Assembly (NCBI GenBank): GCA_016866215.1 | Contig: VGNE01000013.1 | Location: forward strand, 1-64,000 | From: Chloroflexota bacterium | GTDB taxonomy: Bacteria; Chloroflexota; Anaerolineae; Anaerolineales; Villigracilaceae | Length of the DNA stretch: 64,000 nt | Reading direction: 5' to 3' | Position numbers and translations under genes: made by a program | Notes under the pieces: generated by a model | Databases searched by the model: none | Seen by the model: the letters and a program-made list of their open reading frames with translations, nothing else | What the model was told of the DNA's origin: nothing | Shown here: in pieces, positions 1-64,000 of the stretch | Layout of the letters: every line of letters begins with the position of its first letter | How positions within the stretch are numbered: position 1 is the first letter of the stretch

Positions 1-108
1 AAACGTAAAATTGTTGAACCTGACAGAAAATTATCCGCTAAAGAAGTAGTTTCCAGAGTTTGCTCCGTGTTCGCTAATCCTGTATTGCCTTTCTTGAGGA
101 AATCCTAA
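1..108 (+). CDS. 3' end of an unidentified gene (partial)
   Basis: An open frame enters from the left edge and reads 35 residues to a TAA stop at 106-108. The peptide is basic (KRKIVEPDRKLSAKEVVS...) and has no motif I recognise. It is probably the C-terminus of a gene lying mostly outside the window. A hairpin follows within 50 bases, which fits a gene end. The identity cannot be given from this fragment, and chance openness of a 36-codon frame is possible. Confidence 0.4.
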   Translation, partial: KRKIVEPDRKLSAKEVVSRVCSVFANPVLPFLRKS

Positions 109-155
109 AATGTTTCCTGATTCTGCATTAAGAAACACTCTCTTACCACGTGGAA

Positions 156-208
156 CGTCCCGAAGGTTTCTTTGAAAAAGCTGTTTAGCCAATCAAACCT
201 TCGGGACG
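156..208. repeat. 14-bp inverted repeat with 25-nt loop
   Basis: CGTCCCGAAGGTTT (156-169) is matched perfectly by AAACCTTCGGGACG (195-208). No T-tract follows on either strand, so a simple intrinsic terminator is not obvious. The arm resembles the hairpin at 63883-63913 (CCCTAAAGGTTT), which suggests a dispersed family of intergenic hairpins in this genome. Confidence 0.7.
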
Positions 209-230
209 GTGCATAATATCAGTTTGTGAA

Positions 231-261
231 TTCCCCTCCCCATTTAGAATGGGAAGGGGAA
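231..261. repeat. CCCCTCCC-type palindrome
   Basis: TTCCCCTCCCCATT at 231-244 pairs with AATGGGAAGGGGAA at 248-261, with one G-U-compatible mismatch. It lies just downstream of the 3' end of the minus-strand lipoprotein gene. It resembles the CCCCTCTCC/GGAGAGGGG palindromes at 30.3, 31.7 and 53.8 kb. Confidence 0.6.
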
Positions 262-290
262 ACCACACTAAGGAGGAAGAAGAAAACGAG

Positions 291-1928
291 TTACTTGACT
301 GCCCGCAAATTGTAATAGTCGAAATGCCAGAACGGATAGTTGAGGTTGTATTCAAAACCGCTGATGGTATTTGGAACTACATAAACGGCCTTGGTATCGT
401 ACAAGTAGACACCTGGAGCTTCTTCAACCAGCAATTTTACAGCTTCAACATACTTGTCTTTTGAGGCGGCGAAATCTGTACCGCTCAAAGCGCTGCCTTC
501 ATCCCAGAGAGTATTGTATTCCGCGCTGTTCCAGTACGAAAGATTCCAGGATGGTTTCTCGGTGTAGTAGAACAATGACCACAAGTTATCTGCGGCCGCA
601 TCTGCGTATGCAGGCCAGTAAAGCAGAAGAGTCATATCCTGAGCGTCTTTGCCTGAGCGGGCGAGTTTCAATTGCTCACCCAAAGAAAGGGCCTCAATGG
701 TGACTTCCACGCCGATCTGAGCAAAGGAATCTTTGATCAATGGAGCAAAAGCTTCTTCGGAAGCGTTTGAAGCTGTGTAGGTTAGTTTGAGGCTAAATCC
801 GCCGCCTTCATGACCAGCTTCTGTCAAAAGCGCTTTGGCTTTCTCGAGATCATAGGTGTATTGACCAACGCTGTCATCCCATGGATACACACCCGCGGGC
901 ACTGGGCCAAAGCTTTGTGTGCCAAGTCCGCTGGCGCCGATGTTGATGATATCTTCGTAAGGAATGGCATAGGAAAGCGCCTGACGGACTTTTACATCAT
1001 CCAATGGCGCGCGCAAAGTATTGAAGATACCAACATAGTTGAAGAACGAAGGTTCCGTAAACACTGTGTAATTCGGGTCATTTCTGAACGTATCGAGGTT
1101 TTCATTCGGCAGACGTTCAGCGAGGTCTACTTCGCCGCCTTCAAGCATTTGCTGACGGGTGGTGGCTTCAGGCACGAGAGAAGCGACAACCTTTTCATAT
1201 TGACCCGCTTCCCAACCGCCCCAATACTCAGTGTTCTGAGTGAAAACGGCTTCAACGTCAGGAGTGTAAGATTCAACCATGTACGGGCCTGTGCCATAGC
1301 TCTTGCCATCTGCCCAGAAATTCTCATCAGCGGCGAAAGCTTCAAGAGCCTTCGGGCTGACGATGTAAGCGGCATACATGGAGGAAGCGATCAGGTCGAT
1401 CGGTTGAGGAGTGCTGAGATTAAACTTAACGGTCAGATCATCAACTACTTCGACATTATCCACCGACCACCAGATGAAGCCAGCGCCGCCATGATCTTTG
1501 ACGGCTTCAATGGAAGCTTTTACAGCCGCCGCATTCATTGGCTCGCCATCATGAAATTTCACGCCAGGGCGAAGATTGAATGTGTAGGATTTTTTATCAT
1601 CGCTAACCGACCAGCTTTCAGCAAGCACCGGAGTATATTTTTCAGCGGAGCCTGGCTTGTTGATCTTCAAAAGCGTTTCATACACATTGGGCAGATACGC
1701 AGCTTCAGTTGAGAAGGAAGCAATTGGGTCCCACGTGTCGATGGTCGAAGAATAGGCGATCTTCAAAACGATAGGGCCCGCAGCAGGAGCTTCTGTTGCA
1801 ACAGGTGCTTCAGTCGCGGCGGCTGGAGCTTCGGTTGCTGCCGCGGGAACTTCCGTAGCAGATCCACAAGCAGTCGCAAACATCGCGAGCACCACAAGCA
1901 GTGACAAAACGAACAAATTTCTTTTCAT
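291..1928 (-). CDS. ABC transporter solute-binding lipoprotein (SBP_bac_5, peptide/nickel type)
   Basis: This 545-residue protein has a typical lipoprotein signal: basic MKRN, a hydrophobic stretch to about residue 20, and a lipobox ending in Cys21 (FATAC). A low-complexity Ala/Pro/Thr/Glu linker (about 22-50, ATEAPAA repeats) follows, then a family-5 extracellular solute-binding domain (SYTFNLRPGVKFHDGEPM and GTGPYMVESY are typical). It would bind oligopeptides, or possibly nickel or another small ligand, outside the membrane and hand it to an ABC permease. No permease or ATPase genes are adjacent. A good Shine-Dalgarno (AAGAGGAGAA on the minus strand) precedes the ATG. It is divergent from a MalT-like regulator that could control it; this is inference. 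Confidence 0.9.
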   Translation of the reverse strand: MKRNLFVLSLLVVLAMFATACGSATEVPAAATEAPAAATEAPVATEAPAAGPIVLKIAYSSTIDTWDPIASFSTEAAYLPNVYETLLKINKPGSAEKYTPVLAESWSVSDDKKSYTFNLRPGVKFHDGEPMNAAAVKASIEAVKDHGGAGFIWWSVDNVEVVDDLTVKFNLSTPQPIDLIASSMYAAYIVSPKALEAFAADENFWADGKSYGTGPYMVESYTPDVEAVFTQNTEYWGGWEAGQYEKVVASLVPEATTRQQMLEGGEVDLAERLPNENLDTFRNDPNYTVFTEPSFFNYVGIFNTLRAPLDDVKVRQALSYAIPYEDIINIGASGLGTQSFGPVPAGVYPWDDSVGQYTYDLEKAKALLTEAGHEGGGFSLKLTYTASNASEEAFAPLIKDSFAQIGVEVTIEALSLGEQLKLARSGKDAQDMTLLLYWPAYADAAADNLWSLFYYTEKPSWNLSYWNSAEYNTLWDEGSALSGTDFAASKDKYVEAVKLLVEEAPGVYLYDTKAVYVVPNTISGFEYNLNYPFWHFDYYNLRAVK

Positions 1929-1978
1929 ATTTTCTCCTCTTAAATTGGGCGAATTTGAGCAATCCTATCACAGCGAGT

Positions 1979-2013
1979 TTGCAGAAAGTTTGCAATACAT
2001 TAGCGGATATAAT
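1979..2013 (+). promoter_or_regulatory. Divergent promoter region, -10 TATAAT
   Basis: The 94 bases between the two divergent starts hold a perfect TATAAT at 2008-2013, only nine bases before the chosen ATG at 2023, so the regulator mRNA may be nearly leaderless. Upstream, GTTTGCA occurs twice ten bases apart (about one helical turn). This could be a binding site for a regulator. No well-spaced -35 box is visible. Confidence 0.5.
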
Positions 2014-2022
2014 TCCCAGCGC

Positions 2023-5000
2023 ATGAAACCCTCCCCCCTGCTGAATACAAAATTTTCACCGCCACCCAGCGCTGGATATCTGCCGCGCCCGCATTTAATT
2101 CAGTGGCTGGATAATCACATGGGACAGCGGCTCACACTCGTTTCTGCGCCACCCGGATATGGCAAGACAATCTTGCTTGCGGATTTTTTCAACGCTCATT
2201 CTGGACCCTCCGCCTGGTACCAGCTCGAGGCATCTGATTCTGACCCGACAGTTTTTCTAACCCACTTGATCGAGTCAATTCGCCGTATGCGGACAACAAG
2301 CAAAAAAGCAAACAAAATCGGACAGAATGCGCAATCTCTATTAAACAGCGCCGAATCAGGCATGGACTCGCGGCGCGTGCTTACTGTCCTCATCAACGAA
2401 CTCTCCGAGCAAATAAACGATTCGCTGCTCATCATTCTTGAAGATTACCATTTTGTCGCGAGTCCAATCGTCCATCAACTATTGGATTATCTATTGGAAA
2501 ATGCCCCGCCAGCCTTGCACTTTATTATTTCCACACGCACCGATCCGCCGCTTGCATTGGCACGCCTGCGCGCCCGCGGATTATTATCCGGATTGCGCGC
2601 AAACGACCTAAGATTTAACGATGACGAAGTGGCAACCCTGCTTCGCCGCGAAGTTCCCGGTATATCTGCCGAGAGTTTGAGCGCATTAAGTCAAAAAACA
2701 GAAGGCTGGGCGGCGGCTTTGCAGATCGTGCGCAGCTCACTGGCTGGGCAAAATGCCGAGTCAGCGCATGAGATTGTGACTTCATTAAGCGGCTCAAATC
2801 GTTTTGTCTTCGAATATCTTGCCGAAGAAGTATTTCGCCGACAACCTGAAGCGCGGCAAACCTTTTTGTTGCAAACATCCATCCTCTCCCAAATGGACGC
2901 GGCTTCCTGCAATGCAGTCATGGATATAAAAAATTCACAAGATATGCTGGAAGAATTGGAGCGCGAGAATTTATTCCTCACCAGTCTGGATGAGAAACGA
3001 CGCTGGTATCAATACCATTTTCTGTTTCGCGAATTCCTACAGAGTAGACTCCGCCGCAAGACTGGCGAGCAGGTAACAGGCGGCGCTCTGAGCCTGTCGA
3101 AGAGTTTGGAAAGACGCGCGGGCGCATATTATGAATCCAATAATGAAGTTGAAGCCGCCTTCCTTCAATATATATCCGCACAAGATCACGAATCCGCTGC
3201 GCGCGTGGCATCCATCTTCGCCGCAGACTATGTCGAACGAGGTCGCGTTGAGGTTTTACATCGTTATTTAAATATGCTGCCAGCAGAAACCTTGCGCGCC
3301 AACCCCGAGCTATTGCTTCAAAACGGCAACGCGCATCGCAGGCTGGGAGAAGCGGGGTTGGCAATTACATCGTACGAGGATGCGCGCGCCAATTTTGCAG
3401 TGCAGAAAAATACATCTGGTGTAAGCCGTGCGTTGACAAAACTTGCTGAAGTCTATCGAGCACAGGGAAATTATCGTCAGGCTGAAACGTTTTCAAAACA
3501 GGCTTTACAAGCTGCGCCGTTGGATGACTATACCGCACGCGCCGAAGCCTTGATGGCGCTTGCAAAAACAACGGGATTCTTGAGCAGCATGGACCGTGGC
3601 CGCGAATTGGCCGAACAAGCTGTTGAAGAAGCGCGTAAATCAGACGGGCTTTCCGCGTTGTCACGCGCGAATTTCATTCAGTCACTGGGTCAAATCTGCT
3701 GGTGGCACGGTGACCCGATATCCGCCGCCAAACATGCGCAGGAAGCATTGCGCCTCGCGCCCAAGGAACTTTCACCGATTGCGGCGCAGGCCTGCATTTT
3801 ATTGGTCACGCCGCATTTATATTGGCGCGAGTTTGAAACCGCCCTGCGTTACGCCGAGCGTGGGCTTGAAATCTCGCAGATATTACACTTGAATGAATTA
3901 TTACCCGCCGCCTACACCGCGCTTGGGAATGTATTAACCCGTTTTAGCGAAACTGCGCGCGCCGAAGCTGCGTTACGTCAATCTGTAGAACTCGCTCAAC
4001 AATTGGGCATCGCCTCATATGAACAATTAATGGCGACGGGTTATTTGGCATATAACCTCTACGGGCAGGGACGTGTAGATGAAGCATGGCAATTAGCGGA
4101 GGGCGCGTTGTGGGCATACACCGGCAGCCCCGATACTTACGAGGCTTTTGTTTGCAGGAGCGTGCTCGCAGATGTAGCTTTGGAAAATAATGAACTTAAC
4201 CGTGCTGAAAATCTTTTTAGCGATCTCGCAGAAACAGGAGAACGCAGGCAATTTCGCATACCGCTTGCCATGGTTTATTTTGGGCTGGCTTATATTCACC
4301 TTGTTTCAAATCGCAAAGAAACAGGCATCCAACATGCATGCAAAGCATTGGAACTAATCGAACCTACCAAAGCCTTCCAGCTTTTTATTGATCAGGGCGA
4401 GCGCAGCCGCGTGGTGTGCAATGCTCTTGTGGAGGCGGGTCACAAAGGTCCGTTTTTGGAGCGCGTGCTTGAGAATTTGCCTGGGAAAAAGAAACCAGCA
4501 ACGATCACAATTGCGAATCAATCTGTGATTAATATCAAAACCCTTGGGAGCTTTCAGGTTTTCGCGGGCAATGAAGAAATTTCGCAGGAACGCTGGGTCT
4601 CCACCAAGGCGCGGGATATGCTCGCCTACTTCATCACCTTTCGCGGGGAACGCATCCCCGCAGAACGAGTCTTCGACGGCATCTGGGCCGAAAAAGGCGG
4701 GCGCGGACTGACAGCCTTTCACACAGCACTCTCCCGTTTACGAAGCGCATTGAAAACAGGAGAAAACTCTCCGCGTTTAATTCTTGTGGAAGCGGGAGAC
4801 TATCGCATCGACGCGGCGCGCTTCACCATCGATGTGGACGAATTCGACTCCGCCCTCGCCAAAGCCCGCGCCAGCACAGACGACGAAGCCACCGCGCATT
4901 TTTATGAACAAGCCATAAATTTATATAACGGCGAATACCTGCAAAACTTTTATTACGATTGGGTTTTCCCCGAGCGCAGGCGATTAACGCAGGCATATCT

Positions 5001-5271
5001 TGGTTCTTTGCGCGCGCTCGCAGATCATCACTATGCACATCGACGCTACACGCATTCCATTGAATTATTGGAGCGTGCTTTACGAGTCGACAACCTTCAG
5101 GAAGACCTGCAATGTCAGGTCTTGCGCGCCTATGCTGCATTGGGCGATCGCGCAGGGTTGATCAATCAATATCAAGAAATGAAGCGCGTGCTCGCCAAAG
5201 AACTGGACATGGAACCTTTGCCAGCAACGGAAGCCCTTTATCAAAGGTTGCTCGAAAATTTTAAAAACTAA
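2023..5271 (+). CDS. MalT-like ATP-dependent transcriptional regulator with C-terminal BTAD domain
   Basis: A large cytoplasmic regulator of 1082 residues from ATG 2023. The frame is open 26 codons further up, but that stretch overlaps the promoter, and MKPSPLLNTKFSPP is the usual MalT-family start. An NB-ARC/STAND ATPase follows, with Walker A (APPGYGKT, about 42-49) and Walker B (LLIILEDYHF). A long TPR-like helical region comes next. At about 836-930 there is an OmpR-type winged helix (IKTLGSFQVF...), then a bacterial transcriptional activator domain to the end. The family usually senses a small ligand in the TPR part. A CTGAGCCTGTCGAAG repeat is inserted in frame at about residues 350-360. 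The divergent lipoprotein gene is the obvious candidate target. Confidence 0.85.
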   Translation: MKPSPLLNTKFSPPPSAGYLPRPHLIQWLDNHMGQRLTLVSAPPGYGKTILLADFFNAHSGPSAWYQLEASDSDPTVFLTHLIESIRRMRTTSKKANKIGQNAQSLLNSAESGMDSRRVLTVLINELSEQINDSLLIILEDYHFVASPIVHQLLDYLLENAPPALHFIISTRTDPPLALARLRARGLLSGLRANDLRFNDDEVATLLRREVPGISAESLSALSQKTEGWAAALQIVRSSLAGQNAESAHEIVTSLSGSNRFVFEYLAEEVFRRQPEARQTFLLQTSILSQMDAASCNAVMDIKNSQDMLEELERENLFLTSLDEKRRWYQYHFLFREFLQSRLRRKTGEQVTGGALSLSKSLERRAGAYYESNNEVEAAFLQYISAQDHESAARVASIFAADYVERGRVEVLHRYLNMLPAETLRANPELLLQNGNAHRRLGEAGLAITSYEDARANFAVQKNTSGVSRALTKLAEVYRAQGNYRQAETFSKQALQAAPLDDYTARAEALMALAKTTGFLSSMDRGRELAEQAVEEARKSDGLSALSRANFIQSLGQICWWHGDPISAAKHAQEALRLAPKELSPIAAQACILLVTPHLYWREFETALRYAERGLEISQILHLNELLPAAYTALGNVLTRFSETARAEAALRQSVELAQQLGIASYEQLMATGYLAYNLYGQGRVDEAWQLAEGALWAYTGSPDTYEAFVCRSVLADVALENNELNRAENLFSDLAETGERRQFRIPLAMVYFGLAYIHLVSNRKETGIQHACKALELIEPTKAFQLFIDQGERSRVVCNALVEAGHKGPFLERVLENLPGKKKPATITIANQSVINIKTLGSFQVFAGNEEISQERWVSTKARDMLAYFITFRGERIPAERVFDGIWAEKGGRGLTAFHTALSRLRSALKTGENSPRLILVEAGDYRIDAARFTIDVDEFDSALAKARASTDDEATAHFYEQAINLYNGEYLQNFYYDWVFPERRRLTQAYLGSLRALADHHYAHRRYTHSIELLERALRVDNLQEDLQCQVLRAYAALGDRAGLINQYQEMKRVLAKELDMEPLPATEALYQRLLENFKN
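3088..3104. repeat. GAGCCTGTCGAAG-type dispersed repeat inside a coding region
   Basis: CTGAGCCTGTCGAAGAG lies inside the regulator gene and is translated as LSLSKSL. The same core, in the opposite orientation and intergenic, occurs at about 8658, 30247 and 33451 (TTCGACAGGCTCA). It interrupts the protein between the winged-helix-like end of the ATPase region and the TPR part without breaking the frame. Confidence 0.7.
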
Positions 5272-5293
5272 TATCAAAACCCCACAGGGTCAC

Positions 5294-6218
5294 ATGCAAA
5301 AAACAAAACTCCTTCCCTACCTCGAAGCCCTATTCGCAGTTATTGTTTGGGGTGGTTCATTTACCGCAACCAAAATTGCAGTTGGACAAATCACCCCCAT
5401 TGCAGTCGTATGGCTTCGATTTGCAATGGGAATTCCCTTGATCCTATTGGCGGTTGTCATGCGCAAACAATTTGCCTTTCCAAAAGGGAGCGAGTGGCTG
5501 TATTTTGCGCTGCTTGGCTTTTTGGGAATATCGCTTCATCAATGGCTGCAATCCAACGGACTCAAAACCGCGCAAGCCACAACCACTGCCTGGATCGTTT
5601 CCACTTCGCCCGCATTTATTGCGGTATTAGGCTGGATGGTATTAAAAGAAAAACTCAATCTTCTGCAATCGCTCGGCATTGTCCTTGCCATGATAGGTGT
5701 GTTGGCGGTGGTGAGCAAAGGTGACATCTCTGCAATTGCCGTGGGTAACTTTGGCACCTGGCGATTTTCTGATTCTCATAAGCTCCATCAATTGGGCCGT
5801 AGTTTCAATCCTCTCAAGAGGCGGATTAAAGGATCATCCGTCCACGTTGTTGACGTTTTGGTTAATGACCATTGGCTGGCTGATCATAACAGCAGCCTTT
5901 ATATCAAATAATAGCTTGGGTGAGTTCGGGAAGCTTGATGTACACGGCTGGATTGCAATGGTCTTTCTTGGTATCTTCTGCGCTGGCCTTGCATATATCG
6001 CATGGTTCGACGCGCTCAGTCAATTGCCTGCCGCCCAAACAGGCGCGTTTCTTTTTATCGAGCCGCTCGCAAGCATGGCCGTGGCTGCGATTGTTTTGAA
6101 TGAGCAAATTACACTTGTTTCTGTTTTTGGCGGCGCGGTGATTCTCTACACTATCGGGATGCCCAGTTCGATGACTATTCGCTACTCCCGCGGCATAAGT
6201 TTCCGCATCAAACTCTAA
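5294..6218 (+). pseudogene. EamA/DMT-family permease split by a frameshift
   Basis: Two overlapping frames together make a complete drug/metabolite transporter of ten predicted helices. The first (from ATG 5294) gives MQKTKLLPYLEALFAVIVWG to about VVSKGDISAIAVGN. The second gives PGDFLILISSINWAVVSIL to the stop at 6218. The join falls at the TTT at 5750-5752: removing one T gives ...VGNLAPGDFLIL..., a smooth EamA sequence. So the gene carries a one-base insertion, either a real mutation or an assembly error in a short T run. If real, the protein is cut after five helices and probably dead. The substrate is unknown. It follows the regulator by 22 bases and may be co-transcribed. Confidence 0.8.
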
Positions 6219-6240
6219 GCCTCAGCCTGCGTGCAAAAAC

Positions 6241-6390
6241 TTCAAGCAGTTCCATCGCTGGCTGTGGAATGATCCGTTTGGATTATCGCTTGGTTTCGGC
6301 GGAAATCCGTTTCGACTGCCTGCGCTGCCGAATGCGGTTTGGTTCTTTTATGGATCGGGGGAGAATAATCTATCGTTTGCTGATGGTGGT
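6241..6390 (+). pseudogene. Fragment of a lost coding sequence
   Basis: Frame 6241-6390 reads FKQFHRWLWNDPFGL..., then NAVWFFYGSGENNLSFADG, with protein-like composition and no start codon. It then runs into a palindromic repeat at 6385. It looks like a piece of a gene whose two ends are gone. I do not recognise the family. The fragment lies between the frameshifted permease and the orphan riboswitch, so this whole interval looks rearranged. Confidence 0.45.
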
Positions 6391-6469
6391 CTCGACACCT
6401 GCACTGCACCAAACGCAGTGCGGCGCAAGTGTACGGGCGAGAAGAGCACTCGCCCTACTCGACCAGCGG
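6385..6469. repeat. TGGT(T/C)TCGA...CTACTCGACCA palindromic repeat with a nested insertion
   Basis: The outer element has ends TGGTGGTCTCGA and CTACTCGACCAGC, as in six other copies in this window. Between the left end and the core GGGCGAG...CTCGCCC there is an extra piece of about 34 bases (CTGCACTGCACC...GTGCGGCGCAAGTG), itself partly palindromic. This is a repeat inserted into a repeat. Confidence 0.7.
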
Positions 6470-6527
6470 TATGTTACACCGTCGGTGTCTCGATATAAAT
6501 TGAGACTTTCCAGAGTTTTAAGCGGAT

Positions 6528-6625
6528 GCAGGGTCCTTTTGCCTGAGAGATTCGTCTGGTATCGCCTTTCGCCAGATTTGCACCTTCGGCGTCCCGCGAG
6601 TACGCGGGATCTCTTCCCTGTGATC
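6528..6625 (-). promoter_or_regulatory. Glycine riboswitch aptamer (orphan)
   Basis: Read on the minus strand, the segment carries the conserved glycine-aptamer pieces in order. There is CAGGGAAGAGA, a stem of CCCGCG/CGCGGG, CGCCGAAGGTGCAAA, a second stem CTGG/CCAG, then AATCTCTCAGGCAAAAGG and ACCCTG closing P1. It is a single aptamer. Glycine riboswitches normally sit before glycine cleavage genes or transporters. Here the minus strand downstream holds only a repeat and then the antisense of the broken EamA gene, so no regulated gene is visible. Confidence 0.85.
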
Positions 6626-6700
6626 CGTTATTTTGTACTTCCATTTTATGGGCGAGGGGAATGAGAGTCCAGAGGTAGAACATCATGTATTTAAATTATC

Positions 6701-6728
6701 AGCCGCTTTTTGGGAGCGGCTGTTTTTT
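6701..6728 (+). terminator. Intrinsic terminator hairpin
   Basis: AGCCGCT (6701-6707) pairs with AGCGGCT (6715-6721) and is followed by GTTTTTT on the plus strand. On the minus strand the same stem lies just after the stop of the gene ending at 6731, without a clear T-tract. It may stop transcription from both sides. Confidence 0.7.
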
Positions 6729-6730
6729 CA

Positions 6731-7234
6731 TCACTTGCCGGCAACTTTTCGAATGCGTTTTGGTCTGGCAGGTTCTTCCATTAATTCGGGTTCAGGAAGA
6801 GCAGGATCAGAGGGTGCGGGAAGTATTTCAGGCATGGACGGCGGCTGTATGGGTGCATAAATTTGCGTTCCGTTGATTTTTGCGAAATATTCTTTCACAC
6901 TTTGATCGTTGTAAAAGATGAGCGTGAGTATGCCAACAACCATCGAGAAAATATTACCAATAAAGAAAGTAAGTATCTGGAAAACCGCAATGGACTGTGA
7001 AGGTTTTACGGCTTCGGGTTGCGCGCTCAATAGTTTTGCTGCGTAAATAATCTCGAAGACGCCGAGAATGGTGGGCAGGATGGTGATGGGCAGGCAGATG
7101 ACGCCGATGATCGTGCCGAGTGCCGTGGCAGATGCGATGAATCCCCAGAAGAGATTGATGACGCCGCTGGTGAGAGTCATTACCGCGATGGCGGTAAGTA
7201 GACTAGGTTTTTGATTTGGATAAGATGTATTCAT
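6731..7234 (-). CDS. Small hypothetical membrane protein
   Basis: A 167-residue protein with about three or four hydrophobic segments in the first 110 residues (LLTAIAVMTLTSGVINLFWGF, ATALGTIIGVICL, ILTFFIGNIFSMVVGILTL). A Pro/Glu-rich, then basic, cytoplasmic-type tail follows. A ribosome site (GGAGTAACG) precedes ATG 7234. I do not recognise a named family with certainty. The following gene on the same strand starts upstream at 8202, with about 60 bases between, so the three genes 8558-6731 may form one unit. Confidence 0.65.
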   Translation of the reverse strand: MNTSYPNQKPSLLTAIAVMTLTSGVINLFWGFIASATALGTIIGVICLPITILPTILGVFEIIYAAKLLSAQPEAVKPSQSIAVFQILTFFIGNIFSMVVGILTLIFYNDQSVKEYFAKINGTQIYAPIQPPSMPEILPAPSDPALPEPELMEEPARPKRIRKVAGK

Positions 7235-7293
7235 TCGTTACTCCTTGTTTTGTCTGCAAGATATAACGAATGAAAGCGGATTTGGTTGCAGGG

Positions 7294-8202
7294 TCAGGGC
7301 TGTTGAAATGTGAGTAGTAAACCACCAGAGTACTTAACTCCATTTGGGTCTGTGCATGAGGGAGCGGAGATGTTTGGAACGAAAGCACCGCCTTCTACAA
7401 CGCGGACGTTATATATAATATCTGCCTGCATGACGAAGTCCGCGTATCCATTCCCAAGCTCGGGCTTGAATCCGGTAAAGAAGCGGTCCTCACCCTGACT
7501 CCATGTGACGATGATCTCAATGCCTGGCACTTGCTTGCGGCGTCCGTCCATGAGGATGAATTGCAACAAGCTTGATGGCAAGCCTGGTTCGCAGATTGAG
7601 TCTTGCCCGACGAGTATGAATGGCCCGCCCGGCCTGGGGATGGGAGTAAATGTAGGCCGCGGCGTACTGGTTGTGACTTGTATGGGCACAAGGGGTGTTT
7701 GTTCAAAGGAAAGGGTTGGGAAGGGTGTGGCTTCTTCCATTAATTGGTTTGTTGGCGTTTGAGTTGCAGATAATTCATCAACAGTGGTTTCAATGTTCGG
7801 GGTATTAAAAATGTTTGTGTTTGTAAAATGGGTGGCGGTGGGAGAAACACTTGCAAAACCCTGCTGCAGATCTGTGGCGAGTTGTGCGAGAGGTTGCACG
7901 CGTTCAAGAGATTCGCCTAAGCCCACCATGCGTTGTGCTTGTGCGCTGAGTTCGCCAATGGGATCTGTGTCGTTGAGCAGTTCGAGGCGGGCGCGGGCGC
8001 GGGGGAGGTTATGAGTGGATGCATACGAGGCGGCGATCACAACCCGGTATTGATCTTTGAAATCAGCGCGCAGGATGGCGGGGTTTGCGTCCACATATGT
8101 GACAGGGGAGATAAACCAGGAATACGCCAGACCAAGCCCAAGTCCGGTAAGAAGCGCAAGGAGGAGGTGCAGAGTCGTGTTGTGGAAGGTGAGTCGGCTC
8201 AT
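7294..8202 (-). CDS. Hypothetical membrane-anchored protein, paralogue of its upstream neighbour
   Basis: A 302-residue protein with one N-terminal membrane helix (LLLALLTGLGLGLAYSWFI). The motif PVTYVDANPAILRADFKDQYR matches the neighbour 8199-8558 (PIEYTDVPPNILREDYRVDY). A helical region of about 60 residues and a Pro/Thr-rich stretch (about 160-195) follow, then an outer domain with two cysteines (about 205 and 290). It is probably anchored in the membrane with the bulk outside. The start overlaps the end of the upstream gene by four bases (ATGA), indicating translational coupling. Function is unknown. Confidence 0.7.
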   Translation of the reverse strand: MSRLTFHNTTLHLLLALLTGLGLGLAYSWFISPVTYVDANPAILRADFKDQYRVVIAASYASTHNLPRARARLELLNDTDPIGELSAQAQRMVGLGESLERVQPLAQLATDLQQGFASVSPTATHFTNTNIFNTPNIETTVDELSATQTPTNQLMEEATPFPTLSFEQTPLVPIQVTTSTPRPTFTPIPRPGGPFILVGQDSICEPGLPSSLLQFILMDGRRKQVPGIEIIVTWSQGEDRFFTGFKPELGNGYADFVMQADIIYNVRVVEGGAFVPNISAPSCTDPNGVKYSGGLLLTFQQP

Positions 8203-8558
8203 GGGTTGTTAATCCCCGGCGGTTGAATCATCTGCATGGCAGTTAAGAGATTTTGCAAAGCGAGAATTTCATTTTGTGTGAAGCCATTTCGGTTTGCGTA
8301 TTCCAATGCGGAGGTTGTAATGGTTGCAGGGGGTTCGCTCCCAAGGCTGGCGAGATGGCGCGCGGCAGTTTCGGGGTTGTGGTCGTTTTGGAATGCCTCT
8401 GCCACCATCAACACGTAATCAACACGATAGTCCTCCCTGAGAATGTTCGGCGGGACGTCGGTATATTCAATGGGATCAATGACCCAGCCATAGATGAGTC
8501 CGAGCGCGATGCCGATGCTGATTGCAATGGCAATCTTGATAAGGTTTGATGATGTCAT
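8199..8558 (-). CDS. Hypothetical membrane-anchored protein (short paralogue)
   Basis: A 119-residue protein with an N-terminal helix (IAIAISIGIALGLIYGWVI), then PIEYTDVPPNILREDYRVDYVLMVAEAF. It shares this architecture with the next gene but lacks the Pro/Thr linker and outer domain. The two look like a tandem duplication that diverged in length. It is first in a possible three-gene unit on the minus strand. Function is not known to me. Confidence 0.7.
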   Translation of the reverse strand: MTSSNLIKIAIAISIGIALGLIYGWVIDPIEYTDVPPNILREDYRVDYVLMVAEAFQNDHNPETAARHLASLGSEPPATITTSALEYANRNGFTQNEILALQNLLTAMQMIQPPGINNP

Positions 8559-8657
8559 ATTGGGATTATAAACAAAAAAAGATTTAAAAGAATTTACCGC
8601 GAAGGCACAAAGGAAAACCTAAGTCAATGCTCTTTCCCCTTTGTGCACTTCGTGTTG

Positions 8658-8673
8658 TTTCGACAGGCTCAAC
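8658..8673. repeat. TTCGACAGGCTCAAC dispersed repeat
   Basis: TTTCGACAGGCTCAAC belongs to the family also seen at 30247 and 33451 and, in the other direction, inside the regulator gene at 3088. It sits in the non-coding stretch between the hypothetical gene pair and the SRP RNA. Confidence 0.6.
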
Positions 8674-8690
8674 ACATCGCCTTTGTGTTT

Positions 8691-8718
8691 AAAAAAGGTT
8701 ATCCCGTTACAAACGGTA
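8691..8718 (-). terminator. Terminator after the SRP RNA
   Basis: On the minus strand CCGTT-TGT-AACGG forms a short stem, followed by GATAACC and TTTTTT. It lies about ten bases beyond the 3' end of the SRP RNA and fits an intrinsic terminator. Confidence 0.65.
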
Positions 8719-8724
8719 GAGCAA

Positions 8725-8833
8725 AGATATCCAGGCAGGCGACCGGCGGCGCCCAAAGACTCTTCCTTACCGTTGCTATCTTTCGATCCTGGCGGGGTTC
8801 AAAAGGCTTCGCCGCGCCGGGCCTGCCCGGACG
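8725..8833 (-). ncRNA. ffs: Signal recognition particle RNA (small bacterial type)
   Basis: The minus strand carries the domain IV signature: GCCAGG, a GAAA tetraloop (TCGAAAGA) and TAGCAACGGTAA. This matches the universally conserved CAGG/AGCA internal loop bound by Ffh. The flanking arms pair: CCGGGCAGGC near the 5' end with GCCTGCCTGG near the 3' end, and GGCGCGGCG with CGCCGCC. The size of about 105-110 nt fits the small Alu-less bacterial form. The RNA partners with Ffh for co-translational membrane targeting. The 5' end is set by the promoter at 8840-8868, the 3' end by the closing stem, each within a few bases. Confidence 0.88.
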
Positions 8834-8839
8834 CTGGCA

Positions 8840-8868
8840 AGCATACCTGATGTGAGAGGGGGTGTCAA
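8840..8868 (-). promoter_or_regulatory. Near-consensus promoter of the SRP RNA gene
   Basis: On the minus strand TTGACA (8863-8868) and TATGCT (8840-8845) are separated by exactly 17 bases. The predicted start is about 8833, right where the SRP RNA helix begins. The perfect -35 and optimal spacing suit a constitutively high RNA output. Confidence 0.85.
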
Positions 8869-8981
8869 TTGATATTCAGAAAATACATTTATGTTTGTCC
8901 ATGGACTGTCCGTCCATTTTTTTTTCGATTTCCATACTATTTTTTGTGAAGCTGCAAATGCGAAGACAGGCCAAAAGAACA

Positions 8982-8990
8982 TGATATAAT
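8982..8990 (+). promoter_or_regulatory. Extended -10 promoter before the STAS gene
   Basis: TGATATAAT at 8982-8990 is an extended -10 (TG-N-TATAAT). No good -35 is seen 17 bases upstream, as is usual for this class. The STAS gene starts at 9036 with a purine-rich ribosome site (GAAGGAGT). Confidence 0.6.
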
Positions 8991-9035
8991 TTTGGCATTC
9001 AGGTTCAGATCCCTCTCATTGATGAAGGAGTAAAT

Positions 9036-9371
9036 ATGGAAATTACAACTCAGGAATTCAAGCATTGTGATTTGTTTAAAGTGCAGGGACGTGTAGACAG
9101 CGCCACCGCTCCCGAGTTTTCAAAAGTCCTTGAGAAAGCCAATACCAACGGACACTTTAAACTTATTGTGGATATGAGCGAACTTGAATACATATCCAGC
9201 GCTGGTTTCCGTGCATTGCTTGCGGCCCAGAGGAATTGCAAACGGATGAATCGCGGTGAACTTGTGCTTGTAAACGTCCCGGAACGGATTCGTGAAGCGC
9301 TTGAACTGGCCGGGTTTACAGAACTTTTCAAGACCTTCAACGACCCGCTTGAAGCGGTGGGAAGTTTCTAA
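9036..9371 (+). CDS. Anti-sigma factor antagonist (STAS domain, SpoIIAA/RsbV type)
   Basis: A 111-residue single STAS domain. The segment DMSELEYISSAGFRALLAAQR holds the phosphorylatable serine region typical of SpoIIAA/RsbV (SS.G in the centre). In this family a kinase phosphorylates the serine, and the unphosphorylated form binds the kinase and frees the sigma factor or another target. The next two genes encode exactly such a kinase and a SpoIIE-type phosphatase, so this is the antagonist of a partner-switching module. Confidence 0.9.
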   Translation: MEITTQEFKHCDLFKVQGRVDSATAPEFSKVLEKANTNGHFKLIVDMSELEYISSAGFRALLAAQRNCKRMNRGELVLVNVPERIREALELAGFTELFKTFNDPLEAVGSF

Positions 9372-9412
9372 CGGACGCCCTGGCGCCTTCTTGATTAATA
9401 ATCACAAGAAAC

Positions 9413-9449
9413 GCCGCCTCATCTTTCACGGTGCAGGCGGCATATTTTT
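9413..9449 (+). terminator. Intrinsic terminator between antagonist and kinase genes
   Basis: GCCGCCT (9413-9419) pairs with AGGCGGC (9435-9441) and is followed by ATATTTTTT. The hairpin sits immediately before the kinase start at 9458, so it may set the antagonist:kinase ratio by partial termination. Confidence 0.7.
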
Positions 9450-9457
9450 TCTTATTT

Positions 9458-9868
9458 ATGCCAATTTCAACATTCCCTGCCAGGTTTGAATTCCTAGATG
9501 AGATCCGCGACTTGGTGGCCAGGGTGGCTCACGAGGGTGGCTTCACTGAAAAAGCGATCTACTCCCTGCAGCTTGCCGCAGATGAAGCCGCCTCCAATAT
9601 TATTGAACATGCCTATGAAGGCGTCGCAAATGCATCCCTGCAGATAACCTGCGATATGCAGGATGACGAACTGATTATTACCATGCGCGATACCGGCAAG
9701 CCTTTCGACGCTTCCAATGTCAAACATCCAAATCTAAAGGCAGACCTCTCCAAACGTCAAATCGGGGGACTTGGGGTATACCTCATGCGGAAGCTTATGG
9801 ACGAAGTCCGCTATGAATCAAACGCAAAGACAGGCAACCTGCTCACAATGATCAAGCGCAGGGGATAA
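9458..9868 (+). CDS. Anti-sigma regulatory kinase (RsbW/SpoIIAB-like HATPase)
   Basis: From ATG 9458 the protein has 136 residues (MPISTFPARFEFLDEIRDLV). The frame is open nine codons further up but overlaps the terminator hairpin. It is a GHKL ATPase with an N-box (LAADEAASNIIEHAY), a G1-like motif (MRDTGKPFD) and a G2-like motif (GGLGVYLMRKLMD). It should phosphorylate the STAS protein and bind a sigma factor or another effector. No sigma gene is next to it, so the final target may be elsewhere. The gene is followed six bases later by the phosphatase. Confidence 0.9.
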   Translation: MPISTFPARFEFLDEIRDLVARVAHEGGFTEKAIYSLQLAADEAASNIIEHAYEGVANASLQITCDMQDDELIITMRDTGKPFDASNVKHPNLKADLSKRQIGGLGVYLMRKLMDEVRYESNAKTGNLLTMIKRRG

Positions 9869-9873
9869 ACCGT

Positions 9874-12800
9874 ATGAGCGTCAAAACACGCGCAGAGCGT
9901 TCAGGATCACAGGATTGGTTTCATATCGCCGCACTGGGGGAACAACTGCGCAGCGAAAATTCTCTCAGCATACAGCGTGACCGAATCGTATCCATGACAG
10001 GCCGCCTCATCGAAGGCGTGGTGGATGTCTGGTTACAGGAGAAATTTTTTCGCCTGCCAGATCGGGAGGACGGTTTCATCTTTCCTGCTCAGCCTACCCT
10101 TGCGGGAATGAAACTGGCATTCAAAGCAGGCAAGCTGATCACTCAAAGCAGGAGCATAAAAAACGCCGCTTCGCGCGGGACCTTTGCCGCGATCCCGCTC
10201 GAAGATCAGGGGATTACCCTCGGCATTCTCCAGATCACCCGCCCCAAGGGACCTAAGTTTTCCACCCCAGAGTTGAATCTGCTTCAAGGTCTCGCCCAGA
10301 TCATTTCTGTCAGTTTGTTCGCTTCACATCGAACCGAGGTCGAACAGTTCCGCCTCAGGCAGCTCACTCTTGTGCGCGAGGTCAGCACGCAGATCGCGAA
10401 TGTGCTCAATCTGGATGAACTCGCCGATCGTGTCACTGAACTAATCCAAAAGACCTTCCATTATTATTATGTTGCCATCTTTACCCTGGACTCAAATTCC
10501 AATGCGTTACGATTCCGCTCGAGCGCTGTTGCGCCGCGCAAAGGAAAGAAGAAGGCTGCCATCGCCCTTGAAGTCGAGATGGGACAGGGGTTGATCGGCG
10601 AGGCCGCGCGTGATGGCAACCAGATCGTGTGTGACGACGTTCAGTCTGATCCACGCTATCGCTTCATAGACAGCCTGCCCGAAACAAAATCAGAAGTTGT
10701 TATTCCCCTAAAGATAAAAGATCGTGTGCTTGGCGTTCTGGATGTGCAAAGCAACCAGAAGAGCGCCTTTCACCCGAACGATCTTCTCATCCTGCACGCG
10801 CTGGCAGATAATATTGCGCGCGCAGTCGAGAGCGCTCATTTATATAGTAATTTACACCGCCGCGCCGACCAGCTTATATTGGTCTCTGAAGTAAGCAAGA
10901 GCGTGACCTCCACCCTCGATCTTTCGCAATTAATGCATGACGCCGCGTCTTTGATCCATGACAAATTTGGGTATCCTCATGTTTCATTGTTCACGGTGCA
11001 TTCCAACCGCCGCTTGATCGTTTACGAGTCCGGCAGTGGAAAACGCAGTAAAAAATTGGAAGGTTTTTCAATTCCTCTCGACGATGCGCTCGGAATCATG
11101 CCCTGGGTGGCAAGAAATGGAAAATCCGTGCTTGCGAATGACGTCTCAAAAGAGGCTCGTTACCTCCATTCGCCCTTGCCGCCCAAAAACACACAATCTG
11201 AATTGTGCGTGCCTTTGATCTTTAATGAGAAGGTGATCGGCCTGCTGGATATTCAATCCGATAAATTGAATGCGTTCACGGAGGATGACCAGGTCATGTT
11301 CGAAGCCGTAGCGGATACAATCGCGGCGGCCATTCGTAATGCGGATCTGTATCACTCTGAACAATGGCGCCGGCAGGTATCCGACAGCCTGCGTGAAGTG
11401 GCGGGCCTGGTCTCTGATAATGTTGGCGTGGATGAAGTGCTGGAGACTATTTTCACGGAATTGGACCGCAACTTGCCGATTGATATTTCGGCAGTTTGGT
11501 TACTGCAGAATGGCGAGCTTTGTTTGTCTGCGGCGCATGGTGTGAACGCAAACCAGCTAGAAAACATCTGTATTGCCAATCCGGATGCGACCTACGCTAT
11601 GGCGGAGGCTTTGATATCCGATGTTCCAATTATTCGGCGCGCCGATCAGCAGATCTGGCCCAGCGGGCTGGCGGCGGGATATGACGGGAATTACTCGTCC
11701 ATTGCCGCGCCTTTGCGTGTCGGCGATCGTCCGTTAGGTGTGCTGACACTCGCGCATCACACCGCTGGACGATACGGTCATGAAGCCCAGGCGATCATCA
11801 CCACATTCGCAAGTTATGCGGCCGTTGCCATAGAAAATGCGCGTTTATATGATTCCGCACAGGAACAAGCCTATGCGTCTGCGGCTTTGTTGCAGGTGGC
11901 GCAGGCTGTAGTAACTCTGAATGATATTGACGAGATACTGGCTTCCATCACCCGTATCATGCCGATCCTTGTGGGTGTCAAACGGGTTGCTTTATATCGC
12001 TGGGACTCAGAGCGCATGTCTTTTTCAGCTTCGCACGAGTACGGTTTTTCAGATCAGGAAGAAGCGCTCATGACCGAAAAGGAATTCAGCGCGGGTATGT
12101 TCCCCTTCCTTGATGCTGTGCGCGAGCAAAACCTTCTGGTTACGCATCCACTTAAACCAAAAGCGATGCCAAAGTCCTGGTTGAGGATCAAGCCTGAGGT
12201 CAACGCGAAGCGGGAAGCGGATGTGCTCAATGCGGAGCGATTGTTGATGGCGCTGCCATTGTCCATCAAGAATATTCTGTTTGGGGTCCTGTTGATCGAA
12301 GAGACGGAAAACGGTCGCCGTTTCCGCTCACGCCGAATTGAGATCATCAACGGTATCGCGCAACAAGCTGCGCTTGCAATTCAGAATGATCTTTTGCAGC
12401 AGGAAATGGTCGTGCGCGAACGCCTCGAGACCGAAGTGCAATTGGCGCGCCAGATCCAACAGACCTTCATTCCGCAAAGTTTGCCTGCCTACCCTGGCTG
12501 GCAATTGGCGGCGCGCTGGCGCACGGCGCGGCAGGTGGGTGGTGACTTTTACGATGTGATCGAACTGCCCAACAAGAAACTGGGTCTCTTCATTGCAGAT
12601 GTGGCGGATAAAGGCATGCCTGCCGCTTTATTCATGGCGCTCACTCGTACGCTCGTGCGCGCCGCGGTAATCGAAACCGATTCGCCCGCTCAGGCATTGC
12701 GCCGTGTGAATGACCTGCTCTTGCCAGATACGCATCAAGGTATGTTTGTCACAGCTGTGTACGGTGTTTTGGATATGGAACGCGCTGAATTTACTTATGT

Positions 12801-13149
12801 GAATGCAGGGCATAACCCGCCGTTTTGGGTGAGAGCCAATGGCATACCTGAAAAACTCACACGTACAGCCGTTGCGCTTGGCGTGCTGGAACAACCGAAT
12901 ATGAAGGAACGCACCATCTCATTTACGCAAGGGGAAACGCTCTTTCTTTATACGGATGGTCTCACGGAAGCTTTTTCGTTTGATGGGGATTTGTTTGGTG
13001 ATACCCGATTGACGGACTCGTTGAAATCTTCCGCCCTGGCGCAAACCGCTGATGAAGTCATCGTTGCAGTGGAGAATCATTTGAACGAATTTATTGGGTC
13101 CATGCCGCTTGGCGATGACCTCACCATGCTTGTGATAAAAATGGTGTGA
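9874..13149 (+). CDS. Multi-GAF SpoIIE-type PP2C phosphatase
   Basis: A 1091-residue cytoplasmic protein with about five tandem GAF-like domains (roughly 20-150, 155-310, 320-480, 500-650, 660-830). A short coiled linker (LETEVQLARQIQQTFIPQSLP) leads to a SpoIIE phosphatase domain. The domain has the metal-binding motifs GGDFYDV (about 888), IADVADKGMPAALFMA, GHNPPFW and LYTDGLTEA, and ends GDDLTMLVIK. The family dephosphorylates STAS antagonists in response to signals read by the sensor domains. The signals here are unknown. It closes the three-gene partner-switching module and has no membrane segment. Confidence 0.9.
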   Translation: MSVKTRAERSGSQDWFHIAALGEQLRSENSLSIQRDRIVSMTGRLIEGVVDVWLQEKFFRLPDREDGFIFPAQPTLAGMKLAFKAGKLITQSRSIKNAASRGTFAAIPLEDQGITLGILQITRPKGPKFSTPELNLLQGLAQIISVSLFASHRTEVEQFRLRQLTLVREVSTQIANVLNLDELADRVTELIQKTFHYYYVAIFTLDSNSNALRFRSSAVAPRKGKKKAAIALEVEMGQGLIGEAARDGNQIVCDDVQSDPRYRFIDSLPETKSEVVIPLKIKDRVLGVLDVQSNQKSAFHPNDLLILHALADNIARAVESAHLYSNLHRRADQLILVSEVSKSVTSTLDLSQLMHDAASLIHDKFGYPHVSLFTVHSNRRLIVYESGSGKRSKKLEGFSIPLDDALGIMPWVARNGKSVLANDVSKEARYLHSPLPPKNTQSELCVPLIFNEKVIGLLDIQSDKLNAFTEDDQVMFEAVADTIAAAIRNADLYHSEQWRRQVSDSLREVAGLVSDNVGVDEVLETIFTELDRNLPIDISAVWLLQNGELCLSAAHGVNANQLENICIANPDATYAMAEALISDVPIIRRADQQIWPSGLAAGYDGNYSSIAAPLRVGDRPLGVLTLAHHTAGRYGHEAQAIITTFASYAAVAIENARLYDSAQEQAYASAALLQVAQAVVTLNDIDEILASITRIMPILVGVKRVALYRWDSERMSFSASHEYGFSDQEEALMTEKEFSAGMFPFLDAVREQNLLVTHPLKPKAMPKSWLRIKPEVNAKREADVLNAERLLMALPLSIKNILFGVLLIEETENGRRFRSRRIEIINGIAQQAALAIQNDLLQQEMVVRERLETEVQLARQIQQTFIPQSLPAYPGWQLAARWRTARQVGGDFYDVIELPNKKLGLFIADVADKGMPAALFMALTRTLVRAAVIETDSPAQALRRVNDLLLPDTHQGMFVTAVYGVLDMERAEFTYVNAGHNPPFWVRANGIPEKLTRTAVALGVLEQPNMKERTISFTQGETLFLYTDGLTEAFSFDGDLFGDTRLTDSLKSSALAQTADEVIVAVENHLNEFIGSMPLGDDLTMLVIKMV

Positions 13150-13191
13150 TGCCTCTCGTCATAATATTTTGAAATGGAGCATGAATTGTCA

Positions 13192-13680
13192 ATGAAAAAA
13201 ATAATCTTTTTGTTTCTTGTTCTGGGGATATTGATTCCTTCCACTTTGGGATTTGCCAAAGGTGAATTTGATTACATTGTGATCAAAGGACCTGGCATTA
13301 CCGGTGATATCAGCGCGACCAACCCCGAGCTGACCCAGGATTTTTTCATCTTTGCAGATTTTTCACAGGGAGAAATTCCGCCTCCCTCCGACCCCGGGCA
13401 GGGTTACCAGATCGTGCGCATGATTGTGAAAGGAAGCAGCGCCGATCCGTTTGATCAACTGCATTATTATCCGTATACAGGTTATGTTTATTATGACGGA
13501 TTGGTGAACGGCTCATCCGAATATGACGGGAAGTGGTATGCGGCTAATCCTGCGGCTGAAGCGCCTTTTCGGGCAGTCCTGGCGGAACGTGCCCGTTTCA
13601 CTTGGATTCCATTTGCGGTGCTGGTTGTGATCATGGCGGGATTTTTTATAGCGTATCGCTCGAAAGCAACGAAAGAATAA
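13192..13680 (+). CDS. Hypothetical exported protein with C-terminal membrane anchor
   Basis: From ATG 13192 (MKKIIFLFLVLGILIPSTLG) the protein has 162 residues with a signal peptide cleavable near LGFAKG. An outer domain rich in Tyr, Gly and Pro follows (YYPYTGYVYYDG), then one membrane helix at about 135-155 with a short basic tail. Starts at 13174 and 13181 lack good ribosome sites or stop early. I do not recognise the domain. It follows the phosphatase by about 40 bases and ends in a strong terminator. Confidence 0.65.
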   Translation: MKKIIFLFLVLGILIPSTLGFAKGEFDYIVIKGPGITGDISATNPELTQDFFIFADFSQGEIPPPSDPGQGYQIVRMIVKGSSADPFDQLHYYPYTGYVYYDGLVNGSSEYDGKWYAANPAAEAPFRAVLAERARFTWIPFAVLVVIMAGFFIAYRSKATKE

Positions 13681-13681
13681 T

Positions 13682-13723
13682 AAAAAGAGCGGAGATTCCT
13701 AAAATGGGTCTTCGCTCTTTTTT
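13682..13723 (+). terminator. Intrinsic terminator
   Basis: AAAAAGAGCGGAGA pairs with TCTTCGCTCTTTTTT around a loop of about 13 bases and is followed by a T run. It closes the partner-switching transcript. The stem is nearly symmetric (A-run and T-run), so it could also act on the opposite strand after 13785. Confidence 0.8.
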
Positions 13724-13784
13724 GTTGATCGCTGACCATAGGCGATAGACCGTTACCGTCTGTGGTCATTCGTCCACCGTCGTT

Positions 13785-15839
13785 TTATCTCAACTCAAAT
13801 ACATCATTTTTCTCATCATAGGCGAGAATCAAAACCTGGCCTTGTTCAAAGTTAACCGTGCCAGAAAAAACAGAACGATATTCATCCGCCACATCTTTGA
13901 TCCAAATTTCAACTTGATGTGTGCCCGATTCGATTTCCAGGAATTCAAGGGCAGAAATGCGTCCATTGCCGCTGATACCGGAAGGCTTATAAGTTTCATC
14001 GAGAATCGTTTCGCTATCCACGATCACGCGCAGGCTGATGGGGAAGTGTTCACCGCCGAAGATTTTTTCCGCGTCTGCGCCTTCGGGCAGGATGACTCCC
14101 TCTGGAATGTTTGCAGACGTGATCTTGCCTTTTGCGTCGAGGGCGATCCGCAAGCCGCTTTCGTTTGCGGCTTGCATCCCAGTGGGAATGTCCAACGGCA
14201 GGGCGAGGGCGAACATGGCCAGCAATATTACTGTCCCAACCAAACCGCTCACAATCGAAGGGCTCAATTTCTGACGGTTATTCACAGGCGGCAAAACAGG
14301 CGCGGACTTGTTGGATTGTGTCTCCATACGCTGCAGGTTATTCAGATAGGATTCAACTGCCCTTGCGTCGCCGGGTGTGGTTTCGAGCCAGTGTAAATCT
14401 TTCGTCACCAATGCCGGCCGCAGCTTCAGGCGATTCAAAATCCAATGCGAGTCTTCGCGGTAAATACCGTCATCGTAGGGATGCGAAAGAATGACGACAT
14501 CGCGCGCGCCCTCGCTGTGCAGGGACTTGATCCATTCGATATTGACTGTGCTTGCCGAAGGAAGAACGACAGTCACAACGCGCGCCGTCTCTCCCCAGGC
14601 TGATACGGTTACAGGAGTTTTTCTTTCGCTGACATTTAATTGGGCAGGCAAACCACCCAAAGCCTCATCTCGATAGCTTGCAAACAAAACAGTGACAGGG
14701 TAGCCTGCTTTCTTTTCACGGTGTAATGCGCCTTTGATCGTATTGTAAGTTTGTTCGCCGTTGTAACCGCCCTTTAAGTCAATCGCATCGGCGGGACATG
14801 CGCCCACGCAAATTCCGCAAGCGGTGCATTGGGCGTTGTTGATGATGGCTAATTTTTGATAGCCGGAGTCATCAGCGCGTTGAACCATGCGGATCGCATC
14901 AAATGGGCATTCGGTGTAGCAGATGGTACAGCCAGTGCATTTTGGGTTGGAAATAACCGCAGGTCCCAGGTCCCGGCTTGGGGCGAGCCAGGGGAGCAGG
15001 AACAAAGTCCCGCCCACGAAAATCGCCAGTCCCCAGAAAATCAAGTTACCCCATGCGTCGAGCAATGGCAGAAAGCCGAGGTAATAGGCGTCCATTGGAA
15101 CCGATTGGACGAGGCGCGATAGATCTGCGGGCGCGGCGGAGGTGACGGGTTTGATGAGCGAGAGCACGATCAGACCGATAGCGGCTTGAATGCTGACCCA
15201 GCGCGGCGACCACCAATGCGCACGTGAGAGGCGCAAACCGTGAATGTAAATGCCGAGGAAGCCGATCAGCGGCAGGAAGACATGCAGGAAAAGGATGATC
15301 ACAAAGTTGGAGAAGGTGCGAGACACAATATTTGCCGCGACATAGGTGAGACCCGATGTGCCGGCAATGGTGTTCATCATGTATTCGGTCATCCATTGTG
15401 CGCGTTCGTCCCAGACCAGCCAGTAGCCCATCGTGCCGACCAGCCAGGTGGTGGCAAGCATGATCCAGCCGCTTGTCCATGCCAGCCAGCGTGACCCCCA
15501 GTAGCGGCCGCTCAATAACATCTTGAGGAAATGCAAAATAATAAGCAATATCATCGCGTCGGAGGCATAGCGATGAACGCTTCGCATGAGCGAGCCAAAC
15601 CAGTGGGAATCGATTTTTTCAACTGTGGCATAGGCCACATCGAGACCGGGGCGATAAATTGCAGTCAGATACACGCCTGTCCCGATCAGCACAAGCAGCA
15701 TAAAGATCGTTAAGGTGCCAAGATGATAAAAGGGGTTGAAATCCGATTTGGTGAGACGGTTGATGAGTCCTTCGAATTTTGTCCAGAGTTTTTCAAAGGT
15801 GTGCAGGGTTTTGCGTTGCGCGTAGGGGTTGTGAGTCAT
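13785..15839 (-). CDS. Cytochrome b/b6 fused to a 2[4Fe-4S] ferredoxin and a MvhD-like domain
   Basis: The protein has 684 residues. Residues 1-290 form a cytochrome b/b6 N-terminal type membrane domain with paired heme ligands His89/His103 and His186/His200 (SVHRY...LHF; LHVF...YIHG). Two further helices follow. Residues about 300-360 carry two [4Fe-4S] motifs (CTGCTICYTECP and CTACGICVGACP). Residues about 370-480 resemble the MvhD/FlpD iron-sulfur or electron-transfer domain (VTVLFASYRDEA). Then come one more helix (about 530) and an outer C-terminal domain. It probably moves electrons between a quinol and a soluble carrier. It is last in the minus-strand respiratory operon. The exact partner is unknown, and the fused architecture is unusual. 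Confidence 0.8.
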   Translation of the reverse strand: MTHNPYAQRKTLHTFEKLWTKFEGLINRLTKSDFNPFYHLGTLTIFMLLVLIGTGVYLTAIYRPGLDVAYATVEKIDSHWFGSLMRSVHRYASDAMILLIILHFLKMLLSGRYWGSRWLAWTSGWIMLATTWLVGTMGYWLVWDERAQWMTEYMMNTIAGTSGLTYVAANIVSRTFSNFVIILFLHVFLPLIGFLGIYIHGLRLSRAHWWSPRWVSIQAAIGLIVLSLIKPVTSAAPADLSRLVQSVPMDAYYLGFLPLLDAWGNLIFWGLAIFVGGTLFLLPWLAPSRDLGPAVISNPKCTGCTICYTECPFDAIRMVQRADDSGYQKLAIINNAQCTACGICVGACPADAIDLKGGYNGEQTYNTIKGALHREKKAGYPVTVLFASYRDEALGGLPAQLNVSERKTPVTVSAWGETARVVTVVLPSASTVNIEWIKSLHSEGARDVVILSHPYDDGIYREDSHWILNRLKLRPALVTKDLHWLETTPGDARAVESYLNNLQRMETQSNKSAPVLPPVNNRQKLSPSIVSGLVGTVILLAMFALALPLDIPTGMQAANESGLRIALDAKGKITSANIPEGVILPEGADAEKIFGGEHFPISLRVIVDSETILDETYKPSGISGNGRISALEFLEIESGTHQVEIWIKDVADEYRSVFSGTVNFEQGQVLILAYDEKNDVFELR

Positions 15840-15870
15840 GTATCAGGTTCCAGGTTCCAAGTTCATACGA

Positions 15871-16000
15871 TGGTCGAGTAGTGGCGCTTTCAGCGCCACG
15901 TATCGAGACCACCCATTTCAGGTTTATCTTTAATTTTTTGTTTACTTGTCATTGGTGGTTTCGATACAGGCGAGAAGAACACTCGCCTTACTCAACCACC
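15871..16000. repeat. Inverted pair of REP-like elements (REPIN-like)
   Basis: TGGTCGAGTAG...CGTATCGAGACCACC (15871-15913) faces GGTGGTTTCGATAC...CTACTCAACCACC (15954-16000). The spacer is about 40 bases and ends GTTTACTTGTCATTGG. The same two-element arrangement with a similar spacer end occurs at 18446-18567. The right half supplies the last codons and stop of the copper ATPase. Confidence 0.8.
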
Positions 16001-18426
16001 GAGTCTTCTTCATACAATGATGGAAATTTATTCATCTTCATTGCATTGGTTGTGACGAAGATACTGCTCGCCACCATTGCAAAAGCGGAGAAGACGGGCT
16101 GTAATAAGCCGGCCATGGCAAGCGCGACTCCAATTACGTTATAAATGACTGCCCAGCCCAAATTTTGTTTTACGCGGCGCATGGATTCTCGTGAGAGATC
16201 AATTAGCCAGGGGATCACGCGCAGGTCATCGCGCATCAGCACGATATCAGCCGCACTGCGCGCGACATCCGTTCCGTGATTCATCGCAAGCCCAACCGTG
16301 GCGGCGGCTAGCGCGGGGCCATCATTGATGCCATCCCCGACCATCGCGGCGTTCCCCGCAAGATGTTTCATCTTTTCATCAGGGGTGAGCGCGGCGATGA
16401 CAGGAATGCCCAACGTCTTTTGCCACCTTTCACCCGCGCTGGACTCGTCGCCTGTCAGCACGCCGAGTTCCAATCCACGGGATTGCAATTGATGCACAAC
16501 ATCTTTCGCCTCCTCGCGGATTGTCTCGCCCAGCCCCACAAGCCCCACAACCTGCCCATCCCAGCCGGCATACACGACGAAGTGCCCCGCTTCCTTCCAC
16601 GCCTCGGCCTGCTCCTTGATATTCGTTGACATCTTCAACCCCTCAGCAGACATCAACCGCGCTGAGCCGATGATGATTCGTAATTCGTAATCCGTAATTC
16701 GTAAAGTCCCAACAACGCCAAGCGCGGGGAGGGATTTGAATGATTCGGGTTTGGATAATTTCACGCTTTTTGAATTTACATATTCAACAATGGCTTTTGC
16801 GAGAGGATGCTCGGATTCGTTTTCAATGGAAGCGATGATTTGCAAAAACTCCGACTCTGGAGTTGGGGAGCATCGCTGTGGCGCCGTGGCGACACTTGCT
16901 CCCCGACTGTTAGCCAGCAAGCTGGCTGACTCCAGAAATATGCCATGCACCTTCATCGGCAGTTGAGTCAATGTGCCGGTCTTGTCAAAGAAGACTTTTT
17001 GCACCTTGGCTAATCGTTCCAGCGCGGCCGTGCTTCGCAAAATTGCGCCTGATTCAGCGGCGCGTTCGAGGGAGAGCCATAACGTGAGCGGCGTTGCAAG
17101 TCCCAGCGCACAGGGGCAAGCGATAAGCAAAACGGACAAGGCCACCAGCAAGCCTGTTTCCAAGCCCGAGACATAATTCCAGATCAGGAATGCAATGGTT
17201 GCCAATCCAAGCGCAAGAGGGGTCATCCATGCGGAGAGCTTGTCCACCATTCTTTCCAACGGTGAACGCGCCCACAGGGCTTCATGCAGTAATCTTCCGA
17301 TTTGGCCCGCTGTTGTGGATTCGCCAACAGCCATTGTGATGACCTCAAAACCACCGTCGAGGTTGATCGTCCCAGCTTGGACTTTGTCACCTTCATGATG
17401 GGTGACGGGTTTGGGTTCGCCCGTCAGCAGGGACTCATCCACGTCACCTTCACCGATGGCGATCAATCCGTCCACGGGAAATCTTTCGCCAGGTCGCACA
17501 CGCACGCGCATGCCAGGTCTCAGTTCAGCGACATTGATGGTCCTATCAGATTCGCCTGTGACTACTGTCGCTGTAGAGGGAATCTGTTCCAGCAAGCGCG
17601 CAACGGCTTTGTTGCTCGATTTATGCGCCTGCATTTCAAGCCACCTGCCTATCGAAACCAAAAAGATGAGCATCGTAGCGGTGTCGAAATACAGGCCGCC
17701 GTGTCCCGCGATCAAATTGCGGACGGACAATCCGAAGGCGGAGAATGTACCAATCGTGATGAGTGTGTGAATGTTGGGCTGTCCGCGCAAAAGACTTGCA
17801 AACCCTGCCCGCAAAATTGGCAGGCCAAGTAACAGCAAAACAGGAATACTCGATACCAGCATCATGATCTGGAAGAAATCCACCAGCCATTGTGTTTCAG
17901 GGGAAGCCAGCCCGAGCAGTTCACGCCCGTATATGCCCGCCCCGACGATCATGTCGTGCAGGACCATCACGCCGCTGATCAGCAAACGTGTATAGAAGGA
18001 TTCTTCCTCGTCGCGCGGTTTTTCGTTTGGAAGAGCGGCTCGATAACCGAGCGAACGCACGCGCTTCCTGAGTTTAACGGGATTTGTAAGCGTCTTGTCA
18101 AATGTGAGATTGGCTTGCCCTTGAATGAAACTCACCTCGGCGTTGACGACTCCCTTCGTGCGGCGGAGTTGTTCGCTGACCAGCCAGGCGCAGGAGGAAC
18201 ACCACATGCCGCCGAGGGTGAGGGTGACATTCTCTGCGTTTTCTGCATTTGCCGAGACAGCGGGCGCTGCCGGGCTTTCCGCGAGCAAGGCAGAGACTTC
18301 CCTGCAGGATGGACAGCAGAAGACATCGCCTGCTTTGTTGGTAAGTGGGTGGAGAGTCGTCAGTCCGCAGAGAGAGCAGGCGACGAGGAGGGATTTGGTG
18401 GCGGGGGCAGTGGTGGCGAGGGTCAT
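15988..18426 (-). CDS. Copper-translocating P-type ATPase (FixI/CcoI-like)
   Basis: From ATG 18426 the protein has 812 residues. The frame extends 22 codons further up, but those are encoded by a repeat. The N-terminus has a zinc-ribbon-like CSLCG...CCPSC, then an HMA domain with GGMWCSSCAW, as in FixI. The P1B motifs follow: CPC (LIACPCALGLATPLT), DKTGT, HPLAKA and GDGIND. It would export copper to the outside for assembly of the neighbouring heme-copper and CuA subunits. Two repeats are inserted in frame: 16851-16935 in the nucleotide-binding domain and 16676-16705 (TLRITDYELRI). The last residues (EEDSVVE) and the stop lie in a REP element. Confidence 0.88.
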   Translation of the reverse strand: MTLATTAPATKSLLVACSLCGLTTLHPLTNKAGDVFCCPSCREVSALLAESPAAPAVSANAENAENVTLTLGGMWCSSCAWLVSEQLRRTKGVVNAEVSFIQGQANLTFDKTLTNPVKLRKRVRSLGYRAALPNEKPRDEEESFYTRLLISGVMVLHDMIVGAGIYGRELLGLASPETQWLVDFFQIMMLVSSIPVLLLLGLPILRAGFASLLRGQPNIHTLITIGTFSAFGLSVRNLIAGHGGLYFDTATMLIFLVSIGRWLEMQAHKSSNKAVARLLEQIPSTATVVTGESDRTINVAELRPGMRVRVRPGERFPVDGLIAIGEGDVDESLLTGEPKPVTHHEGDKVQAGTINLDGGFEVITMAVGESTTAGQIGRLLHEALWARSPLERMVDKLSAWMTPLALGLATIAFLIWNYVSGLETGLLVALSVLLIACPCALGLATPLTLWLSLERAAESGAILRSTAALERLAKVQKVFFDKTGTLTQLPMKVHGIFLESASLLANSRGASVATAPQRCSPTPESEFLQIIASIENESEHPLAKAIVEYVNSKSVKLSKPESFKSLPALGVVGTLRITDYELRIIIGSARLMSAEGLKMSTNIKEQAEAWKEAGHFVVYAGWDGQVVGLVGLGETIREEAKDVVHQLQSRGLELGVLTGDESSAGERWQKTLGIPVIAALTPDEKMKHLAGNAAMVGDGINDGPALAAATVGLAMNHGTDVARSAADIVLMRDDLRVIPWLIDLSRESMRRVKQNLGWAVIYNVIGVALAMAGLLQPVFSAFAMVASSIFVTTNAMKMNKFPSLYEEDSVVE
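16676..16705. repeat. AATTCGTAAT microrepeat inside the ATPase gene
   Basis: Three near-copies of TTCGTAAT(TC) are translated in frame as ITDYELRI between two conserved pieces of the nucleotide-binding domain (ALGVVGT...IIGSARLM). Related tracts occur in intergenic positions at about 24690, 54315, 59035 and 61665. Confidence 0.65.
16851..16935. repeat. In-frame palindromic insertion in the ATPase gene
   Basis: A GGGGAGCA...TGCTCCCC hairpin contains GTGGCGCCGTGGCGACAC. The same 18-mer occurs in the intergenic block at about 25970-25987. The 85 bases are translated as about 25 residues (ANSRGASVATAPQRCSPTPE) in a variable loop of the nucleotide-binding domain. Confidence 0.65.
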
Positions 18427-18445
18427 AAATAATTTATCTGTTAAA

Positions 18446-18567
18446 TGGTGGTCAAGTAGCCCCGTGTTCGTCGGGGTGTACGAGACCACCATTCATATAA
18501 TTTCCTGTTTGCTTGTTATTGCTGGTTTCGATACGGGCGAGAAGTGCGCTCGCCCTACTCAACCAGC
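18446..18567. repeat. Second REPIN-like inverted pair
   Basis: TGGTGGTCAAGTAG...GTACGAGACCACC (18446-18490) faces GCTGGTTTCGATAC...CTACTCAACCAGC (18521-18567). The spacer ends GTTTGCTTGTTATTG, matching the spacer end of the pair at 15871-16000. The two pairs flank the copper ATPase gene on both sides. Confidence 0.8.
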
Positions 18568-18579
18568 GGAGTTTTTCTG

Positions 18580-19245
18580 TTACCAAAACATCACAGAACC
18601 AACCATCATATGCTCAACCCAGCCCAACGCGGCAAACCCGCGCATGGCGAATTGGAAGCCGAAGAACATCATCGCGAATGATGCCAGTCCGCGTGACCAG
18701 GCCAGTGAGGTGGATTTCTTCACGAACCATTTGACGGCGAACAGGCTTGGGAGGGTGGCAATGCCGAAGATGAGCATGTTCAATGCGCCTTGCATTGCGT
18801 TGGCAGAAGCCATGGCGGTGACGAGGGCAGTCAGGACCAAACCACAGGGGAGCAGCCCCCAAAGAAGGCCGAGCAGGTAACAGGTCGGGAGCGAAGCGGA
18901 TTTGAATGCGCGCATGGCGCGTCCCCAGCGTTGAATGATTCCGGAGAATAAAAATTCGGGCGAGGGCGTTAATCCTATGAATGCAGATGCCATATAAAAG
19001 GCCATGACTGCAAAAATGATCGAAAGAACAGCCTGGAGTTTTTCAAGCGACCAAAGGGATTGGCCGAAGAAGCCAAAAAGGATTCCAAGAATTGCGTATG
19101 TTGTGACGCGTCCTGCGTGCGCAAGCACCCATGCGAATTTATTTTGAAAGATGGGCTGGCGGTCAAACAGCATAACAACGGCGCTGCACATGCCGACGCA
19201 ATGACTGAAGCTTCCAAGCAGACCGAGCAGCAGCGCTGTGATCAT
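18580..19245 (-). CDS. SafE/TauE-like (UreH-2) membrane protein next to the oxidase genes
   Basis: From ATG 19245 the protein has 221 residues with six predicted helices. It has the motif SFSHCVGMC near the N-terminus and LPTCYLLGLLWGLLPCGLV in the second half, both typical of the small sulfite-exporter-like (SafE/UreH-2) family found beside FixI and cbb3 oxidase genes. It probably helps copper supply or maturation of the respiratory complex. Upstream codons to 19362 overlap the end of subunit I and are not needed. The next gene downstream is the copper ATPase, separated by a REPIN pair. Confidence 0.8.
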   Translation of the reverse strand: MITALLLGLLGSFSHCVGMCSAVVMLFDRQPIFQNKFAWVLAHAGRVTTYAILGILFGFFGQSLWSLEKLQAVLSIIFAVMAFYMASAFIGLTPSPEFLFSGIIQRWGRAMRAFKSASLPTCYLLGLLWGLLPCGLVLTALVTAMASANAMQGALNMLIFGIATLPSLFAVKWFVKKSTSLAWSRGLASFAMMFFGFQFAMRGFAALGWVEHMMVGSVMFW

Positions 19246-19298
19246 AATGTGTTCCCGCCCAGAGTGGTGATTCTCTGGGCGGGAGTTCAAAGGAGAGA

Positions 19299-21032
19299 CT
19301 AACGAATGAACCAGGTACGTCCCAGCAGCCACCAGTTGCTGAGGTAATACACGGCGAACCAAACCAGGAAGGCAAAGACGAGCACGAGCGTGCCTTTGGG
19401 TTGGTTTTTCGGATGTTCCATTTGCTCGTCGGTTAACTTGGTGGATTCAAGCAGGGGATTCTCTTTGCCGCCGACGAGCAGCAGTTGACCTGCTTCCATG
19501 CGCGGACCTGTGAGTATGGAAGCCAGTACGATGGTTATGTACATGATGCCGCCTGTTACTGCGATCAACGCGCCGATACCGAAGATGGCGAGGGTCAGGT
19601 CCACTGTGCCGGGGACGACGCCAGCGAAGGTGATGTCCCAATTGCGGCGGGCAACGCCTTGGAGTCCGCTGGTGATCATGCCCAATGAAACCAGAATCGT
19701 GCCGCCTCCGAATACATATGGCTGCCACTTTGCCCAGCTCTTAAGTTTGAGTTCCTTGCGGAAGATGAGAGGGATGACGTAATACGTGAATGCCATGAAA
19801 GCGGTGGTGGTGCCGCCTACAACTGTTGCGTGAAAGTGACCGGGCAGGCGCAGTGTATTGTGCGCCAGCATGTTGATCTGTTCTGTGCCGATGGTCACGC
19901 CAGTGACGCCGCCGATCCAGCCAAAGATTATCATGGACATGAACAATCCGCTGAAACCAGGTTCGCCCCAGGGCGCGTTGCGAAGCCAGCCAAAGAGTCC
20001 TTTGTTGTGGCCTTTCGCGCGCTGTGCTACTTCAATTGCAGCGGGAATGGAGAAGGCGTGCATCATCGAGCCAAGCACTGCGAGGTACATGGCGTAGGAG
20101 GTATTGACGGCCTTCCATGCAAAGGACAGCCCGGGATCAACCAAAAGGTGATGGGCAGAGCCGAGGTTGATGAAGAACAGGTAAAGGATGAAAGCGAGGC
20201 GCGAGAACTTCTCGTTGATTGGGCGAATACCCGTGGTCATTTGTGCGAGCGCATACCAGATCGCAACCATCGCGGCCAGGTTGACCTGCTGCGCGGGGTG
20301 ACCGAATCCCCAGAAAAAGTTGCGGTAGATGCCGGGGTCATAATTTTGGAGAATACCCAGGGACCACAGGAAGGCAGGCACAATTGCGGCGGCGCCCTGG
20401 AGCAGGGTGTACACCGCCAGGATGGCGGCAGTCATCAAACCGAAGACCACCAGCGGAAGCGAGCCTTCAAATCTTTTTTCGCGCTTGGCCACCGCAATAT
20501 TGATGAAGAATGTGATCACGGTAATCAACGCCCCGACTGCAAACAGAATGTAGCTCAGGTAAAAGAGTGGGTGCGCTTTGAGCGGAACATAGGCTGTAAA
20601 CATTACGGTGGATTGCGGGTCAAACAAGACCACGCCGTTCACCAACAAACCGCCGACAGTCATCATAATGAAACCAAGCCAGGCAAGTTTGGGCGCAGCA
20701 TGACGCGCATTCAGCAAAACAGTCGAGCCGAAATGCAAGCCTGCCATTTCGAAGAAGACGATCCAGGCCACCAGCATATCAATGCCGTGCAGGGTCAACA
20801 GGCGGTAGAACCAGGTTGCATCCAAAAGATGGATGGCCTGCCAGCGTGTCAGCGCGATCAAGAGAGCTGCGGTGCCGCCCAGCAGGAGGGTTACCACCGC
20901 CATGACTGCATTGGCAATGATGAGGCGTTCGGTGTGCATATCCACTTTAAGGGTGGTCACACCACAGACGCGATAATCATCCTTCGCGCCGGCTTTCCAG
21001 GGAGTTGTGGGTGCAAGTGCTGTCATTTTCAT
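19299..21032 (-). CDS. Heme-copper subunit I, B-family, lacking the active-site tyrosine (NO reductase candidate)
   Basis: A 577-residue, about 12-14 helix membrane protein. The six metal-binding histidines are present: His82 (TLHG), His245 (GHPAQQ), His294/295 (SAHHLLVDPG), His399 and His401 (HNTLRLPGHFH). HNT...PGHFH and HH..VDPG point to the ba3-like B family. In oxygen reductases helix VI reads GHPIVY or GHPEVY, and the Tyr cross-links to a CuB histidine. Here it reads GHPAQQ, so the Tyr position is Gln249. Loss of this Tyr is the hallmark of NO-reducing members, such as the eNOR group reported from Chloroflexi and archaea. Assignment to eNOR is inference. The ATG at 21032 has the site TAGGAG. 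Confidence 0.85.
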   Translation of the reverse strand: MKMTALAPTTPWKAGAKDDYRVCGVTTLKVDMHTERLIIANAVMAVVTLLLGGTAALLIALTRWQAIHLLDATWFYRLLTLHGIDMLVAWIVFFEMAGLHFGSTVLLNARHAAPKLAWLGFIMMTVGGLLVNGVVLFDPQSTVMFTAYVPLKAHPLFYLSYILFAVGALITVITFFINIAVAKREKRFEGSLPLVVFGLMTAAILAVYTLLQGAAAIVPAFLWSLGILQNYDPGIYRNFFWGFGHPAQQVNLAAMVAIWYALAQMTTGIRPINEKFSRLAFILYLFFINLGSAHHLLVDPGLSFAWKAVNTSYAMYLAVLGSMMHAFSIPAAIEVAQRAKGHNKGLFGWLRNAPWGEPGFSGLFMSMIIFGWIGGVTGVTIGTEQINMLAHNTLRLPGHFHATVVGGTTTAFMAFTYYVIPLIFRKELKLKSWAKWQPYVFGGGTILVSLGMITSGLQGVARRNWDITFAGVVPGTVDLTLAIFGIGALIAVTGGIMYITIVLASILTGPRMEAGQLLLVGGKENPLLESTKLTDEQMEHPKNQPKGTLVLVFAFLVWFAVYYLSNWWLLGRTWFIR

Positions 21033-21036
21033 TCTC

Positions 21037-21555
21037 CTACTTGACGATTACTTTGCCAACCATGGTATGGTGACCGAGGTTACAAAACTCATTGCAGACG
21101 ATGGTGAACTCGCCCGCGCTGGTCGGGACAATCGTAGCAACATAGTCATAACCAGGAATAACCTGCAGGTTGATGTTCACGGGCTGGAGCGAAAACCCAT
21201 GCTGCAGATCCATTGAAGAAATATGCAGGCGGTAGGTTTGTCCCTTTTCCAATTGCAATATGGGATACCACTGCCAGGTGCTGGCGCGCAGGTACACGTC
21301 ACTGCCGGGTGGGGGAGCCACAACGGGAATTCCGTTTTCATCTCCAACCTGGTATTGGGTAACAAACTCATTCACCTTCGCAGCGAATTGTTCGCGGGTC
21401 ACGCGGTATGTTTCCGTTGGCACGTTTTGCTTCCCGTAGAAGTACCACAAAGGCATCATCACAGTCAGGAACACGCACCACACAAATGCCACTGTGAGCC
21501 ATGTTTTTTCCATGCGGCCCAGCGGCTTCCACCAAAGTTTTTCAGGCGCTAACAT
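21037..21555 (-). CDS. Heme-copper subunit II with CuA site
   Basis: From ATG 21555 the protein has 172 residues. The frame is open 12 codons further up, but the ribosome site AAGAGGAGAA precedes 21555. One N-terminal membrane helix (TWLTVAFVWCVFLTVMMPLW) leads to an outer cupredoxin domain with the CuA ligands: His in DLQHGF and the motif CNEFCNLGHHTM (C-x-E-x-C-x3-H-x2-M). It accepts electrons from a periplasmic-side donor, probably cytochrome c or a blue copper protein, and passes them to subunit I, four bases downstream. The presence of CuA shows an electron input like cytochrome oxidases. Confidence 0.9.
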   Translation of the reverse strand: MLAPEKLWWKPLGRMEKTWLTVAFVWCVFLTVMMPLWYFYGKQNVPTETYRVTREQFAAKVNEFVTQYQVGDENGIPVVAPPPGSDVYLRASTWQWYPILQLEKGQTYRLHISSMDLQHGFSLQPVNINLQVIPGYDYVATIVPTSAGEFTIVCNEFCNLGHHTMVGKVIVK

Positions 21556-21568
21556 TTTTCTTCTCCTC

Positions 21569-21730
21569 TTAATATGGGGCAGGGGGAACATTGATCAGAT
21601 CTATAATTCCCCAAACGTTATAGATCAAAGTACTGATCAACAATGACAGCACGAACAACAACCAAATGTTGTCGAACCACTTTTGCCCTTGCGGCACAGG
21701 CTCATTTTCACGTTCATCATTCTCGGACAT
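21569..21730 (-). CDS. 53-residue single-helix protein, first gene of the heme-copper operon
   Basis: A small ORF from ATG 21730 to TAA 21569 reads MSENDERENEPVPQGQKWFD, then one membrane helix (about 21-42) and a short tail ending NVPPAPY. A strong ribosome site (AAAGGAGAG) precedes it, and the next gene begins 13 bases beyond its stop. Short single-helix subunits are common in ba3/B-type enzymes (subunit IIa-like), so this is probably a small structural subunit. The sequence itself has no diagnostic motif. Confidence 0.75.
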   Translation of the reverse strand: MSENDERENEPVPQGQKWFDNIWLLFVLSLLISTLIYNVWGIIDLINVPPAPY

Positions 21731-21950
21731 GTCACTCTCCTTTTGTAATGTGTCTTATTTCACAAGCATTGTCTGAATTACACCAATGATAGCAAGAAAA
21801 CGCAAAAGCAGGCAGTGACTTTTGTTACATTTCCCGAGATCTGCGTACATCCGTGCTATGGGAATCATTCTTTTCCATGGTTGAATACCTCAATGAGATC
21901 ACGACATTCTGCTGGCTTTGCATCGTGATGATATGCGTGCATCTTATCTC

Positions 21951-22631
21951 CTAAATTTTGATGGAATTCAACCAATCAGGCAATTGACGAAATAACTCGC
22001 GCATGACTGTCTTCGTCCGTTCGTGAAATAACCCAAGATTTCCATAGGCTTCCCCTCCGTCAATGCACACCAGATCAGTGACCCCGCGCAGGATCAACAG
22101 GCGCGTATTATTCTTTTTTGCAACCCATGCAATTGCGCCTGATTCCCAATCTGCGGCGACGGCGTCATATTTTTCGATGAGCATGGGAATATCTTCCGCG
22201 ACAATATCCCGGTCTGCAGAGACGAGAAGTCCGCGCGAGATGGGAGAAGGCAAATTAAGCGGCAGCCAACTCAGGTCGAGGGAAGAGGCGTAATGTTCAA
22301 TGGCTTCAGATGAATCGCCCATTTGCTCGAGGATGTCATAGACCAGAGTGCGCTCAACGAGGATGATCTTCCCTATTTCAATTCGCCCGACAAACCCTCC
22401 GCATGTGCCGAGGTTGGCGAGCAGGTCTGGCTTGAAATGGTCAATCACATATTGAGCGGAAGCCGCCGCAGAAATTTTCCCCCAACCGCCATGAACGAGT
22501 TGAAGGTTGAAAGTTGAAAGTTTCAGGTTGGCATACTCGCCAAAGGGGGATGGTTTGGTTTCAAGATTAGAGTACATTTCCTTGACAACCTGCCACTCGG
22601 CATTGGCTGAAATGATGACGACTATCTTCAA
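21951..22631 (-). CDS. Nucleosidase/phosphorylase of the MTA/SAH nucleosidase family
   Basis: A 226-residue protein with the purine-nucleoside phosphorylase fold. It has LLANLGTCGGFVGRIEIGKIILVE near residue 90-110, AVAADWESGAIAWVAKKN (E-S-G-A in the substrate loop) and LRGVTDLV near the end. It would cleave a methylthioadenosine- or adenosylhomocysteine-like nucleoside. The exact substrate is uncertain because the family is broad. A TTGAAAGTTGAAAGTTT-type microrepeat (about 22499-22525) encodes KLSTFNLQL in the N-terminal half. The start overlaps the stop of the upstream cinA-C gene by four bases. Confidence 0.75.
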   Translation of the reverse strand: MKIVVIISANAEWQVVKEMYSNLETKPSPFGEYANLKLSTFNLQLVHGGWGKISAAASAQYVIDHFKPDLLANLGTCGGFVGRIEIGKIILVERTLVYDILEQMGDSSEAIEHYASSLDLSWLPLNLPSPISRGLLVSADRDIVAEDIPMLIEKYDAVAADWESGAIAWVAKKNNTRLLILRGVTDLVCIDGGEAYGNLGLFHERTKTVMRELFRQLPDWLNSIKI

Positions 22632-23113
22632 GTCAGTTTTCCTTCCAGATAATCAAGAACGAGTTGCAAGGCGGCATCACATGAATATCGTTTATTCTGT
22701 TCACGATCCCCGTCCCAAATGAAGTTACGCGCCCACTCGCCTTTTTGGGTTACCAATCCAATCCATGTAAATCCAACAGGTTTCTGCGGCGTGCCACCGC
22801 CAGGGCCTGCAATTCCACTGACGCTGAGAGCAATATCGGCGTTCAATGCATGCATTGCGCCGTGCGCCATCTCAAGCACGGTCTCACGCGAAACAGCGCC
22901 TTTTGTATTCAAGGTTTCCCATGAAACTCCCAGTAAAGCGACTTTGGCTTCATAAGAATATGCGACGAAGCCGCCCACAAAATATTCTGAAGAGCCGGGG
23001 ATGTCTGTAATGCGGTGGGAAATTAATCCGCCGGTACATGATTCGGCTGTAGTCAGTTTTAGACTGCTCTTAATTAAATAATCATGTAAAACTTTTTCAG
23101 GACTAATCGCCAT
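22628..23113 (-). CDS. pncC: CinA C-terminal domain protein, nicotinamide-nucleotide amidase
   Basis: A 161-residue stand-alone CinA-C domain: TTAESCTGGLISHRITDIPGSS at about 19-40 and SVSGIAGPGGGTPQKPVG at about 98-115 are the family signatures. In characterised members the enzyme deamidates nicotinamide mononucleotide to nicotinate mononucleotide in NAD salvage. It is translationally coupled to the nucleosidase gene, so the pair may form a small nucleotide-salvage unit. Confidence 0.88.
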   Translation of the reverse strand: MAISPEKVLHDYLIKSSLKLTTAESCTGGLISHRITDIPGSSEYFVGGFVAYSYEAKVALLGVSWETLNTKGAVSRETVLEMAHGAMHALNADIALSVSGIAGPGGGTPQKPVGFTWIGLVTQKGEWARNFIWDGDREQNKRYSCDAALQLVLDYLEGKLT

Positions 23114-23307
23114 AAATTCTCCTTCAATTTTTTCGAAACTTAACTACAATGTGACTGTATAGATCAGGCGTGATGACGTGCGATGAAAATCCCGAAACAC
23201 GCGCCAGCTTTGAACGTGAAGCACAGGCCTGCAGCGTCCCAACCTCATCCAAATATCTGATCAGGAATTTGTGGAAGGACGTCCCTTCTTCAGTATGGAA
23301 CGGGTAT

Positions 23308-24669
23308 CTATCCCCTCACCTGGCGATTATCTGTGATCTCCAGCGCCTGATCCAAAACATCAATGCCCTCTTTCAATTGCTCTTCATTAATGATCAACGG
23401 CGGGATGATCAAAACAGTATGCCAATGTGTGTATAAAAACAATCCATGATCCAGGCAATATTTTCCCAACGCCGCCATCTCAGGCGATGTCCCATTCCAT
23501 GGCGCCATCGGCTCTTTCGTCTTTCTATCCTTGACCAGTTCAAGGATACCAAACAAACCAATATTGCGGACTTCACCGATGGACGGATGCGCTTCGCCGA
23601 GATCGGTCAACATGCGCCTCAAGACTGCGCCCATGCCTGCCGCGTGCTCGACGATTTTATTCTCCTTGAGGACATGGATATTTGCCACAGCCGCCGCCAG
23701 CGAAATGGGATGCGAGGTATATGTCAGCCCGCTTTCAAAGGGATGCTCATCGAAAGCCTCAGCAATCTCAGGTTTCATCGCGACCGCGCCCAACGGCGCA
23801 TACGCGGAGGTGAGTCCCTTCGCCATCGTAATCATATCCGGGAGCACATCCCAATGCTCCACTGCAAACCATTTACCTGTGCGCCCAAACCCGCTCATGA
23901 CTTCATCACAGATCATCACAATGTCATATTTATCGCACAAGGCCCGCACGCCCTGCATATAGCCCTGCGGCGGGATGATGATGCCATTCGTGCCCGTGAC
24001 AGATTCGATTAAGACGGCGGCGATGGAGTCAGGTCCCTCATAAAGAATGATTTCTTCGAGGTGATTGAGATAATCGCGCGCAAACTCCTCTTCCGAAATA
24101 TCAGGGTTTGTGCGGTGGAAGGTGGAACGGTAACGATACGGGTCAAGGAAATGAACAACGCCTGTCATCAAATTCGGCTCCCATGCCACGCGGCGCGGGT
24201 CACCAGTCGCCGCCATTGCGCCAGCGGATGCGCCATGATACGAGCGATAGCGCGCAAGGATCTTATGACGTTTCGCGCCCGCGTAACCACGCGCAAGTTT
24301 GATGGCGTTCTCATTTGCATCCGCACCGCCAAGGGTAAACAGCACCTTGCTTAACGCGCCGTTTGGCGTGACATCTGCCACAGCCTTGCTGGCCAGCGCA
24401 CGGATTTTTGAAGTCATGCCCGGTGCGGCGTATGACAATTCCGCGGCCTGCGCCTGCATGGCTTTGATGACACGCTCATCCCCATGACCGATATTGACGC
24501 ACATGGTCATGGAGTTGAAATCGAGATAGCGTTTATCGTCCACATCCCAAAAATACACACCCTTGGCGCGTTTTACTGCAATGGGATTGACTTTCGCCTG
24601 AGCAGACCAGGTCCAAAAGACATGCTCTTTGGAGAGCGGCAGAATTTCATCATCGGGAAGATCGAACAT
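23308..24669 (-). CDS. Class III PLP-dependent aminotransferase
   Basis: A 453-residue fold-type I aminotransferase of the omega-amino-acid:pyruvate type. Features visible are GGADANENAIKLAR, the conserved ICDEVMSGFGRTGKWFA (Asp contacting the PLP ring) and the PLP lysine in MITMAKGLTSAYAPLGAV. Substrates cannot be read from sequence; beta-alanine, taurine, GABA and polyamine-derived amines are possible. About 190 bases separate its stop from the next gene on the same strand (cinA-C), so it is likely its own transcript. The region downstream shows nothing recognisable. Confidence 0.85.
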   Translation of the reverse strand: MFDLPDDEILPLSKEHVFWTWSAQAKVNPIAVKRAKGVYFWDVDDKRYLDFNSMTMCVNIGHGDERVIKAMQAQAAELSYAAPGMTSKIRALASKAVADVTPNGALSKVLFTLGGADANENAIKLARGYAGAKRHKILARYRSYHGASAGAMAATGDPRRVAWEPNLMTGVVHFLDPYRYRSTFHRTNPDISEEEFARDYLNHLEEIILYEGPDSIAAVLIESVTGTNGIIIPPQGYMQGVRALCDKYDIVMICDEVMSGFGRTGKWFAVEHWDVLPDMITMAKGLTSAYAPLGAVAMKPEIAEAFDEHPFESGLTYTSHPISLAAAVANIHVLKENKIVEHAAGMGAVLRRMLTDLGEAHPSIGEVRNIGLFGILELVKDRKTKEPMAPWNGTSPEMAALGKYCLDHGLFLYTHWHTVLIIPPLIINEEQLKEGIDVLDQALEITDNRQVRG

Positions 24670-24713
24670 GGGGAATCCTTGTGTAGAAGTAATTCGTAAT
24701 TGGTAAATTTCTG

Positions 24714-24741
24714 TTGTAAATTACGTTTCACAAATTATAAT
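24714..24741 (+). promoter_or_regulatory. Promoter TTGTAA-N16-TATAAT
   Basis: TTGTAA (24714-24719) and TATAAT (24736-24741) with a 16-base spacer lie just before ATG 24752. The start of transcription would be only a few bases from the start codon, so the mRNA may be leaderless. Confidence 0.65.
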
Positions 24742-24751
24742 CCCATGCCTG

Positions 24752-25300
24752 ATGAAACATATTATTCCCTATCAACACATCGTCATCGTTGGAACAACCG
24801 GTTCTGGAAAATCCACAATAGCAAATCAGCTCGCCGAAATAATTGGCGCAGACAATATTGAATTGGATGCATTACATTGGGGGCAAAATTGGGCGGGGGC
24901 AAAGCCCGAGGTATTTCGTGAGCGTGTCGAAAAAGCGATCAGTTCAGATGTCTGGGTGGTGGCGGGGAATTATCATGTCGTACGTGATTTGATCTGGTCC
25001 AAAGCGCAAGTCATTATCTGGCTCGATTATCCGTTTCATATCGTCTTCTGGCGTTTGCTCACCCGCACGATCCGCCGCGCAGTGACGCAGGAGGAATTAT
25101 GGAACGGTAATCGCGAGACGTTTTGGATGCATCTAAAATTGTGGTCACAGGATTCATTATTCCACTGGTTGTTCAAGACATACTGGAGGCGCAAGTATGA
25201 ATATCCCATATTATTTTCATTGCCGGAATATGAGCATCTACACGTGCTTCATTTCCGCTCAACAACAGAAACTGAAAAATGGATAAAAGAATTGCAATAA
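24752..25300 (+). CDS. P-loop kinase-like ATPase (adenylate kinase/FlaR-like)
   Basis: A 182-residue cytoplasmic protein with Walker A GTTGSGKST at 14-22. LDALHWGQNW, VVAGNYHVVRDLIW, IIWLDYPFHIVFWRLLTRT and a C-terminal helical region are typical of the DNA-topology-modulation/FlaR-type small AAA kinases. The substrate is unknown; nucleotide or sugar kinases are both possible. It has its own promoter, and its stop lies four bases from the convergent gene. Confidence 0.75.
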   Translation: MKHIIPYQHIVIVGTTGSGKSTIANQLAEIIGADNIELDALHWGQNWAGAKPEVFRERVEKAISSDVWVVAGNYHVVRDLIWSKAQVIIWLDYPFHIVFWRLLTRTIRRAVTQEELWNGNRETFWMHLKLWSQDSLFHWLFKTYWRRKYEYPILFSLPEYEHLHVLHFRSTTETEKWIKELQ

Positions 25301-25304
25301 ATTT

Positions 25305-25805
25305 CTATCTCAGAAACCACACAAGCAATTGCAGCAAACCCAGCAATAGTACAAAACCCAGTAAAACCCCCCACTCGAAAGAAAACTGCCCGCGCATTGA
25401 CAGCATGATCGAAGCGAGAATCAAGCCCGCCGAAGCCAGTATGTAAAGGCGCGCAATATGGCGGCGCTCCAGGCCTTTAATATCCTCCCTGGGTGTTATA
25501 AAATTTAATTTCAGGCGAAAGTCTGTCATGCCCCATGCGAAGAGCGCGAAGAGTGCGCCGCTAAAAATCCACCCGATTGTAAAGTTAAGCCATAACCCGA
25601 TCATGCCAGCCAGGAGGGCAAGAAACAAACCAAGCGAAGAAACCCAGCTCCAGCCGCGCCATTGTGAATATAACCATAGTAATCCAAAGAAAATGATCCA
25701 GGTTGAAATGGCATCAAATCCTGCTTCTGCATATCCCCATGCAAGCGACGCGATGCTGATGATAAGGCTTAACCCAAGCGCGGCAACAGTCACACTAACC
25801 TCCAA
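25305..25805 (-). CDS. Hypothetical membrane protein
   Basis: A 166-residue protein with five or six hydrophobic segments (VAALGLSLIISIASLAWGYA, ISTWIIFFGLLWLY, LGLFLALLAGMIGLWLNF, SGALFALFAWGM, LYILASAGLILASIML, LLGFVLLLGLLQLLVWF). One polar loop sits near residues 95-120 (DFRLKLNFITPREDIKGLERR). I do not recognise the family. It converges on the P-loop kinase, with four bases between. Confidence 0.6.
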   Translation of the reverse strand: MEVSVTVAALGLSLIISIASLAWGYAEAGFDAISTWIIFFGLLWLYSQWRGWSWVSSLGLFLALLAGMIGLWLNFTIGWIFSGALFALFAWGMTDFRLKLNFITPREDIKGLERRHIARLYILASAGLILASIMLSMRGQFSFEWGVLLGFVLLLGLLQLLVWFLR

Positions 25806-25910
25806 CCCGACAATTTTATTTTACCATTTTGAACAGACTACCCAGCCCAGCTACTTCGTGTACTGTCCAATGCCTGAGGCGATGGATTGGCTTTATACTT
25901 ACGTTATCCC

Positions 25911-26102
25911 GTCATTCCCCATTCGGGGACGATGTGCGAGGGCGGTGCTCTTCCACCCGAAGCGTCGCCGTGGCGCCGTGGCGACACAAGCTCCACCATC
26001 GCAAGGGGATTGCTCACCGCACTGGCGTATGGCGCAAGTGTCGTCGCACACCTGCCCTGGCGGGCGGTGCCAGGGAAGAGCAAGAGCGCTCCTCGCAATG
26101 AC
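25911..26102. repeat. Composite palindromic repeat block GTCATT...AATGAC
   Basis: The block begins GTCATTCCCC and ends CTCCTCGCAATGAC. It contains the GTGGCGCCGTGGCGACAC unit also found inside the copper ATPase. Bases 26041-26102 are a perfect 62-bp inverted copy of 51884-51945. Its middle looks like several smaller palindromes inserted into one another. It fills the 300-base gap before the methylmalonyl-CoA mutase gene. Confidence 0.85.
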
Positions 26103-26120
26103 GAAACATAGGTGAATATC

Positions 26121-27797
26121 ATGACCCTCAATAACCAATACAACAAATGGAAAGAATCCACGCTCAAGAAGTCTTTGGAAAAATTCAAGGAGAGGAAAGA
26201 GCGCTTCGAGACTTCAGCGGGCGTCGAGGTGCCGAGGGTGGCGTTGCCCGCTTCGACTACGCCTACGGCTCCGCTCAGCGCGGATGAATCCTATTTAAAG
26301 AAGTTAGGCTTCCCTGGAGAATATCCCTATACCCGCGGAGTGCAGCCGACGATGTATCGTTCGCGGTTTTGGACGATGCGTCAGTATGCGGGCTTCTCGA
26401 CAGCCGAAGAATCCAATAAACGCTATCGCTATTTGTTGCAGCAAGGTCAAACGGGGCTGAGTGTCGCTTTCGACCTCCCAACTCAAATTGGGTATGATGC
26501 GGATGACCCGATCACGCAGGGAGAGGTTGGAAAAGTCGGCGTGTCTATTTCATCCATCAAGGATATGGAGCATTTGTTCGATCAGATTCCGCTCGACAAG
26601 GTTTCGACTTCGATGACCATCAACGCGCCGGCGGGCGTTTTGCTGGCGATGTACATTGCGGTGGCGAAGCGTCAGGGCGCGGATATACGCGGACTGCGCG
26701 GCACCATCCAGAACGACATTCTCAAAGAGTACGTGGCGCGCGGCACGTACATCTTCCCGCCCGCGCCTTCGATGCGGCTCATCACTGACATCTTTTCATT
26801 CTGTGCAAAGGAAGTTCCGTATTGGAATACGATCTCGATCTCGGGCTATCACATCCGCGAAGCAGGCTCGACCGCCGTGCAGGAAGTTGGCTTTACGCTC
26901 GCCAATGGGATCGCGTATGTGGAAGCCGCGCTCAAGGCTGGGCTGGATGTGGATGCCTTCGCGGGTCAGCTTTCTTTCTTCTTCAACGCGCACAATAACC
27001 TGCTCGAAGAGGTCGCCAAGTTCCGCGCCGCGCGCCGCATGTGGGCAAGAATCATGCGCGAACGCTTCAAGGCGCAAAAGCCAGCCAGTTGGCAATTGCG
27101 TTTCCACACCCAGACCGCTGGCTCCACGCTCACCGCGCAGCAGCCCGAAAACAATGTCGTGCGTGTCACACTCCAAGCTCTATCCGCTGTGCTCGGCGGG
27201 ACTCAGTCCCTGCACACCAACAGCATGGACGAAGCCCTCTGGCTTCCCACCGAGAAATCCGTCCGCGTCGCGCTGCGCACACAGCAGATCATTGCTTATG
27301 AATCAGGCGTGGCTGATTCGGTTGATCCGCTGGCAGGTTCGTATCTGATCGAACATCTGACCGACGAGATCGAAAAAGGCGCGCTCGATTACATCGCCAG
27401 GATTGACGAGATGGGCGGAGCGTTACAGTCCATTGAACGCGGATATATGCAGAATGAAATTCAAAACGCCGCCTACGCCGCACAGCAGGCGATTGAGAAG
27501 AAAGAGGAGATCGTGGTTGGCGTCAATCAATTTGCCGTGGACGAGGTTCTCACGTTGGAACGTTTGCAGGTTGACCCGTCCATTGAATTGGGGCAGCGGG
27601 AGAAGTTGAAGAAGTTACGGGAAATGCGTGACAGGGGACGGGTGACGGAGTTGCTCGGCAAATTGGTGGATGCGGCGAAAGGTACAGATAATTTGATGCC
27701 GCTGTTCATTGAATGTGTGGAGAATGACATTACGCTCGGAGAGATCTGTAACACGCTCCGAGGCATGTGGGGAGAGTATGTGGCGGAGGGGTTTTAG
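26121..27797 (+). CDS. mcmA1: Methylmalonyl-CoA mutase large subunit, catalytic domain
   Basis: From ATG 26121 the protein has 558 residues. It is the TIM-barrel part of the B12-dependent mutase: [62 protein letters not shown] and [15 protein letters not shown] are all family hallmarks. It ends without a cobalamin-binding domain, so a separate small B12-binding subunit must exist elsewhere. It interconverts methylmalonyl-CoA and succinyl-CoA in propionate metabolism; isobutyryl-CoA-type mutase cannot be excluded. A repeat-like [12 protein letters not shown] stretch is encoded in frame near residue 45. The last codons have a second, diverged copy at 28024. Confidence 0.9.
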
Positions 27798-27826
27798 AAT
27801 CGGTGTAATATAAAAAAAGGTAAAAG

Positions 27827-28027
27827 ATGAAACCCAGAAAGCCCAAAAGTATTACAGAAGCGCTGAATCGGGTTTATACCAACGAAGATTCAAAATTGGA
27901 ACCCGAATTAGTAGAAATACAACTTTTGTCAATAAAGGATAATGCTCCGCGCGTGCCTGGGATTGACAAGGGCAAGATCATCATCCAACCCGATTTCGAT
28001 GAGCCGTTGGAGAAGTTTGAAGAATGA
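27827..28027 (+). CDS. Small acidic protein, antitoxin-like
   Basis: A 66-residue protein (MKPRKPKSITEALNRVYTNE...) with an N-terminal SITEALNRVY segment. That segment resembles the start of small antitoxins paired with PIN toxins, and the protein ends in an acidic tail. No toxin gene follows: the next frame overlaps its stop (ATGA) but is only a copy of the mutase 3' end. So it may be an orphan antitoxin. The assignment rests on a short motif. Confidence 0.5.
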   Translation: MKPRKPKSITEALNRVYTNEDSKLEPELVEIQLLSIKDNAPRVPGIDKGKIIIQPDFDEPLEKFEE

Positions 28028-28119
28028 ACGACATCACGCTGGGAGAGATTTGCAACACGTTCCGAGGTGTGTGGGGTGTCCGTGGCGAAGCGGCTTTAAG
28101 GAAGCAATTTGCAAAATAA
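28024..28119 (+). pseudogene. Partial copy of the methylmalonyl-CoA mutase 3' end
   Basis: The frame reads [17 protein letters not shown], against [17 protein letters not shown] at the end of the mutase. The DNA is about 80% identical over roughly 50 bases, then diverges. The small ORF 27827-28027 lies between the real 3' end and this copy. It looks like a displaced gene end left by an insertion, old enough to have drifted. Confidence 0.75.
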
Positions 28120-28133
28120 GTGATATATTCTCA

Positions 28134-28161
28134 TTGACAGCAGATAATAATTATGTATAAT
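28134..28161 (+). promoter_or_regulatory. Promoter TTGACA-N16-TATAAT
   Basis: TTGACA (28134-28139) and TATAAT (28156-28161) lie upstream of the RloA-like gene. With a start near 28168 the leader is about 45 bases and includes a purine-rich ribosome site (TAGGAGAT). Confidence 0.8.
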
Positions 28162-28213
28162 GACTATTAGGCGCATAAAACACGAAAAAATCTCTTGATG
28201 CGTAGGAGATAAT

Positions 28214-29527
28214 ATGTTAATCCGATTCCGCGTAAGCAATTTTTTATCCTTCAAGGATGAAGTTGAGTTTTCGATGATTCCAGGGAGAGTCCGAAAACAA
28301 CATCCAAACCATATTATTTCTGGTGGTTCAGGTCGAAATGATGTTGACCTTTTGCGGGCTGGCGTTGTTTATGGGGCAAACGCGTCTGGTAAGTCAAATT
28401 TAGTTCATACATTGGGCTTCACAAAAGCATTAATTACTCAGGGGGTAAAGGCTCGCAAGCCCATACCTGTTACCCCTTTTAAACTCGATAAAGCTACTTT
28501 AAATCTGCCCTCAAAATTTGAGTTTGAAATTCGGTGTGGCGAAAAAGATTATTTGTATGGATTTGAAATTGATAATGAAAGAGTACACAGCGAGTGGTTA
28601 CATCAAATAAAGAAGACGACGACCGTACTTATATTTGAGCGAAAAACGGATGACAAGAAGGAAACATCCGTTGAGTTTGGTAATTTGAATTTGGAAACAA
28701 AAAAAGACGTTGAATTTCTTGGGTACGTTGCTCGCGGAACACGATTAAATCAATTATTTCTATCTGAGAGCATAGACCGTGAGGTTACTTATTTTGAGGA
28801 TGTATATAATTGGTTTGATCAATTGATGGTCATATATCCAGAAAGTCGATTTGGTATGGATTTAAGTGTTGACAGCAAACATACAAGCGACATGGTCAAA
28901 TATCTTAAAAAATTCGGCACTGGTGTTTGTGGTTTTGATTTGCAGAAAGTTGTCGCTGAATCGGAATTTCCAAAAGAATTGCTAAAAGATATAACAAAGG
29001 ATTTAAAACCTGGCGAGAAAACAGGTGTTATGAATAGCATGGGTGGTCAACGATATTTGATTACAAAGAACAAAAATGGTGAATTGGCAACAGCAAAATT
29101 TGTCTTAAAACATCGAATGGTTGACTGTAATGGTGAAGTGCCTTTTGATACCGAAGACGAATCTGATGGAACAATCCGTCTTATGGATTTGTTGCCTATC
29201 TTGACTGTTCCTGATGATAAGCCACGAGTTTTTGTTATTGACGAATTAGATAGAAGTTTACATCCGAATTTGTGCTATCAGTTGATTGATGAATTTTTGA
29301 CTAGTCCCAATCAAAATCAGTTAATCGTAACTACGCACGAAGCCAATCTATTAACTTTTGATCTCTTGCGAAGAGATGAAATTTGGTTCGTAGAGAAAAA
29401 TAAACAAAGCTCATCTGTCGCCTACTCCCTTGAAGAGTTTACGCCTCGCTACGATAATGATGTTCAAAAAGGCTACTTGCTTGGGCGGTTTGGAGCAATT
29501 CCTTTTATTGGCAAAAAATCATTTTAA
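28214..29527 (+). CDS. AAA ATPase of the RloA/AbiLi type (defence)
   Basis: A 437-residue OLD/ABC-like ATPase: MLIRFRVSNFLSFKDEVEFS, Walker A GANASGKSNL (about 55-64) and a late Walker B with signature RVFVIDELDRSLHPNL (about 335-350), then TTHEANLL. In this family the ATPase works with a Toprim/RloB partner in abortive phage defence (AbiL-like). The RloB-type gene follows 16 bases later. The DNA is clearly richer in A+T than neighbouring genes, which suggests horizontal transfer. The promoter at 28134 looks strong. Confidence 0.85.
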   Translation: MLIRFRVSNFLSFKDEVEFSMIPGRVRKQHPNHIISGGSGRNDVDLLRAGVVYGANASGKSNLVHTLGFTKALITQGVKARKPIPVTPFKLDKATLNLPSKFEFEIRCGEKDYLYGFEIDNERVHSEWLHQIKKTTTVLIFERKTDDKKETSVEFGNLNLETKKDVEFLGYVARGTRLNQLFLSESIDREVTYFEDVYNWFDQLMVIYPESRFGMDLSVDSKHTSDMVKYLKKFGTGVCGFDLQKVVAESEFPKELLKDITKDLKPGEKTGVMNSMGGQRYLITKNKNGELATAKFVLKHRMVDCNGEVPFDTEDESDGTIRLMDLLPILTVPDDKPRVFVIDELDRSLHPNLCYQLIDEFLTSPNQNQLIVTTHEANLLTFDLLRRDEIWFVEKNKQSSSVAYSLEEFTPRYDNDVQKGYLLGRFGAIPFIGKKSF

Positions 29528-29543
29528 CTTTGAGGGGGATTAA

Positions 29544-30200
29544 ATGCCATTTAAACGTTTCATATCACCCACACGTCAAAGTGGTAATCGGGATGCCAAA
29601 TTGATTATCATCGCGGCCGAGGGTACAAATACTGAAAAAAAGTACTTTGATGATTTAGTGGATTCTTATTCTGCGCCAAACATTCATGTGGAAGTCTTGA
29701 ACAGAATAGATGCTGGCTCTGACCCCGAAACCGTTCTTAATGCATTAGACAAATTCCGAAAGCAATATTCCCTTCGTTTGGGCTATGATGAACTTTGGCT
29801 GGTGATCGATGTTGACCGCTGGCGCAAAAGGCAATTGTCCAATGTTGGTTCTTTGTGCGCGCAGAAAAGATACGGATATGCCGTTAGTAATCCATGTTTT
29901 GAAATATGGTTCTTGTTACATCTAAAATCTCTGGACGAATATTCTGATGAAACTTTGCAAGAGTTTAGAGAAAATAAAAGACCCAACTCAAGACATCCTA
30001 GAACTCGATTAGAACTTGAATTAGTCGATTTGCTTGGAAGTTATAACAAAGGAAATCCTGATACAACAAATTTGCTTGAGAATGTACAAGTCGCGATTGA
30101 AAGAGCGCGGGCTTTGGACATAAATCCTGAACATCGTTGGCCAAACAATTTAGGGACAAGAGTGTATTTAATTGCCGAAAAAATTGTCAACAGAAGGTAG
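29544..30200 (+). CDS. RloB-family protein (Toprim-like nuclease, AbiLii type)
   Basis: A 218-residue protein. The N-terminal IIAAEGTNTEKKYFDDL and the central LWLVIDVDRW match the glutamate and D-x-D positions of Toprim-like RloB proteins. AVSNPCFEIWFLLH is also characteristic of the family. It would act as the nuclease effector of the RloA ATPase. The gene is A+T rich like its partner and ends before a short repeat region (30201-30310). Confidence 0.85.
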   Translation: MPFKRFISPTRQSGNRDAKLIIIAAEGTNTEKKYFDDLVDSYSAPNIHVEVLNRIDAGSDPETVLNALDKFRKQYSLRLGYDELWLVIDVDRWRKRQLSNVGSLCAQKRYGYAVSNPCFEIWFLLHLKSLDEYSDETLQEFRENKRPNSRHPRTRLELELVDLLGSYNKGNPDTTNLLENVQVAIERARALDINPEHRWPNNLGTRVYLIAEKIVNRR

Positions 30201-30239
30201 TTGCGCTTCGTCTGCGCTTACTTTGGCGGGAAAATAGGG

Positions 30240-30303
30240 AAAGGACCTCACGCTTCGACAGGCTCAGCGCGGCGCCCCAGCCCCTCTCCTACAGGAGAGG
30301 GGA
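30240..30303. repeat. Repeat cluster (TTCGACAGGCTCA and CCCCTCTCC palindrome)
   Basis: CTTCGACAGGCTCAG at about 30247 is followed by CCCCTCTCC-TACA-GGAGAGGGG at about 30280-30302. Both belong to families found elsewhere in the window. The rest of the gap 30201-30310 shows no gene. Confidence 0.7.
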
Positions 30304-30315
30304 CACGGAGTATAA

Positions 30316-30340
30316 TGAGGATATACAGGATATATCCTCA
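30316..30340. promoter_or_regulatory. Palindromic operator over the -10 box and start codon
   Basis: TGAGGATATA (30316-30325) and TATATCCTCA (30331-30340) form a perfect inverted repeat with a five-base spacer. It overlaps the last base of TATAAT (30311-30316) and the first base of the ATG. The half-site AGGATATA also occurs as a direct repeat. The encoded protein begins with a ribbon-helix-helix domain, so autorepression at this site is a reasonable inference. Confidence 0.75.
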
Positions 30341-30837
30341 TGGCAAACAAAATTTTAATCTCTCTCCCAGAAAAATTTCTCGAAGATGTTGATCGCATGG
30401 CAGCCGAAGAACATCGCTCGCGCAGTGAACTAATCCGCGAGGCGTTGCGGGCTTATCTGGAAACACGTAGGAGCAAGAAGGTGGGGGAACAGTCTGCTAC
30501 CTATATGGTGAAGAAGCCCAAGGCAAAAGCCAGGCAGTCATTTCCAAATATCGAAGCGGTCAAATTCACGGGTGGAACGAGTGCGGTGATCCGTGGGACG
30601 CGCATTAAAGTAAGTCATATCATTGGTTATTTACAGGTTGGTGAAACACCGGAAGTAATAGCAAACGAGATCGTCCCGCATGTTACCTTGCCTCAAGTGT
30701 ATGAGGCAATCCACTATTATTTTGTCCATCAGGCAGAGATTGACAAGGAACGCGAAGAAAACACAGAAGAAGCCAGCCGCCGTCTGTTGTTGGAAAAACT
30801 CGGCGAGAAAAAATATAAGGAAATTACTGGAGGATGA
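30340..30837 (+). CDS. Ribbon-helix-helix plus DUF433 fusion protein
   Basis: A 165-residue protein. Residues 1-45 form a CopG-type RHH domain (ILISLPEKFLEDVDRMAAEEHRSRSELIREALRAYL). A basic linker follows, then a DUF433 domain at about 75-135 (GTRIKVSHIIGYLQVGETPEVIANEI). DUF433 proteins are usually short antitoxin-like partners of PIN/DUF5615 toxins. Here no such toxin follows. The perfect palindrome at its start codon is the likely binding site of the RHH part. The role is probably an antitoxin or autoregulator that has lost, or never had, an adjacent toxin. Confidence 0.75.
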   Translation: MANKILISLPEKFLEDVDRMAAEEHRSRSELIREALRAYLETRRSKKVGEQSATYMVKKPKAKARQSFPNIEAVKFTGGTSAVIRGTRIKVSHIIGYLQVGETPEVIANEIVPHVTLPQVYEAIHYYFVHQAEIDKEREENTEEASRRLLLEKLGEKKYKEITGG

Positions 30838-30859
30838 GCAAAATTAGTTTTGAGCGGGG

Positions 30860-30865
30860 TATAAT
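30860..30865 (+). promoter_or_regulatory. -10 box of the hicBA pair
   Basis: GGGGTATAATTTGAGC holds a TATAAT at 30860-30865 with a GATAGGAGA ribosome site before ATG 30891. A drifted copy of this promoter and of the following start lies at 31797 onwards. Confidence 0.65.
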
Positions 30866-30890
30866 TTGAGCAAGAGATAGGAGACTTACC

Positions 30891-31100
30891 ATGACCCGAA
30901 CATTTACTGCCGTAATTCACAAAGAGGATGCTTGGTATGTGGCAGATTGTCCCGAAGTCGGGACGGTCAGTCAGGGGAAAACGGTTGAAGAGGCGGTTGC
31001 CAATCTCAAAGAAGCAACTGAACTCTATCTGGAAGAATTCCCTTCGCCAGAAACCAATCATCCATTTTTGACAACTTTTGATGTAGCAACTTATGCCTGA
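30891..31100 (+). CDS. hicB: HicB-family antitoxin
   Basis: A 69-residue protein: the fold FTAVIHKEDAWYVADCPEVGTVSQGKTVEEAVANLKEATELYLEE is the partial RNase H-like HicB core. There is no long DNA-binding tail. It overlaps the next gene, hicA, by eight bases, in the antitoxin-first order. It would neutralise HicA by direct binding. Confidence 0.88.
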   Translation: MTRTFTAVIHKEDAWYVADCPEVGTVSQGKTVEEAVANLKEATELYLEEFPSPETNHPFLTTFDVATYA

Positions 31101-31323
31101 TCTGCCACATCTGTCTGGCAAGGAAATTATCCGCGCGTTGGAGCGTCTTGGCTTTGTTCAAGCGCGTCAACGTGGAAGTCATGTGGTGATGAAGAAATCC
31201 ACACTAGAGGGAAGTGTTGGTTGTGTTGTGCCTATGCATGGTGAAGTCGCCATTGGGACGTTGCATAGCATTCTCAAACAGGCAAAAGTTTCAGCAGACG
31301 AGTTTATAAAAGTTGCGAAGTAA
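31093..31323 (+). CDS. hicA: HicA-family mRNA interferase toxin
   Basis: A 76-residue double-stranded-RNA-binding-like toxin: SGKEIIRALERLGFVQARQRGSHVVMKK carries the catalytic His in GSHV. It should cut mRNA when free of HicB. It is coupled to the upstream hicB, and the DUF4926 gene follows closely. Confidence 0.88.
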   Translation: MPDLPHLSGKEIIRALERLGFVQARQRGSHVVMKKSTLEGSVGCVVPMHGEVAIGTLHSILKQAKVSADEFIKVAK

Positions 31324-31336
31324 ATCTGACAAGAAA

Positions 31337-31567
31337 ATGTATAAAGCATTTGAAACCGTTGTCCTCGCTCATGACCTGAAAGATCACAACCTCACGCGCG
31401 GCGATGTGGGGACAGTGGTGCATTCTTATGAGGGCGGCAATGCATATGAAGTGGAATTTGTCACGGGCGAAGGCAAAACCATCGCAGTTGTCACACTGGA
31501 AAAATTGGATATTCGTCCAATGCAACGTCAGGAAATTTTGCATGTCCGCACGTATGCGGTAGCATAG
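31337..31567 (+). CDS. DUF4926 protein
   Basis: From ATG 31337 (MYKAFETVVLAHDLKDHNL) the protein has 76 residues: GDVGTVVHSYEGGNAYEVEFV...GKTIAVVTLEKLDIRP is the DUF4926 pattern, a small SH3-like beta barrel. The domain is often found beside DUF6883-type toxins and is antitoxin-like. Here it sits directly after hicBA (13 bases from its stop) and before a terminator. No partner toxin is visible. Confidence 0.75.
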   Translation: MYKAFETVVLAHDLKDHNLTRGDVGTVVHSYEGGNAYEVEFVTGEGKTIAVVTLEKLDIRPMQRQEILHVRTYAVA

Positions 31568-31586
31568 AAAATATTCAATACACTTG

Positions 31587-31613
31587 AGCGGCGGTTTATC
31601 CGTCGCTTTTTTT
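31587..31613 (+). terminator. Intrinsic terminator of the hicBA/DUF4926 unit
   Basis: AGCGGCGG (31587-31594) pairs with CCGTCGCT (31600-31607), with one mismatch, and a run of seven T follows. Confidence 0.8.
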
Positions 31614-31654
31614 ATTTATACGCTGATTACACGTCCGCGGCAGGAATGGCGGGA

Positions 31655-31760
31655 GAGCGCGACCTCACCCCCAGCCCCTCTCCAAATGGAGAGGGGAGTC
31701 GCGCCGTTGCCAGCCACATCGTCCCCTTACGGGATAACGTCCGCGTGGAGGTGGGTCACG
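31655..31760. repeat. Repeat-invaded non-coding stretch
   Basis: The stretch contains the CCCCTCTCC-AAAT-GGAGAGGGG palindrome (about 31675-31695) and a TCGTCCCCTTACGGGATA mini-palindrome (about 31727-31744). The latter family also interrupts the TIR fragments at 33.2 and 35.3 kb. The surrounding sequence shows no recognisable gene. Confidence 0.6.
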
Positions 31761-31796
31761 GTTAATCAGACTTTTGCTGAGGCATGTCAGGTTTTT

Positions 31797-31895
31797 TGCG
31801 GGGTATAATTTGAACAAGGGACAGGAGATCAACCATCACCCGAACATTTACTGCATTAATCCAAAAAGAAGCAACCTAACTCTATCTATTGGGTT
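31797..31895 (+). pseudogene. Decayed copy of the hicB promoter and start
   Basis: GCGGGGTATAATTTGA.CAAG, a ribosome site and then ATC instead of ATG ACC CGA ACA TTT ACT GC repeat the hicB upstream region and first codons almost exactly. After AAAAAGAAGCAAC the copy jumps to the sequence that encodes TELYLE in hicB, so about 115 bases of the middle were lost. The start codon is destroyed and a stop follows. It is a partial duplication of the hicB 5' region. Confidence 0.8.
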
Positions 31896-31913
31896 TGCTA
31901 ATTCAACTAATTC

Positions 31914-32429
31914 TTATAGTGAAACAAACATTATTAATGCGCCAATGCAGAAACCAATGACACCCATGACGGCAAATACACCGCCGATGATCACGAATAA
32001 ATTTCCACCTTTAGCTTTGATCTCTAATACTGCCTCTACCGGGTTTCCGGAGTCATAATGAACAGTTGCTCTTGAGCCTGGCTGGTAACGATTGACAATG
32101 TTTTGAGCAGTTCCGAGATCATAGCTCATGGTCGCACCTGGGAAGATATGGTTCCCCTGATAAGTTTTTCCACTAACTTCATAAGTGTATTCAATGACCG
32201 GAGCGTAGGTTATATGTGTGTAAGTCCGTCCGTCTCTGCGCCCCGTTCGCGTATTTTGATCGAGCCTGGAAGAGACGATCACCCCGTTCACAGTCGGCCA
32301 GGCTTCAGCCGCTTTAGCCTTTTTGCGATCGCGCAACCCAAAGAAAAGTAGACCGATTCCCAAAACAGCAAAAACGCCTCCCAGTAAAAGCGGAATCAAG
32401 AATGTGAAGACTGAAGATGTGGTATCCAT
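31914..32429 (-). CDS. DUF3592 membrane protein
   Basis: From ATG 32429 (MDTTSSVFTFLIPLLLGGVF) with ribosome site AAAGGAGAA, the protein has 171 residues. It has two membrane helices (about 8-30 and 145-168) around an outer beta domain: WPTVNGVIVSS...HITYAPVIEYTYEVSGKTYQGN and GSRATVHYDSGNPVEAVLE are the DUF3592 pattern. Function is unknown. It is the only minus-strand gene in the island. Confidence 0.8.
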   Translation of the reverse strand: MDTTSSVFTFLIPLLLGGVFAVLGIGLLFFGLRDRKKAKAAEAWPTVNGVIVSSRLDQNTRTGRRDGRTYTHITYAPVIEYTYEVSGKTYQGNHIFPGATMSYDLGTAQNIVNRYQPGSRATVHYDSGNPVEAVLEIKAKGGNLFVIIGGVFAVMGVIGFCIGALIMFVSL

Positions 32430-33211
32430 TTTTTCTCCTTTGATTTGTTCGAAAAACCACGTTTCATTTAATATCATACATTTCCAGGGAAGAAAATGAA
32501 ATAACAAAAGTCATACCCCATTCCTTACATTGTTCACTAGTTATTGTCGCTTTACTGCATTTGTTTCAGTTAATTTCTAAAACCTGTCTTCGTCAATGTC
32601 TTTTTGATGATAAGAGGTAAAGGGGTAATTTGCTGCAATCCTCCTTAGGCTAAAAATTGACATTCCCTCATTCTCAGTCCGTTTGCATACGCTTGCCCGC
32701 TATGGAATCCGTTGACAACAACTCACACCCTCTTATAAAAGGGGCGATTCATCGTAATCTATTCTCCCTCTGCGAAAAAGAATTAAAATAATAACCCCCG
32801 AAGTTGCTGTTTCATGGTTTTGTTGACTGGCGTTAAAAGTGTTATTTCAGAGGTTCCAAATGTTCCTCTCGGTCGAACTCGCAAGCGGGGATAATTTTCA
32901 GTATCAAACCAGGCCAATTGTCTTGTCACGAAGAATAGAGACAACCATTTGATTGGTAGCAAGGTGGCTCGTGGAACGGTGACTTCCCTTGGATCACAAA
33001 ACTTCAAATCCTGCGTTTTATAAAGCGGCGATGACTTGCTGGTCCTTGAGCAGTAGAAACTTTGGCATCAGACTTGCACAGGTCCACTCTGCACATTAAT
33101 AAACCCTCGTGCAGAACAACTCCCTCCACTTCCAAGCACAACTCGGTTGTTTCACGAATTCGTTCCAGAGTTTATCCAATGACCTGGTTTGAATGTGGCA
33201 ACCCTGCAATT
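32430..33211. other. Gene-poor stretch of about 780 bases
   Basis: I see no convincing gene. At 32702 ATGGAATCCGTTGACAACAA closely matches the TIR fragment start at 34428 (ATGCCATCCGTTGACAACAA) but then diverges and stops after about 29 codons. A minus frame 32783-33007 is open for 74 codons with no recognised motif. Composition is A+T rich. It is probably decayed coding DNA. Confidence 0.5.
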
Positions 33212-33510
33212 CAGTCTTCCTTTGCCATTAATATGCCCTTGGGATACGACCACGCGGACCGTGACCCCGTCCCACAAGGGGATGATATGCGCGGACTCCC
33301 CGAGGGGACCCGCCTGACCACACTTGCCCTCCCACTCGCTCCGCTTCGGGGACTAACGTGGTGGGCAGTGCCAGGGAAGACGGCGTGGACGCATGGCTCG
33401 ACAAAGCAAAACCTTGTGGTGAGCCGCGTCGAACCATCCTCCCAGGGCAGGGTTTCGACAGGCTCAACCTACCAGATTGGGAACTGGAAATCCACAAGGC
33501 TGTGCGCGAG
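33212..33510 (+). pseudogene. TIR-domain gene 5' fragment (copy 1), heavily interrupted
   Basis: The TIR pieces appear in order: GTCTTCCTTTGCCA (VFLCH), CACGCGGACCGTGACC (HADRD), GCGCGGACTC (RGL), CGCCTGACC (RLT), GACGGCGTGGACGCATGG (DGVDAW) and TGGGAACTGGAAATCC (WELEI). Five foreign stretches separate them. These are an ATATGCCCTTGGGATA mini-palindrome, its inverted relative CCCACAAGGGGATGATAT, a short GGGG palindrome, about 58 bases ending GTGGGCAGTGCCAGGG, and a TTCGACAGGCTCAAC repeat. The fragment ends at the same codon as copy 4 and runs into a TATAAT. Confidence 0.8.
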
Positions 33511-33528
33511 ATAGTCACCTGAAAGCGT

Positions 33529-33534
33529 TATAAT
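33529..33534 (+). promoter_or_regulatory. -10 box at the TIR fragment boundary
   Basis: GCGTTATAATCAGCAT directly follows the end of TIR copy 1 and leads, through AGGAGAAAG, to ATG 33558. The same arrangement (GTATAATACCCAGCAT) follows TIR copy 4 at 36412. Confidence 0.6.
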
Positions 33535-33557
33535 CAGCATAATTCAGGAGAAAGATT

Positions 33558-33806
33558 ATGTTTACTCATATTGCTTATAACAATGAAATCTTAAGTGGCA
33601 AGCCGCATATACTAGGCACACGCCTAAGCATTGAATTTATTCTCGAACTCTTTGCCAGTGGCGCGACCAAAGCCGAAGTGCTCAAGGCATATCCGCAGCT
33701 AACCGCGGAAGCCGTTGAAGAAGCGCTTCGATATGCCGCGCAATTTTCAGAAACAACGAAGCGCGTTTTGAACAAAAATGCCGATCTTTATAAACGATTA
33801 TCGTGA
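33558..33806 (+). CDS. DUF433 antitoxin-like protein
   Basis: An 82-residue single DUF433 domain: NNEILSGKPHILGTRLSIEFILELFASGATKAEVLKAYPQLTAEAVEEALRYA. The family is a small helix-turn-helix type antitoxin, usually followed by a DUF5615 PIN-like toxin. Here a HicB-like gene follows 21 bases later instead, so the usual toxin is missing. Confidence 0.85.
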   Translation: MFTHIAYNNEILSGKPHILGTRLSIEFILELFASGATKAEVLKAYPQLTAEAVEEALRYAAQFSETTKRVLNKNADLYKRLS

Positions 33807-33827
33807 GATTTTTACAGAGGTAAGAGA

Positions 33828-34091
33828 ATGAAATACAAAATCCAACTTGAAAAAACAGAAGAAGGCTTTGCTGCTTGGTGTCCTGAATTGTCGGGATGTT
33901 GGTCGCAGGGAAAGACGAAAAAAGAAGCGTTGGAAAATATTGGGAATGCAATTGAGATTTATTTGGAAACAAAGGAAATTCTCAAACCTGCTGGCGAAAG
34001 TTTCGCGCAAGGTTGGACAGAAGCAACAAACAATCAGGCCTTTCCAATTGAGCAGTTGTTTGAAGCAGAACATGAAGAGCACAAAGACTAA
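33828..34091 (+). CDS. HicB-family antitoxin-like protein
   Basis: An 87-residue protein: YKIQLEKTEEGFAAWCPELSGCWSQGKTKKEALENIGNAIEIYLE is the HicB core, with a short acidic tail (EQLFEAEHEEHKD). No hicA gene follows; the next gene is an unrelated small protein that overlaps its end by 20 bases. It is likely an orphan antitoxin or regulator. Confidence 0.82.
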   Translation: MKYKIQLEKTEEGFAAWCPELSGCWSQGKTKKEALENIGNAIEIYLETKEILKPAGESFAQGWTEATNNQAFPIEQLFEAEHEEHKD

Positions 34092-34350
34092 GACTGTGAA
34101 AACCACAAAATCCACTCCTCGTTATGCCATCTGTGTTGACAACAGCGAGTATCCCGCCTCGCTGGAGTTGCACAAAATCTATCGCGTCCTTCCCGACAAA
34201 GACGCCCAAGCCGACGGCGACATGCGCATCATTGACGAAAGCGGAGAAGATTATCTTTTCCCTGCCGATTACTTCATTCCCGTCGAGTTGCCGCAAACCA
34301 TTGTTCGGGCATTGAACAAATCATTCATGCGGATACCTGCTACAGCCTGA
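34072..34350 (+). CDS. Small conserved-looking protein of unknown function
   Basis: From ATG 34072, 92 residues: a Lys/Thr-rich start (MKSTKTKTVKTTKSTPR), then YAICVDNSEYPASLELHKIYRVLPD...GDMRIIDESGEDYLFPADYFIPVELP. A shortened relative lies at 45530 (FAICIQSDDSDLLTPRMIYEILPD...RVIDNENE). The compact beta-rich pattern with many acidic residues looks like a real small domain, but I cannot name it. It overlaps the HicB-like gene and ends before a good terminator. Confidence 0.7.
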   Translation: MKSTKTKTVKTTKSTPRYAICVDNSEYPASLELHKIYRVLPDKDAQADGDMRIIDESGEDYLFPADYFIPVELPQTIVRALNKSFMRIPATA

Positions 34351-34363
34351 TCACCAAAACGAC

Positions 34364-34391
34364 GCGCCCTCTTGCAGGCGCATTGTTTTTT
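34364..34391 (+). terminator. Intrinsic terminator
   Basis: GCGCC (34364-34368) pairs with GGCGC (34377-34381), and ATTGTTTTTTC follows. It ends the DUF433/HicB/small-protein unit. Confidence 0.75.
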
Positions 34392-34427
34392 CGTCCTCAT
34401 CGCGGATACAGAATCCGTTCATCCGTT

Positions 34428-34478
34428 ATGCCATCCGTTGACAACAAACGCCCCCTCAAGGTCTTCCTCTGCCATCCA
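34428..34478 (+). pseudogene. TIR-domain gene 5' fragment (copy 2)
   Basis: ATG 34428 begins MPSVDNKRPLKVFLCHP, the start of a TIR-domain protein. It breaks off after the box-1 motif, where the DUF4258 coding sequence begins in a different frame. It is the shortest of the TIR remnants. Confidence 0.75.
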
Positions 34479-34758
34479 AGAGAAACGCATACGCATCACC
34501 GACCACGCGGATGAAGAAACGCAGGCAGACCACCTCACATTTGATGAGGTCTTTTTCAGCGTATTGCAAGGCGAAGTGATCGAAGATTATCCAACCGACA
34601 AGCCCTATCCGAGTTGCTTGATCTATGGAAACAACTTTGAAGGCGAACCGATTCACAGTGTTTGGGCGTACAATGACAAAACGAAATGGGCTGTCCTGAT
34701 TACCGTTTATCGTCCTGACCCGAATCGCTGGATCAACTGGCGCGAAAGGAGAAAGTAA
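34438..34758 (+). CDS. DUF4258 protein (toxin of a YgiT-type pair), 5' end replaced by TIR DNA
   Basis: The conserved part reads EKRIRITDHADEETQADHLTFDEVFFSVLQGEVIEDYPTDKPYPSCLIYG...WAVLITVYRPDPNRWINW, a DUF4258 domain related in fold to RelE-type RNases. No ATG exists in this frame upstream of the domain, because the first codons run through TIR copy 2 in another frame. TTG 34438 is a possible start; TTG 34372 lies inside a terminator stem. The first few natural codons have probably been lost. The stop overlaps the next ATG (TAATG). The zinc-finger antitoxin follows. Confidence 0.75.
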   Translation: MTTNAPSRSSSAIQEKRIRITDHADEETQADHLTFDEVFFSVLQGEVIEDYPTDKPYPSCLIYGNNFEGEPIHSVWAYNDKTKWAVLITVYRPDPNRWINWRERRK

Positions 34759-35000
34759 TGAAACCCTTTGACAAATGTCCCGTTTGCGGCGGGGAACTGG
34801 TTGAAAAGGAAGTGGAAAAACTGCTCAAAGGCGGCGTCAACACGGCTGTCTTAAAAGTGACTGCCGAAGTGTGCCTGCAATGCGGTGAGCGACTTTACCC
34901 TGAAGAGACCGTCCGCCGCTTCGAGCAGATCCGCCAGAAGTTGGCGAAAGATGATGTGGCTGGTTTCTTGTTGCTGGGACAGGCGTATCAGGTGGCGTGA
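34758..35000 (+). CDS. YgiT-type zinc-finger antitoxin
   Basis: An 80-residue protein with CPVCGGELVEKEVEKL and EVCLQCGERLYPEE, two CxxC pairs that bind zinc as in MqsA/YgiT N-terminal domains. A short helical tail follows (VRRFEQIRQKL). DUF4258 followed by a YgiT-type protein is a known toxin-antitoxin pairing. The genes overlap by one base, and a DUF2442 gene follows directly. Confidence 0.85.
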   Translation: MKPFDKCPVCGGELVEKEVEKLLKGGVNTAVLKVTAEVCLQCGERLYPEETVRRFEQIRQKLAKDDVAGFLLLGQAYQVA

Positions 35001-35001
35001 G

Positions 35002-35253
35002 ATGGATCGCGTTATTTTTGTCAAACCATCGGAAAACTATTTACTCGAAATCGAATTTTCCGACGGCTTCCGCAAAGTAATTGACATCCAACCCTTCATC
35101 GGCAAGGGAATTTCTGCCGCGCTCAAAGACGAAGCCTATTTTCAGCAGGTTGATTTGCAAGATGGCGGCGGGATCGCCTGGCCCAACGGCTACGACTTCT
35201 GCCCCAATTTCCTGCGCGATGATGTGCCTGCTGTAAACCTGCAAACAGCGTAG
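35002..35253 (+). CDS. DUF2442 protein
   Basis: From ATG 35002 (MDRVIFVKPSENYLLEIEFSDG) the protein has 83 residues: FRKVIDIQPFIGKGISAALKDEAYFQQVDLQDGGGIAWPNGYDFCPNFL is the DUF2442 pattern. Such proteins often accompany DUF4160 toxins. Here it follows the YgiT gene by one base. After its stop a TIR fragment begins. Confidence 0.85.
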   Translation: MDRVIFVKPSENYLLEIEFSDGFRKVIDIQPFIGKGISAALKDEAYFQQVDLQDGGGIAWPNGYDFCPNFLRDDVPAVNLQTA

Positions 35254-35274
35254 GAAAGACTCGCGGGGAAATTT

Positions 35275-35450
35275 ATGCCTACCACTGATAAACGCCCCCT
35301 GAAAGTCTTCCTCTGCCACGCCCATATAATCCCCTTGTGGGACGCGGACCGTGACCGCGTCCGCGCGCTCTTGGTGGTTGAGTAGTGGCACCGTTCGTTG
35401 GCGCCACGTATCGAAACCACGCCCGCCTGACCCAAGACGGCGTGGACGCG
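35275..35450 (+). pseudogene. TIR-domain gene 5' fragment (copy 3) with two insertions
   Basis: ATG 35275 begins MPTTDKRPLKVFLCHAH. A TATAATCCCCTTGTGGGA mini-palindrome splits the HAHAD segment. Then CGGACCGTGACCGCGTCCGCGCGCTCT is broken by a 47-base REP element (35372-35420) before ACGCCCGCCTGACCCAAGACGG. The fragment ends after GTGGACGCG. The REP insertion point is identical to that in copy 6. Confidence 0.85.
35372..35420. repeat. REP element inside TIR copy 3
   Basis: TGGTGGTTGAGTAG...GTATCGAAACCAC with an inner GTGGC...GCCAC stem. It splits the TIR sequence GGACTCT|ACGCCCGCC, with no target duplication visible. Confidence 0.85.
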
Positions 35451-35473
35451 TTAATTTCTATAATTTTGGGAGG

Positions 35474-35479
35474 TATAAT
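35474..35479 (+). promoter_or_regulatory. -10 box of the PIN toxin unit
   Basis: GAGGTATAATTACC holds TATAAT at 35474-35479. ATG 35497 would be about ten bases from the predicted transcript start. Confidence 0.6.
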
Positions 35480-35496
35480 TACCTTTGGAAACCACC

Positions 35497-35940
35497 ATGA
35501 CAAAAATTTATTTTGATACATGCTGTCTCAATCGTCCATTTGACGACCAAACGCAGGTTCGTGTCCGTTTGGAAGCCGAAGCAGTTTTGGCAATTTTGTC
35601 TCGAATCGAAAACGGGGAATGGGATTGGGTTGGCAGTGAAGTATTGATGGATGAAGTTGAGCAGATGCCTGATACACAAAAATTGAGTCGCACAAAATTA
35701 TTGTCAGGTTTTATTCAGGAAAATATCGAGATCGGCGAAAAAGAAGAACAGCGGGCAATGGAATTGCAAAGTTGTGGCTTTCAGGTATTTGACGCTTTGC
35801 ACATTGCCTGCGCCGAAAGCGCAAAAGCCGACGTGTTTTTATCAACTGATGACCGTCTGCTAAAACTGGCGAAACGAAATTCAAAGAAATTAGATGTGCG
35901 AGTGGAGAACCCTCTTGTTTGGGTAGAGGAGATGATATAG
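35497..35940 (+). CDS. PIN-domain toxin
   Basis: From ATG 35497 the protein has 147 residues. MTKIYFDTCCLNRPFDD holds the first acidic residue (Asp6), VGSEVLMDEVEQ the second cluster, and QVFDALHIACAESAKADVFLSTDDRLL the later Asp residues of the PIN nuclease site. It should be an RNase toxin. The next gene starts at the base after its stop and encodes the usual short partner. Confidence 0.85.
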   Translation: MTKIYFDTCCLNRPFDDQTQVRVRLEAEAVLAILSRIENGEWDWVGSEVLMDEVEQMPDTQKLSRTKLLSGFIQENIEIGEKEEQRAMELQSCGFQVFDALHIACAESAKADVFLSTDDRLLKLAKRNSKKLDVRVENPLVWVEEMI

Positions 35941-36162
35941 ATGAACGGACAAACGATGTCTCTTGAACAAATCCGCATCGCTGGCATGGAAGCGCTGGCG
36001 CGTGAACTTGGCGTTGTCGGTATGGTGCGTTTCCTACAGCAATTTGAAACCGGACATGGCGACTATTCCAAAGACCGCCACAAATGGCTGGACGATCAAG
36101 ATATGGATACTGTCCTCAAACGAATTCGTGAGAAGCGCAAAGCCAACAAGGAAGCGAAATAA
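35941..36162 (+). CDS. Partner (antitoxin-like) of the PIN toxin
   Basis: A 73-residue helical protein: LEQIRIAGMEALARELGVVGMVRFLQQFETGHGDYSKDRHKWLDD. I recall this conserved pattern beside PIN toxins of this type. It has a basic tail (IREKRKANKEAK). It probably neutralises the PIN protein; the assignment is by context and length, not by a named domain. Confidence 0.7.
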   Translation: MNGQTMSLEQIRIAGMEALARELGVVGMVRFLQQFETGHGDYSKDRHKWLDDQDMDTVLKRIREKRKANKEAK

Positions 36163-36164
36163 TT

Positions 36165-36202
36165 ACAAAACGGCGTGTCCTGTTCAAGGCGCGTCGTTTT
36201 AA
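36165..36202 (+). terminator. Probable terminator of the PIN unit
   Basis: AAAACGGCGTG pairs imperfectly with CGCGTCGTTTT around a loop of about ten bases, and AATT follows. It is weaker than the others. Confidence 0.5.
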
Positions 36203-36229
36203 TTCCCATAACACACAAACGGGACGGAT

Positions 36230-36410
36230 ATGACCGAAGCAAAGCGACCATTGAAGGTTTTCCTCTGCCACGCCCACGCGGACCGTGACCCCGTGCGCGG
36301 ACTCTACGCCCGCCTCACCCAAAGACAGCGTGGATGCGTGGCTCGACAAAGCCAAACTCCCAGGTCAGGACTGGGAATTGGAAATCCGCAAGGCTGCGCG
36401 CGAAAGTAAC
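36230..36410 (+). pseudogene. TIR-domain gene 5' fragment (copy 4), least interrupted
   Basis: ATG 36230 begins MTEAKRPLKVFLCHAHADRD and continues PVRGLYARLT. One extra C (acCcaaagac) then shifts the frame; after it the sequence reads KDSVDAWLDKAKLPGQDWELEIRKAARES and stops at TAA in GTATAATACC. It covers about 58 residues of a TIR domain (box 1, the W-D region and the first part of the third box) with no nested repeat. It serves as the reference for the other copies. Confidence 0.85.
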
Positions 36411-36411
36411 G

Positions 36412-36417
36412 TATAAT
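36412..36417 (+). promoter_or_regulatory. -10 box before the MNT/HepT pair
   Basis: TATAAT at 36412-36417, with ATG at 36425, directly abuts the end of TIR copy 4. Confidence 0.55.
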
Positions 36418-36424
36418 ACCCAGC

Positions 36425-36718
36425 ATGAAACAGGAAGTCATTCTTCAAATCCTCAAACAAAAGAACGCTGAATTGGCAACAAAATTCGGTGTCAATTCTC
36501 TCTTGCTGTTTGGCTCAGTAGCGCGGAATGAAGCCACTTCCACCAGCGACGTGGATTTACTTGTGGAATTCAATCGTCCTGTTGGCTATTTTGGCTTATT
36601 CGCTTTACAGGATTACCTGGAGAAGTTGCTTGGCTGTCCTGTTGACTTGGGGACTCCTGACAGTTTGAAACCTTATATAAAAGAGCGTGTAATGGGGGAG
36701 TTGATTCGTGTCGCCTAG
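36425..36718 (+). CDS. mntA: Minimal nucleotidyltransferase antitoxin (MntA)
   Basis: A 97-residue protein with the nucleotidyltransferase motif LLLFGSVARNEATSTSDVDLLVEF (GSx10DxD). MntA proteins AMPylate and so silence HepT toxins. The partner hepT overlaps by 11 bases. Confidence 0.9.
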   Translation: MKQEVILQILKQKNAELATKFGVNSLLLFGSVARNEATSTSDVDLLVEFNRPVGYFGLFALQDYLEKLLGCPVDLGTPDSLKPYIKERVMGELIRVA

Positions 36719-37040
36719 AGGCTGGCAAGACCGTATTCGAGATATTTTGGATGCGATTGCTGAAATCCAGAAGTTTACGAGTGGCATGGATTATGAATCT
36801 TTCAAAGCAGATGATAAATCCATTCGCGCTGTTGAGATGAATTTCATCATCATTGGTGAAGCGGCAAATCAAATACCCGAAGAAGTTGAAGAAAAATATG
36901 CGGCAATTCCGTGGAGTCTCATGCGTGCCATGCGGAATCGTATCGTGCATGTCTATTTCAAAGTCGACGAAAAGCTGATGTGGGATACCATCCTAAACGA
37001 TTTGCCGCCTTTAATCCCTGAACTAGAAAAGCTACTTTAA
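36708..37040 (+). CDS. hepT: HepT-type HEPN toxin
   Basis: From GTG 36708 the protein has 110 residues. The HEPN RNase motif Rx4HxY is present as RNRIVHVY (about 83-90). EMNFIIIGEAANQIPEE matches the conserved acidic helix. It should be an RNase toxin controlled by the upstream MntA. Confidence 0.9.
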   Translation: MSPRGWQDRIRDILDAIAEIQKFTSGMDYESFKADDKSIRAVEMNFIIIGEAANQIPEEVEEKYAAIPWSLMRAMRNRIVHVYFKVDEKLMWDTILNDLPPLIPELEKLL

Positions 37041-37085
37041 ATTCATTCCCTTTCCTTGTGTTCTTCGTGTCCTTCGTGGTAAAAA

Positions 37086-37199
37086 ATGCCCGAACCCAAA
37101 CGCCCTTTGAAAGTCTTTTTATGCCACGCCCACGCGGACCGTGACCCCGTCTGCGCACTCCCGCAGGGCCCCGCCTCACCAAAGACGGCATGGACGCGG
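37086..37199 (+). pseudogene. TIR-domain gene 5' fragment (copy 5)
   Basis: ATG 37086 begins MPEPKRPLKVFLCHAHADRD and continues PVCAL. At the same point where copy 4 reads CTCTACGCCCGCC, this copy reads CTCCCGCAGGGCCCCGCC, so a short palindrome replaces two or three codons. It continues CTCACCAAAGACGGCATGGACGCGG and ends at a block of other repeats. Confidence 0.82.
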
Positions 37200-37311
37200 G
37201 GCTGACTCGGCGGGGGATTGGAAATCCCCCCTCAGCACATGGAGGCCCTGCGGGCTGGGATCGAGTCCGAAGGGACTTTCACGAACTGAGCAGGGGATTT
37301 CAATCCCGCTC
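37200..37311. repeat. GGGGATT-GGAAATCCCC repeat block
   Basis: CGGGGGATTGGAAATCCCCCC at the left and GGGGATTTCAATCCC at the right are inverted relatives. Between them lie GGCCCTGCGGGCTGGG and a GAGTCCGAAGGGACTTTC palindrome. The block separates TIR copies 5 and 6 and looks like an inserted compound repeat. Confidence 0.65.
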
Positions 37312-37430
37312 ACCCACGCCCGCGCGGACCGTGACCCCGTGCGCGGACTCTTGGTGGTTGAGTAGTGGCGCTGTTCGTTGGCGCCACGTATCGAAACCAC
37401 ACCCGCTTGACCAGAGATGGCGTGGACGCA
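37312..37430 (+). pseudogene. TIR-domain gene fragment (copy 6) with REP insertion
   Basis: CACGCCCGCGCGGACCGTGACC and CCGTGCGCGGACTCT are interrupted by a REP element (37352-37400) at exactly the site used in copy 3. ACACCCGCTTGACCAGAGATGG and CGTGGACGCA follow. The first part of the gene is missing. Confidence 0.82.
37352..37400. repeat. REP element inside TIR copy 6
   Basis: Nearly identical to the element at 35372-35420 (TGGTGGTTGAGTAGTGGCGC...GCCACGTATCGAAACCAC) and inserted at the same TIR position. Confidence 0.85.
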
Positions 37431-37448
37431 AGGCCTGCCAATTGAAAT

Positions 37449-37482
37449 CACAAAAGCCAGCCTATAATGGACTGGCTTTATT
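37449..37482 (+). terminator. Terminator hairpin between island and ECF genes
   Basis: AAAGCCAG pairs with CTGGCTTT around CCTATAATGGA, and ATTGTTTT follows. It lies in the convergent gap before the minus-strand ECF genes. Confidence 0.75.
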
Positions 37483-37556
37483 GTTTTCGCACCAATCAAA
37501 TTGATCCAAAGATATCCCTAAGATCGACTCACTCAATGCCCTGTTGATGGGCAGGA

Positions 37557-38396
37557 TTATTTGATCTTCAATGCATCAAATTGATTTACCATTTCATCCA
37601 CCGTTAGTGTTCCGGGATTGAACCCAAGGTTCTGTGCACTTTGCGCAAGCTGGGTGATTTGTGGTGGTTCGAGAAATGTTTTTTGCAGGACATCTGGCTG
37701 TGAAAAGACATCCGATGTGAGGCCGTCAGCCAGAATTCTGCCTTCACTCATAAGAATGACACGGCGCGCGTATTGCGCAACGATATACATATCGTGAGTA
37801 ATGATGATGATGGTATGTCCGTGTTTTTCATTCAAGTCCTTTAGGAATTCCATGATTTCAATGGATTGACGGGAATCCTGACCGGTCGTTGGCTCGTCGA
37901 CGATAATTACCTGGGGGCGCAAGGCTAAAATAGAGGCAATGGCTACCCGTTGACGCAGGCCTTTTGAGAGGAAGAAGGGATGCTCTTCATAGAATATTTC
38001 CGGCAAACCAACCACATGCGCAGCTTCATCCACGCGGATTTTTACCTCTTCTTCAGAAAGCTGGATATTGCGCGGGCCATATGCGATCTCGTCCCAGCAA
38101 TTGTTATTGAATAGTTGGTGATCCGGGTTTTGAAAGACGTATCCAACCCGACGGACCATTTGCACAATGGGAGTATTTTTCGAATTTAATGATTCGACAA
38201 GTACTTCACCGGATGTGGGTTTGTATAATCCATTCAGGCACTTGGAAAGAGTGGTCTTTCCCGAACCATTTTGCCCGATCAAGGCAATGAACTCCCCGAT
38301 TTGTATCAAGACATTTATATCATCTAATGCCTTTGTGCCGTCAGGATATGTAAAGTCCAGTTTATTCACTTGGATGTAGGGGTTTATATTGGTCAT
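37557..38396 (-). CDS. ecfA: ECF transporter ATPase (first)
   Basis: From ATG 38396 the protein has 279 residues. A TTG 33 bases further up overlaps the upstream gene and is less likely. ABC ATPase: FTYPDGTKALDDIN, Walker A GQNGSGKTT, Q-loop FQNPDHQ, signature LSKGLRQRVA, Walker B VIIVDEPTTGQD and a switch His in IIITHD. FQNPDHQLFNNNCWDEIAYG is typical of CbiO/EcfA. It pairs with the next gene product to drive uptake of a vitamin- or metal-type substrate through EcfT and an S component. Confidence 0.9.
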   Translation of the reverse strand: MTNINPYIQVNKLDFTYPDGTKALDDINVLIQIGEFIALIGQNGSGKTTLSKCLNGLYKPTSGEVLVESLNSKNTPIVQMVRRVGYVFQNPDHQLFNNNCWDEIAYGPRNIQLSEEEVKIRVDEAAHVVGLPEIFYEEHPFFLSKGLRQRVAIASILALRPQVIIVDEPTTGQDSRQSIEIMEFLKDLNEKHGHTIIIITHDMYIVAQYARRVILMSEGRILADGLTSDVFSQPDVLQKTFLEPPQITQLAQSAQNLGFNPGTLTVDEMVNQFDALKIK

Positions 38397-38425
38397 ATGG
38401 TGTTCTCTGAATACATATGGTTGGT

Positions 38426-39274
38426 TCAACCGAATAATTGCTTCAATTGTTTGCTGGCTTCCGGAAGCGTAACGGGCAATGTGTTGCTTGTATATCCGGC
38501 TTTCTTTAACTCATAGAAAAATCGCAGGGCACCCGGAGGATAAATACCCACTTTCGTCAGGAGCTCCATGTTTTGGAAAAACTGATGAGTCTCATCTTCC
38601 AGTATAAGTTTGTTGTTGGATAAAAGTATCATGCGGTCAGCCAGCGGGATCAGATTTTCCAGATTATGTTCGATCACGATGATGGTGTTATGTTGTTCAT
38701 TTTTGAGTTTCGCCAGTACATCGAACACACGCCGTCTGCTGACAGGATCAAGCATGGTCGTGGGTTCGTCCAGGATGAGGATTTTGGGTGTCATGGCCAG
38801 AACTGCAGCCAGCGCAACGCGTTGTTTCTGCCCACCCGATAGTTCGTAAGGAGGCTTGAGAAGCATCTTTTCAAGGCCGGTCAATTCCGTAACCCACTCC
38901 AGCCGTTCACGGATCTCAGGTATGGACATACCCAGGTTTTCCAACCCAAACACCAATTCATCTTCCACGGTCATTGCAGTGAATTGCGCCTCGGGATCAG
39001 AAAACACCATTCCCGCTATTTTTTGCAATTGACCATGACCGTATTGTTCAACTTCCCTGCCGTATACGACAACTTCCCCATTCTTAATCCCATTGTATTG
39101 CCCGGGGATCAGGCCGTTCATCGAATAGGCCAGGGTTGTTTTACCGGAACCATTGGGTCCGATAATTCCGATGAACATTCCCTCTTCGATTTGAAGGTTG
39201 ATTTTATCCAGTGCAGGTTGTTGGGTATTGAGATATTTCCAGGAATAATCCTTGAGTTCAATGATGACAGACAT
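38426..39274 (-). CDS. ecfA: ECF transporter ATPase (second)
   Basis: A 282-residue ABC ATPase: Walker A GPNGSGKTT, VFSDPEAQFTAMTVEDELVFGLENLG, signature LSGGQKQRVALAA, Walker B ILILDEPTTMLDP and VIEHN at the switch. It forms the heterodimer with the other EcfA. It follows ecfT by 19 bases. Confidence 0.9.
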   Translation of the reverse strand: MSVIIELKDYSWKYLNTQQPALDKINLQIEEGMFIGIIGPNGSGKTTLAYSMNGLIPGQYNGIKNGEVVVYGREVEQYGHGQLQKIAGMVFSDPEAQFTAMTVEDELVFGLENLGMSIPEIRERLEWVTELTGLEKMLLKPPYELSGGQKQRVALAAVLAMTPKILILDEPTTMLDPVSRRRVFDVLAKLKNEQHNTIIVIEHNLENLIPLADRMILLSNNKLILEDETHQFFQNMELLTKVGIYPPGALRFFYELKKAGYTSNTLPVTLPEASKQLKQLFG

Positions 39275-39293
39275 GCTTTGCTCCGATGGTATC

Positions 39294-40154
39294 CTACAAG
39301 AAAAAATTTCTTAACCAGTTGATCAGCACTGATTCGTCCACAGAAAAATATTGATATCCATAACGTAATATCAGGAGGGCGATAAAAGTCAGGCTGATTA
39401 ATGCTGTGAATATAGCGTCGTAATATTTAAAGGAATAATGGGTAAGTACATAGTCTGCCCGCTTCACTTTGCTGACCTCGCCGGTGAATGCGTATCCACG
39501 TGCGACCAGTGCATTGGTAAATTCTTCCGACCGCCTCAGAGATAATGCGAAGAGCGGGATCATATAATTCACATATTTTCTCAACTTGTAGACCGGTGAT
39601 TTTCCAGCCGTATCAAAACCACGCGCCTGCTCTGCCTGACGCACGATCTGGAAATCCTCCAATACCATGCCTGCAGACCGTAATGCCATGGCGAAGACAT
39701 AGGTGACCACGAATGGCAATCGGATCGTACGCATGGCAACAATCACGTCACGCTCACGCGATGTGCTCAAGAAGAAGACCATCGTGAAGATCATCGGCAG
39801 GATGCGGAAGTAGACAACGATCGCATCACGTACACGTTCCCAATAAACATTAATGCCCAGGAAATGAGCGATCAACTGGAATTCGGGATGAGTCCCCCCG
39901 ATGATAACGTAGGAAATGATGATGATCGATCCCATGGATACGGCAACGGGCACATAGATCTTCAGGGTGCGCATATCTACACGGCTGATCCACATGAACA
40001 GGATTAGGATGAGCATCAGTAGCATGTTCCACTCCGGCGCCGCCACGAACATCGGGAACAGACTGACGATCAGCATGAAGAACAGCTTCACGAACGGATG
40101 GATCATGTAGATGGGGGATTGGGTCGGGACGTATCCCAGCAATGTTTTGTTCAT
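39294..40154 (-). CDS. ecfT: ECF transporter transmembrane (T) component
   Basis: A 286-residue membrane protein with about six helices and the two cytoplasmic coupling motifs of EcfT: ARGFDTAG (about residue 175-182) and the related VARGYAFTGE near 225-234. It joins the ATPases to the substrate-binding S component, whose gene lies upstream beyond a terminator-like palindrome. Confidence 0.9.
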   Translation of the reverse strand: MNKTLLGYVPTQSPIYMIHPFVKLFFMLIVSLFPMFVAAPEWNMLLMLILILFMWISRVDMRTLKIYVPVAVSMGSIIIISYVIIGGTHPEFQLIAHFLGINVYWERVRDAIVVYFRILPMIFTMVFFLSTSRERDVIVAMRTIRLPFVVTYVFAMALRSAGMVLEDFQIVRQAEQARGFDTAGKSPVYKLRKYVNYMIPLFALSLRRSEEFTNALVARGYAFTGEVSKVKRADYVLTHYSFKYYDAIFTALISLTFIALLILRYGYQYFSVDESVLINWLRNFFL

Positions 40155-40181
40155 GGACAGCCTATAAAATCCATATCATAC

Positions 40182-40230
40182 TTGTTGAAAAATAAGCAGT
40201 TAGCGTCTAATATTAGACGCTAACTGCTTA
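40182..40230 (-). terminator. 38-bp perfect palindrome plus T-tract
   Basis: TAAGCAGTTAGCGTCTAA and its exact complement form one 38-base palindrome (40193-40230). On the minus strand TTTTTC follows. It lies after the S-component gene and before ecfT, so transcription may drop here, giving more S component than ATPase/T module. Confidence 0.75.
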
Positions 40231-40252
40231 TACTACATTAACATAGTTTCTG

Positions 40253-40885
40253 TTATGACCACCAGCGTTTCACAAACGCGGGAGTGCGGATGACAACTGC
40301 CGAGAGAGCCTTCAGGAGCACGAAGTTAAACACTAGGCCGGCGACGACATTGCCACCGAACCAACCCCAGATAAACAACGGCAAGGAATCGGTGGTGAGC
40401 AGGCCGAAGCCCTGAAGCACGACCAATGGCGACCATAATGCGCCGAAGGCGCTGGAGAGCACCATGGCGAGGAGCAGAATCCCATAGTCGCGACCGGTCT
40501 TTAGGCGAGGATCAAGTTTAAAGCGACGGAATACCCAGGCGGGCAAAAAGGCCTGCACGAAGTTTGCAGGAATGTAAGCAGCCGACACATAGAACGGTGT
40601 GCCAGCTATGGCGTTGGAGAAGAACGGGAAGATAGTCCCAGCCAGCACGCCCCATGCTCCAAACCAGACAGAACCGATCTGCTGGACGGCGATGCCGGTC
40701 CAGAAGAAATTGACACCAAAGCCAAGCGGAAAACTGATGCTGCCAAAGGCGCCGACTACAAACCCAATACCAATCAATAGGGCTGTAATGACAATGTGGA
40801 TGACCCCAACAGAGCGCCGTTCACCGGGTTGAACTCCCCAGATCTGTTCAGCTGTCATTTCCTTGGAAGTGGTTTGATTGGACAT
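40253..40885 (-). CDS. ECF transporter substrate-binding (S) component
   Basis: A 210-residue membrane protein with about six helices after a polar N-terminus (MSNQTTSKEMTAEQIWGVQPGER). ALLIGIGFVVGAFGSISFPLGFGVNF, GAWGVLAGTIFPFFSNAIAGTPFYVSAAYIPANFVQAFLPAWVFR and a C-terminal helix match the small, hydrophobic S-component style. The substrate cannot be read. It is preceded by a long leader and has the site AAAGGAGAT. Confidence 0.75.
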   Translation of the reverse strand: MSNQTTSKEMTAEQIWGVQPGERRSVGVIHIVITALLIGIGFVVGAFGSISFPLGFGVNFFWTGIAVQQIGSVWFGAWGVLAGTIFPFFSNAIAGTPFYVSAAYIPANFVQAFLPAWVFRRFKLDPRLKTGRDYGILLLAMVLSSAFGALWSPLVVLQGFGLLTTDSLPLFIWGWFGGNVVAGLVFNFVLLKALSAVVIRTPAFVKRWWS

Positions 40886-41183
40886 TTAAATCTCCTTTTG
40901 AATATGGTGGATAACAAAAAAACTCAATGAAAAGAGACTTCAACGTTCTATTTTTGCGTTTCACCTCCTTCAGTTTGCCATCCAAGTAAAAAGTGGAAAT
41001 TCGAACGGCTTTCTATAATCAAAATGGACTCTGCACACCAGTCAATGAGATACCGTCCGGAGATTCAATCAAAGCATAAGTGTAATATGAAAAGATGATC
41101 TTGCGGACGAGATGCCTGCTCTGCCTTTCATTCCATAACACCAGGCAAGCGAAAGTCAAATTATGAATGTAACAAAAATTGTC
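40886..41183 (-). promoter_or_regulatory. Long 5' leader of the ECF S-component gene
   Basis: About 300 bases separate the predicted transcript start (near 41183) from ATG 40885. There is no convincing gene inside. Near its end CTCTTTTCATTGAG, with a TTTTTTT run, could act as an attenuator, and GAAGGAGGTGAAACGC is an unused ribosome-site-like piece. I could not match it to TPP, FMN, cobalamin, THF or preQ1 aptamers. Leaders of this length before uptake genes commonly hold riboswitches; here that is inference. Confidence 0.45.
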
Positions 41184-41189
41184 TAACAA

Positions 41190-41218
41190 ATTATATGTCT
41201 GCGGTGTCAAAAAGTCAA
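41190..41218 (-). promoter_or_regulatory. Promoter TTGACT-N17-TATAAT
   Basis: On the minus strand TTGACT (41213-41218) and TATAAT (41190-41195) are 17 bases apart. It drives the ECF S-component transcript through a long leader. Confidence 0.8.
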
Positions 41219-41256
41219 CTCCCGTCTCAGAAACAGCCTCTCTCGTCTGTCCATGT

Positions 41257-41335
41257 TCCTACTGACTGACAAACTGGGCAGAGCCAGGGAAGATGGCGTG
41301 GACCACTACGTGTAGCTTGACAAAGCGAAACTGTA
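41257..41335 (+). pseudogene. TIR-domain gene fragment (copy 7), decayed
   Basis: GGGCAGAGCCAGGGAAGATGGCGTGGAC and CTTGACAAAGCGAAACT correspond to the DGVDAWLDKAKL part of the TIR gene. The mini-element ending GCCAGGGA sits at the same place as in copy 1, and CACTACGTGTAG is an extra insertion. Only the core is recognisable. Confidence 0.6.
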
Positions 41336-41404
41336 CTAAACGCGGCCAGAAATTGCTGAAATGCCTCTCGAAACAGAATCAACTTCCACTGTCCATCGTC
41401 TTTC

Positions 41405-41606
41405 TATAAGTTATAATCCCTCTGCAAACTCACATCGTAAATCGGAAATCATAAATGAAGAACTCCTCCTTCCAATCCATCATCCTCAAACTTCAAGACT
41501 TCTGGGCATCCAAGGGATGTCTCATCACACAGCCCCTACTACATCCAGGTCGGCGCAGGGACGATGAACCCTGGGGCATTCCTGCGCGTGCTCGGACCCG
41601 AACCAA
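41405..41606 (+). pseudogene. Truncated copy of the glyQS promoter and 5' end
   Basis: AGTTATAATC, a leader ending ATCGGAAATC.TAAATGA and then about 150 bases of coding sequence repeat the start of glyQS (42240-42505) at roughly 90% identity. One extra base in CAGCCCCTACTAC shifts the frame, and the copy ends after GCTCGGACCCGAACC. A RelE-type toxin-antitoxin pair lies between it and the intact gene. Confidence 0.88.
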
Positions 41607-41635
41607 TTCAAATTCAAAGGATGGATATGAAGAAT

Positions 41636-41675
41636 AAAAAAGTCTCCGATCTTTGTAGAAATCGGAGACTTTTTA
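41636..41675 (-). terminator. Symmetric terminator of the RelE/antitoxin pair
   Basis: AAAAAGTCTCCGAT and ATCGGAGACTTTTT form a perfect stem around CTTTGTAGAA. With the A-run and T-run it can work on both strands. It lies at the end of the minus-strand toxin gene and at the end of the truncated glyQ copy. Confidence 0.85.
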
Positions 41676-42017
41676 CTTCAGCGCATACGCCCGGTCATGC
41701 GGACCGACTGTTAGAAATACGACTGTTTTATCGTCCAACCCGTTACAAAAACAAAACTGACAATCTTTGATGTGGCGGCACTCTTCACAGATCACGTAAA
41801 TGATGCGAAAGTTTCGATCCACGCGAACGCTGCGGCAGCCGCGCAGGTTTAATTTACCGCTGATATCCCCTAAAAATTCGGCGTTTTCATACGGATCGGC
41901 AAGCGTTCGTTCGATACGCCGTTTGATTTGCTTGCGCAAGGCGGAATAAAGGCGCAGGTTTTTTACAAACTGCGCCTCATAAACATCCGTGTATTCACTC
42001 ACCCCAAACCTCGTCAC
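41673..42017 (-). CDS. RelE/ParE-superfamily toxin
   Basis: A 114-residue protein: FVKNLRLYSALRKQIKRRIERTLADPYENAEFL, then LNLRGCRSVRVDRNFRIIYVI and a late VVFLTVGPHDRAYA. The DRNFRIIYVI strand and the terminal HDRAY are typical of RelE-fold mRNA interferases. An unusual Cys/His cluster (CEECRHIKDCQFCFC) sits before the last strand and might bind metal. It overlaps the antitoxin gene by 23 bases, which lies upstream on the same strand. Confidence 0.82.
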   Translation of the reverse strand: MTRFGVSEYTDVYEAQFVKNLRLYSALRKQIKRRIERTLADPYENAEFLGDISGKLNLRGCRSVRVDRNFRIIYVICEECRHIKDCQFCFCNGLDDKTVVFLTVGPHDRAYALK

Positions 42018-42210
42018 GCTGGTACAGTTTGGGTTGTTCTTTTACTTTGCGCTCAAGGATTTTTTCCATGTCTTCGTACAACGGCGAACCGGGAGAAAGA
42101 TAAAACAACCCATTTTCGCGCGCAAAATTTGCCAGTTCCTCGCGCATCACTTTACGCACCAGTGTCTCAAGGACTTTGGTCAACTCATCGAAATCTGTCG
42201 CCTGTGCCAT
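41995..42210 (-). CDS. Antitoxin of the RelE-type pair
   Basis: A 71-residue, mainly helical protein (DFDELTKVLETLVRKVMREELANFARENGLFYLSPGSPLYEDMEKILERK). Length, acidity and position before the toxin fit an antitoxin. I cannot name the DNA-binding type. The pair transcribes away from glyQS. Confidence 0.72.
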   Translation of the reverse strand: MAQATDFDELTKVLETLVRKVMREELANFARENGLFYLSPGSPLYEDMEKILERKVKEQPKLYQRDEVWGE

Positions 42211-42246
42211 GTTTCCATTTTACACCGAAAACGCCATCGCGTCAGT

Positions 42247-42252
42247 TATAAT
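42247..42252 (+). promoter_or_regulatory. -10 box of glyQS
   Basis: CAGTTATAATCTC holds TATAAT at 42247-42252, the same as in the truncated copy at 41412-41417. A REP element sits in the leader between this box and ATG 42362. Confidence 0.6.
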
Positions 42253-42263
42253 CTCAGCGCATT

Positions 42264-42309
42264 CTGGTCTCGATACGCCCTCTAAAATCATTCGGGCTAC
42301 TCGACCACC
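42264..42309. repeat. REP element in the glyQS leader
   Basis: CTGGTCTCGATACGCCC...GGGCTACTCGACCACC. It is absent from the truncated copy at 41.4 kb, so it entered after the duplication or was lost there. Confidence 0.8.
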
Positions 42310-42361
42310 AATCCAAAATCGTAAACTTGTGTTGAGTAAATCGAAACATCGGAAATCGTAA

Positions 42362-45300
42362 ATGACGAAACCTTCCTCCTTCCAATCCATCATCCTCAAA
42401 CTACAAGACTTCTGGGCATCCAAGGGATGTCTCATCACACAGCCATACTACACCCAGGTCGGCGCAGGGACGATGAACCCTGCCACCTTCCTGCGCGTGC
42501 TCGGACCCGAGCCGTGGAACGTGGCGTACGTCGAGCCGTCTGTGCGCCCCGACGATGGGCGTTACGGCGAGAACCCCAACCGCTTCCAGCTCCACACTCA
42601 ATTTCAGGTCATCCTCAAGCCCGATCCCGGCAATCCGCAGGAACTCTACCTCGAGTCGCTCAAAGCCCTCGGCATTGATCCGCGCCAGCACGACATCCGC
42701 TTTGTGGAGGATAACTGGGAGCAGCCCGCCATCTCCGCGTGGGGCTTGGGTTGGGAGGTCTGGCTCGACGGGCAGGAGATCACACAGTTCACCTACTTCC
42801 AGCAGATGGGCGGCGTGGCGCTCGACCCCGTCTCGGTCGAGATCACCTACGGGCTCGAACGCATCCTCATCGCGCTCAACAACGCCAAAGACATCTGGCA
42901 TGAAGAATGGGGCGCAGGCGTAACCTATGGCGAGATCCGACACGCCGAAGAGGTCGAGCACTCCAAATATTATTTTGAAACCGCCGACATCGCCCGCGTC
43001 CGCGCCATGTACGACCTCTTCTCCGCCGAAGCCGACGCCTGTCTCGCCGCTGGTCTCATCGTCCCCGCGCACGACTACGTCCTCAAATGCTCGCACTCCT
43101 TCAACATCCTCGACACCCGCGGCGCCATCTCCGTCGCCGAACGTCAAGCCTTCTTCCGCCGCATCCGCGAACTCGCCAGGGGAGTGGCGACGGCGTATGA
43201 AGAGCAGCGCAAAAATTTGGAATATCCGTTATTGAAGGAAGAGAATAGAGAAAAGAGAGTAGAGATTAGTAAACCCAACTACTCACTACTCACTACTCCC
43301 CAATCTCTGCTCTTGGAAATTGGAGTTGAAGAACTCCCAGCAGACGACGTCGATACCGCCTACCAAGCCTTATCCACCCGTTTCCCGTTACTACTTAAGG
43401 AACTGAATCTCACTCATGGCGACGTCCGCATCTTCACAACCCCGAGGCGGATCGTCGTTTCAGCAGCCTCTCTCTCCCCCAGGCAGCCCGACCGCGAAGA
43501 CCTCGTCAAAGGTCCCCCCGCCGATAAAGCCATTGTAGAACAAGCCTCAGGCTTGTTTTACACGCCCGCCGCGCAAGGCTTCGCCAAAAAGAACGGCGTC
43601 AACGTCGAAGATCTGCAAGTCCGCGAAGAAGGCGGCGGGAAGTATGTCTTCGTTGTGGTCAAGCAGACCGGACGCCCGACTCCCGAAGTCCTCGCCGAAG
43701 CGTTGCCTAAGTTGGCGGCAGATATCAAGTTCGAAAAGTCCATGCGCTGGAATGACTCCGGTGTTGCGTTCTCACGTCCGATTCGTTGGTATGTCGCTTT
43801 ACTCGGTGACATGGTCATCCCCTTCGAATTTGCTGGCGTGGTCAGCGGCAATACCTCTCGCGGACTCCGCCCTTACGACTCACCGGAAATCAAAATTCCT
43901 TCTGCCGAGGCATACTTTGACATCATCCGCGAAGCAGGCATTTTGCTCGACAAAGAAGAACGCAAAGCCTCCATCGTGGAGCAGGTCAAAGAAGCCGCGT
44001 CCCTCGTCGGTGGCGAAGCCATCATCGAAGAAGGTCTGCTCAACGAAGTGACCAACCTGATCGAAATGCCCACCGCCGTCATGGGTGGATTCAACGAAGA
44101 ATTCCTCGCCCTGCCGCGTGATGTTTTGATTTCTGTGATGAAGAAACATCAACGATATTTCCCGATCGTAGGGACACCCCTCGCGGGTGTCCAGGTGGAA
44201 GGCGGATCGGGGCAATCTGGATCGGGGCAATCTGGATCGGGGCAATCTGGACAGGGGCAAGCCCAGTCCCTACGCCCGCATTTTGTGGCAATCCGCAACG
44301 GCGATGACATCCACATTGACATCGTCCGCGAAGGGAACGAACACGTCCTCAGCGCGCGCTTTGCTGACGCGGACTTCTTCGTCCGCGAAGATGTGAAACT
44401 CAAGCTCGAAGATTATCGTCCCAAACTTTCTTCGCTGACCTTCCACACCAAGCTCGGTTCCATGCTCGACAAATCCGACCGCATCCTGAAACTCGGTGCG
44501 GAAGTGGGCGCGATGCTCGGCTTCAAAGGCGTGGACGAGATCAAGCCGCTCGGGCGCGCGGTCTATCTCGCCAAAGCAGATCTAGTGACTCAGATGGTGA
44601 CCGAAATGACTTCTCTGCAAGGCATCATCGGCGGTGAATATGCGCTGCGCTCTGGTGAGACTGCTGAAGTGGCACAGGCGATTTCGGAGCAGTATCAAGC
44701 CGTCCCGAAGACAAAGATCGGGCTGGCGCTCGCGTTGGCTGACCGTATCGACTCGCTCGTCGGTCTCTTCGCTGCGGGACTAGCTCCCACGGGCGCGAAA
44801 GACCCGTTCGGCCAGCGCCGCGCCGCGATTGGCATTGTGCAACCGCTGATCGAGCATAACGTTGACTTCGACTTAGCCGAAGCCGTGAAGAAATCTGCGA
44901 AGACTCAACCGATTCCAGTTAGCGATGAAGCGCGAAAACAAATCCCTGAATTCATCGCGGGACGTTTGAAGATAGTATTGGGCGACCTCGGTTACAAGCA
45001 CGACGTTGTGGAAGCCGTTCTTGCGGCGCAATCAAACAACCCTGCGGGAACTGTCCGGGCGGTGAAGCAACTGTCCGCTTGGGTGGGACGCGAAGATTGG
45101 CATGAGATACTGCCTGGGTTTGCGAGGTGCGTCCGCATTACACGCGACCAAAAGAAAACGTTCAAAGTTGATTCGAAGAACTTTGCCGAGAAAGAAGAGA
45201 AGGATTTGTTCAAGGCTCTCGAAAAAGCCGAAAAAGCCAAACGCGCCGAGGGTTCAGTGGATGATTTCTTGAATGTGTTTGTGCCGATGATTTCTGCTGT

Positions 45301-45433
45301 GAATAGTTTCTTTGATAAAGTTTTGGTAATGGCGGAAGACAAGAAGTTGCAGGAAAATCGTCTCGGCTTGCTGCAACGGATCGCCGCGCTGTCGAGCGGC
45401 GTTGCGGATTTTAGCAAACTCGAAGGCTTTTAG
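42362..45433 (+). CDS. glyQS: Glycyl-tRNA synthetase, fused alpha and beta subunits
   Basis: The protein has 1023 residues. Residues 1-290 are the alpha subunit ([55 protein letters not shown]). Residues about 315-1023 are the beta subunit ([25 protein letters not shown], then an HD-type and an anticodon-binding region). The fused form charges tRNA-Gly as a single chain. The linker (about 292-312) is encoded by ACTACTCACTACTCACTACT-type repeats. Residues about 602-638 are a GSGQS tandem insertion. The first 45 codons have a truncated copy at 41.45 kb. Confidence 0.95.
44165..44275. repeat. In-frame tandem repeat inside glyQS
   Basis: GGATCGGGGCAATCT is repeated three times with a fourth variant, giving GSGQS units. 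The tract is framed by GTAGGGACACCC...GGGTGTCC on the left and GGGGCAAGCCC...GTCCCTACG on the right, which together form an outer inverted repeat (CGTAGGGAC/GTCCCTACG). It looks like a palindromic element with internal amplification, kept in frame within an essential gene. Confidence 0.85.
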
Positions 45434-45442
45434 AATTTCTAC

Positions 45443-45513
45443 GTCATTGCGAGCCGCGAAGCGGCGGAGCAATCCCCCAATTACCAGGAGACTGCTTCGT
45501 TCCTCGCAGTGAC
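45443..45513. repeat. GTCATTGCGAG...CTCGCAGTGAC repeat
   Basis: GTCATTGCGAGCCGCGAAGC and GGAGCAATCCCCC, then ACTGCTTCGTTCCTCGCAGTGAC, form an imperfect palindrome of the same family as 51884-52005 and 26041-26102. It follows the glyQS stop by about ten bases. Confidence 0.82.
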
Positions 45514-45529
45514 ATTAGCAACGAAGACT

Positions 45530-45673
45530 ATGCCTCAATTTGCAATCTGCATTCAAAGCGACGACTCCGATCTGCTCACTCCGCGCATGATCTACGAAAT
45601 TCTGCCCGACGAAAGCGCGGCAAAGTCAAACCATGTTCGTGTGATTGACAACGAAAACGAAAGATCCGATTGA
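45530..45673 (+). CDS. Short (truncated?) relative of the protein at 34072
   Basis: ATG 45530 to TGA 45673 encodes 47 residues: MPQFAICIQSDDSDLLTPRM, then IYEILPDESAAKSNHVRVIDNENERSD. The order FAIC...IY.ILPD...RVID matches the 92-residue protein at 34072 (YAIC...IYRVLPD...RIIDESGEDYLFPADYF), but the YLFPADYF end is missing. It is either a shortened gene or a remnant. There is no clear ribosome site. Confidence 0.5.
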   Translation: MPQFAICIQSDDSDLLTPRMIYEILPDESAAKSNHVRVIDNENERSD

Positions 45674-45741
45674 GTTGATAGACTTTTAGTAACAGAGTGG
45701 ATGAGGCGTGCCTTGTCCACGTTGCTATTCGGGAGGGACTC

Positions 45742-47085
45742 ATGTCCGTTGACTACACTCAAAAATCATATTGGCTCAATTCCTACGGGCCATACTCACC
45801 GAATGCCGCTGTGACAGGCGACGTCGATGTGGATGTTGCCATCATCGGCGGTGGGTTCACTGGCTTGTCAACCGCGTATTTCCTACGCAAAGCCGAACCG
45901 ACGATAAGGGTCGCTGTGCTGGAGGGGGAGGTCGTCGGCTACGGCGCGAGCGGACGAAACGGCGGCTTCGCCATGACGTTGTTCGGCCTGGAGCCAGCTG
46001 TGACTGCCATGCTATTCGGCAAACAACGAATGGTGGACGCGCATCACTACTGCGAGCGCTCGGTTGATTTGGTGCGCGACCTGATTTGCGAGCACAACAT
46101 CCAGAGCGATTTCGAATATAGTGGCTTCTTGCGGCTGGCAACTACGACTGGCTACGTCAAACGCATCCAACATGACCTCGAACTGCTGACCAACCTCGGC
46201 GTGAGCGGCATCGAATGGATTGACCAGCCCAAAGCCCGCGCCGAAGTGGACAGTCCGCTGGTGTTGGGGGCGTGGAGCGAAGCGCGCTGTGGGATTCTGA
46301 ATCCAGCCAAACAGGTGCGCGAATTGAAGCGGGTCGCGCAAGAAGCCGGGGCGGTCGTGTACGAGCAATCGCCTGTGATTGAGATTCAACGCGGAGCAAA
46401 GTTCACGCTGAAGACGCCGAAGGGGACAGTCACGGCTGATAAGATTGTCTTCGCGACGAACGCGTACTCGCATCTCATCCCCGAAATCTGGAACAAACAG
46501 GTTCCCGCTTTTACACATATGGTCATCACCGAACCGCTGACCAAAGCACAGTTGGATTCGATTGGCTGGAAAAACCGTCAGGGACTCGAAGACGCGCGCA
46601 ACCTGGTCCACTACCTGCGTCTCACTGTGGACAATCGTCTCGCCATCGGCGGCAGTGACGTGACGATCACCTATGGCCGCGACATGGCCCGTGACCTGAA
46701 CGAGAAGACCTTCCAGCAATTGGAAAAGGATACGATTGAATTGTTTCCCGCCTTGAAAGATGTAAAGTTCACATTTCGCTGGGGCGGCCCCGTCAGCGTG
46801 ACTCTGCAAATGGCGCCTGCCATCGGCATGGTCGGCGACGCGCGCGCCTGGTACAGCCTCGGTTGCGTGGGACATGGCGTCGCGCCGACGCATCTGAATG
46901 GGCAGACTCTTGCTGATTTATTGCTGGAACGCAAGACCGACCTGACTTCAATCTGGTTTGTGGATCGCAAGCCGATTGCCTGGCCGCCCGAACCGTTGCG
47001 CTGGGTAGCTTCGCAGGCTTTGCTTGGTTATTTGCACGCAGAAGACTGGTGGTACGAGCGCGGCATGAAGGCGGCAGCGCAATAA
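45742..47085 (+). CDS. FAD-dependent amine/amino-acid oxidase (DadA/PuuB-like)
   Basis: From ATG 45742 ([20 protein letters not shown]), preceded by GGGAGGG, the protein has 447 residues. A Rossmann dinucleotide-binding motif [19 protein letters not shown] lies near 32-50. [11 protein letters not shown] follows, a typical DAO-family segment that often includes the FAD contact. The C-terminal [22 protein letters not shown] fits gamma-glutamylputrescine oxidase-like members. Substrate unknown. A terminator follows. Confidence 0.82.
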
Positions 47086-47124
47086 CCGGCATCGAAGAGA
47101 TCCGTGCCGGGCAACAAAGTCGAA

Positions 47125-47152
47125 AGCAGGCGAACAACCTGCTCTTTTGTTT
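47125..47152 (+). terminator. Intrinsic terminator after the oxidase gene
   Basis: AGCAGG (47125-47130) pairs with CCTGCT (47138-47143), and CTTTTGTTT follows. Confidence 0.75.
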
Positions 47153-47185
47153 GGTGCGAATTCTCGAATGCGTCTATAATTCACT

Positions 47186-47232
47186 CAACCCTGTGTACCT
47201 GTGTACTTGTGTACCTGTCCACTTGCCCACCT
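47186..47232. repeat. CTGTGTACTTGTGTACCTG microrepeat
   Basis: CCTGTGTACCTGTGTACTTG and its continuation precede dnaG. A similar tract (CTGTTTACTTGTGTACTTG) precedes nuoJ at about 60790-60815. Confidence 0.65.
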
Positions 47233-47239
47233 CAATTCC

Positions 47240-49156
47240 ATGTCCACTATTGATGAAGTCAAATCCAGGATAGATATCGTAGACCTCGTTTCCGAGGCCG
47301 GCGTCAAACTGCGCCATGCGGGCAGGAACTATACGGGGTTTTGTCCATTCCATGATAATAAAAAAACGCCTGCGTTCGTTGTCTGGCCTGAGACTGGGAC
47401 GTGGCGGTGTTTCGGTCAATGCAACGAGGGCGGGGATATTTTCAAGTTCGTGATGAAACGCGAGGGGATTGATTTCAAAGAAGCGTTGAACAAGCTGGCA
47501 GACCGCGCGGGGGTGAAGGTCGAATCATTGCAGCGCGAGGCGCCGCAAGTAAAAGAAGCCAATGAGCATTTGCGCGTTTTGCTTGAAGATGCGGTCATTT
47601 ATTATCGAACGCATCTGTTCAACAATAAAGAGATACTAACGTACCTGCGCGAAAAGCGCGGATTAACTGACACAAGCATCGAAACTTTTGGTATGGGATA
47701 TGCTCCGCATGGGTACGATAATCTTCTAAAATATTTTTTGCCAAGAGGATACAAAGAGCAAGACCTCATTGACACTGGTCTATTATCAGTGCGCGATTCT
47801 GACCAATTTACCGATTCCCAATCTGCCATTTACGATAAATTCCGCAATCGTATTATGTTCCCCATCCGCGATGAAAACGGGAAAATGGCGGGCTTTGGCG
47901 CGCGCATCGTTGACCCCGATGATATTCCCAAATTTCTCAATTCGCCTGAAACGCCAATCTTTACCAAAGGCAAAATCTTGTATGGCTTAGACCGCGCCCG
48001 CAAGCCGATTCGCGTTGCCGACCAAGCCGTAATCGTGGAAGGCTATCTCGACGTCATTGCGCTTCATCAGGCGGGCTATGAGAATGTTGTCTCGCCGATG
48101 GGCACGGCTTTGACCGAAGATCAATTGCGTTTGCTCAAACGTTCCACGCGCAGGATCGTGCTGGCGCTTGACCCTGACGTCGCGGGACAAAAAGCCGTCC
48201 TGCGCGGATTGGACGCGGCGCGTTCAGCCATGGATCACGAAGGGGAGTTGGGTTTCAATGCACGCGGCTTATTAAAGAATGAAGCCCGCTTACAAGCGGA
48301 TTTGCGCGTAGCCGCACTGCCCGACGACCTCGACCCCGATGAAATTGTTGCGCGTGACAAAGAAGAATGGAAGCGCATTATTGAAGGCGCAAAACCCATC
48401 GTCACGCATGTGATGGATTCACTGGCGGCCGGACAGGACTTGGGGGATGCCAAAGTCAAAACTCAAATTGCGGCACAGGTACTTCCTTTGATTGAAGACC
48501 TGCCTAATGCGATGGAGCGCGATACATACCGTCAGGCGCTGGCGCGAATGCTAAGGGTAGACGAACGCTCGTTGACTGGCAGGCAGGCTCACGCTCCGGC
48601 ACTGAGGCGCAAGCCTCGCGGGATGGATCAAAGCCAAAAGGCGGAAATTCCGATTGTGGCGGTCAATCCCAGATTGAAAGTCGAATCTTATTGTTTGGGT
48701 GTTTTGTTCCGCAAACCTGAATTGTTATATCGGTTGGACAGAAAATTGCAGGAGTTCGGCCTCAGTCCGTTGGCGGTGGAGGACTTCGAGTATACTGACC
48801 ATCAGTTGTTGTTCGATGTCGTGCGTTTGGCGGTGGAGCAGGACGAGAAGGAGCATCAAAATTATTTGATGAGCCATTTATCGGAAACGATGAAAGCGCT
48901 TTCCCAAGACTTGCTCGCGAAAACGGAAAAGCTCGAACCTGCGGACGACCGATTGCTTGAGGAATTGCTGGCGCGCTTTTTGGATTTGCGCCGTGCCCAT
49001 GCAATGATTAATGTCAATCAACTGCGTTTTTTGCAGGAGGATGAACAACAAGAGGGCGGCACAAATATTAAGATCTACCAGGAGCAGGCGATACAATTTA
49101 CACGCCTGCTTCACGGTCTGGATCAAGCCAAACGAAGGATATTTTCCAGGCGATAG
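47240..49156 (+). CDS. dnaG: DNA primase
   Basis: From ATG 47240 the protein has 638 residues. The N-terminal zinc domain reads CPFHDNKKTPAF...CFGQCNEGGD, with C-x3-C in the second pair. The catalytic core has YGLDRARKPI, VIVEGYLDVIALHQAGYENVVSPMGTALTEDQ (Toprim Glu) and LALDPDVAGQKA (Toprim D-x-D). The C-terminal part is the helicase-binding helical region. It makes RNA primers for replication. Its neighbour is the main sigma factor, the classical macromolecular synthesis arrangement. Confidence 0.93.
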   Translation: MSTIDEVKSRIDIVDLVSEAGVKLRHAGRNYTGFCPFHDNKKTPAFVVWPETGTWRCFGQCNEGGDIFKFVMKREGIDFKEALNKLADRAGVKVESLQREAPQVKEANEHLRVLLEDAVIYYRTHLFNNKEILTYLREKRGLTDTSIETFGMGYAPHGYDNLLKYFLPRGYKEQDLIDTGLLSVRDSDQFTDSQSAIYDKFRNRIMFPIRDENGKMAGFGARIVDPDDIPKFLNSPETPIFTKGKILYGLDRARKPIRVADQAVIVEGYLDVIALHQAGYENVVSPMGTALTEDQLRLLKRSTRRIVLALDPDVAGQKAVLRGLDAARSAMDHEGELGFNARGLLKNEARLQADLRVAALPDDLDPDEIVARDKEEWKRIIEGAKPIVTHVMDSLAAGQDLGDAKVKTQIAAQVLPLIEDLPNAMERDTYRQALARMLRVDERSLTGRQAHAPALRRKPRGMDQSQKAEIPIVAVNPRLKVESYCLGVLFRKPELLYRLDRKLQEFGLSPLAVEDFEYTDHQLLFDVVRLAVEQDEKEHQNYLMSHLSETMKALSQDLLAKTEKLEPADDRLLEELLARFLDLRRAHAMINVNQLRFLQEDEQQEGGTNIKIYQEQAIQFTRLLHGLDQAKRRIFSRR

Positions 49157-49215
49157 GCGTGATGGTTTAGGCTTATGCTGTGATGGTGACTCACTGAGAT
49201 GGGAAAGGGAAACCG

Positions 49216-50859
49216 ATGCCCGCAAAAAGCAAACCGAAAACAAAACTGAAAACCAAAGAAAAAATAAAACATAAACCGAAGATAAAAATTGGGGCGATAA
49301 CGCACAAGTCAACCTCGCAGGTGAAAAGGCATTCCATCAAGGCGGTGATCGAATCCATGATTGAGGAAAAAGAATCCATGCTTAATTCCCCGCTGGAGGA
49401 TGCCATTGAACCGGATGAATCTTTGCTCGCCGTTTCCGAGCAGGAGGAAGAACTTGAGGATGCCCTGCCGCTCCATTCGCATGAACCTGCGGCTGAACTT
49501 TCTGAAGATCCCGTGCGTTTGTATCTACGCGAGATCGGGCTAGTAAAACTGCTTAATTCCGACAGCGAGTTTCGGCTTGCCACGCTGATCGAAGCGGATC
49601 GGTTGATTGGCATGCTTCGCAAATTGAAACAGCGCAAAGGGGTTTCACTGGCCTCATCCATTTATCACGCGCTCATCTCTGAAGTGCTCACCTCCTGGGA
49701 CCGCCTGATCGAAGATGCCGAGCGGGTTGACCACGAACTCCCTGACCTGGCCATGCTGGTCGCTGAATCACGATCGCTTCACACGGGTTGGGAATTTGAT
49801 TCCCCTTCCTATCTGCGGGCCTATCTGGATAACGGCCATTGGGGCGTTGACCATTTTTGGGATAACCTTGCAAGACATGCGTACGGCTTCTTTCTCAGCC
49901 TGTACCTGCTTCCGCTTCAATATTCCGGATGGCTGTTGACGCATGTCCGCGAACATCTTGCGCTTCCGGCCCAGCGCACGCTTTACCGCAACCTGCCAGC
50001 GGATGAAGAACTACTGAGCGAAATGGACTGCGTTCATACTCGCGCAGTGGAAGCAAACCAGGCTCTCATCAGTGCGAATTTGCGTTTGGTGGTAAGCGTT
50101 GCCAAACGCTATCTGGGGCGCGGTATGTCCTTGCTTGATCTGATCCAGGAAGGTAATATGGGTCTCTTGCGGGCTATTGGAAAATTTGATGCGCGCCGCG
50201 GGTTCAAATTCAGCACCTATGCAACCTGGTGGATCCGCCAGGCCATTAATCGGTCGATTGCAGAGCAGGCGCGCACGATCCGCATTCCTGTTCACTTGTT
50301 TGAATCCATTTCGCGCATTTTACGCGCGCAGAGACATCTCACACAAGTACTGGGTCGTGAGCCAACGAATGCCGAGCTTGCTCTGGAAGTGGGTTATCTT
50401 TCCGCCGCTGATGTGCAGTCCATCCTGCGCGCTCACTCAGAAAACAAACCGATCAACCTCGAAGTGCAGGGGCGGCTTGATCTTGCTTCGCAAAAAGTGA
50501 CCCGCGTCCTGCGCTTTGCCGAGGAACCTGTATCATTGGAAGGCCCTGTGGGGGATGAGGAATCCAGTTCGTTGGGTGACTTCATTGAAGATGAAGACGC
50601 GCCTTCCCCAATGGACAGCGCTGCGCGAGAGATCATGCGCGAGCAGTTAAACCACGCGCTTGAAGCGCTTTCAGAACGTGAGCGCGAAGTGCTGGAATTA
50701 CGCTTTGGTTTAAAGGATGGCAATGAGCACACGCTCGAGGAGATCAGTCGTTATTTCGATGTGACGCGCGAGCGCGTTCGCCAGATCGAGGCAAAGGCTT
50801 TAAGGAAGCTCCGCCACCCTGCACACAGCCGCGAGTTGAGGGATTATTTAGGGGATTGA
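49216..50859 (+). CDS. rpoD: RNA polymerase sigma-70 factor, RpoD type
   Basis: A 547-residue protein with a Lys-rich N-terminus ([19 protein letters not shown]). Region 1.2 is near residue 95 ([12 protein letters not shown]). Regions 2.1-2.4 are near 282-360 ([51 protein letters not shown]). Region 3 follows, then region 4 ([49 protein letters not shown]). A 150-residue helical spacer lies between regions 1.2 and 2. It is probably the housekeeping sigma, 60 bases after dnaG. Confidence 0.93.
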
Positions 50860-50985
50860 GTGATTACTCGCTGGCGCTATTTAGGTTGGGGGCTTTTGGT
50901 TGGATTTTATTGTCCCACCCCAATATGACTATTATCACCATTTTTGTGAAAAGCAGCACTTTCTCTATTCTTCAAAAGTCTCTTA

Positions 50986-50994
50986 TGATATACT
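50986..50994 (+). promoter_or_regulatory. Extended -10 promoter of the nuo operon
   Basis: TGATATACT at 50986-50994 is an extended -10 box about 53 bases before ATG 51047. No clear -35 is seen. Confidence 0.55.
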
Positions 50995-51046
50995 TCGCCG
51001 AACGTGCCAGATTTCACGCACTGATTTTACACACCAAGAGGTGTTT

Positions 51047-51393
51047 ATGTTGCTGGAGTATATTGCCATTGCAGTGATGATCGCAGTAGCCACGCTGATT
51101 GCGTTTATTGCGATAGGTTTGGGGGAGTTGTTGGGGCCGAAGAAAAATACAGAGGCAAAATCCATGCCTTATGAATCGGGCATGAACCCATACGGCGAAG
51201 GCACGCGGCGTATGCCTGTCCGCTTCTATCTTATCGCTGTGTTGTTCATCCTGTTTGATATTGAAGTTGTATTCTTTTTACCCTGGGCGATTGCGTTTCG
51301 CAAACTGGGCATTTTTGGTTTGGTCGAGATGGTGATCTTTATTGTTGTACTTCTTATCGGTTACATTTACGCGTGGAAAAAAGGAGCCCTGGA

Positions 51394-51403
<10 letters not shown>
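51047..51403 (+). CDS. nuoA: NADH-quinone oxidoreductase subunit A
   Basis: From ATG 51047 ([20 protein letters not shown]) the protein has 118 residues with three membrane helices. The conserved loop is [42 protein letters not shown]. It is a membrane-arm subunit of complex I. The start of nuoB overlaps its stop. Confidence 0.94.
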
Positions 51404-51882
<479 letters not shown>

Positions 51883-51883
51883 C

Positions 51884-52005
51884 GTCATTGCGAGGAGCGC
51901 TCTTGCTCTTCCCTGGCACCGCCCGCCAGGGCAGGTGTGCGACGAAGCAATCCCCCACAGAGTTGGAGATTGCTTCGTCGGGAAGGGTACCTCCTCGCAA
52001 TGACG
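51884..52005. repeat. GTCATTGCGAGGAGCG...CGCAATGACG repeat between nuoB and nuoC
   Basis: The outer arms GTCATTGCGAGGAG and CTCCTCGCAATGACG are inverted copies. The first 62 bases are a perfect inverted match to 26041-26102. The nuoC frame is open through the element, so automated starts may be placed too early. Confidence 0.88.
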
Positions 52006-52016
52006 GGGTAAAGACT

Positions 52017-52529
52017 ATGGATAAAAAACTAGAACCCATTATAAAAACTGTGCAGGATAAATTCGGCGCGACGTACGAGGAGTTCCGCGATGAAGTGCAT
52101 CTATTCGTGAACCCTGAACAGATCGTTGATGCGTTGACTCTTTTGCGCGATGAATATAATTTTGAACTGCTCTCCGCATTAACTGCAACCGATTACTGGC
52201 CGCAGACCGCTCCACGTTTTCATGTGATCTATCAACTTACGTCGCTCGCGAATAATCTTTCCGTGCAGCTCAGAGTCCCGGTGAACGGGAGCAGTTCAAA
52301 GCTTTCGACTGCGACGGGTGTGTATGCAGTGGCGAATTGGCGCGAGCGTGAACTGCTCGATATGTTTGGCATCGAGTTTGATGGCCATCCCGATCCTCGC
52401 CGCATTTTGATGCCGGAAGACCATGTCGGGCATCCACTTCGCAAGGATTATCCGCTGGGTTATGAAGAACCGCAGTTCACTTTTAATTTTGATGAGATCG
52501 ATCTGCGAAAGCCGTACGTAAAGGAATAG
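52017..52529 (+). CDS. nuoC: NADH-quinone oxidoreductase subunit C
   Basis: From ATG 52017 ([18 protein letters not shown]) the protein has 170 residues. The family signature is at 110-140 ([41 protein letters not shown]). The frame is open 43 codons further up but only through repeat DNA. It is a peripheral-arm subunit, followed two bases later by nuoD. Confidence 0.93.
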
Positions 52530-52531
52530 TC

Positions 52532-53761
52532 ATGAGTCAGATTGAAGAAGTCAGCCTGGAGAAATTCAAACATCTTGTTTCAGAGCGCGCGCTGACAGGC
52601 GAAACCATGCTCTTGAACATGGGGCCGCAGCATCCTTCCACGCATGGCGTTTTGCGGCTTCTGCTTGAATTGGACGGCGAGATTATTGTCAATTGCATTC
52701 CCGATATTGGTTTTTTGCACACGGGTATTGAGAAGAACATGGAAGCCAAGACCTATCAAAAAGCCGAGGTGATGACCGACCGCCTTGATTACATGAATAC
52801 GATGGGAAACAATCTCGCGTATGTAATGGCAGTCGAAAAACTGGTTGACCTGGATGTGCCGGTGCGCGCGCAGGGTTTGCGCGTGATCCTGACTGAGCTT
52901 CAACGCATTGCTTCGCATCTTGTCTGGCTTGGTACTTCAGGTCTCGATCTCGCGGCCATGTCCATGTTCCTGTATTGTTTCCGTGAACGCGAACAGATCC
53001 TTGATATTTTTGAATTGGTCTCGGGCCAGCGCATGATGACAACCTACTTCCGCCCCGGCGGCGTGTGGCGCGATGTGCCTGTTGAATTTGAAAAAGCAGT
53101 GCGCGATTTTATCAAGATATTCCCCAGGCGCATTGATGAATACGAATCCTTGTTGACAAAGAATCCGCTCTTCATTGACCGTATGGTTGCCATCGGCTGC
53201 CTCAGTAAAGACGTTGCCCTTCAATACGGTGTGACAGGTCCCTCGCTCCGCGCTTCCGGCGTGGACTGGGACTTGCGCAAGGCGCGCCCCTATTGCGGAT
53301 ATGAACAATATGATTTTAATGTGCCCACCCGCACTGAAGGCGATACGTACGCGCGCTATTTGGTGCGTATTGATGAATTGCGCGAGTCATTGAAGATCGT
53401 GGAACAAGCCCTGAACAAATTGCCGTTGGGGCCTATGCGTTCTGAAAATCGAAAGTTCGTCCCGCCGCCGCGCTCGGAAATTGGCGTGAGCATGGAGTCT
53501 CTCATCCATCACTTCAAGTTGTGGACGGAAGGATTCCCTGCGCCGAAGGCTTCCATCTACTGCGCAGTTGAATCACCGCGCGGCGAGTTGGGTTTAATGC
53601 TTGAAGGAGATGGCGGCCCGAAACCGCTGCGCGTGCATTTGCGCACGCCTTCCTTTGATAATCTGGCTGTGCTTCCACAGATCGTAAAGGGACATTTGGT
53701 GGCCGACCTGGTTGCCATCCTTGCTTCCATTGACATTGTCCTCGGAGATATTGACAGATGA
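52532..53761 (+). CDS. nuoD: NADH-quinone oxidoreductase subunit D
   Basis: A 409-residue 49-kDa-type subunit: MGPQHPSTHGVLRLLLELDGE, GFLHTGIEKNMEAKTYQ, the quinone-site YMNTMGNN region and the C-terminal PSFDNLAVLPQIVKGHLVADLVAILASIDIVLGDIDR. It forms part of the quinone-reduction chamber together with NuoB. Confidence 0.95.
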   Translation: MSQIEEVSLEKFKHLVSERALTGETMLLNMGPQHPSTHGVLRLLLELDGEIIVNCIPDIGFLHTGIEKNMEAKTYQKAEVMTDRLDYMNTMGNNLAYVMAVEKLVDLDVPVRAQGLRVILTELQRIASHLVWLGTSGLDLAAMSMFLYCFREREQILDIFELVSGQRMMTTYFRPGGVWRDVPVEFEKAVRDFIKIFPRRIDEYESLLTKNPLFIDRMVAIGCLSKDVALQYGVTGPSLRASGVDWDLRKARPYCGYEQYDFNVPTRTEGDTYARYLVRIDELRESLKIVEQALNKLPLGPMRSENRKFVPPPRSEIGVSMESLIHHFKLWTEGFPAPKASIYCAVESPRGELGLMLEGDGGPKPLRVHLRTPSFDNLAVLPQIVKGHLVADLVAILASIDIVLGDIDR

Positions 53762-53767
53762 GCCTTC

Positions 53768-53815
53768 CCTCACCCCAACCCCTCTCCCTCAGGGAGAGGG
53801 GTTGGGGTGAGGGAA
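53768..53815. repeat. CCCCAACCCCTCTCC palindrome between nuoD and nuoE
   Basis: CCCTCACCCCAACCCCTCTCCC and GGGAGAGGGGTTGGGGTGAGGG form a perfect 22-base inverted repeat with a TCA centre. No T-tract follows, so it need not stop transcription. It is a longer version of the CCCCTCTCC family. Confidence 0.88.
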
Positions 53816-53828
53816 ATAATGAGGTATT

Positions 53829-54323
53829 ATGTTTTTGAATAAATATCCGAAGGAAGTAAAACAAATATTATCCAAATATCCTCTTGAGCATAAACGCTCG
53901 GCAGTGATGCCGCTTCTTTACCTTGCGCAGCGTGAGGAAGGCTATATCACCAAATCCGCAATGCAGGATATTGCGAAGATGCTTGACATCACCGAGACCG
54001 AAGTAGCCTCGATCGTCGGTTTTTACACGCTGTACCATGATGAGAAAGCCGGCAAATATCACATGCAAGTCTGCACAGACTTACCCTGCGCCTTGCGCGG
54101 CGCGGATGAGTTCCTGCAGAACTTGTGCGGAAACCTCGGCATCAAAGTCGGCGAAACGACGCCCGATGGCCTGGTGACTCTCGAAGGTGTAATGTGCCTG
54201 GCTGCGTGTGACAAAGCCCCGATGTTCCAGACTCAAGGCCCTGATGGAATCAAATATCACGAAAATATGACCGTGGATCGAACGATGGAATTGATCGAAG
54301 CGTTGAGAAAGAGTAATTCGTAA
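53829..54323 (+). CDS. nuoE: NADH-quinone oxidoreductase subunit E
   Basis: A 164-residue 24-kDa-type subunit: the [2Fe-2S] cysteines appear in CTDLPCALRGADEF and CLAACDKAPM. The N-terminal helical bundle includes DITETEVASIVGFYTLYH. It belongs to the NADH-oxidising module with NuoF and NuoG. A HEPN/MNT pair separates it from nuoF. Confidence 0.94.
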   Translation: MFLNKYPKEVKQILSKYPLEHKRSAVMPLLYLAQREEGYITKSAMQDIAKMLDITETEVASIVGFYTLYHDEKAGKYHMQVCTDLPCALRGADEFLQNLCGNLGIKVGETTPDGLVTLEGVMCLAACDKAPMFQTQGPDGIKYHENMTVDRTMELIEALRKSNS

Positions 54324-54367
54324 TTGGCAATTTGAGAAGAATGTCTTTGACCGAATAGTAAATTTGC

Positions 54368-54748
54368 ATGATAAATGTCGAAAAGCAAGTTAACCAACTG
54401 CGTGACGGCGCCTTAGATGCGTGGGATAACGCCGCTTATTTGATTAAAGGCAAACGTATTTGGCTGGGTCTATTCGCCGCTCATCTTGCGGTTGAAAAAG
54501 CGCTCAAAGCCCATGTCATCAAGGAAACGCAGGATATTCCGCCGTTTATTCATAACCTGCCACAACTGGCGGATGTGGCTAAACTGGAATTGAATGAGAA
54601 GCAAAGAAATTTGCTGGCAGATTTGAATCCATATAACATTCGCGGACGTTATCAAGAATCGTTGGGATCGCCTCCGCCCATGTCCGAAGTGAAGATTATG
54701 ATGAAACAGGTGAAGGAGTTGTTTGAATGGTTGATAAAATCGTTATAG
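54368..54748 (+). CDS. HEPN-domain protein inside the nuo operon
   Basis: A 126-residue helical protein: VNQLRDGALDAWDNAAYLIKGKRIWLGLFAAHLAVEKALKAHVI is the HEPN first half, and NPYNIRGRYQESLG a conserved late segment. There is no Rx4-6H RNase motif as in HepT, so this is the other HEPN class often paired with nucleotidyltransferases. It overlaps the MNT gene by 22 bases. Its place between nuoE and nuoF is unexpected. Confidence 0.85.
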   Translation: MINVEKQVNQLRDGALDAWDNAAYLIKGKRIWLGLFAAHLAVEKALKAHVIKETQDIPPFIHNLPQLADVAKLELNEKQRNLLADLNPYNIRGRYQESLGSPPPMSEVKIMMKQVKELFEWLIKSL

Positions 54749-55056
54749 GTGCCGTTCAAAACTATTTACAGGCTGTTCGTAAAAAGGGAGTGCCGGTTAG
54801 CTACGGTGTTCTCTTTGGTTCATATGCGAGAGGTCAGCAGCATGAATGGAGTGATATTGATTTGCTTGTTGTCTCTCCGCGCTATGATCGAAAATGGACG
54901 CATAAAGACTGGGCAAAACTATGGAGAGTTGCCGCCCACACCGATGTCCGTATCGAGCCGATTCCTGTCGGCGAGAAACAATATAAAGAAGACGATAGTA
55001 GTTTAATTATAGAAATTGCCCGCCGCGAAGGGAAAATTATTCCCCTCGCAGAATAA
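54727..55056 (+). CDS. MNT-type nucleotidyltransferase inside the nuo operon
   Basis: A 109-residue protein with VLFGSYARGQQHEWSDIDLLVVSP, the nucleotidyltransferase GSx(9-10)DxD motif. Then come DVRIEPIPVGEKQ and a C-terminal helix (SLIIEIARREGKII). It forms a HEPN/MNT toxin-antitoxin-like pair with the upstream gene. Seven bases separate its stop from nuoF, so it is probably read with the nuo mRNA. Confidence 0.87.
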   Translation: MVDKIVIGAVQNYLQAVRKKGVPVSYGVLFGSYARGQQHEWSDIDLLVVSPRYDRKWTHKDWAKLWRVAAHTDVRIEPIPVGEKQYKEDDSSLIIEIARREGKIIPLAE

Positions 55057-55063
55057 GAGACCT

Positions 55064-56311
<1,248 letters not shown>

Positions 56312-56349
56312 TGCGTGTTGCGTGTTCCGTAAAAAGCGAGTCGTGATTA

Positions 56350-56562
56350 TTGTTGAAGGTTGACGTGGATATTTTGAGTTATCGAGCATTGTTCAGGAAA
56401 GAACCCGAAGGCGGATTTAGCGTGACCATTCCTTCTCTTCCAGGTTGTATGACCTTTGGAGAAACGCTCGAAGAAGCGAAAGTCATGGCGAGAGAAGCAA
56501 TCGAGTTGTACATTGAAAGTTTGCAAGCGCATGGCGAAGAAATAAAAGAAATTCAGGATTAA
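56350..56562 (+). CDS. HicB-like protein between nuoF and nuoG
   Basis: About 70 residues: LSYRALFRKEPEGGFSVTIPSLPGCMTFGETLEEAKVMAREAIELYIESLQAHGEEIKE is the HicB core. No ATG is available at the N-terminus; TTG 56350 or 56353, or GTG 56365, are possible starts. No HicA follows. The GTATTCCGT-like microrepeat lies just before it. It is an orphan antitoxin-like gene inside the complex I operon. Confidence 0.75.
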   Translation: MLKVDVDILSYRALFRKEPEGGFSVTIPSLPGCMTFGETLEEAKVMAREAIELYIESLQAHGEEIKEIQD

Positions 56563-56573
56563 TTGGTGAATTG

Positions 56574-59030
56574 ATGAGTAAACAGGTAACGCTATCAATT
56601 AATGGAATAAGTGTAACGGTTCCCGATGGAACGCTGGTGGCGGATGCCGCCAAGATGGCGGGTATTGATATTCCCGTTTTTTGCCATCATCCCAAACTCG
56701 AGCCAGTCGGCATGTGCCGCATGTGTCTGGTTGAAATCGGACGACCCATGCTGGATCGCGCCACGGGTCAGGTTGTGATGGAGAACGGCCAGCCCAAGAT
56801 CCAGTTCATGCCCAAACTCGAAACGGCTTGTACCAATCGCGTTTCAGAAGGCATGGTTGTGATGACCACAACGGATAAAGCCATGCAAGGCCAGAAGGGC
56901 ACGGTTGAATTTCTGCTCACTTCTCATCCGCTGGATTGTCCCGTTTGCGATAAGGGCGGCGAATGTCCGCTTCAGGATTTGACGATGGCCTTTGGCCCTG
57001 GAAACAGCCGTTTCATTTATGACGAGAAATTGCATCTCGAGAAACAGGTCCCACTGGGCGAATTGATCTGGCTTGACCGCGAACGCTGTATTCAATGCGC
57101 GCGTTGTATTCGTTTTCAGGATGAGGTTGCGGGCGAGGCAGTGCTCGGCTTCGATGAACGCGGACGAAATACACAGATCGTTTCTTTATCTGACCCCGGG
57201 TTTGATTCTGTTTTCTCAGGCAACACCACCGATATTTGTCCCGTCGGCGCGTTGACCACTGCGGACTTCCGCTTCGGCGCGCGTCCGTGGGAATTGGATG
57301 CGCAGGCTTCCATTTGTACGCAATGTCCGGTCGGATGCAATACTACACTTAACACGCGCCGCGAAGCCAGGGCCGGCGGCGACATTGTTGTCAAGCGTGT
57401 CATGCCCCGACAAAATGAAGAAGTAAATGAAATCTGGATATGTGACAAGGGACGCTTTGCCTATCATTATATAGAAAGCAAAAAACGACTAACCAGGCCG
57501 CTTGCCCGAAGGGGCAAAGAAGATAAATTATCGCGCGCTTCATGGGATGCCGCGACGAAACTTGCCGCGCAGAACTTTGCTTCTGCCAAAAAGAATTTTG
57601 TTGTTTTGGCTTCAGGCAGACTTGCAAACGAAGATTTGTTCAATCTCAAATCGCTGGCAGATACAGCGGGTGGTACGGCAATTTTATATTCTGACATGGG
57701 CGGAGGTGACGTAACCGCGCTTGTGGGTGTGGGGCAGGGGACGAACATAGGCAAGATGGGTAAGGGCGATGCTATCCTTGTCGTTGCCTCGGACCTATAT
57801 GAAGAAGCGCCGATCTGGTGGCTGCGCGTGAAGCAAGCCGCTGACCGCGGTGCGACGCTGATCGTGGCCAATCCGCGCGAGACCAGGCTGGATAAATTTG
57901 CTAAATTCATCATCCGCTATGCGTATGGCGATGAAGTCAAGACGATCAATGACTTTGGCAGGAAGAGCAAAATTTCTGATGAGTTCGCTAAGGCGAAGAA
58001 TGCCATTGTATTCTACGGCAATGAGGGACTTGGCTTGAACGGTTCATCCATTCTGGCTTCTGCGTGTGCCACACTTTTGAAAGAGACCGATCATATCGGC
58101 AAGCCGAACAACGGTTTGGTGGGTGTCTGGCAGAGAGTCAACGATCAGGGCGCATGGGAAGTCGGCTTCCGCCCTGAGCCTGATCTGGAAAAGGCGCTCA
58201 AAGGGAAATCGGTTTACATTGTTGGCGCAGACCCGGTTGGTGATTCACCCGCGTTGACGAAGGCGCTTAAAGGCGCGAAGTTTGTGGCAGTGCAGGATAT
58301 CCTTGAAACTGCGACGACTGAAACTGCGGATGTTGTTTTCCCTGCGCAGGCGTATACAGAACGCGAAGGGACATTCACCTCAGGCGAGCGCCGCGTGCAG
58401 CGCTTCAATGCGGCTGTGCCGGTGAAGGGTGATGCGAAACCTGATTACTCCATTGCCTCACAAATCGCCAGGCATATGGGCATTATCCTTGAAGGCACGT
58501 CTGTCTCGGTGGTGTTTGATATTCTCGCAAATTCACTTGATGCGTTTGCAGACCTAAGTTATGAGAAACTCGCTGAAGTACACGGTCAATGGCCGATTGT
58601 TGGGCGCGGTGACTTGTATTACGGCGGCACAACCTATGAGAACACGCAGGGGCTGGGCGTACAACTCGTCCCGACCGCTCAGGCTGGGGAAACGGTACGT
58701 ATTCCAAAGGTCAGGAAAGAAGCGGCTCTCCGTCCAAAAGAAAAAGAATTGCTGGCTGTGCCTGTCAATAAATTATATGACCGCGGCGTGACCACCGCAG
58801 GTCCCGCGCAGTTGCTGGATCAACGAATTGGCGAAGCGACTGTGACACTGCATCCCTCTGCTGCGAAGAATCTTGGCGTGGAAGCGGGCGCGCGTGTGAA
58901 GATCAGTTTCGACGGTATGAGCAATGAAGTGGTTGTGAAAATAGACGATACGATCTCTGCGGGTGTGGCGCTGATTCCAAGAAGTATGGGTCTCGCAATT
59001 CGTGAGCCAGTTGTGGCGAAAGTGAAATGA
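56574..59030 (+). CDS. nuoG: NADH-quinone oxidoreductase subunit G
   Basis: From ATG 56574 the protein has 818 residues. N-terminal [2Fe-2S] cysteines are in CHHPKLEPVGMCRMCLVE, a His-Cys cluster region in HPLDCPVCDKGGECPLQD, [4Fe-4S] in CIQCARCIRF with CPVGAL, and a further CTQCPVGCN. A molybdopterin-oxidoreductase-like domain without obvious cofactor role follows, and then a C-terminal barrel. It carries electrons from NuoF toward NuoI. Confidence 0.94.
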   Translation: MSKQVTLSINGISVTVPDGTLVADAAKMAGIDIPVFCHHPKLEPVGMCRMCLVEIGRPMLDRATGQVVMENGQPKIQFMPKLETACTNRVSEGMVVMTTTDKAMQGQKGTVEFLLTSHPLDCPVCDKGGECPLQDLTMAFGPGNSRFIYDEKLHLEKQVPLGELIWLDRERCIQCARCIRFQDEVAGEAVLGFDERGRNTQIVSLSDPGFDSVFSGNTTDICPVGALTTADFRFGARPWELDAQASICTQCPVGCNTTLNTRREARAGGDIVVKRVMPRQNEEVNEIWICDKGRFAYHYIESKKRLTRPLARRGKEDKLSRASWDAATKLAAQNFASAKKNFVVLASGRLANEDLFNLKSLADTAGGTAILYSDMGGGDVTALVGVGQGTNIGKMGKGDAILVVASDLYEEAPIWWLRVKQAADRGATLIVANPRETRLDKFAKFIIRYAYGDEVKTINDFGRKSKISDEFAKAKNAIVFYGNEGLGLNGSSILASACATLLKETDHIGKPNNGLVGVWQRVNDQGAWEVGFRPEPDLEKALKGKSVYIVGADPVGDSPALTKALKGAKFVAVQDILETATTETADVVFPAQAYTEREGTFTSGERRVQRFNAAVPVKGDAKPDYSIASQIARHMGIILEGTSVSVVFDILANSLDAFADLSYEKLAEVHGQWPIVGRGDLYYGGTTYENTQGLGVQLVPTAQAGETVRIPKVRKEAALRPKEKELLAVPVNKLYDRGVTTAGPAQLLDQRIGEATVTLHPSAAKNLGVEAGARVKISFDGMSNEVVVKIDDTISAGVALIPRSMGLAIREPVVAKVK

Positions 59031-59032
59031 TT

Positions 59033-59072
59033 GCGAATTACGTATTGCGTATTGCGTAATCCGTAAAAAAAC
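59033..59072. repeat. GCGTATTGCGTAATCCGTAA microrepeat
   Basis: ATTGCGAATTACGTATTGCG and GTATTGCGTAATCCGTAAAA precede nuoH. Similar tracts precede nuoL (about 61662-61705) and follow nuoE (about 54315). Confidence 0.65.
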
Positions 59073-59076
59073 GAGG

Positions 59077-60222
59077 ATGTTTATGGATTGGACTATCTGG
59101 CTTGAATGGGTACTTAAAGGATTTATCCTCTGCCTGGTTTTGTTGACAGGCTTTGCATATCTGACGTGGTATGAACGCCGCGCGCTGGCACGCATTCAAG
59201 TGCGCGTGGGCCCGAATCGCGCGGGACCTCAGGGTTTGCTTCAACCAATCGCAGATGCGGTCAAGTTGATATTTAAAGAGGAACTTACACCGGGCCGGGT
59301 TTATAAGGTTGTGTTTGTGCTTGCGCCTGTATTAACGGTTGTGCCTTCGCTTATTCTTGCGGCGGTGATACCGCTTGGCTCATCATTTACTTTATTTGGC
59401 CGCGAGATTTTGCTGCATATCTCGAATATCAACGTAGGCGTTTTATACATCATGTCCATCGCTTCGATTGCGGTGTATGGCATTGTGCTGGCGGGCTGGT
59501 CGAGCAATAACAAGTACGCCATGCTCGGCGGTATCCGTTCCTCGGCGCAGATGATCTCGTATGAACTTTCGCTTGGGTTGTGCTTTGCGATAGCGATTGT
59601 CATGGGCAATTCCATGAACCTGATTGATATTGTTAACGCGCAGCGCGGCATGTGGTTTGCTGTAATACAGCCTGTGGGTGCGCTGGTCTTCATGATCGTT
59701 ACGCTCGCGGAAGTGAACCGCGCGCCCTTCGATATGCCCGAAGCCGAACAGGAATTAACGGCAGGCTATCACGCGGAATATTCAGGCATGAAGTTCGCGT
59801 TGTTTTTCATGGCGGAATACCAGAAGATGATCGTGATCTGCATGATCGCGGCGACATTGTTCTTCGGCGGCTATCGTGAGTTCTGGTTCCTGAAGGATAC
59901 CTTCTTCAGCGTGGATCGTTTCTGGTTCCTCGGCCCAATCTATTTATTGCTGAAAGTTATTGTCCTGTTGTTCTTTATGATCTGGATCCGCGCGACCTGG
60001 CCGCGTATCCGCTATGACCGTTTGATGGCGTTTGGGTGGAAGGTGCTTCTGCCGCTTTCACTGGTGACCGTGTTTATTACTGCCGCTGGAATTTTGCTGG
60101 CGCAGGAACTTAATAATCAATTGTATATTTGGAGCATTCCCGTCCTTTCTATTTTTAGCGCCATGGTGGCGGTGGCGCTTGTTTATCGTGACTTGAGGAG
60201 AAAATCCCATGGGCGTTTTTGA
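59077..60222 (+). CDS. nuoH: NADH-quinone oxidoreductase subunit H
   Basis: A 381-residue, eight-helix membrane subunit: [38 protein letters not shown] and [37 protein letters not shown] are the conserved quinone-channel segments. It overlaps nuoI by 14 bases. Confidence 0.95.
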
Positions 60223-60730
60223 TCCCGTTATTGAACTTGGCCGCGGCCTCGGTGAGACGCTCCGCTCCTTTTTATTCGAGCGGACTGTAACCGTTCAATA
60301 CCCCGAAGAGAAGCGCATTGTCAGTCCGCGTTTTCGCGGTCGTCATGTGTTGAAGCGCTATGATAATGGACTTGAGAAATGTATTGGATGTTCGCTCTGC
60401 GCGGCGGCCTGTCCTGCGGATGCGATCTTCGTGGAAGCCTCTGAGAATACGGATGAAAAACGCTTCTCACCCGGACAACGGTTTGCCTCCACGTACGAGA
60501 TCAATATGCTGCGTTGTATTTATTGCGGCTTCTGTGAAGATGCCTGCCCGACCGAAGCGATTGTCCTGGGCGATAACTACGAACTCTCATTTACAGACCG
60601 CCGCCAGGCGATCTACACCAAGGATTTATTGCTTGAACCCGTTCCATCTGTGGATATGCTTACTCCTCGCAAAGTGGACGCAGGTGTGTTCACACGCTCG
60701 GTGCCTGAAATGAAGGATCCAAGTGTTTAG
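60209..60730 (+). CDS. nuoI: NADH-quinone oxidoreductase subunit I
   Basis: A 173-residue ferredoxin-like subunit with two [4Fe-4S] motifs ([18 protein letters not shown] and [19 protein letters not shown]). It links NuoG clusters to NuoB. A repeat-filled gap of about 100 bases follows. Confidence 0.95.
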
Positions 60731-60820
60731 GTGAAACGTATACAGGTAAACATGCAGACACGTAAACAAGTTCGCAAGCAGACCTGTGTATCTGTTTACT
60801 TGTGTACTTGTCTACCCTCC
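60731..60820. repeat. TGTTTACTTGTGTACTTG microrepeat tract
   Basis: ATACAGGTAAACATGCAG and CTGTTTACTTGTGTACTTG are inverted relatives. The right part matches the tract before dnaG at 47186. No gene is visible here. Confidence 0.65.
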
Positions 60821-60831
60821 TAAAGGTACCC

Positions 60832-61356
60832 ATGACTTCTGAATTAATTGTCTTCCTCGTTCTCTCCCTCGTTGCCGTTTCGAGCGCGCTGGGGATGCTG
60901 TTTAGCCGCAATGCTGTTTATTCGGCTTTGTTCCTCGTGCTGAACTTTGTCACGGTGGCGGTGTTCTATCTTTTGCTCGGCGCGCCGTTCATTGCCATGT
61001 CACAGATCACCGTGTATGCGGGCGCGATCATGGTGTTGTTCCTGTTCGTGATCATGCTGCTCGGCGCGGAAAGCCTTGCGCCTGCCAAAACACTGCCGTG
61101 GCAGAGGCCGCTTGCGATTTTGCTGGCGGTCATCCTCGCAGTGGAATCGATCTATCTTGTGTTTGCACGCGCGCGGTCTGATGCGTTTGTCGCTGCGCCC
61201 GATGTGGCTGTGAATTCAATGGACAACCTGCGCGAAATGGCGATGATATTGTTCAACCAGTTCCTGTTGCCGTTCGAGGTTACGTCCGTTTTGTTACTGG
61301 TCGCGATGGTGGGCGCGATCGTGTTGACCAAGCAGGTGAAGGGAGAGCAGAGATAA
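60832..61356 (+). CDS. nuoJ: NADH-quinone oxidoreductase subunit J
   Basis: From ATG 60832 ([20 protein letters not shown]) the protein has 174 residues with five helices. The conserved segment is [33 protein letters not shown], with YLLLGAPF in this copy. TAATG couples it to nuoK. Confidence 0.93.
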
Positions 61357-61658
61357 TGGTTCCAGTGGATTATTACATCCTCCTTTCGGCGGTCTTATTT
61401 ACCCTCGGCGCGTTGGGTGTGCTCATCCGCCGCAACCCGTTGATCATTTTCATGTCCATCGAGTTGATGCTCAACGCGGGCAATCTTGCTTTCGTTGCTT
61501 TTGCAAATATGTATAAAAGTTTCAGTGGACAGATCTTCGTGTTTTTCGTCATTGCAGTCGCCGCCGCGGAAGTGGCGGTGGGACTTGCCTTGATCGTCGA
61601 AATTTTCAAGACCAGGAAGAACATCAATATTGATGAGATGAATTCCTTGAAGGGATGA
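61356..61658 (+). CDS. nuoK: NADH-quinone oxidoreductase subunit K
   Basis: A 100-residue three-helix subunit: [40 protein letters not shown] with the conserved proton-path Glu, and [18 protein letters not shown] with the second. Its start overlaps the nuoJ stop. Confidence 0.95.
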
Positions 61659-61661
61659 GTA

Positions 61662-61715
61662 AAACGTAATGCGTAACCCGTAACTTACGAATTACGCATC
61701 ACGAATTACGGAGAA
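61662..61715. repeat. CGTAATGCGTAACCCGTAAC microrepeat before nuoL
   Basis: AACGTAATGCGTAACCCGTAA, TTACGAATTACGCATCACG and AATTACGGAG form an imperfect inverted tract. It belongs to the same loose family as 16676, 54315 and 59033. Confidence 0.6.
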
Positions 61716-61719
61716 TTTT

Positions 61720-63879
61720 ATGCACTTAAACGAAACAATAAGTTCAGGATTTTTCTTTCTCGCCCCGTGGCTGGTCTTTGCGCCCGTAACTGGCTTGTTG
61801 ATCAATTTGATCTTCGGCAGGCAGTTTAGCGAAAAGGTCATTGGCACAGTGGCAAGCCTTGCATCGGGTGCGGCGTTTGTCGTCTCGGTGCTGTTGGCTT
61901 ATTCGGTCTCGATCAATCACGGTGAGATGGTGAGCGTTCCACTCGCAGAGTGGATCCACATCGGCACACTCCAACTCGATTGGACATTCCGAGTCGACTC
62001 ACTCTCGACCACGATGATGCTTGTCGTTTCGGGTGTGGGCACGCTCATTCACATCTACGCCATCGGCTATATGCACGAGGATGTGCGCTTCAAGAATGAT
62101 GAAGGACGCTTCAACCGTTTCTTTATTTTCCTGAACCTGTTCATCGCCGCCATGATGATTTTGGTCAGCGGCGATTCGTTCATGATGCTCTTCGTCGGCT
62201 GGGAAGGCGTGGGACTTTGCTCCTTCCTGCTCATCGGTTTCTGGTACGAGATGGATACGCTCGGACGTTCATCATGGGCAAACTCCAATGCCGCAAAAAA
62301 AGCATTTATTGTCAATCGTGTCGGTGACTTCGGTTTCCTGATCGCGGGTTTCCTGATGTTCTGGTATCTCGGCTCCTTCCAATTTGATGCGGTCTTCGCC
62401 GCCGCGCCCGCAGTTGCAGAATCCGCTCCGTGGGTGATCGTGGCGATCACATTGTTTATGCTGGTGGGTGTGGCAGGTAAATCCGCGCAGATCCCGCTTT
62501 ACATTTGGTTGCCAGACGCAATGGCGGGTCCTACTCCCGTTTCGGCGTTGATCCATGCCGCGACGATGGTGACAGCGGGCGTGTATCTCGTCGCGCGTTC
62601 CGCTCCGCTTTACACGCTTGTCCCGCAGGCGCAGTACATCGTTGCAATGGTTGGCGCAGGGACGGCGCTCTTCGCCGCGACGATTGCGGTCGGTCAATAT
62701 GACATCAAGAAGGTGCTGGCTTACTCCACCATTTCTCAGCTTGGCTACATGATCGCCGCGGTTGGGATGGGCGCGTACGTGGCGGGAATGTTCCATCTGA
62801 TCGCACACGCCTTCTTTAAGGCATTGCTCTTCCTCTCCGCCGGTTCGGTCATTCTTGGATTGGAGCGCGGGCATCATGCTCATGCTCATCATGTTTCCCA
62901 TGTCGATCACGGAAAAAAGAAGAAAGAGGGAAAGAAGAAAGAAGAAGAGCGCGGGCATAATGAAGAACATGGAGAAGCGTTTGACCCCGGCGACATGCGC
63001 AACATGGGCGGGATGCGCAAGACCATGCCACTCACTTTTTGGCTGTACTTGATCGGCGCGCTGGCGTTGGCGGGCATCTTCCCGTTGGTGGGCTTCTGGT
63101 CGAAGGACGAAATCCTTTTGGATGCCAGTTTGCATTACACCAGCGTGTACTGGCAGTTGACCATTGCCGCTTTTTTCACCGCTTTCTACATGGGGCGTCA
63201 GATCTGGATGGTCTTTTTTGGTGAACCACGGCACGCCGCCGCTGCGCACGCGCAGGAAAGCCCGAAGGTGATCACCGTGCCGTTGATGATCCTCGCAGGC
63301 TTATCGGTCCTGGGTGGTGCGTTGAATCTTCCATTCGAAGGTTTTCACAATCTCGGTCACTGGCTGGGATATACCCTCGGCGAAGTCGAATCCCTTCCGC
63401 TTGATTTGAAGGTCGCGAGTATTTCCACTGCGTTGGCATTGCTCGCTATTCTGATCTCCTGGCTCATCTATGGACGGAACACGCTGCGCGCCGGCCAACC
63501 CGACCCGTTGAAACGACCGCTTGGTTTCATCTTCACGGGTATGGAAAACAAATGGTTCGTGGATGAAGGTTACTTCGCCGTCATCGTCAACCCGTTCAAG
63601 AAGATATCGCAGTTCCTTGCGGATGTGATTGACGGGCGCTTCTGGCATGACTTTGTGCATGATACGGTTATTCTGGGAACTTACAACTGGCTGAGTGAAA
63701 TCGCGCTCGATCGTTACGCCGATCAAAAAGGCATAGACGCTTTCGCAAACTGGCTGGGCGATGCAACTCAATCCATATCGGCGACCATGCGTAAAGTCCA
63801 AAATGGATTCGTGCGCTCGTATGCGCTGGCCGTGATGTTGGGCGTCGTGTTGATTTTAGGATATTTGATCTTTAAATAA
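61720..63879 (+). CDS. nuoL: NADH-quinone oxidoreductase subunit L
   Basis: A 719-residue antiporter-like membrane subunit with about 15 helices: FVGWEGVGLCSFLLIGFWY, the conserved LPDAMAGPTPVSALIHAATMVTAGVYLVAR, and AHAFFKALLFLSAGSVI. A His/Lys/Glu-rich insertion lies at about residues 385-425 (HHAHAHHVSHVDHGKKKKEG...), in the usual cytoplasmic loop. The C-terminal lateral helix region is present. Confidence 0.94.
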   Translation: MHLNETISSGFFFLAPWLVFAPVTGLLINLIFGRQFSEKVIGTVASLASGAAFVVSVLLAYSVSINHGEMVSVPLAEWIHIGTLQLDWTFRVDSLSTTMMLVVSGVGTLIHIYAIGYMHEDVRFKNDEGRFNRFFIFLNLFIAAMMILVSGDSFMMLFVGWEGVGLCSFLLIGFWYEMDTLGRSSWANSNAAKKAFIVNRVGDFGFLIAGFLMFWYLGSFQFDAVFAAAPAVAESAPWVIVAITLFMLVGVAGKSAQIPLYIWLPDAMAGPTPVSALIHAATMVTAGVYLVARSAPLYTLVPQAQYIVAMVGAGTALFAATIAVGQYDIKKVLAYSTISQLGYMIAAVGMGAYVAGMFHLIAHAFFKALLFLSAGSVILGLERGHHAHAHHVSHVDHGKKKKEGKKKEEERGHNEEHGEAFDPGDMRNMGGMRKTMPLTFWLYLIGALALAGIFPLVGFWSKDEILLDASLHYTSVYWQLTIAAFFTAFYMGRQIWMVFFGEPRHAAAAHAQESPKVITVPLMILAGLSVLGGALNLPFEGFHNLGHWLGYTLGEVESLPLDLKVASISTALALLAILISWLIYGRNTLRAGQPDPLKRPLGFIFTGMENKWFVDEGYFAVIVNPFKKISQFLADVIDGRFWHDFVHDTVILGTYNWLSEIALDRYADQKGIDAFANWLGDATQSISATMRKVQNGFVRSYALAVMLGVVLILGYLIFK

Positions 63880-63882
63880 AAA

Positions 63883-63913
63883 GACCCTAAAGGTTTTGGA
63901 AACCTTTAGGGTC
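63883..63913. repeat. GACCCTAAAGGTTT hairpin
   Basis: GACCCTAAAGGTTT and AAACCTTTAGGGTC form a perfect 14-base stem with a TGG loop between nuoL and nuoM. No T-tract follows. The arms resemble the hairpin at 156-208. Confidence 0.85.
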
Positions 63914-63939
63914 TAACTCGTAGAAATCGAGGATAGAAC

Positions 63940-64000
63940 ATGGAATTTATTTTGCAACCTCTTACTCTTCTGACCTTCTTCCCGCTCGTGGGCGTGCTCG
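63940..64000 (+). CDS. nuoM: NADH-quinone oxidoreductase subunit M (cut by window end)
   Basis: ATG 63940 begins MEFILQPLTLLTFFPLVGVL, a first hydrophobic helix as expected for NuoM. Only 20 codons are in the window. The assignment rests on position after nuoL and on the hydrophobic start. Confidence 0.75.
   Translation, partial: MEFILQPLTLLTFFPLVGVL

Follow-up and report, generated by a model that had tools for sequence, protein, structure and literature searches.

Which reaction is carried out by a heme-copper enzyme that has glutamine in place of the active-site tyrosine, and what reduces or matures such an enzyme, are the questions raised by a gene cluster in the 64,000-nucleotide stretch of DNA analyzed here (the window), whose host is an uncultured Anaerolineales-type bacterium. 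The open reading frame at 19299-21032 on the minus strand encodes a protein of 577 amino acids with a Pfam COX1 match of 218.9 bits (cut-off 34.8). The initial annotation had described it as a heme-copper subunit I with six metal histidines and a GHPAQQ motif in helix VI, and both were found: the motif begins at residue 244 and the histidines are H82, H245, H294, H295, H399 and H401. The glutamine that it had assigned to the active-site tyrosine position was also present; more precisely, helix VI carries two adjacent glutamines, Gln248 and Gln249, and the second is at the tyrosine position. In our alignment H245 aligns with the CuB ligand and Q249 with the ba3 active-site tyrosine, so that the H+4 tyrosine expected of a ba3 oxygen reductase is replaced by Gln249. 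Glutamine at this position defines the subunit I of eNOR in the available text of PMC8756737, and the open reading frame, as judged from its sequence, is the subunit I of this known, little-studied kind, a family already reported from Anaerolineales. The available part of PMC11388526 states that eNOR has been biochemically characterised. The gene pair at 19299-21591 (minus strand) very probably encodes an eNOR-type nitric oxide reductase.

By sequence, the nearest solved structures were 7deg, the subunit I of a heme-copper oxidase, and the ba3 oxidases of Thermus (E 5e-43 to 6e-38). Foldseek with an AlphaFold2 model of subunit I (mean pLDDT 77.4) ranked a Thermus ba3 oxidase first, and VIA-align gave Z values of up to 35.6 for aa3-type chains and about 33 for ba3 chains. 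Since these values lie close together, the fold identifies the heme-copper oxidase superfamily, and the B family is taken from the sequence. The proximity to ba3 structures in both searches is in line with another reading, namely a B-family oxygen reductase that works without tyrosine at H+4 and uses either another tyrosine, such as Tyr284 on helix VII, or none. Tyr284 itself also fits this reading, as it was found in 100/100 sequences of the clade and its column holds Phe (15) or Leu (3) in Tyr-type rows. Nonetheless, we consider an oxygen reductase very unlikely, given the position of the remaining tyrosines described below, the linkage of some relatives to nir genes and the presence of a separate Tyr-type A-family oxidase (L001) in the window's genome.

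The alignment comprised 123 B-family rows, of which 105 were Gln-type (100 distinct) and 18 Tyr-type. Rows were typed by the residue at 249 and therefore the remaining columns are the independent ones. Gln248, Gln249, Asn251 and His325 were each conserved in 100/100 distinct Gln-type sequences, and the columns of Gln249, Gln248, Asn251 and His325 held Tyr, Val, Trp and Thr, respectively, in 18/18 Tyr-type rows. A further clade-specific residue, Glu95, was present in 97/97 Gln-type sequences, with three further rows ending short of that column. The relocated tyrosine of cbb3 oxidases lies on helix VII, six residues ahead of the histidine pair. No tyrosine was found at this position, which is I288 in the window and Ile (98) or Leu (2) in the 100 sequences. 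Both Tyr284 and Tyr313, invariant in the Gln type (100/100) and absent from the Tyr type, were considered as relocated active-site tyrosines and lie off the cbb3 position. Tyr284 is 10 residues ahead of the histidine pair, about 15 Å along the helix as estimated from ideal helix geometry, a spacing that makes a cross-link to a CuB histidine unlikely. Among the other tyrosines kept in more than 90% of Gln-type rows, those at 236, 316, 418 and 563 were biased towards the clade, less strictly.

In three of the 100 distinct sequences the position of His401 is occupied by lysine (HFK for HFH, helix X). These are the two loci on Thermus thermophilus plasmids (L033 and L034) and one from Aquificota (L112), which suggests that some eNORs may use His/Lys ligation of the low-spin heme.

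Phylogenetic analysis separated the two types. In a tree of 58 chosen rows, 37 Gln-type rows formed one branch (support 100/99) and 20 Tyr-type rows another (96/91); one locus, L137, was left out by the motif filter, and the root position was not relied on because the outgroup was very long. The tree compared the Gln type with the Tyr type and was linked to eNOR, whose biochemically characterised member is that of R. marinus, through the Thermus thermophilus plasmid homologues, which share about 46% identity and fall inside the Gln branch, and through an Ardenticatena-like genome (G088). The outcome that the initial annotation had named against its own proposal, a placement among oxygen reductases with a compensating tyrosine, is thus not what we found: the Gln type has a branch of its own and Ile or Leu at the cbb3 tyrosine position. 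The eNOR-like group to which it had assigned the protein holds on the diagnostic glutamine, the phylogeny against the Tyr type, subunit II and the nir linkage of some relatives.

The range given for this group, Chloroflexi and archaea, proved too narrow. The accessible sections of PMC8756737 place eNOR in Anaerolineales, other Chloroflexi, Halobacteria and Proteobacteria and include Thermus and Rhodothermus sequences in the eNOR alignment, and we found relatives in records labelled Verrucomicrobiota, Aquificota, Thermus and others. Among 301 Chloroflexota genomes, 21 (the window's own included) carried a relative of at least 465 bits and at least 45% identity, the next by score reaching 207 bits and 32%. 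Within this sample, the window's own genus had a relative in 7 of 8 genomes. Record titles of relatives refer to groundwater, sludge and similar MAGs, and eNOR-type subunit I genes are labelled cytochrome c oxidase in public records.

Membership in another nitric oxide reductase family (sNOR, bNOR/CuANOR, gNOR or nNOR) was also considered. According to the available text of PMC11388526 they share a relationship with B-family enzymes as well, and that of PMC8756737 gives sNOR and gNOR a cupredoxin subunit. Against this, Table A4 of the latter gives N as the diagnostic residue of sNOR and CuANor (bNOR) and D as that of gNOR, versus Q in the window protein, and we regard this alternative as most improbable; it is the published residues that set these three families apart here. 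For nNOR, no diagnostic residue was found in the accessible portions of the NOR-family literature examined.

Directly upstream of subunit I, on the same strand, the gene at 21037-21591 encodes a cupredoxin with one N-terminal hydrophobic stretch and a complete CuA motif (CNEFCNLGHHTM), in agreement with the CuA subunit that had been placed beside subunit I. Matches of this protein to the NCBIfam CoxB/SoxA/NosZ models were all under cut-off and a Pfam search gave no match. To place the gene pair in context we used 84 loci (L033-L116), drawn from the 80 best of 281 hits and from four plasmid loci; a good number are incomplete, and many are close kin. Subunit II was found in 81/84 loci, and the motif C-x3-C-x3-H-x2-M was present in 81/81 of these relatives. 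No FNR-like or TTG-CAA box was found upstream of subunit II in 21592-21951.

By homology, metal ligation, substrate, chemistry and proton path of subunit I can be outlined as follows. The CuA of subunit II would be reduced by a donor at the outer face and pass the electrons to the low-spin heme b (H82/H401) and then to the heme-CuB centre (H399; H245, H294 and H295), where two NO would be reduced to N2O (2 NO + 2 e- + 2 H+ -> N2O + H2O). Gln249 would stand in place of the cross-linked tyrosine, which oxygen reductases use for cleavage of the O-O bond, and the enzyme may have a side activity on O2. Protons would probably enter by a K-type path. Tyr260 and Ser322 were kept in 100/100 sequences and His325, on helix VIII, is at the position of the ba3 threonine and the A-family K-channel lysine (the A-family row L001 has Lys in this column), which makes such a path plausible.

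A link to nitric oxide is also suggested by the gene content around some relatives. NirS matches at E 1e-50 or better were found in 10/84 loci (L052, L068, L069, L075, L081, L086, L094, L110, L112 and L115), and in five of these (L068, L069, L081, L086 and L094) the gene precedes subunit II on its strand, with 0.19-0.43 kb between alignment ends. Additionally, L109 has a full-length NirK relative 0.61 kb upstream, and L100 a partial NirK match (214 aa, 51%). NirK was also found in two loci outside the 84, L140 and L147. The first of these (G088, 69% identity) has nirK on the strand of subunit II, 0.34 kb ahead of it, repeating the eNOR-NirK operon reported for Ardenticatena maritima in the available text of PMC4653789, and its genome also carries nosZ. 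Labels of the nir-positive loci comprise Chloroflexota or its subgroups, Thermoanaerobaculia, Gammaproteobacteria, Aquificota, Planctomycetota and Fraserbacteria, with mis-binning of MAGs possible. No nirS or nirK was found at E 1e-50 in 72/84 loci, many of these incomplete, nor in six ba3 loci (L134-L139) searched alike as a small control. Matches between E 1e-20 and 1e-50 were not counted as nir. These were NirK-type matches, of 30-34% in L033, L034 and L104, the first two annotated as multicopper oxidases, and to about 100-130 residues of one query in L052, L069, L075, L081, L086 and L094. On the Thermus thermophilus plasmids, Rrf2-family and DUF542 genes come after eNOR. Genes of these two kinds frequently take part in NO sensing and the repair of iron-sulfur clusters. 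For SURF MAG 42, the available text of PMC8756737 describes eNOR with no other denitrification genes beside it.

At the genome level, NirK over cut-off was found in 12/21 eNOR genomes versus 6/25 relatives without eNOR, NirS above 400 bits in 4/21 versus 3/25, and NosZ over cut-off in 9/21 versus 2/25. The presence of either NirK or NirS (13/21 versus 9/25) separated carriers weakly, and all these counts ignore kinship, with the 25 non-carriers all from the window's class and the 21 carriers including other classes. In the window's genome, which is 97% complete, NirS gave no match and the best scores were 86.4 bits for the NirK profile (cut-off 296.3) and 49.6 for NosZ (cut-off 625). These absences, the 72 loci lacking nir matches and the weak separation of carriers count against the eNOR reading. 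As none of the three is over cut-off there, detoxification or scavenging of NO made elsewhere fits best and would be the most likely role of the enzyme in this host.

Downstream of subunit I, three genes follow on the same strand. The first (18580-19245) encodes a DsbD_2/TauE-SafE-like membrane protein (PF13386, 138.1 bits) that probably starts at ATG 19245 and not at TTG 19362; it was found in 58/84 loci and is a probable maturation factor. The second (15988-18492) encodes a P1B-type copper-transporting ATPase (TIGR01525 and TIGR01511 over cut-off), found in 53/84 loci at E 1e-5 and in 51/84 over 200 bits, which probably delivers copper for CuA/CuB. The third (13785-15839) encodes a membrane cytochrome b with two [4Fe-4S] motifs, a degenerate FlpD-like domain and a C-terminal helix and beta domain. 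Near the cluster lie two genes on the plus strand: one (13174-13680), convergent with the cytochrome b gene, encodes a 168-aa protein with no Pfam match that recurs on the opposite strand in 19/84 eNOR loci, and the other (9874-13149) encodes a 1091-aa multi-GAF SpoIIE-type protein.

The cytochrome b-[4Fe-4S] protein matched Cytochrome_B and Fer4 in Pfam, and its PDB profile matches were cytochromes b6 and b, polyferredoxins and HdrA. Four histidines (His89, 103, 186 and 200) and the eight cysteines of the two [4Fe-4S] motifs were invariant in 29 sequences, and the histidines would leave room for two b hemes. In the structural model (pLDDT 87.6) the first part matches cytochrome b and a helix at 529-544 is followed by the beta domain. 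The FlpD-like domain (about 14384-14696) gave no Pfam FlpD match in the window copy; the copy from Defluviimonas scored 33.6 bits (cut-off 22.3). The cysteines of this domain have been lost in the window copy and those nearest to it, and the heme ligands and [4Fe-4S] cysteines are kept.

One possible function of this neighbour, which we judge slightly below an even chance, is that of an electron-input module, in which electrons from a cytoplasmic iron-sulfur donor or from quinol would reach the CuA side by way of two b hemes; the invariant histidines and cysteines are in line with this function. The distribution of the neighbour fits as well. The gene was found near eNOR in 53/84 loci at E 1e-5 and in 43 of the 51 loci with at least 6.5 kb downstream, and the eight long-flank loci without it, both Thermus loci among them, count against this reading. 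When at least 150 bits were required of the cytochrome b protein and 200 bits of the ATPase, 53 loci had the former, 44 of them with the ATPase and nine without; these nine, of which seven have at least 6.5 kb downstream, also favour electron input. Across the 301 genomes, with at most three candidates scored per genome, 13 full-length-type matches (above 240 bits; next 77.9) occurred in 10 genomes, all among the 21 with eNOR; the other 11 eNOR genomes, which gave no full-length match, count against electron input. The loss of FlpD-domain cysteines, seen in the window's close kin and also in L106 and L114, likewise weakens the electron-input reading. Of the 13 copies, 12 have a B-family subunit I no more than 10 kb away. 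Three of them directly follow canonical ba3 genes (GHPLVY) and combine an FlpD-type GCxxxDC motif with a C-terminal c-type heme (CRICH) domain (L134 6851-9229, L135 5945-8278 and L136 4982-7366), an arrangement that speaks for electron input. In the Gammaproteobacteria-labelled L110, two cytochrome b-[4Fe-4S]-FlpD-type genes stand in tandem downstream of eNOR (11123-12694 and 12855-14441). When plasmids were searched with two versions of the neighbour, the Defluviimonas copy matched over 49-56% of the query, and one of the searches gave three further records with matches over 9-18%.

The thirteenth copy, in G064, adjoins a copper ATPase on a contig apart from that of eNOR, which goes against electron input and fits a second, less likely explanation, in which the neighbour would serve maturation as a CcoG-like cupric reductase joined to a cytochrome b, giving Cu(I) for CuA/CuB. 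The clustering with the copper ATPase and DsbD_2, and elsewhere with SCO and heme O synthase matches, is also in line with maturation, and the layout of two [4Fe-4S] motifs, helix and C-terminal beta domain recalls CcoG, which the available text of PMC7558416 describes as two [4Fe-4S] clusters plus a periplasmic Ig-like domain. However, that text mentions no b-type cytochrome for CcoG, and FixG_C (PF11614) was found neither in the window protein nor at its place in 10 genomes. The ba3-linked copies, moreover, carry cytochrome c, and the adjoining stretches examined gave no ATPase or DsbD_2 match.

We therefore lean towards electron input over copper maturation. A more specific proposal, which we put forward tentatively and with less confidence than electron input in general, is that cytochrome b-[4Fe-4S]2-FlpD proteins are a dedicated electron input for eNOR and some ba3 enzymes, so that a low-potential cytoplasmic donor could drive NO or O2 reduction. 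If true, a ferredoxin- or Hdr-like donor would act instead of, or besides, the quinol-cytochrome c route. In the titles and abstract openings of the literature listed, no link of eNOR with cytochrome b or ferredoxin was found described. The primary biochemical paper on eNOR is reportedly Murali et al. 2024 (PNAS). The eNOR finding as such would not surprise a specialist and gives Anaerolineales-type genomes a well-supported candidate enzyme for N2O formation; it is the cytochrome b neighbour that deserves an experiment. As gene order links this neighbour to the enzyme under several phylum labels, what reduces or matures eNOR becomes directly testable.

Set against the diheme cytochrome b of bc1/b6f complexes, which has a Rieske partner, the neighbour showed a b6-like domain and four histidines. 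It resembles CcoG/FixG and the ccoGHIS cluster in its two [4Fe-4S] motifs, its C-terminal beta domain and the copper ATPase in the cluster, and differs from them by the b6-like cytochrome, the FlpD-type cysteine motifs of many relatives and the missing FixG_C match. The enzyme itself shares with the ba3 oxidases of Thermus and Aquifex its fold, the six metal histidines, a CuA subunit II and the tyrosine and serine of the K-type path, whereas the Gln type replaces the Tyr, Val and Trp of helix VI by Gln, Gln and Asn, respectively, and has His instead of Thr in helix VIII and mostly Glu instead of Ile in helix II. With respect to eNOR, the window's genome is unlike in lacking nir or nosZ over cut-off and the cytochrome b-[4Fe-4S] neighbour is not described in the accessible portions of the eNOR literature, but the protein agrees with this family in the glutamine at the tyrosine position, the adjoining CuA subunit II, its place in a single clade and the nirK or nirS beside some relatives.
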